Shown: piece after piece, positions 1 through 18,140 of the stretch
How positions within the stretch are numbered: position 1 is the first letter of the stretch
How the letters are laid out: each line of letters begins with the position of its first letter
Assembly: GCA_025774205.1 (NCBI GenBank)
Contig: JALGWK010000010.1
Span: 1 to 18,140, forward strand
Source of the DNA: a bacterium
Lineage (GTDB): Bacteria > Blakebacterota > Blakebacteria > Blakebacterales > Blakebacteraceae
Length of the DNA stretch: 18,140 nt
Direction: 5' to 3'
Translations under genes and position numbers: made by a program
The notes under the pieces: generated by a model
What the model was told of the DNA's origin: nothing
Database searches by the model: none
Seen by the model: only the letters and a program-made list of their open reading frames with translations

Positions 1-748
1 GCCGGTCCATGCTGGAGGCGATCAGGCGTGTCAGATCCCTGAGCCAGACATTGTCCGGATTTGTTGCCAGGTAGGTCCTGCCGGCGGCGGTCTCGATTCG
101 TGCCGTGAGTTCGATCAGGCTGGCCAGATCCTCGACGTGGATGATGCTGAGGCGCTGATCCCCCATCCGGATCGGCATGAATCCCAGACGGACCATCTGG
201 TAAAATTTGATGACGTGCCGATCACGGGGACCATAGACAATTCCAGGCCTGACGATCGTCAGAGGGCACGCTCCATCCAGCCCCTCCAGGCAGGCGGACT
301 CTCCCTCCAGTTTCGATGCTCCGTATGGCGTTATCGGGGCCGGCGGGGCATCCTCATCGAGAGGCTGCCCGTCGGGTGAGGGCCCCGTGGCCGCGATGCT
401 CGAAATGTAGACGAACCGGCGCAGGGACGGGATGGTCGAACAGGTCTCCGCGAACCGGCGGGATCCGTCGACGTTCACTTGCCAGTACGCCTCCTTCGTA
501 CTGGATCCGGTGACGCCCGCGACGTGGAAGACGACGTCTGAACCATCGATCGCGTCCCGGACAGGATCGGGCTCGGTGAAATCGCCGGTAACGAACTTGA
601 GGTCGAGGCCATCGAGACCGGAGAGATCGGAGGCCGGCCGGACCAGGGCCCGGACCTGCCAGCCCTTCCCGAGCAGGGTCCGGATCAGGTGGGACCCGAC
701 GAATCCGTTCCCCCCGGTGACGAAGGCCGTCAGATATCCTCCATCCAT
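1..748 (-). CDS. NAD(P)-dependent epimerase/dehydratase-type (extended SDR) reductase, partial; ceramide-reductase candidate
   Basis: The gene reads from an ATG at 748 down to the left edge, so 249 residues are present and the C-terminus is missing. Residues 11-21 (TGGNGFVGSHL) are the glycine-rich NAD(P)-binding loop of a Rossmann fold. D56 lies in a VTGDF motif, S117 is in YISSIA, and Y142/K146 form the YxxxK catalytic pair (YGASK), so this is an extended short-chain dehydrogenase. An AGGA lies about ten bases before the ATG. The gene is divergent from a serine palmitoyltransferase-like gene at 920. In known bacterial sphingolipid loci an epimerase-like SDR (CerR) reduces the keto group of the sphingoid backbone. 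That role is inferred from the neighbour; sequence alone would also allow a sugar-nucleotide epimerase or dihydroflavonol-reductase-like enzyme. Family certain, substrate not. Confidence 0.88.
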   Translation of the reverse strand, partial: MDGGYLTAFVTGGNGFVGSHLIRTLLGKGWQVRALVRPASDLSGLDGLDLKFVTGDFTEPDPVRDAIDGSDVVFHVAGVTGSSTKEAYWQVNVDGSRRFAETCSTIPSLRRFVYISSIAATGPSPDGQPLDEDAPPAPITPYGASKLEGESACLEGLDGACPLTIVRPGIVYGPRDRHVIKFYQMVRLGFMPIRMGDQRLSIIHVEDLASLIELTARIETAAGRTYLATNPDNVWLRDLTRLIASSMDR

Positions 749-793
749 CCTATTCAGATCCTGTTGCGCACATGGTCCGCCCTGTGCAACGGT

Positions 794-808
794 TGTCATC
801 TATTGACA
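794..808. promoter_or_regulatory. Small palindrome, possible operator in the sphingolipid divergent region
   Basis: TGTCA-N5-TGACA is a perfect five-base inverted repeat. Its right arm overlaps the TTGACA -35 candidate of the gene at 920. It lies between two divergent genes, where one bound regulator could control both. Arms this short also arise by chance, and no regulator gene is adjacent, so the operator role is only a suggestion. Confidence 0.25.
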
Positions 809-832
809 CTTGCTGAGGGCCACGGTTATCGT
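803..832 (+). promoter_or_regulatory. Candidate sigma-70 promoter of the serine palmitoyltransferase-like gene
   Basis: A perfect -35 box TTGACA (803-808) is followed after 18 bases by TATCGT (827-832), which matches TATAAT at four of six positions. The predicted leader is about 80 bases. A second AT-rich -10-like box, TATAAC (852-857), has no good -35 partner. The gap at 749-919 holds no other gene that I can see. Confidence 0.45.
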
Positions 833-919
833 TCGTTGGTCCTTATTCCTTTATAACCGGCTGCGGGACCGGGAGAAAAGCCGGTTCCGGCCCGTTACCA
901 TCAGGAATCGCAAACCAGA

Positions 920-2101
920 ATGGATCTGTTCCGCAAATGTTTCCAGTGGAAAGACTGGAAGAAAGCCCAGCAGTTCGGCTACTACCCCTATTTCACGCCC
1001 ATCGAGAGCGAGGCCGGCCCGGTGGTCGAGATCGGGGGAGAACGCAAGATCATGCTCGGCTCGAACAACTATCTGGGCCTCACGAGCCACCCGGAGGTCA
1101 AGCAGGCCGCCGCCGCCGCAGTGCTCCGGTACGGGTCGGGCTGCACCGGTTCACGGTTCCTCAACGGCACCCTCAACATCCACGTGGAACTGGAGGAGGC
1201 TCTGGCGGACTGGCTCGGAAAGGAGGCCGCGCTGGTCTTCTCTACCGGGTTCTTCGTCAACCAGGGAGTGATCTCTGCGCTCGTCTCCAGCGAAGACGTC
1301 ATCATCTCCGATAAATTCAATCATGCCAGCATCGTGGAGGGCAGTCGCCTGGCGGCCGGGGAGACCATCCGGTACCGTCACAACGACATGGAGGACCTCG
1401 AGCGGGTCCTCAAGAAGGCTCCGGCAGGGGCGGGCAGACTGATCGTCACCGACGGCGTCTTCTCCGGTGAAGGCACGGTCGCCAATATACCGAGGATCGT
1501 GGCCCTGGCGTCTGAATACAACGCCCGTGTCATGGTCGATGAGGCCCATTCGGTGGGTGTCTTCGGGTCAGAAGGCCGGGGTATCGCCGACGAACAGGGC
1601 GTGCTTGACGGCGTCGACCTCTACATGGCGACTTTCAGCAAGTCCTTCGGGGGAGTTGGCGGGTTCGTCGCCGGACCGTACGAGGTCATCATGTGGATCC
1701 GGCACAAGGCCCGGCCGATGATCTTCTCGGCCAGCCTTCCCCCGGCGTCGGTCGCGGGTGTGCGCAGGGCCCTCGACATCATCAGGGCTGGTGATGACCT
1801 GCGGGCCCGACTGCTCGCAAACGCCGACCGGATGAGGGCGGGTCTGCGCTCCCTCGGATTCGAAACCGGTGCCACCACCAGCCAGATCATCCCGATGCAG
1901 ATCGGTAAGGACCTGAAGTGCGTGAAGTACTGGAAGGCCCTCTTCGAGGCAGGCGTGTTCACCAACGCTTTCATCCACCCGGCGACACCGCCGAACCGAG
2001 CCCTGATCAGAACCTCCTATATGCCCACCCATACCGATGAGATGCTCGACGAGGCCCTCGATGTGATCGAGCGGATCGGACGGAAACAGAAGGTGATCTG
2101 A
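920..2101 (+). CDS. spt: Serine palmitoyltransferase-like PLP-dependent alpha-oxoamine synthase
   Basis: The 393-residue protein is a fold-type I PLP enzyme of the alpha-oxoamine synthase family (SPT, KBL, BioF, HemA). Serine palmitoyltransferase condenses serine with an acyl thioester to 3-ketosphinganine in the cytosol, the first step of sphingolipid synthesis. Visible residues: H135 in NHASI (stacks on PLP), D207 and H210 in DEAH, and the Schiff-base lysine K241 in TFSKS. The N-terminal YYPYF..IE stretch and the YGSGCTGSRFLNGTL motif at about residues 73-87 resemble Bacteroides-type SPT as I recall it more than E. coli 2-amino-3-ketobutyrate ligase (Kbl). AGGAA lies about 12 bases before the ATG. 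It is divergent from an SDR gene, consistent with a sphingolipid locus. The family is certain; SPT over Kbl is likely but not proven. No ceramide synthase or dedicated acyl carrier protein is visible in the window. Confidence 0.85.
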   Translation: MDLFRKCFQWKDWKKAQQFGYYPYFTPIESEAGPVVEIGGERKIMLGSNNYLGLTSHPEVKQAAAAAVLRYGSGCTGSRFLNGTLNIHVELEEALADWLGKEAALVFSTGFFVNQGVISALVSSEDVIISDKFNHASIVEGSRLAAGETIRYRHNDMEDLERVLKKAPAGAGRLIVTDGVFSGEGTVANIPRIVALASEYNARVMVDEAHSVGVFGSEGRGIADEQGVLDGVDLYMATFSKSFGGVGGFVAGPYEVIMWIRHKARPMIFSASLPPASVAGVRRALDIIRAGDDLRARLLANADRMRAGLRSLGFETGATTSQIIPMQIGKDLKCVKYWKALFEAGVFTNAFIHPATPPNRALIRTSYMPTHTDEMLDEALDVIERIGRKQKVI

Positions 2102-2113
2102 CCGCGGGAGGGT

Positions 2114-3259
2114 TCAGTCGGCCGGCAGTTCGAGTGGCGGCGGTTGCTCCGAGCCATCAAGCTGAATGCTTGCCTGCGGGTCCTCCGAGCTATCAAGCCG
2201 TTTCAGCTTCGTATCAAGTTCCACCAGCTTCTTCCGGCCATCGTCATACTTCATCGCCGCGTTCTTCAGGTGTGTCCCGAGCTTGGCGTACTCTCCCGAG
2301 AACCGGTCGAGTTCTCCCTGGAGCCGCTGCAGCTGAGCCAGGATATCATCCCCCCGCTGTTCCAGGTCCATCCCCTTCAGGCCGTAGAGGATGACCTGCA
2401 GATAGGCATAGAACGAATTGGGGCTGACCGGGATCACCCGCCGGGAGACGGCGTATTGGAGCATACCCGGCATGTCGCTCCCTTCTCCTTCGCTCTCGTC
2501 CCTCACAATGGTCTCGTAGTAGACGTTCTCGGCGGGGATATACATCAGGGCGAAGTTGAAGGTCCCTTCATCGGGCTGGATGTATTTGTCGGCGATGTCG
2601 TCGACTTTCTTCTCGACGTTTCTGAGGAACTGACGTTTGACCTTCGACCGCTCCGCTTCATCCGCTTCGAGAACCCGACGGAAATCCTCGATCGGGAATT
2701 TCGAGTCGATCGGCACGATCATCTCCCCGATCCGGATGATGGCGTCGACCACAACCCCGTTCGCGAAGGTGTACTGGGTGTCGTAGTACGCTTTCGGGAA
2801 GATGTCGCCGAGCAGTTTCTCCAGGAACATCTCCCCCACCCCTCCGCGGAGTTTCGGAGAGCTGAGGATATCCTCCAGACTGGCGATATCCTTCCCGATG
2901 TCCCTGATCTGGCCGGTCGCTTCCGAGAGAGCCCCGAGCTCCTTTTTGATCCCCGCCACGGTTTCAGTGCTGGAGGTGAGTTGCTGACTGAGCAGTTCCT
3001 GCTGTCCCTTCAGTCGCTCGTCGAGGGTACCCTGCAGGTTCTGCAGGGTGCCGCTGATCCGGTCCATCTGTTCCTGGGCGTTCTTCAGGGCCTCGATCTG
3101 TCCGGTCCTGATGCCAGCGCTCATCTCCTCCCCCGCGCTCCCCACCTTTTCTCCCACCTCCTGGAGGCGCGCGAGCGCGCGAACCATCAGCACGATGAGG
3201 ACCGCTGCGGGTACCGCCACGATGATGATGAGCGGCCAGAACCAGGAAGAGTTATCCAT
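2114..3259 (-). CDS. rmuC: DNA recombination protein RmuC family
   Basis: The 381-residue protein has one N-terminal membrane anchor (about residues 8-28), a coiled-coil region (about 30-125) and then the RmuC core. Core hallmarks are GxGE..LE.LL (about 140-150), VDAIIRIG, the PIDSKFP motif and the PAENVYYE stretch. A second coiled-coil region and a low-complexity acidic/proline tail follow. RmuC proteins carry a restriction-endonuclease-like fold and are linked to limiting DNA inversions and rearrangements; the biochemical activity is poorly defined. The protein is shorter than E. coli RmuC (about 475 residues), mainly in the coiled-coil part. It converges on the gene ending at 2101 with a 12-base gap, too small for a separate terminator. 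It lies 26 bases downstream of the large exported protein and may share its transcript. The Shine-Dalgarno sequence is weak (GGGAGG about 19 bases upstream). Confidence 0.92.
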   Translation of the reverse strand: MDNSSWFWPLIIIVAVPAAVLIVLMVRALARLQEVGEKVGSAGEEMSAGIRTGQIEALKNAQEQMDRISGTLQNLQGTLDERLKGQQELLSQQLTSSTETVAGIKKELGALSEATGQIRDIGKDIASLEDILSSPKLRGGVGEMFLEKLLGDIFPKAYYDTQYTFANGVVVDAIIRIGEMIVPIDSKFPIEDFRRVLEADEAERSKVKRQFLRNVEKKVDDIADKYIQPDEGTFNFALMYIPAENVYYETIVRDESEGEGSDMPGMLQYAVSRRVIPVSPNSFYAYLQVILYGLKGMDLEQRGDDILAQLQRLQGELDRFSGEYAKLGTHLKNAAMKYDDGRKKLVELDTKLKRLDSSEDPQASIQLDGSEQPPPLELPAD

Positions 3260-3285
3260 GCCGGCAGTCTACAACGGGCACCTCC

Positions 3286-6200
3286 CTACTTCAACAGGAT
3301 GACCTTACGTGACACGCGGAAACCGTCGACCTCGAGGATTACCAGATAGATGCCGGCTGCGACCCTGGCGCCCGACCGGTCGGTGCCATCCCATCGCGCC
3401 TGCCAGGTCCCCCCCGGCTGCCTGCTGTCGACGAGCCTCCTCGTCAGACGTCCCCTGACATCCCTCACTTCGAGACGGACCGCGTGATCCCCTCCGTCCG
3501 GCAGCGTGTAGCGGAGGAGGGTCTCCGGATTAAAGGGATTGGGTACCGCCGGGAGCAGTCTGATCGCCCTCTCTGTTCCGAACACCGACAGAGCCGCCGG
3601 ACCGAGCCATCGTTCATGGCCCCCCGTGACCACCCGTACCGCGACCGCCTCCGGTCCTGCCTGTCCCTCCGGACCCGACTCCGGCACCAGCCGGATCTGG
3701 ATGGTTGTCGGATCACCCGGTGTCCACGCAATCGTTCCGGAAACCTGCCGCCATATCCTCGGATCACCCGGAGGTCCGTCCCCACCGCGACCGGAGACAT
3801 AGCCGAAGCAGGGCTGAAAAAGCAGTGGTTCCTCACCGTGGAGGACCTGCCAACTGAGCGTGAGGGAGAGCGGTCCACGATTCTCGACCTCGACCCCGCT
3901 GATCGAGAGGGGGGCGCCGGAGAGAATGAAGACACTGAGAGAGGACCGTTCCGAAGCCAGTTCCAGCGGCCACCGGGTCCAGCCTCCATCCCCGGAGAAT
4001 CCCATGAGCGCAATCGATGCCGCGCCGCCTGCCAATCTTCCGGCCCGGGGCAACAGTCCGTACCACCCCGACTCCCCGTCCCGATGGATCGGGAGAAGTT
4101 CACCTCCCCGCTCGAGGAGCAGGAGGGACTCATCGTCCGGCGCGGGACCCCAGGCCCACTCCGGCAGCCGGGGGAGGCCTCCGGAGACAACTTCGACCTG
4201 CCGGCGGGAAAGACGGTCACCGTCGGGAGCGGCATAGCGCAGAACCGCCTGATACAATCCCCCGGCAAGGCCTGTCACCCTCGCGGTCTGCCACCCCGCT
4301 CCCTCCGCCGGCGGTGCCCGCCAGACCGGCGTACCATCATGTCGCTCCAGGAACAGCGCGGCCGCAGGGGGTGCGGTCCAGCAAAGCCTGACCGCCTCCC
4401 GACCATCCTGCACGGCCAGAAGAAGGCCCCGATCCGTCCCGGTCGATCCCGGGCGGAAGGTGTTTCCGGCCACCGTCCGGGCCCCTGCGGTCATCCGCCG
4501 CCCCGTTACTGATGGTTGCCAGACGGTCATCGTATCGACATCGATAGCGACCGCCTCTCCCCACCGGAGCATGAAATCATCCCCGACCAATCCGCCTCCC
4601 GGAAGGCGGAAGAGCCCCTCCCACGCCTGTCGCTGACGGTTCCATCTGTTCACCGCGACGATCGCCGGATCGTCGAGAACCTCCCCGGCCGATCGAACTG
4701 CCGATGAGTCACTGATCCCAACCAGGGCCAGGCCCGCCCCGGAAATGACGGGCACGGGAGCGTAACGGCGGGACCCCCCTACCTGGAGCGTGCCTGCGAC
4801 GGCGTTCACGAGCGCGTATCCCACCCCCGGTTCGAGGGTGAAGTCCTCTCCGGTGATGGTCCCGTCGGTGAGCCTGACCGCGGAGATCCAGGCCGCTGAC
4901 AGGATGTCCCACCGGGCCATCTCTCCCGCATCCGGCAGGCGTCCGAGCCAGTCGTGGGCTGTCCGGAGGTCCGGATCATCCAGGGTGGGAGTGAGGAGAT
5001 CGATACCACCCGCCAGATCGAGATACCGATCGATCCGGTGGGATATCCTCACCGGTCCGGCTGCCTCGATCGTGGCCGGCGGATTGAGTCCATCCTCCAC
5101 CACGGCTCTGATCCACCAGACACTGCCTTCCAGCAGTCCTTCGAGATGGATCTCCACGCTCCCTGCCCCCCCTCCGGACAGGAGGGCGGGAAGGGTTTCA
5201 GCCGGCCGCGTTTCCTCGCCACCATCCGCTCTCAGGAATATCCGCGCCCACGCTCCGCCGGGATCGGTGAGCGAGTATCCGAGGACGATACTGCTGTCGG
5301 CAGTGGCCCCGGCCGTGACGCTCTCCCAGACGAACTGCGGAGCGGGATCGGGCAGGAGGCCCGGCAGGGGGACCTCCTGGGGAGAGTTCACACCGACCGG
5401 GAGTTCGGTCGCGGCTACTCCCGCGCCGGCTCCGTCGGCGTCGATGAAGAGGGTGTCTCCCGTCGCCCAGGCCCACCCCTCTCCCCCGGGGCCCCGCAGG
5501 TTGCCGAGGTTCAGGTGCCACCTGCCTGTCGAATCACTGACTGCCGCCAGCCACCCCGATCTGCCCGCAGCGCTGCCCGCGCGCAGGAAGAGATGCGCTC
5601 CCGTTACCGGCTCGCCGTCCACCCCGGAGAGCAGGGTGCCGTGGACCGTGTACGGGATCGATGTGGACACCGGGGCGGTTCTCCTGGCCAGAAAGGTATC
5701 GACCGGCGACATGGTTCCGCCGCTCACCACCCGCCAGCTGGTCTCGGTCAGGGGATCGAGGCCGTAGATTCCCGCCATATGCAGAACTCCGGACGGGTTC
5801 CGATCGTAGAAGTGACGAATCGCGCCGTCGATCCCGACCTCGAGGCGCCCGTCCGCAACGCTGCCCGATCTCCAGGCCACCTCGTATCCAGCGCTGGTGA
5901 GGTTGACCGTCCGGAGGCGGTAGACCGTCGGCAGGGTAGCGTCGGGACCGCCGCCGGGGAGCGCCGGTCCGCCCGGGCTGAATCTCGCCTCCACGATCGA
6001 GGAGTGCTCCGCAAACGTTCCCCATCCTTCCGGGGCGCGGGTCCAGGCACCATCGGTATCCCATCCCTCCCACGAGATGTCCTGAATGGTATCGGCCGCG
6101 GCGGGATCGACGAGGAGGACACGTCCCTCGGTGTTGGTCAGTCCCGACCCGAGGCGACCATCCGCCGTAAAGGCCTGGCCCGGCGGACTCACCGGTGAGC

Positions 6201-6534
6201 CTCCGCCGAACACCACCGTGTATTCTCCGGGAGCGAGCCTGGTGCCCTCCGGAAAGACGAAGGGATCACTCCCCGCGGGTCCGGTCTCCCAGCCCGAGAT
6301 GTCCACCGTGACCGTTCCCCGGTTCACGATCTCGATGAATTCGTCGTGGTAGGTGTCACGGATGCCATCGCCGTTCGCGTCACCTTCCGGCCCGCTGGCG
6401 GGATCCACCAGCACCTCGTTGATGACTACCGGCGGTGGTTGCTGCCGGGGGCTGGTTGTCGTCAGAGGCATAGCCAGGGAGAGCATGAGCCCTCCCGCCA
6501 GAGTCAGTCGGGGGTTACATTGTTTTTTCGGCAT
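3286..6534 (-). CDS. Large exported protein: lamin-tail domain, FN3-like and duplicated domains, C-terminal FlgD-Ig-type tail
   Basis: I chose the ATG at 6534 over the longer frame to 6687: GGAG lies eight bases upstream, and the protein then begins MPKK followed by a hydrophobic signal peptide (residues 1 to about 30). The mature order is a lamin-tail domain (about 36-180, starting VVINEV and containing DANGDGIRD and HDEFIEI), an FN3-like segment (about 205-290), a carboxypeptidase-regulatory-like beta-sandwich (about 294-390), another FN3-like part, a tandem pair of 87-residue repeats (503-675), further beta-rich sequence, and a FlgD-Ig-like tail (about 990-1082) opening with PNPFNPE. Such tails are common at the C-termini of exported proteins in FCB-group bacteria and can act in secretion or surface anchoring. 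No catalytic motif is visible, so a structural or adhesive surface role is a guess. It has its own promoter, and rmuC lies 26 bases downstream. Confidence 0.85.
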   Translation of the reverse strand: MPKKQCNPRLTLAGGLMLSLAMPLTTTSPRQQPPPVVINEVLVDPASGPEGDANGDGIRDTYHDEFIEIVNRGTVTVDISGWETGPAGSDPFVFPEGTRLAPGEYTVVFGGGSPVSPPGQAFTADGRLGSGLTNTEGRVLLVDPAAADTIQDISWEGWDTDGAWTRAPEGWGTFAEHSSIVEARFSPGGPALPGGGPDATLPTVYRLRTVNLTSAGYEVAWRSGSVADGRLEVGIDGAIRHFYDRNPSGVLHMAGIYGLDPLTETSWRVVSGGTMSPVDTFLARRTAPVSTSIPYTVHGTLLSGVDGEPVTGAHLFLRAGSAAGRSGWLAAVSDSTGRWHLNLGNLRGPGGEGWAWATGDTLFIDADGAGAGVAATELPVGVNSPQEVPLPGLLPDPAPQFVWESVTAGATADSSIVLGYSLTDPGGAWARIFLRADGGEETRPAETLPALLSGGGAGSVEIHLEGLLEGSVWWIRAVVEDGLNPPATIEAAGPVRISHRIDRYLDLAGGIDLLTPTLDDPDLRTAHDWLGRLPDAGEMARWDILSAAWISAVRLTDGTITGEDFTLEPGVGYALVNAVAGTLQVGGSRRYAPVPVISGAGLALVGISDSSAVRSAGEVLDDPAIVAVNRWNRQRQAWEGLFRLPGGGLVGDDFMLRWGEAVAIDVDTMTVWQPSVTGRRMTAGARTVAGNTFRPGSTGTDRGLLLAVQDGREAVRLCWTAPPAAALFLERHDGTPVWRAPPAEGAGWQTARVTGLAGGLYQAVLRYAAPDGDRLSRRQVEVVSGGLPRLPEWAWGPAPDDESLLLLERGGELLPIHRDGESGWYGLLPRAGRLAGGAASIALMGFSGDGGWTRWPLELASERSSLSVFILSGAPLSISGVEVENRGPLSLTLSWQVLHGEEPLLFQPCFGYVSGRGGDGPPGDPRIWRQVSGTIAWTPGDPTTIQIRLVPESGPEGQAGPEAVAVRVVTGGHERWLGPAALSVFGTERAIRLLPAVPNPFNPETLLRYTLPDGGDHAVRLEVRDVRGRLTRRLVDSRQPGGTWQARWDGTDRSGARVAAGIYLVILEVDGFRVSRKVILLK
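4510..5028 (-). repeat. Tandem duplication of an approximately 87-residue domain within the exported protein
   Basis: Residues 503-589 and 590-675 of the encoded protein align end to end. Both begin RY and share a WD/WN position, an AW, the pattern LxxGxxxG(E/D)DFxL followed by a glycine, and a closing hydrophobic strand. The DNA copies have diverged, so this is an old in-frame duplication and not a recent repeat. I do not know a family name for the unit. Confidence 0.6.
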
Positions 6535-6621
6535 GGATTGCTCCGATCGATCCATGGCCGGGGGGTAGCACTCAATTCTGTTCAGGGGATGAGGGGCGTA
6601 GTACAATCGGGGGAAACCGGA

Positions 6622-6650
6622 AGTGTAACAGGGTTCCCGGTACGTTTCAA
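6622..6650 (-). promoter_or_regulatory. Candidate promoter of the lamin-tail exported protein
   Basis: On the minus strand, TTGAAA (6650-6645) is followed after exactly 17 bases by TACACT (6627-6622), with TG three bases before the -10 box. This gives a leader of roughly 80 bases to the ATG at 6534 and supports that start over the upstream one at 6687, which would lie before the promoter. The plus-strand sigma-factor gene starts at 6706; I could not find a convincing promoter for it in the same gap. Confidence 0.5.
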
Positions 6651-6705
6651 CCTGTTGCGCCGCGATCCGTGGAAAGACAGCGATCATCCTGATGCTCGGA
6701 ACCGC

Positions 6706-7272
6706 ATGACCGAACCAGATACCAACGAACTCATCGGGCGCGCCTCAAGTGGTGACGAGCAGGCGTTTACCCTCCTGGTACGCCGGTTCGAGCCGCAGGT
6801 CCACGCTGTCTGTCTCAAGATGGTCCACAACCAGGAGACGGCCCGCGATCTTACCCAGGAGACCTTCGTCAAGGCCATCAGGGCGCTCGAATCTTTCGAT
6901 CGCTCTTTCACCTTTTCTACCTGGCTCTACAAGATCGCCCGGAACACCTGTATCGATCACTTCCGGCGCCAGAAACTCGAGACGTACAGCCTGGACGCTC
7001 CCCTTCAAACCCGGGAGGGGCAGATGCAGCGTGATTTTCCCTCCCCGGTCCACACCCCGGAGCGGCACCTGCTGCTGAAGGAGCGGGGACGGCTGATCAG
7101 CGAAGCGATCGAAAGCCTGCCCGACAAATACCGGGAGGTGATCAATCTGCGCCACAAGCAGGAGCTGCCGTACGAGGAGATCGCTGAATTCCTGGATGTC
7201 CCGCTCGGAACGGTGAAGGCGCGGCTTTTCCGCGCCCGCGAGCTGTTGAAGAAACGTCTGAAATCGATCTGA
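6706..7272 (+). CDS. ECF RNA polymerase sigma factor (RpoE/SigW-like)
   Basis: The 188-residue protein has sigma region 2 (about residues 17-85: LVRRFEPQV, the ARDLTQETFVKAI stretch, and FSTWLYKIARNTCIDHFRR for -10 recognition and melting). A linker follows, then region 4 (about 130-185: LPDKYREVINLRH, and the helix-turn-helix YEEIAEFLDVPLGTVKARLFRARELLKK). Length and the lack of region 3 place it among ECF (group 4) sigma factors, which direct RNA polymerase to envelope-stress or similar regulons. I chose the ATG at 6706 because the longer open frame back to 6346 would overlap the divergent exported-protein gene and adds no sigma sequence. The next gene, 70 bases downstream, is probably co-transcribed but has no recognisable zinc anti-sigma domain, so the cognate anti-sigma is elsewhere, or the neighbour itself plays that part. 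Confidence 0.93.
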   Translation: MTEPDTNELIGRASSGDEQAFTLLVRRFEPQVHAVCLKMVHNQETARDLTQETFVKAIRALESFDRSFTFSTWLYKIARNTCIDHFRRQKLETYSLDAPLQTREGQMQRDFPSPVHTPERHLLLKERGRLISEAIESLPDKYREVINLRHKQELPYEEIAEFLDVPLGTVKARLFRARELLKKRLKSI

Positions 7273-7342
7273 CGGAGCCGATCCTGAAACCCTCATCCCT
7301 ATGAATACGTATCAGATAGGCGTCCCAACCAAGGAGTATACC

Positions 7343-8710
7343 ATGGTCGTGACATTGCGTGAGCGTCAGCGACCGGAGCGGACCGGATGGAACCCGGTGC
7401 TCCTGCCGGCCCTGCTCTTCACCACTTTCCTGCTGATACCGTCGATAAGCGCTTCGGCTCTCGCCGGCGGGTCGGCAGTATGGCAGCAGGATCCGGACCA
7501 GACCGAGCTCCAGACTGAGGAAATGGAATTCATCCGTCGGGAGATAGAGGTTCTGACCGACAGCCTCCAGACGGCCCTCAAGTCGATCGAACTCGGTCGG
7601 GAGACGCTCGAGGAGGTCCGCAAGGAACTGAAGCGGCTCGAGGACGATATCAGCAATCTTGACGATCAACCCGGACTCATGGCGCTGAAGGTGGGCCTCG
7701 CCGAACTCCGCCGGCTTTCCATGGAGGCGTTCTTCCGGCGAGGGCTGGGCGCCCAGCCCGATATCAGGGAGATGATGGACCCTGATATGTGGCGGGAGAT
7801 GACGCTCGAGGGGCTTCCGGACCGGGGGACCACCACCCGTCGGGACATCTTCATGATCGGTGAAGAGGTGGAAATCGGGGTTTTCGAGAAGGTCATCGGC
7901 GACGTGGTAGTCATCGGGAACAAGATCGTCGTCCGCGGTTCGGTGACCGGGAGTGTCATCTCCATCTTCGGTGATGTTCACGTTACCTCGACCGGACGCG
8001 TGGATGGCGACGCCGTCACGGTGGGTGGGCAGATACACCAGGATGTCGGCGGAACGATCCGGGGCAGTTTCATAGACACCCACGGCTTCATCCCGAACCG
8101 CCTGATCCCGTACGGCATCCACCGGGGGACCCTATTCGCGATAAGCCTGGCCGGCTTCCTCTTCCTCCTGACCCTGGCCGTTGTGGTCGGTCTGATCGCG
8201 CCGAAACATGTCGAGCGCGTGGAGAATCAGGTCAGCTCGAAATTCGGAGTTTCATTCCTGATCGGACTCGCGACCGAAATCCTCCTGCCGGTCGCCTTCC
8301 TGCTCCTGATGATCACGGTCATCGGCATACCGGTGGCGGTCCTGTTCCTGCCGCTCGCCATGATCGCGCTCTTCCTCCTCGGCTTCACCGGAGTAGCCAA
8401 AGCGGTCGGCCGCGGCGCCAGTGATCGGGGACTCAAACTCGGCGAATCCCCTCTGACTATGATCTTTGTCGGAGTGATCCTGATCGAGATCGTCTACATC
8501 ATCGGTCGGGCCATCGGGATCGGTGGTGACTTCATCATGCCGATATCGTTCGCCACCCGGCTGATTGGAGGGATTATCCTCTACGTGGCGTGGACTACCG
8601 GCCTGGGTGCCGCACTGATGACCCGTTTCGGTACCCGCACTCCGGGCGAACAGACCGAGAGCGCCCCGAAGGAGGCTCCGCCCCCCACCGGGGCCGAGGT
8701 CGCCATCTGA
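7343..8710 (+). CDS. Signal-peptide, coiled-coil, bactofilin-like and multi-TM membrane protein
   Basis: I chose the ATG at 7343 because AAGGAG lies six bases upstream; the in-frame ATG at 7301 has no such site. The 455-residue product has a basic N-terminus and a hydrophobic signal segment (about 18-42). A long charged coiled coil (about 55-115) follows, then a short-period repetitive beta segment (about 170-245; repeated V.G.V.G-type strands such as IGDVVVIGNKIVVRGSVTGSV) resembling the polymer-forming bactofilin fold. Four or five transmembrane helices follow (about 260-435), then a short polar tail. The coiled-coil and beta-helix parts would face the periplasm if the N-terminal segment exports them. 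Co-directional placement behind an ECF sigma factor suggests a shared regulon or a sensing partnership; that is inference. Function unknown. Confidence 0.8.
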   Translation: MVVTLRERQRPERTGWNPVLLPALLFTTFLLIPSISASALAGGSAVWQQDPDQTELQTEEMEFIRREIEVLTDSLQTALKSIELGRETLEEVRKELKRLEDDISNLDDQPGLMALKVGLAELRRLSMEAFFRRGLGAQPDIREMMDPDMWREMTLEGLPDRGTTTRRDIFMIGEEVEIGVFEKVIGDVVVIGNKIVVRGSVTGSVISIFGDVHVTSTGRVDGDAVTVGGQIHQDVGGTIRGSFIDTHGFIPNRLIPYGIHRGTLFAISLAGFLFLLTLAVVVGLIAPKHVERVENQVSSKFGVSFLIGLATEILLPVAFLLLMITVIGIPVAVLFLPLAMIALFLLGFTGVAKAVGRGASDRGLKLGESPLTMIFVGVILIEIVYIIGRAIGIGGDFIMPISFATRLIGGIILYVAWTTGLGAALMTRFGTRTPGEQTESAPKEAPPPTGAEVAI

Positions 8711-8727
8711 GAAGGACACACGCCTGA

Positions 8728-8762
8728 AGCCCGCCCGGGTCCTCCGGGCGGGTTCTCTGTTT
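8728..8762 (+). terminator. Rho-independent terminator between convergent genes
   Basis: An 11-pair GC-rich stem (8728-8738 with 8744-8754, arms CCCGCCCGG and CCGGGCGGG) encloses a five-base loop and is followed by the T-rich stretch TTCTCTGTTT. It sits 18 bases after the stop at 8710 and just before the convergent stop at 8773. It suits plus-strand termination best; the opposite side lacks a T run. Confidence 0.75.
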
Positions 8763-8772
8763 CCACATTATT

Positions 8773-9330
8773 TCAGCGTGATCGGGATCTGCCGAACGGG
8801 ATGGTGAGCGTCAACCGCAGGTCGGGCGGGTATCCCCGCCCCGGGGGTGGTTCCACCTCGACCTCGAAGCGGGTTTCATTGTCCCTGAAATCGATGAGGT
8901 GAGCATCCACGAAGGCATCGGCCATCGAATAGAGTATGAAGCCAACGGAGAGCAGGATGCGCTTTTCTCGCCGCTTCCGCCAGAACGCCAGGTCCTCCTC
9001 GGCCTGTTCGTCCCGCCCGGGGACGGCCAGATCCCTGACCCGGCTATCGGCGTGGATCGCCAGGCCGATGATCGTCACATCAGCCAGCATCATGGCCACC
9101 CCTTTGACCGTATAACCGTTATAGATCTGTCCCCACCCGGGCAGGATCGCCGACCGGAGCAGGGCACCGCTCGGGGTTATCACCCTGCCGGTGTCTGAAG
9201 CGGCAGCAGCAGGTTCCTGATCTAATGAGGATTCCGGCACCTGAGCGTGGACCACGGGCAGATCGGCGGAGATCAGCAACATACAGAGGACGAACAGGGC
9301 CGCCGCCGGTTTCGAGTCTCGTGCGCTCAT
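8773..9330 (-). CDS. DUF5683-type small membrane protein with signal peptide
   Basis: The 185-residue product starts at the ATG at 9330, four bases after the stop of the lipid-kinase gene, which suggests translational coupling; the longer frame to 9441 would run into that gene. A signal peptide covers about residues 8-30 (ending VVHAQ). After a short acidic linker comes the family hallmark ALLRSAILPGWGQIYNG (about 54-70), then two hydrophobic segments (KGVAMMLADVTIIGLAI and the ILLSVGFILYSMADAFVDAH region) separated by a charged loop. The tail is beta-rich. DUF5683 proteins are widespread in FCB-group bacteria and have no defined function. A link to the upstream lipid kinase is suggested only by the coupling. 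Confidence 0.78.
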   Translation of the reverse strand: MSARDSKPAAALFVLCMLLISADLPVVHAQVPESSLDQEPAAAASDTGRVITPSGALLRSAILPGWGQIYNGYTVKGVAMMLADVTIIGLAIHADSRVRDLAVPGRDEQAEEDLAFWRKRREKRILLSVGFILYSMADAFVDAHLIDFRDNETRFEVEVEPPPGRGYPPDLRLTLTIPFGRSRSR

Positions 9331-9334
9331 TCTA

Positions 9335-10282
9335 TCAGACGGGGAGGCGGACCTTGAGCGCCCGGGGCCGGCAATGGACCTCGAGTTCGGTCGCACCGGT
9401 CTCATAGATCTCCCCATCACCGTGGAGGAGGATCGGTTCATCGGTTGAAACCCGCACTCGCGGGGATTCGAGCATGGTGATGATCGGAAGGTCTGAATGC
9501 TCCCCCTTCGAGATCACCGGTAGTTTCTTCAGCGCCGTGGGGATCGATACGTTATGGATGATGCAGATCTCGAAGATGCCGTCATCGGTCACCGCGTTGG
9601 GGACCACCCTGAAGCCGCCCCCCTCCCGGGTACCGATGCCGATGGTGAGCATGAAGGTCAGGTCGTCCCGCCGGAAGTCATCGGTCTCCACCTTCATGCG
9701 GATGGCACGGTACATGAAGAGCGACTGGATCACCGTCACCAGGTAGAGGAGGTAGCCCCTGAGCCGCTTGTGGCGACGGCTGTAGACGGTGACCGCCGCG
9801 GCGAATCCGCCGGAGAGGGTGTTGAAGAAGCAGTGCTCTCCGAAAATCCCCACGTCGGACCGTCCCACCACGCCGTTGGAGAGGACGGCGATGGCGCCTT
9901 CGATGTCTTCGGGGATTCCCTGGCTTCCCGCGAAGTCGTTGCCCGAGCCGCTGGGGATCACACCCAGGGCGGCATTGGTGTCCCACATGCCGGTGGCCAC
10001 CTCGTGGACGGTTCCGTCACCGCCGACGGCAACGATGGTGTCGAATCCCTCCCGGGCTGCTTCCCGGGCTAGTTCGGTCGCGTGTCCTTCGGCCTGGGTG
10101 TGGAAGAGAGTGAACTCGAAACCGGCGGCCTTGAGGGCCTCCACGATGCCATCTTCACGCTGCCGGACAAGCCCCCGCCCGGCCACCCGGTTCACGATGA
10201 CGGCCATGGTGCCGACCGGGGTAACTTCCCGCACCCGCTCATACGTCATCTGCACGGGATCGCGTCGGTTCGCCTGGTTCAC
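9335..10282 (-). CDS. Diacylglycerol/sphingosine-kinase-family lipid kinase (YegS/BmrU-like)
   Basis: The 315-residue protein carries the DAGK catalytic domain: a beta-strand start AVIVNRVAGRG (about 27-37), the nucleotide-binding GGDGT (87-91) with TVHEV, and GVIPSGSGNDFA (107-118). The C-terminal half is the beta-rich lid/substrate domain, with the FNTLSGGFAA stretch and a HGDGE motif in the final part. These soluble or membrane-peripheral enzymes phosphorylate diacylglycerol, undecaprenol-like lipids, ceramide or sphingoid bases with ATP. The start is GTG at 10282 with GGAG about ten bases upstream. It sits downstream of a tRNA gene on the same strand and overlaps the control region of the DUF5683 gene. 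The substrate cannot be read from sequence. The SPT-like gene in the window makes a sphingoid or ceramide substrate worth considering, but diacylglycerol recycling is the default. Confidence 0.88.
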   Translation of the reverse strand: MNQANRRDPVQMTYERVREVTPVGTMAVIVNRVAGRGLVRQREDGIVEALKAAGFEFTLFHTQAEGHATELAREAAREGFDTIVAVGGDGTVHEVATGMWDTNAALGVIPSGSGNDFAGSQGIPEDIEGAIAVLSNGVVGRSDVGIFGEHCFFNTLSGGFAAAVTVYSRRHKRLRGYLLYLVTVIQSLFMYRAIRMKVETDDFRRDDLTFMLTIGIGTREGGGFRVVPNAVTDDGIFEICIIHNVSIPTALKKLPVISKGEHSDLPIITMLESPRVRVSTDEPILLHGDGEIYETGATELEVHCRPRALKVRLPV

Positions 10283-10329
10283 AGCCGTTCCCTCTCCTTC
10301 AACCTCATGGTTGCCGGTCGGAGGATAAA

Positions 10330-10427
10330 TGGCGGGGAAAGGTGGGAATCGAACCCACCCCGGACGCTACGAACGCCCGGCAAAAGGCTTTGAAGGCCTC
10401 GGGGGCCACCAGACCCCATCGATCCCC
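10330..10427 (-). tRNA. selC: Selenocysteine tRNA (anticodon UCA)
   Basis: Read on the minus strand, the 98-base gene (95 bases plus an encoded CCA) folds as a tRNA-Sec. It has a six-pair D stem (GGGGTC with GGCCCC) closed by a four-base loop TGGT. The anticodon arm is GAGGC/GCCTT with loop CTTCAAA, placing TCA at 10393-10391. A long variable arm has a seven-pair stem (CCGGGCG/CGTCCGG), and the T arm is GTGGG-TTCGATT-CCCAC. The long D stem, short D loop, UCA anticodon and long extra arm together are diagnostic. The acceptor stem (GGGGATCG with CTTTCCCC, discriminator G) pairs at six of eight positions, with adjacent T-T and C-T mismatches in the middle. Its product would be charged with serine, converted by SelA and delivered by SelB; none of those genes is in the window. 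Confidence 0.87.
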
Positions 10428-10502
10428 GCGCAGCACTCCGATATGAATGAGGCATATTACCCTGAACGACCCGCCAGGTGCAATCTACCCCCGTCCCCTC
10501 AT

Positions 10503-10907
10503 CTATCGGGAATTCCCGATCGCGACCAGCTCGATCCCTACCCGACCACCCTTTGGCAGATCCCTGACAGCGACCGCCGAGCGGGCCGGGGGAGGATCTT
10601 CAACCGCCTCGCCGTAGAGCTCGTTGAACGCGAGGAAGTCGTTCATATCCGCCAGGTAGACCACTGCCTTCACCACGTCCCCCCAGCCGATCCCGGCTTC
10701 CTCCAGGACCGCGGAGAGGTTGGCGAGGACCTGTTCCGTCTCAGGACCGATACCACCTGAGACGATCTCCATGGTTCCGGGATCGAGACCGATCTGCATG
10801 GCGGTCATGATCAGTCGCTCCCCACTCCCGAGCGGGATATCGATTCCCTGGCTGTATGGCCCGATCGCCGCCGGGGCCCGGTCGGTATGTATCGCTCGTT
10901 TCGCCAT
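10503..10907 (-). CDS. ridA: RidA family (YjgF/YER057c/UK114) enamine/imine deaminase
   Basis: The 134-residue protein begins MAKRAIHTDRAPAAIGPYSQG and shows all RidA hallmarks: APAAIGPYSQ near the N-terminus, QIGLDPGT, EQVLANLSAVLEEAG, DVVKAVVYLADMNDF.AFNE.Y, and PARSAVAV with the conserved arginine that binds the substrate carboxylate. RidA hydrolyses reactive 2-aminoacrylate and related enamines released by PLP enzymes. I prefer the ATG at 10907 because AGGA lies ten bases before it; the in-frame ATG at 10916 has only one base between. It lies 28 bases downstream of murQ and is probably co-transcribed. RidA genes often travel with unrelated neighbours, so the context says little about a special role. 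Confidence 0.92.
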   Translation of the reverse strand: MAKRAIHTDRAPAAIGPYSQGIDIPLGSGERLIMTAMQIGLDPGTMEIVSGGIGPETEQVLANLSAVLEEAGIGWGDVVKAVVYLADMNDFLAFNELYGEAVEDPPPARSAVAVRDLPKGGRVGIELVAIGNSR

Positions 10908-10935
10908 GATGGTCATGTCCTGTCAGGGGTTGAGT

Positions 10936-11958
10936 TCACTCCCGGTTTTCATCGCTCTTGTCGGCGTCACAGGCCGGTGGGAGGCCGTCGAGCAGATCCC
11001 GGACTCCCCGACCCGTCCCCGATCGGTCGACCAGGGACCGCGCCTCCTCTTCCTCCAGCCCTCCCCGCAGCATGAGGATGGCGATCCGGACCTCTTCGGA
11101 CGTCGATCGCAGGGCGGCATCGGCTTCATCAAATCCCACCCCGCAGGCCAGCATGACTATCCGGCGGGCGCGGGCGCGGAGTTTGTCACTCACCGGCCGC
11201 ACGTCAACCATCAGGTTCCCGTATACCTTCCCCTGCTTCACGAAGGCTGCGGTAGTGAGCATGTTGACGATCATCTTGGTGGCTGTACCAGCTTTCAGCC
11301 GGGTTGAGCCTGCCACGATCTCGGGTCCCACCACCGGGTTGATGGCCACATCCGCCTCGACTCCGGGCATTCCCTCCGGGTTGCAGGTCAGGTAGATCGT
11401 ACCCACTCCCCGGGCGCGGGCCTGCCTGAGTGCTCCGAGGACATAGGGGGTGCGGGTGCTGGCGGTGATTCCCACCACCACGTCACCAGGTCCGACGCCG
11501 GCCTCTTCGAGATCGTTCCATCCCCGATCGCCGTCATCCTCCAGCCCCTCACTCGAGCGGATGAGCGCGTCCCGGCCGCCGGCGATGATACCGGTTACCA
11601 GGGAGGGATCGGATCCGAAGGTGGGGGGACATTCGCTCGCGTCCAGTACCCCGAGCCGACCGCTCGTTCCCGCTCCGACATAGAAAAGACGTCCCCCCTG
11701 CCCGAAGGAGGAGGCGATCAGATCGACCGCTTCGGCGACAGCCGGGAGGACCGCTTCGACCGCTCCGGCTACTCCGGCGTCCTCGCGGTTCATGAGACGC
11801 ACGAGTTCGATGGTGTTCAGTGTGTCGGGGTGAGGTATCTCGCGTGGAAGTGACTCGGTCACGAGCCAGTCGAGTTGTTCTGAGAGTGTTCGCAGGTGTT
11901 CGCGATCTTCGGCTTCCCGGCCTGAGGCTGCTCCCTGCGATCCGGTCTCAGGTGTCAT
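10936..11958 (-). CDS. murQ: N-acetylmuramic acid 6-phosphate etherase MurQ
   Basis: The 340-residue protein is a SIS-domain etherase that splits MurNAc-6-phosphate into GlcNAc-6-phosphate and D-lactate in the cytosol during peptidoglycan recycling. Key stretches: GAGTSGRLGVLDASECPPTFG (95-115), containing E109 (equivalent to the catalytic E83 of E. coli MurQ); EGLEDDGDRG with E140 (equivalent to E114); GITASTRTPYVLGAL; and GSTRLKAGTATKMIVNMLTTAAFVKQGKVYGNLMVDV. The C-terminal part is a small helical domain. The first 30 residues are extra relative to the family core, which starts at LVTE; the ATG at 11958 has no clear Shine-Dalgarno sequence, so the true start could be lower. It lies 30 bases after secF in the same direction. 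No MurNAc kinase or PTS gene is adjacent. Confidence 0.95.
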   Translation of the reverse strand: MTPETGSQGAASGREAEDREHLRTLSEQLDWLVTESLPREIPHPDTLNTIELVRLMNREDAGVAGAVEAVLPAVAEAVDLIASSFGQGGRLFYVGAGTSGRLGVLDASECPPTFGSDPSLVTGIIAGGRDALIRSSEGLEDDGDRGWNDLEEAGVGPGDVVVGITASTRTPYVLGALRQARARGVGTIYLTCNPEGMPGVEADVAINPVVGPEIVAGSTRLKAGTATKMIVNMLTTAAFVKQGKVYGNLMVDVRPVSDKLRARARRIVMLACGVGFDEADAALRSTSEEVRIAILMLRGGLEEEEARSLVDRSGTGRGVRDLLDGLPPACDADKSDENRE

Positions 11959-11988
11959 GTCACGTGACAGGCGCAGGCCCCGAGACCA

Positions 11989-12906
11989 TTACTTACGCTT
12001 GGCCCGGACCTGAGGAGAGCGCTCCTGCCACTCCACCAGCAGCGGCGCCGCCACGAAGATCGACGAATAGGTCCCGATGATAACCCCGGCCATGAGCGCG
12101 AACGCGAAGTCGTGGATGACCGTTCCTCCGAAAATCCAGAGAATGAAAACCACGATGAAGGTGGTCACCGAGGTCACCACCGTCCGGCTGAGGGTTTCGT
12201 TGATGGCCTTGTTGAGAACCCAGTCGTACTGCTCCTGCCGGTAGCGCTTGAGGTCTTCCCTGATACGGTCAAGCACGACGATCGTGTCGTTGAGCGAATA
12301 CCCGACGATGGTCAGCAGCGCGGCCACGATCGGGAGGCTGATCTCGACGTCGAGCAGACTGAAGAGCCCGAGGACGAGTACGACATCATGGGTGAGGGTT
12401 GCCACACTCACGGCGGCGAATCGGAATTCGAACCGCCACGATATGTAGATGAGGATGCCGGCCAGGGCCCAGAAGATCGCCAGGATCATCTTCCCCCGCA
12501 GCTCCCGACCTACCTTCGGACCAACCTCATCGGTTGACTGGATCACTACCTCATTGCCGGGAAAGGCCTCGACGAGGGCGTCCCTGATCTGTTGGGCCGA
12601 GGTCTCCATCTCGATCTGTTCCAGACGTTCGATCCGGATGATGTAGTTGGCGTCCGCGTCGATATCGTGGGTGACTTCCGGAGTCTTGGTCGTGGCGTCC
12701 GTGACCACCTGGCGAAGGTCGCCAACCGGTACCGGCTCCTCGAAGGCGACCCTCATCATCAGGCCGCCCTCGAAATCGATGGAGTAGTTCGGTCCGCCGT
12801 GGAGCACCAGACTGACGATCCCGATCAGGATGAGCGCCGCCGAGACGATATAGGCGGTCCGCCTGACGGAGAGGAAGTTGTAATCAGCGTTTACGAACAG
12901 ATCCAC
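11989..12906 (-). CDS. secF: Protein translocase subunit SecF
   Basis: The 305-residue inner-membrane protein has TM1 (about residues 17-37), the NYSIDFEGG motif that opens the periplasmic domain, the ELRGKMILAI approach to TM2, and TM2-TM6 with THDVVLVLGLFSLL, SLPIVAALLTIVGYSLNDTIVVLDRIRE and the VVTSVTTF stretch. With SecD it uses the proton gradient to pull exported proteins through SecYEG on the periplasmic side. The start is GTG at 12906; AAGGAG overlaps the secD stop codon and lies eight bases before it, indicating coupled translation. The basic C-terminal tail VRAKRK is cytosolic. Confidence 0.97.
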   Translation of the reverse strand: MDLFVNADYNFLSVRRTAYIVSAALILIGIVSLVLHGGPNYSIDFEGGLMMRVAFEEPVPVGDLRQVVTDATTKTPEVTHDIDADANYIIRIERLEQIEMETSAQQIRDALVEAFPGNEVVIQSTDEVGPKVGRELRGKMILAIFWALAGILIYISWRFEFRFAAVSVATLTHDVVLVLGLFSLLDVEISLPIVAALLTIVGYSLNDTIVVLDRIREDLKRYRQEQYDWVLNKAINETLSRTVVTSVTTFIVVFILWIFGGTVIHDFAFALMAGVIIGTYSSIFVAAPLLVEWQERSPQVRAKRK

Positions 12907-12917
12907 TGCCCGACTCC

Positions 12918-14597
12918 TTAGATGCTCAATTCCTGGGCCGTCGCCTGATCGAGCTTACGATCGAATAACAGGCGGGTGACGATCAGGGCGTTGAAGACAG
13001 ACGAGATGATCCCGACCGAGAGGGTCAGCGCGAACCCCCTGATCGGACCGGTTCCGAACTGGTAGAGCACGAGCGCCGTGATCAGGGTCGTCACGTTGGC
13101 GTCGAGGATGGCGCTGGTGGCGTTCGCATAACCCGATTCGACCGCGGCCCGGACCGTCTTGCCCGCCCGCAGTTCCTCCTTGATCCGGTCATAGATCAGC
13201 ACGTTGGCATCCACCGCCATACCCATGGTGAGGATGATGCCGGCGATACCGGGCAGGGTCAGGGTGAACCCGAAGCCGGCCAGGATCGCCAGAATGAAGA
13301 GGATGTTCAGCAGCAGGGCCACATTGGCGATCAATCCCGATCCACGGTAGTAGGCAACCATGAAGATCAGGACCACGATCAGGCCGATCACGGTCGAGAT
13401 CGTGCCCGACTTGATGCTGTCTGCTCCGAGGCTGGGGCTGATGGTCCGGTTCTCGACGATGTTCGCCGGCGCGGGCAGGGCCCCCGACTCCAGGGTGATG
13501 CTGATGTTCCTGGCCTCATCCATGTCACCGATTCCGGTGATTCGTGAGTCACGGCTGAGCGTCGTCTGGATGACCGGCGCCACCGCCACCCGGTCGTCGA
13601 GGATGATGGCCATGCGGCGGTCGATGTTGGCCCGTGTGAAGCGCGACAGGACCCGCCCTCCTTCGGCGTTCATCCGGAAGTTAACGACCGGCTGGCCGGC
13701 CGCGTCGGGGTCCTGGGGGCCGCCGATGGTGACGTCGGCGCTCTCCAGCATGTCACCGGTGATGACCGGTCCCTCGGTGAGGAAGAGTTCCCGGTAGGTC
13801 AGGCCGTCGGCGCTGGTGAACCTGTCATCGGGCCACATCGCCCAGTGGAACTCGGCGTCGGAGGGGATGAGATTCCTCACCTGCGGCAGGGCGAGGATAC
13901 TGTCGACCCAGGCCATCCGGTCCTCCTGCGCCCAGACGACATCGGGCGCACGGGGATCGATCAGGAGATAGCTGTTGAGCGGATTGGCCGGTATCGCGGT
14001 CGTGTCGGCGGCCGCCGTGTCGAGACCCGCGATCCCGGCGAGGCCGGATATTTCGGGTTCAATCAGGTGGAGTCCGATCGCCTCTTTCTCTATTACGCCC
14101 GAGACCAGACCGTCATAGAGGGTCCGGTTGATCCGGTTGATCAGGTCGGCCAGGACGTCCCCCGATTTCAGCAGGTTGTAGGTCAGCACCGCTGTGCGCC
14201 CGACGAGGTCGCGCGCCGTTTCCGGGTTGTCGACCCCGGCCAGCTGGATGATGACCCGGTCCCGTCCCTGGGTCTGGATGATCGGTTCGGAGATTCCATA
14301 TTGGTCGATCCGGTTGCGGATGACCCCCACGAACCGCGCCTGGGCGTCTTCCCTGGCGTCGGCCGGGATCTCCTCGAGGTCGATCTCCATCACCAGGTGC
14401 ATCCCGCCCTGCAGGTCGAGGCCGAGCTTGATCGCGTCTCGTTCAAGTTTCCGCCAGGCCTGCGGGTTCATCTCACTCATGCTCGTCCGGTCCTCCTCGC
14501 TCATGATGACCAGGCGAAGCGTCGGCCAGAGCGACCAGATCGAACCAATGATGAAGATGATGACAAGCCCTATGCGGAATCGATTATCCCGTTTCAC
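12918..14597 (-). CDS. secD: Protein translocase subunit SecD
   Basis: The 559-residue RND-type inner-membrane protein has TM1 (about 8-28) followed by LGLDLQGGMHLVMEID, the large periplasmic P1 region with VIRNRIDQYGISEPIIQTQGRDRVIIQL, the second half of P1 with FTRANIDRRMAIILDDRVAVAPVI and the LESGALPAPANI motif, then TM2-TM6 with GIAGIILTMGMAVDANVLIYDRIKEEL and the DANVTTLITALVLY stretch. A low-complexity insertion (about residues 165-260) makes its P1 region different from E. coli SecD. The start is GTG at 14597 with only a weak GAGG upstream. It heads the run secD-secF-murQ-ridA. No yajC gene is next to it, unlike in many bacteria. A strong -35 box lies about 95 bases upstream. Confidence 0.97.
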   Translation of the reverse strand: MKRDNRFRIGLVIIFIIGSIWSLWPTLRLVIMSEEDRTSMSEMNPQAWRKLERDAIKLGLDLQGGMHLVMEIDLEEIPADAREDAQARFVGVIRNRIDQYGISEPIIQTQGRDRVIIQLAGVDNPETARDLVGRTAVLTYNLLKSGDVLADLINRINRTLYDGLVSGVIEKEAIGLHLIEPEISGLAGIAGLDTAAADTTAIPANPLNSYLLIDPRAPDVVWAQEDRMAWVDSILALPQVRNLIPSDAEFHWAMWPDDRFTSADGLTYRELFLTEGPVITGDMLESADVTIGGPQDPDAAGQPVVNFRMNAEGGRVLSRFTRANIDRRMAIILDDRVAVAPVIQTTLSRDSRITGIGDMDEARNISITLESGALPAPANIVENRTISPSLGADSIKSGTISTVIGLIVVLIFMVAYYRGSGLIANVALLLNILFILAILAGFGFTLTLPGIAGIILTMGMAVDANVLIYDRIKEELRAGKTVRAAVESGYANATSAILDANVTTLITALVLYQFGTGPIRGFALTLSVGIISSVFNALIVTRLLFDRKLDQATAQELSI

Positions 14598-14665
14598 TCT
14601 GAATACAGCCTCATCGAAGAGGTAATGAGTCGGGCGGAGGATGTCGCCGCCCCATGAAGCCCTGA

Positions 14666-14694
14666 AAACTACGGACCCATGAGGGAGGTGTCAA
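14666..14694 (-). promoter_or_regulatory. Candidate promoter of the secD operon
   Basis: On the minus strand, a perfect TTGACA (14694-14689) is followed after 17 bases by TAGTTT (14671-14666; three of six matches to TATAAT). It would start a transcript about 65 bases before the GTG of secD. The rest of the gap at 14598-14800, between divergent genes, shows no open frame or structure that I can support. Confidence 0.45.
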
Positions 14695-14800
14695 CTACCG
14701 GGGCGTTCCCGACCCTTCTCCGTTTCGGCGCCAGCGGATCCTACCGCCCCTGAGACCAGCGCGTTTGTCATGGTGGGGTGGACCGAGTTATCTTCGACGC

Positions 14801-15307
14801 ATGCTTTCCCGCCTCTTCAGAACAGTGCTATGGGTCGCGGTCTGGCTCGTGCTGCCCTGGCTCCTCTCCTTCACCGGACGGCTCCTCGATCTCGGGATCG
14901 GCCTCCCCATCCTCTCCCTTCCGCTCCAGATCGGGTGCCTTGCGATCGGCGCCGTCGGTGTGCTGCTCGCGCTCTGGGGCTCACTGCAGCGCACTCTCTC
15001 CGGCACCTGCCTGACCGAAGCGGAGGAAGGAGCGGGCCGACTCGTGTCGTGTCAGGTGACAAATGTCAGCACCGAGAGTGACGCCGTGCTTGACCGGCAA
15101 GGCGTGGCGACAAGGCATAGCGGTGGCTATGGCGAGGAGACCAGGACTGCAGACCCGGGGCGCCTATCATCTGACCCGTCATCCGGTCTACTGGGGGTAT
15201 TCGCTCACTCTTCTCGGGTGGTCGGGAGCGTTCCGCATATCGACCGGTCCCATCATCGTCGTCCCCCTGGTCACGCTGGTCTGGATCCTCTACGTTCTCG
15301 CGATTGA
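14801..15307 (+). CDS. N-terminal fragment of a membrane methyltransferase (apparent frameshift)
   Basis: From the ATG at 14801 the frame encodes two hydrophobic segments (about residues 5-22 and 34-60), ending LALWGSLQ. This resembles the first membrane helices of isoprenylcysteine/phosphatidylethanolamine methyltransferase-like proteins. The catalytic half of that family (GAYHLTRHPVYWG) is in another frame, in the gene starting at 15063. After about residue 100 this frame becomes charged, low-complexity sequence that runs antisense-like past the catalytic half, so only about 14801-15100 is likely real. A one-base change between roughly 15060 and 15115 would join the two. No clear Shine-Dalgarno sequence is present; the start was chosen by placing the first helix near the N-terminus. 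Confidence 0.5.
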   Translation: MLSRLFRTVLWVAVWLVLPWLLSFTGRLLDLGIGLPILSLPLQIGCLAIGAVGVLLALWGSLQRTLSGTCLTEAEEGAGRLVSCQVTNVSTESDAVLDRQGVATRHSGGYGEETRTADPGRLSSDPSSGLLGVFAHSSRVVGSVPHIDRSHHRRPPGHAGLDPLRSRD

Positions 15308-16556
15308 GGAGCCGGCGCTGCTGAAACGCTATGGCCAGGCGGCCAGGGAATGGCGGGCAGCCACCCCCTTCCTGCCCGATCCACGTCGCTGGCGGACAGC
15401 CGTAACACCCCCATCGGCCCCCCCGCTCTATCTCTACCTGAGAGGATTGTGCCGGCCCCTGCTCCGGGCCTGGTGCGGACTGGCCCACCCCCCCCTCTCG
15501 AGCGTACCGTCGGAGGGACCCCTGGTGGTGGTCGCCAACCACCGTTCCTATCTCGACGGATTCCTGCTGGCCGCTGTCTTCCCCCGACCGATCTCCTTCC
15601 TCACCTCGGCGGAGGCGTTCCGCCCCGCCTGGCAGCGACTCTTCCTGCGCGGCCTCGGCTGCATAAGGTTGAGGCGCTATACCCCGGACGCGGGCGCGAT
15701 CAGGGAGATGATGAGAACTCTCCGCGCAGGCGGGGTGGTCGGCATCTTCCCCGAGGGCGAGCGTTCGTGGGACGGCGGACCCTCGCCCATCCTGCCGGGG
15801 GTGTCAAGAATGCTGGCCCTGGCCGGGGCGCCCGTCATGGTAGTCAACCTCGATGGCTCGTACCGGTTGTGGCCTCGATGGGGACGCGGCCCGAGGCGGG
15901 CGGAAGTAATCGTCAGGTGGAACGGTCCCGCCCTGCCCGGTCGGGACCGGGAGATAGAACTGCGCCTGGTGGATGAACTTTCCAGCCACCCATCCACCCC
16001 GGCGCCCCGGCGCCGCAGCGCCGCCGATGTCGGTCGACTCCTCTGGCGCTGCCCTGCCTGCGGCCAGTCGAATTCGATCAGGGGGCTTCCTGACGGTAAG
16101 GTTTACTGTCTTTCATGCGATATCCGGGGCCGGCTCCACGACGGCACCCACCTCGAACTTGGCTCCGAGGGTCCCCTGCCGCTACGCGCATGGGCCCGTC
16201 GGGTCGCCCTGAACATCGAGGAGCGTCGCGCGCTGTCGCCGCCGGGACCGGCGCCCGATCGGCGATGGTCATTCCTCAGGCTCTCTGACGGAAGGGGAGA
16301 TTCCCCGCTCACGATGCGCGGGAAAGGGGAGGCCGTTCTCACCCCGGAGGGGCTCATTCTGCGGGCCCGGGGATGGCGCGCTTACATATCCGCCCGATCG
16401 ATCCGTTCGGTCACGGTCGAGGGCAGCCATAAACTCCAGGTAGCCACCTCCGACCGGGTATTCGAACTCCGTTACCGGCGCGGGAGCCCCCGGGGCCCCC
16501 GCATCCATCTCGAAGCCTGGCTCGACAGCCGCGGGTTCAGCTACCGCCGCGGCTGA
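15063..16556 (+). CDS. Methyltransferase C-terminal half fused to PlsC acyltransferase, zinc ribbon and PH-like tail
   Basis: The open frame of 497 residues begins inside a methyltransferase domain. Residues 28-110 hold LQTRGAYHLTRHPVYWG, a membrane helix (about 62-82) and EEPALLKRYG...EW, the C-terminal signature of isoprenylcysteine/phospholipid methyltransferase-like enzymes. A PlsC-type lysophosphatidate acyltransferase domain follows (about 125-305), with the HX4D motif H160-D165 (NHRSYLDG) and FPEGERS (229-235). A CxxC/CxxC zinc ribbon is at C330, C333, C349 and C352, and residues about 418-490 look like a small PH-like beta domain. PlsC enzymes acylate lysophospholipids at the membrane; the methyltransferase substrate is unknown. 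The true gene probably starts at 14801 with a frameshift. Its stop at 16556 abuts the convergent stop at 16557. The domains are certain; the start is not. Confidence 0.8.
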   Translation: MSAPRVTPCLTGKAWRQGIAVAMARRPGLQTRGAYHLTRHPVYWGYSLTLLGWSGAFRISTGPIIVVPLVTLVWILYVLAIEEPALLKRYGQAAREWRAATPFLPDPRRWRTAVTPPSAPPLYLYLRGLCRPLLRAWCGLAHPPLSSVPSEGPLVVVANHRSYLDGFLLAAVFPRPISFLTSAEAFRPAWQRLFLRGLGCIRLRRYTPDAGAIREMMRTLRAGGVVGIFPEGERSWDGGPSPILPGVSRMLALAGAPVMVVNLDGSYRLWPRWGRGPRRAEVIVRWNGPALPGRDREIELRLVDELSSHPSTPAPRRRSAADVGRLLWRCPACGQSNSIRGLPDGKVYCLSCDIRGRLHDGTHLELGSEGPLPLRAWARRVALNIEERRALSPPGPAPDRRWSFLRLSDGRGDSPLTMRGKGEAVLTPEGLILRARGWRAYISARSIRSVTVEGSHKLQVATSDRVFELRYRRGSPRGPRIHLEAWLDSRGFSYRRG

Positions 16557-18140
16557 TCAACCACGGCGCCGCTCGAGTGCCCCGCTTGCTCCTAGGGCAG
16601 GATGACCGCCTTCACGGGCAGTGCCGGGGAATTCCCGTTCTCCCTGCGTCCGGCCGGGGCTCATCCGCATGTGGTCGAGGAAGTTCCACGTCACGATGCT
16701 GTCGTCGGTGTCGGGCTCCAGCAGGTAGGCGGCCAGGGTGCCGCCGTTCTGTCCGGTCCGGACCAGATAGGTACCGGCCGGCAGGGTGACCTCCTCTGAA
16801 TAGACCTCGACCCCCACGGTCGCCAGGATGTGGTTCTGATAGGTCGAGGTGGCGTATTCGGCACTCGCGACCCGGTAGCGCTCGACCGTGGTCGTCACCG
16901 GGCTGATGAGTTTCTCCACCTCTATGGCGTGCCGCTGCAGCAGTTCGGCCACCTTGTAAAGGTTGCCGTCGATGGCATAGGCCCACGGACGGGTCCTGGT
17001 GGCCGAGGGCAGATAGAGGGTTCCCAGTTTCCCGGTCACCAGTTCGTACTGCCGTTCGCTCTGCTGGCCGGCCTCCCGTTGCGCACCCGGCTGTCGTCGC
17101 TGGTTACCGCCCTCGGGGACGTAGAATTCGTAATCCTGCGGGTACTCGCTCCGCTCCACCCCCAGCACGACTTCAGCCCGTTCGCCCGATAAGGTGCGGC
17201 GCCGCGCCTCCATGACGGTCGAACGGATCAGGGCGCTGTTGGCGGCTACGTACCGGAGCAGTCCCACCTGTCCTTCCTTTTGCGCCCGGGCCTGTTCCTC
17301 GAGCGGCCCGCCCGGACACTCGTAGAGGAGGGCGATCATGTTCTGGAAGCCGCTGTAGGAGTGCTGCTTGCGGAGCAGAGGCTCGGTCGTCCCCCACCAC
17401 CACTTTCCTGTCTCCTGGTCCTGCCGCGGTCCGGAGTAGAAGAAGAACTTGAGTCCCTCGGCCTCCATGTGGTCCTTGACCGCCTCGAACATCGGACCGT
17501 TGGCCAGGTCAATCATGTCGCGGTCGGCGGCCGGGTGGAGGGTCGTCTGGTAGGTCAGGTTGTACGGACGCGAGCCGCCATTGTGGGTGTCGACGTGGAT
17601 GTCGGGCCACCACTCGGTGAGCACGTCCTCGACGACGGTCGAGATTTCCCTGGTCTCCATGACCACGTAATCCCGGTTCATGTCGTAACCGAGACTGTTC
17701 GACCGGGTCGGCCGCGGCTGGCGGTTCGAACCGTCAGGATTGATGCTGGGGATGATCAGGACATTCATGTCCTTCAAAAGCGGCTTCAGCTCCCCGAGGG
17801 CCAGATCGCGGATCAGCTGCAGGCCGCCCTCCCGTCCGGACAGTTCCCCGCCGTGGACGTTCTGGACGAGGCAGACGGTGGGCTTGCCGGAGAACCAGGC
17901 GGTGCCGGGGGTAGCGGTGGGCGGGTCACCCAGGATGACCAGGTAGACGCCTCGACCCTCGGCGGTGGTGGTGAGTTGCTTCACCAGCATGTTGTCGGTC
18001 ATCGACTGAACCTCGAAGAGGAACTCCACCAGCTCTTCGTGGGAGGTGTGTCGGCTCCATTCCGCCCTCTCCGCCCCGGTCAGGGGGAGGTTCTGGGCAA
18101 ACGCGTTCGCGCCGGTCAGGGCAACGATCAGCAGCGCCGC
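16557..18140 (-). CDS. Exported M14 family zinc carboxypeptidase, N-terminally partial
   Basis: The frame is open to the right edge. The visible N-terminus is a signal-peptide core (ALLIVALTGANAFAQ), so only the first few residues are missing. The M14 zinc site is HGGE (H96, E99 counted from the edge) with H186 in HVDTHNGG. NPDGSNRQ and DMNRDY (R156) form the substrate-carboxylate pocket, and E273 in LLYECPGG is the likely catalytic glutamate. M14 peptidases remove C-terminal residues from peptides; this one would act in the periplasm or outside. The region after about residue 340 is beta-rich and less conserved. The C-terminal 20 residues look wrong: dropping one base in GGGG at 16626-16629 gives EFPALPVKAVILP and a stop at 16592, a more natural end. 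Family certain, specificity unknown. Confidence 0.88.
   Translation of the reverse strand, partial: AALLIVALTGANAFAQNLPLTGAERAEWSRHTSHEELVEFLFEVQSMTDNMLVKQLTTTAEGRGVYLVILGDPPTATPGTAWFSGKPTVCLVQNVHGGELSGREGGLQLIRDLALGELKPLLKDMNVLIIPSINPDGSNRQPRPTRSNSLGYDMNRDYVVMETREISTVVEDVLTEWWPDIHVDTHNGGSRPYNLTYQTTLHPAADRDMIDLANGPMFEAVKDHMEAEGLKFFFYSGPRQDQETGKWWWGTTEPLLRKQHSYSGFQNMIALLYECPGGPLEEQARAQKEGQVGLLRYVAANSALIRSTVMEARRRTLSGERAEVVLGVERSEYPQDYEFYVPEGGNQRRQPGAQREAGQQSERQYELVTGKLGTLYLPSATRTRPWAYAIDGNLYKVAELLQRHAIEVEKLISPVTTTVERYRVASAEYATSTYQNHILATVGVEVYSEEVTLPAGTYLVRTGQNGGTLAAYLLEPDTDDSIVTWNFLDHMRMSPGRTQGEREFPGTAREGGHPALGASGALERRRG

Follow-up and report, generated by a model that had tools for sequence, protein, structure and literature searches.

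The window, as we call the whole stretch of 18,140 nucleotides analysed here, carries on its minus strand a selC gene, which ARAGORN reports at 10330-10428 as tRNA-SeC(tca) and which the Rfam covariance model RF01852 matches from 10427 to 10334 (65.9 bits, E 9e-12, against a gathering cut-off of 47 bits), this being the sole RNA family that Rfam detects in the window. All the marks by which a preliminary description, made from the letters alone, had recognised a selenocysteine tRNA are present, namely the six-pair D stem with its four-base loop, the UCA anticodon, the long variable arm and the encoded CCA, and the covariance-model search that it had proposed as a check agrees with ARAGORN. Read from 10427 to 10330, the RNA runs GGGGAUCG AU GGGGUC-UGGU-GGCCCC C GAGGC-CUUCAAA-GCCUU UUG and, after this UUG, CCGGGCG-UUCGUAG-CGUCCGG G GUGGG-UUCGAUU-CCCAC CUUUCCCC G CCA, so that the 3' side between the T loop and G73 comprises 13 nt (5 + 8), that is, CCCAC plus CUUUCCCC. 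The gene does not lie inside a coding sequence, since it occupies a gap of 220 bases that separates the RidA gene from the gene of a YegS-like kinase, all of them on the minus strand. The neighbouring DUF5683 gene, taken from its first listed start, shares about 107 bases with the end of the YegS-like gene, and its true start codon is likely to lie further in.

Table 1. Parts of the selC gene, nearby coding sequences of the window, and genes of the same genome (G000) with an in-frame UGA at the active-site position of a PF00578 domain.
Feature	Location	Strand	Basis
selC, tRNA-Sec(UCA), 98 nt with encoded CCA	10330..10427	-	ARAGORN and Rfam RF01852
Acceptor stem, 5' strand GGGGAUCG; mismatched bases U5a (10422) and C6 (10421)	10420..10427	-	sequence, pairing
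Acceptor stem, 3' strand CUUUCCCC; mismatched bases U67 (10340) and U67a (10339)	10334..10341	-	sequence, pairing
D arm, six pairs, UGGU loop	10402..10417	-	RF01852 alignment, fold
Anticodon UCA	10391..10393	-	sequence, ARAGORN
Long variable arm, at least 7 pairs	10360..10380	-	fold
T arm, five pairs (six with G48:C66)	10342..10358	-	folds
Discriminator G73 and encoded CCA	10330..10333	-	sequence
Precursor leader CGC; until RNase P cleaves, C-1 can pair with G73 and G-2 with C74	10428..10430	-	sequence, fold
DUF5683 gene, from first listed start	8773..9441	-	
YegS-like gene	9335..10282	-	
UGA gene, peroxiredoxin motif DFTFVU	C355 (G000)		
UGA gene, peroxiredoxin motif DFTFVU (overlapping contigs, counted once)	C164/C225 (G000)		
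UGA gene, WUPPC	C364 (G000)		
UGA gene, WMUGAC	C491 (G000)		
UGA gene, PTUGGC	C513 (G000)		
UGA gene, FTUPPY	C461 (G000)		

Six of the eight acceptor pairs are standard, the series from pair 1 to pair 8 being GC, GC, GC, GC, AU, U.U, C.U and GC, and the two central mismatches are just as first described, T-T and C-T at pairs 6 and 7, which in the Sec numbering are 5a:67a (U·U) and 6:67 (C·U), respectively. The phylum sample in which we looked for their counterparts consisted of four genomes, namely that of the window (G000, 86% complete), one of the same genus (G001), one of the same family (G003) and G002 (72% complete). A tRNA-Sec was found in three of the four, G000, G001 and G003, all of them incomplete metagenome assemblies (63-86%) from two genera, and no match was found in the 72% complete G002. 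The selC site is syntenic in G001 and G003, with the order RidA-selC-YegS, where YegS is 79% and 55% identical, and RidA 73% and 60% identical, to the proteins of the window, respectively; the flanks have diverged while the tRNA is nearly invariant across the three genomes. Within the acceptor stem, variation is confined to the two bases opposed at 6:67, and neither change restores pairing, since layers 6 and 7 read U.U C.U in G000, U.U U.C in G001 and U.U U.U in G003. The comparison with relatives that the preliminary description had recommended therefore finds a tandem pyrimidine mismatch at the same layers in both of them, and these aligned sequences indicate that the tandem pyrimidine-pyrimidine mismatch at 5a:67a and 6:67 is a lineage-wide structural trait. 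Each of the three assemblies, 63-86% complete, yielded one tRNA-Sec gene, and a second was not found in any of them.

The uncommonness of this trait was assessed in a domain-wide sample of 386 genomes, 161 of them matching, where the matches were ranked by score and low-scoring variants may therefore be under-counted. From the matches listed, combined with loci found earlier, we parsed 146 distinct tRNA-Sec genes (the parser missed a few loci), 137 of them having eight acceptor positions. Among these 137 genes from the matches listed, pair 7 is mismatched in G000, G001 and G003 and in no other, and pair 6 in this lineage and in one other gene, L019, with a single U.U; in base-pair ensembles of the same 137 genes, only these three keep the outer stem intact with layers 6 and 7 open. 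Pair 8, on the other hand, is non-standard in 69 of the 137 genes, mostly as G.A, so an incompletely paired T junction is ordinary and a bubble at layers 6-7 is not. In the same survey of matches listed, the textbook 8/5 stem often turns out to be seven standard pairs followed by a junction of two purines. The eight standard acceptor pairs of a bacterial tRNA-Sec are incomplete here, with pairs 6 and 7 mismatched in all three genomes, and we do not consider this as excluding, given the frequency of non-standard pair 8 and the acceptance of 7/5 forms (PMC5330540). The 3' strand C-Y-U-U was found in tRNA-Sec of GTDB contigs from the two relatives and otherwise only from Clostridium/Intestinibacter and Megasphaera; this strand alone is not the trait, since in the Megasphaera gene (L055) layers 6 and 7 both form pairs. 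The literature available to us in part yielded no tandem acceptor mismatch in tRNA-Sec, an absence that does not prove such a mismatch to be undescribed.

The leader calls for a separate comment, since the preliminary description had proposed that the three bases ahead of G1 could pair with G73 and the first two bases of CCA, to give the helix GCGGGGA/UCCCCGC as an alternative. This helix exists and begins at G10429, but positions 10430-10428 read CGC and not GCG, and with C-1:G73 and G-2:C74 the leader contributes two pairs instead of three. The CGC ahead of G1 is identical in G000, G001 and G003, but it is not particular to this gene, given that, of 123 selC genes with surveyed leaders, 113 have a C or U at -1 and 29 the combination -2G/-1C; we therefore rejected the leader-extended helix as a special feature. 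At -1, C and U are about equally frequent in selC leaders, so that most selC precursors could form a -1:G73 pair. Cleavage by RNase P should take the leader off, and the leader-paired helix is not an alternative mature structure.

The prediction that this genome decodes UGA as selenocysteine is upheld in silico by the machinery and by the position of the UGA codons. A search for the three partner genes found all of them in G000, namely SelA (C467 + C490, split), SelB (C389) and SelD (C412 + C32, split), and likewise in G001; G003 has SelA and SelD, and no SelB over the cut-off was found in it. SelD has itself an in-frame UGA in the three genomes, in the motif ITRLTALVTCAGUASKLGP of G000 and G001 and ITRLTAMVTCAGUASKLGP of G003, which aligns, with Sec entered as Cys, with the first Cys of AGCGCK in the solved selenide, water dikinase 3u0o (E. 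coli SelD), where this residue is the catalytic Cys. Downstream of this UGA, all three genomes have the hairpin GGUCC-GGM-GGACC. In addition, six distinct PF00578 (AhpC-TSA) genes of G000 have one in-frame UGA each at the active-site position (Table 1), most of them followed by a hairpin no more than about 40 nt downstream, and the same kinds of UGA genes recur in G001 and G003, together with a SelW-like CAVU protein in both. Of the genes in which in-frame UGA had been anticipated, SelD and the peroxiredoxins do have it, but the formate dehydrogenase-like proteins do not: no in-frame UGA was found in the matches to PF00384 (formate dehydrogenase-like/molybdopterin) or PF02662 (FlpD), and both were discarded as selenoproteins. 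Among the predicted selenoproteins are peroxiredoxins whose peroxidatic residue is Sec and several thioredoxin-like proteins that have a UxxC, UxxY or UxxF motif. With SelD, G000 (86% complete) has at least seven predicted selenoproteins, and the gene content suggests that the lineage uses selenocysteine heavily. As a side observation, a cysteine desulfurase-SelD fusion of about 740 aa occurs as L046 (G003:C304) and L047 (G004:C74), with a catalytic Cys and not Sec, as read in L046, and G003 contains this fusion alongside a separate Sec-containing SelD (L051).

Given a conserved mismatch, the presence of selA, selB and selD, the many UGA genes and the failure to find a second selC in these incomplete assemblies, the locus is very probably a functional bacterial selC with a lineage-conserved tandem mismatch, whose expression and charging we infer from sequence; and since only one tRNA-Sec was found per genome, this selC very probably reads all of these UGA codons. 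SerRS would charge the tRNA with serine, SelA would convert it to Sec-tRNA with selenophosphate from SelD, which is itself a predicted selenoprotein, and SelB would deliver the Sec-tRNA to UGA codons with a hairpin downstream. The D arm is canonical in this tRNA, and SelA identity is described as coming mainly from the six-pair D arm, while SelB needs the long acceptor stem (as outlined in PMC7609411).

How this long stem is built in the mature tRNA can be read in two ways. Most likely, the acceptor/T stack would keep the 13 layers that SelB requires, in which five Watson-Crick pairs are followed by one pyrimidine pair each at layers 6 and 7, by G7:C66 and by the five-pair T stem, a geometry that we consider probable, with less assurance than the function of the gene. 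Pyrimidine pairs are narrow but can be accommodated in an A-form helix. The second reading, possible and clearly the less likely of the two, is a strand exchange within the same functional tRNA, where five acceptor pairs remain, C66 pairs with G48, with an added C67:G47 in G001, so that the T stem has six or seven pairs, and U5a, Y6 and G7 become part of a lengthened linker leading to the D arm. In ViennaRNA, G48:C66 has a probability of 0.89-0.99 in all three sequences, versus 0.00-0.11 for G7:C66, nearest-neighbour folding without coaxial stacking prefers the 5/6 form by about 2-4 kcal/mol, and position 67 is always a pyrimidine that could pair with G47. The energy model, however, omits tertiary contacts and also the acceptor/T coaxial stacking, which would favour the 13-layer form, and the 5/7 form loses a variable-arm pair and is no better in G000 or G003. 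Moreover, base 48 is G in 136 of the 137 tRNA-Sec genes surveyed among the matches listed, and being near-universal it is not an adaptation of this lineage, so the strand exchange would not be a designed feature; the SelB of studied bacteria, for its part, is described as requiring a long acceptor stem (PMC7609411). The 13-layer form is thus the one that we keep ahead of the strand-exchanged 5/6 form.

Between a real variant, a pseudogene and an error, the choice that the preliminary description had left open, the evidence comes down in favour of the real variant. A single gene with two neighbouring mismatches, taken from an assembly in 527 contigs and scoring lower in Rfam than most tRNA-Sec genes in the survey, would of course fit a pseudogene, or else a mistake made in sequencing or assembling the acceptor stem, but the mismatches recur at the same two layers and in the same synteny in independent assemblies of two other species, so that three genomes from two genera share them, and the search turned up no other selC in a genome that has selA, selB, selD and many UGA genes; decay or error is therefore very improbable and was discarded. 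Least probable of all is an allo-tRNA or selC-like tRNA inserting serine or cysteine at UGA, an option to which the UCA anticodon and the unusual acceptor arm might point, allo-tRNAs being described as Ser isoacceptors with altered arms (PMC7609411), but of which there is no sign, since the stem lengths of 8 + 5 nucleotides with a five-pair T stem, and not 8/4 or 9/3, led us to reject it, and since this is the sole tRNA-Sec candidate beside a full SelA/SelB/SelD set, with UGA at active-site Cys positions.

This very probably functional selC shares with the canonical bacterial tRNA-Sec (8/5; RF01852, E. coli selC) the D arm, the UCA anticodon, the long variable arm, G73-CCA, the strand lengths of 8 + 5 and a genome with SelA/SelB/SelD, and differs from it in that 5a:67a and 6:67 are both non-standard, which happens together in none of the other eight-pair genes among the matches listed. 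The human tRNA-Sec sequence has U6:U67 next to G7:C66. Eukaryotic tRNA-Sec (9/4) likewise contains, according to the sections of PMC7609411 available to us, a pyrimidine-pyrimidine mismatch 6:67 beside G7:C66, this U6:U67 pair being conserved and yet dispensable on randomisation; the likeness is positional only, and the tRNA described here is of the bacterial 8/5 kind and has the adjoining 5a:67a mismatched too. Natural departures from eight acceptor pairs in Sec-decoding bacteria are also known, with 7/5 (12-pair acceptor/T) stems and bulges in Cloacimonetes and others (PMC5330540, as far as available to us), but in those tRNAs a base of the 3' strand is missing or a bulge is present, whereas here both strands keep eight bases with two pairs mismatched. 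Finally, the allo-tRNAs and selC* tRNA-Cys share the long variable arm (allo-tRNA) and, in some, the UCA anticodon, and have acceptor/T stems of 8/4 or 9/3 in the description of PMC7609411, in contrast with the 8 + 5 found here.

In summary, the structural variant is real and conserved, one step from a known kind of tRNA-Sec. It is conceivable, although rather doubtful, that the tRNA-Sec of this poorly sampled phylum has abandoned the continuous eight-pair stem and that the bubble or the 5/6 stem serves as a recognition feature for its own SelB/SelA, or as a signal for rejection by EF-Tu, in parallel to the eukaryotic U6:U67. A broken-looking tRNA-Sec stem should not be dismissed as a pseudogene without comparison, and this one may offer a scaffold for engineered Sec insertion. 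Bacterial SelB is considered to select Sec-tRNA chiefly by its long acceptor stem, and a tRNA-Sec that conserves two mismatches inside this stem, and that serves a genome where at least seven selenoproteins are predicted, would provide a natural test of helix length versus helix pairing.
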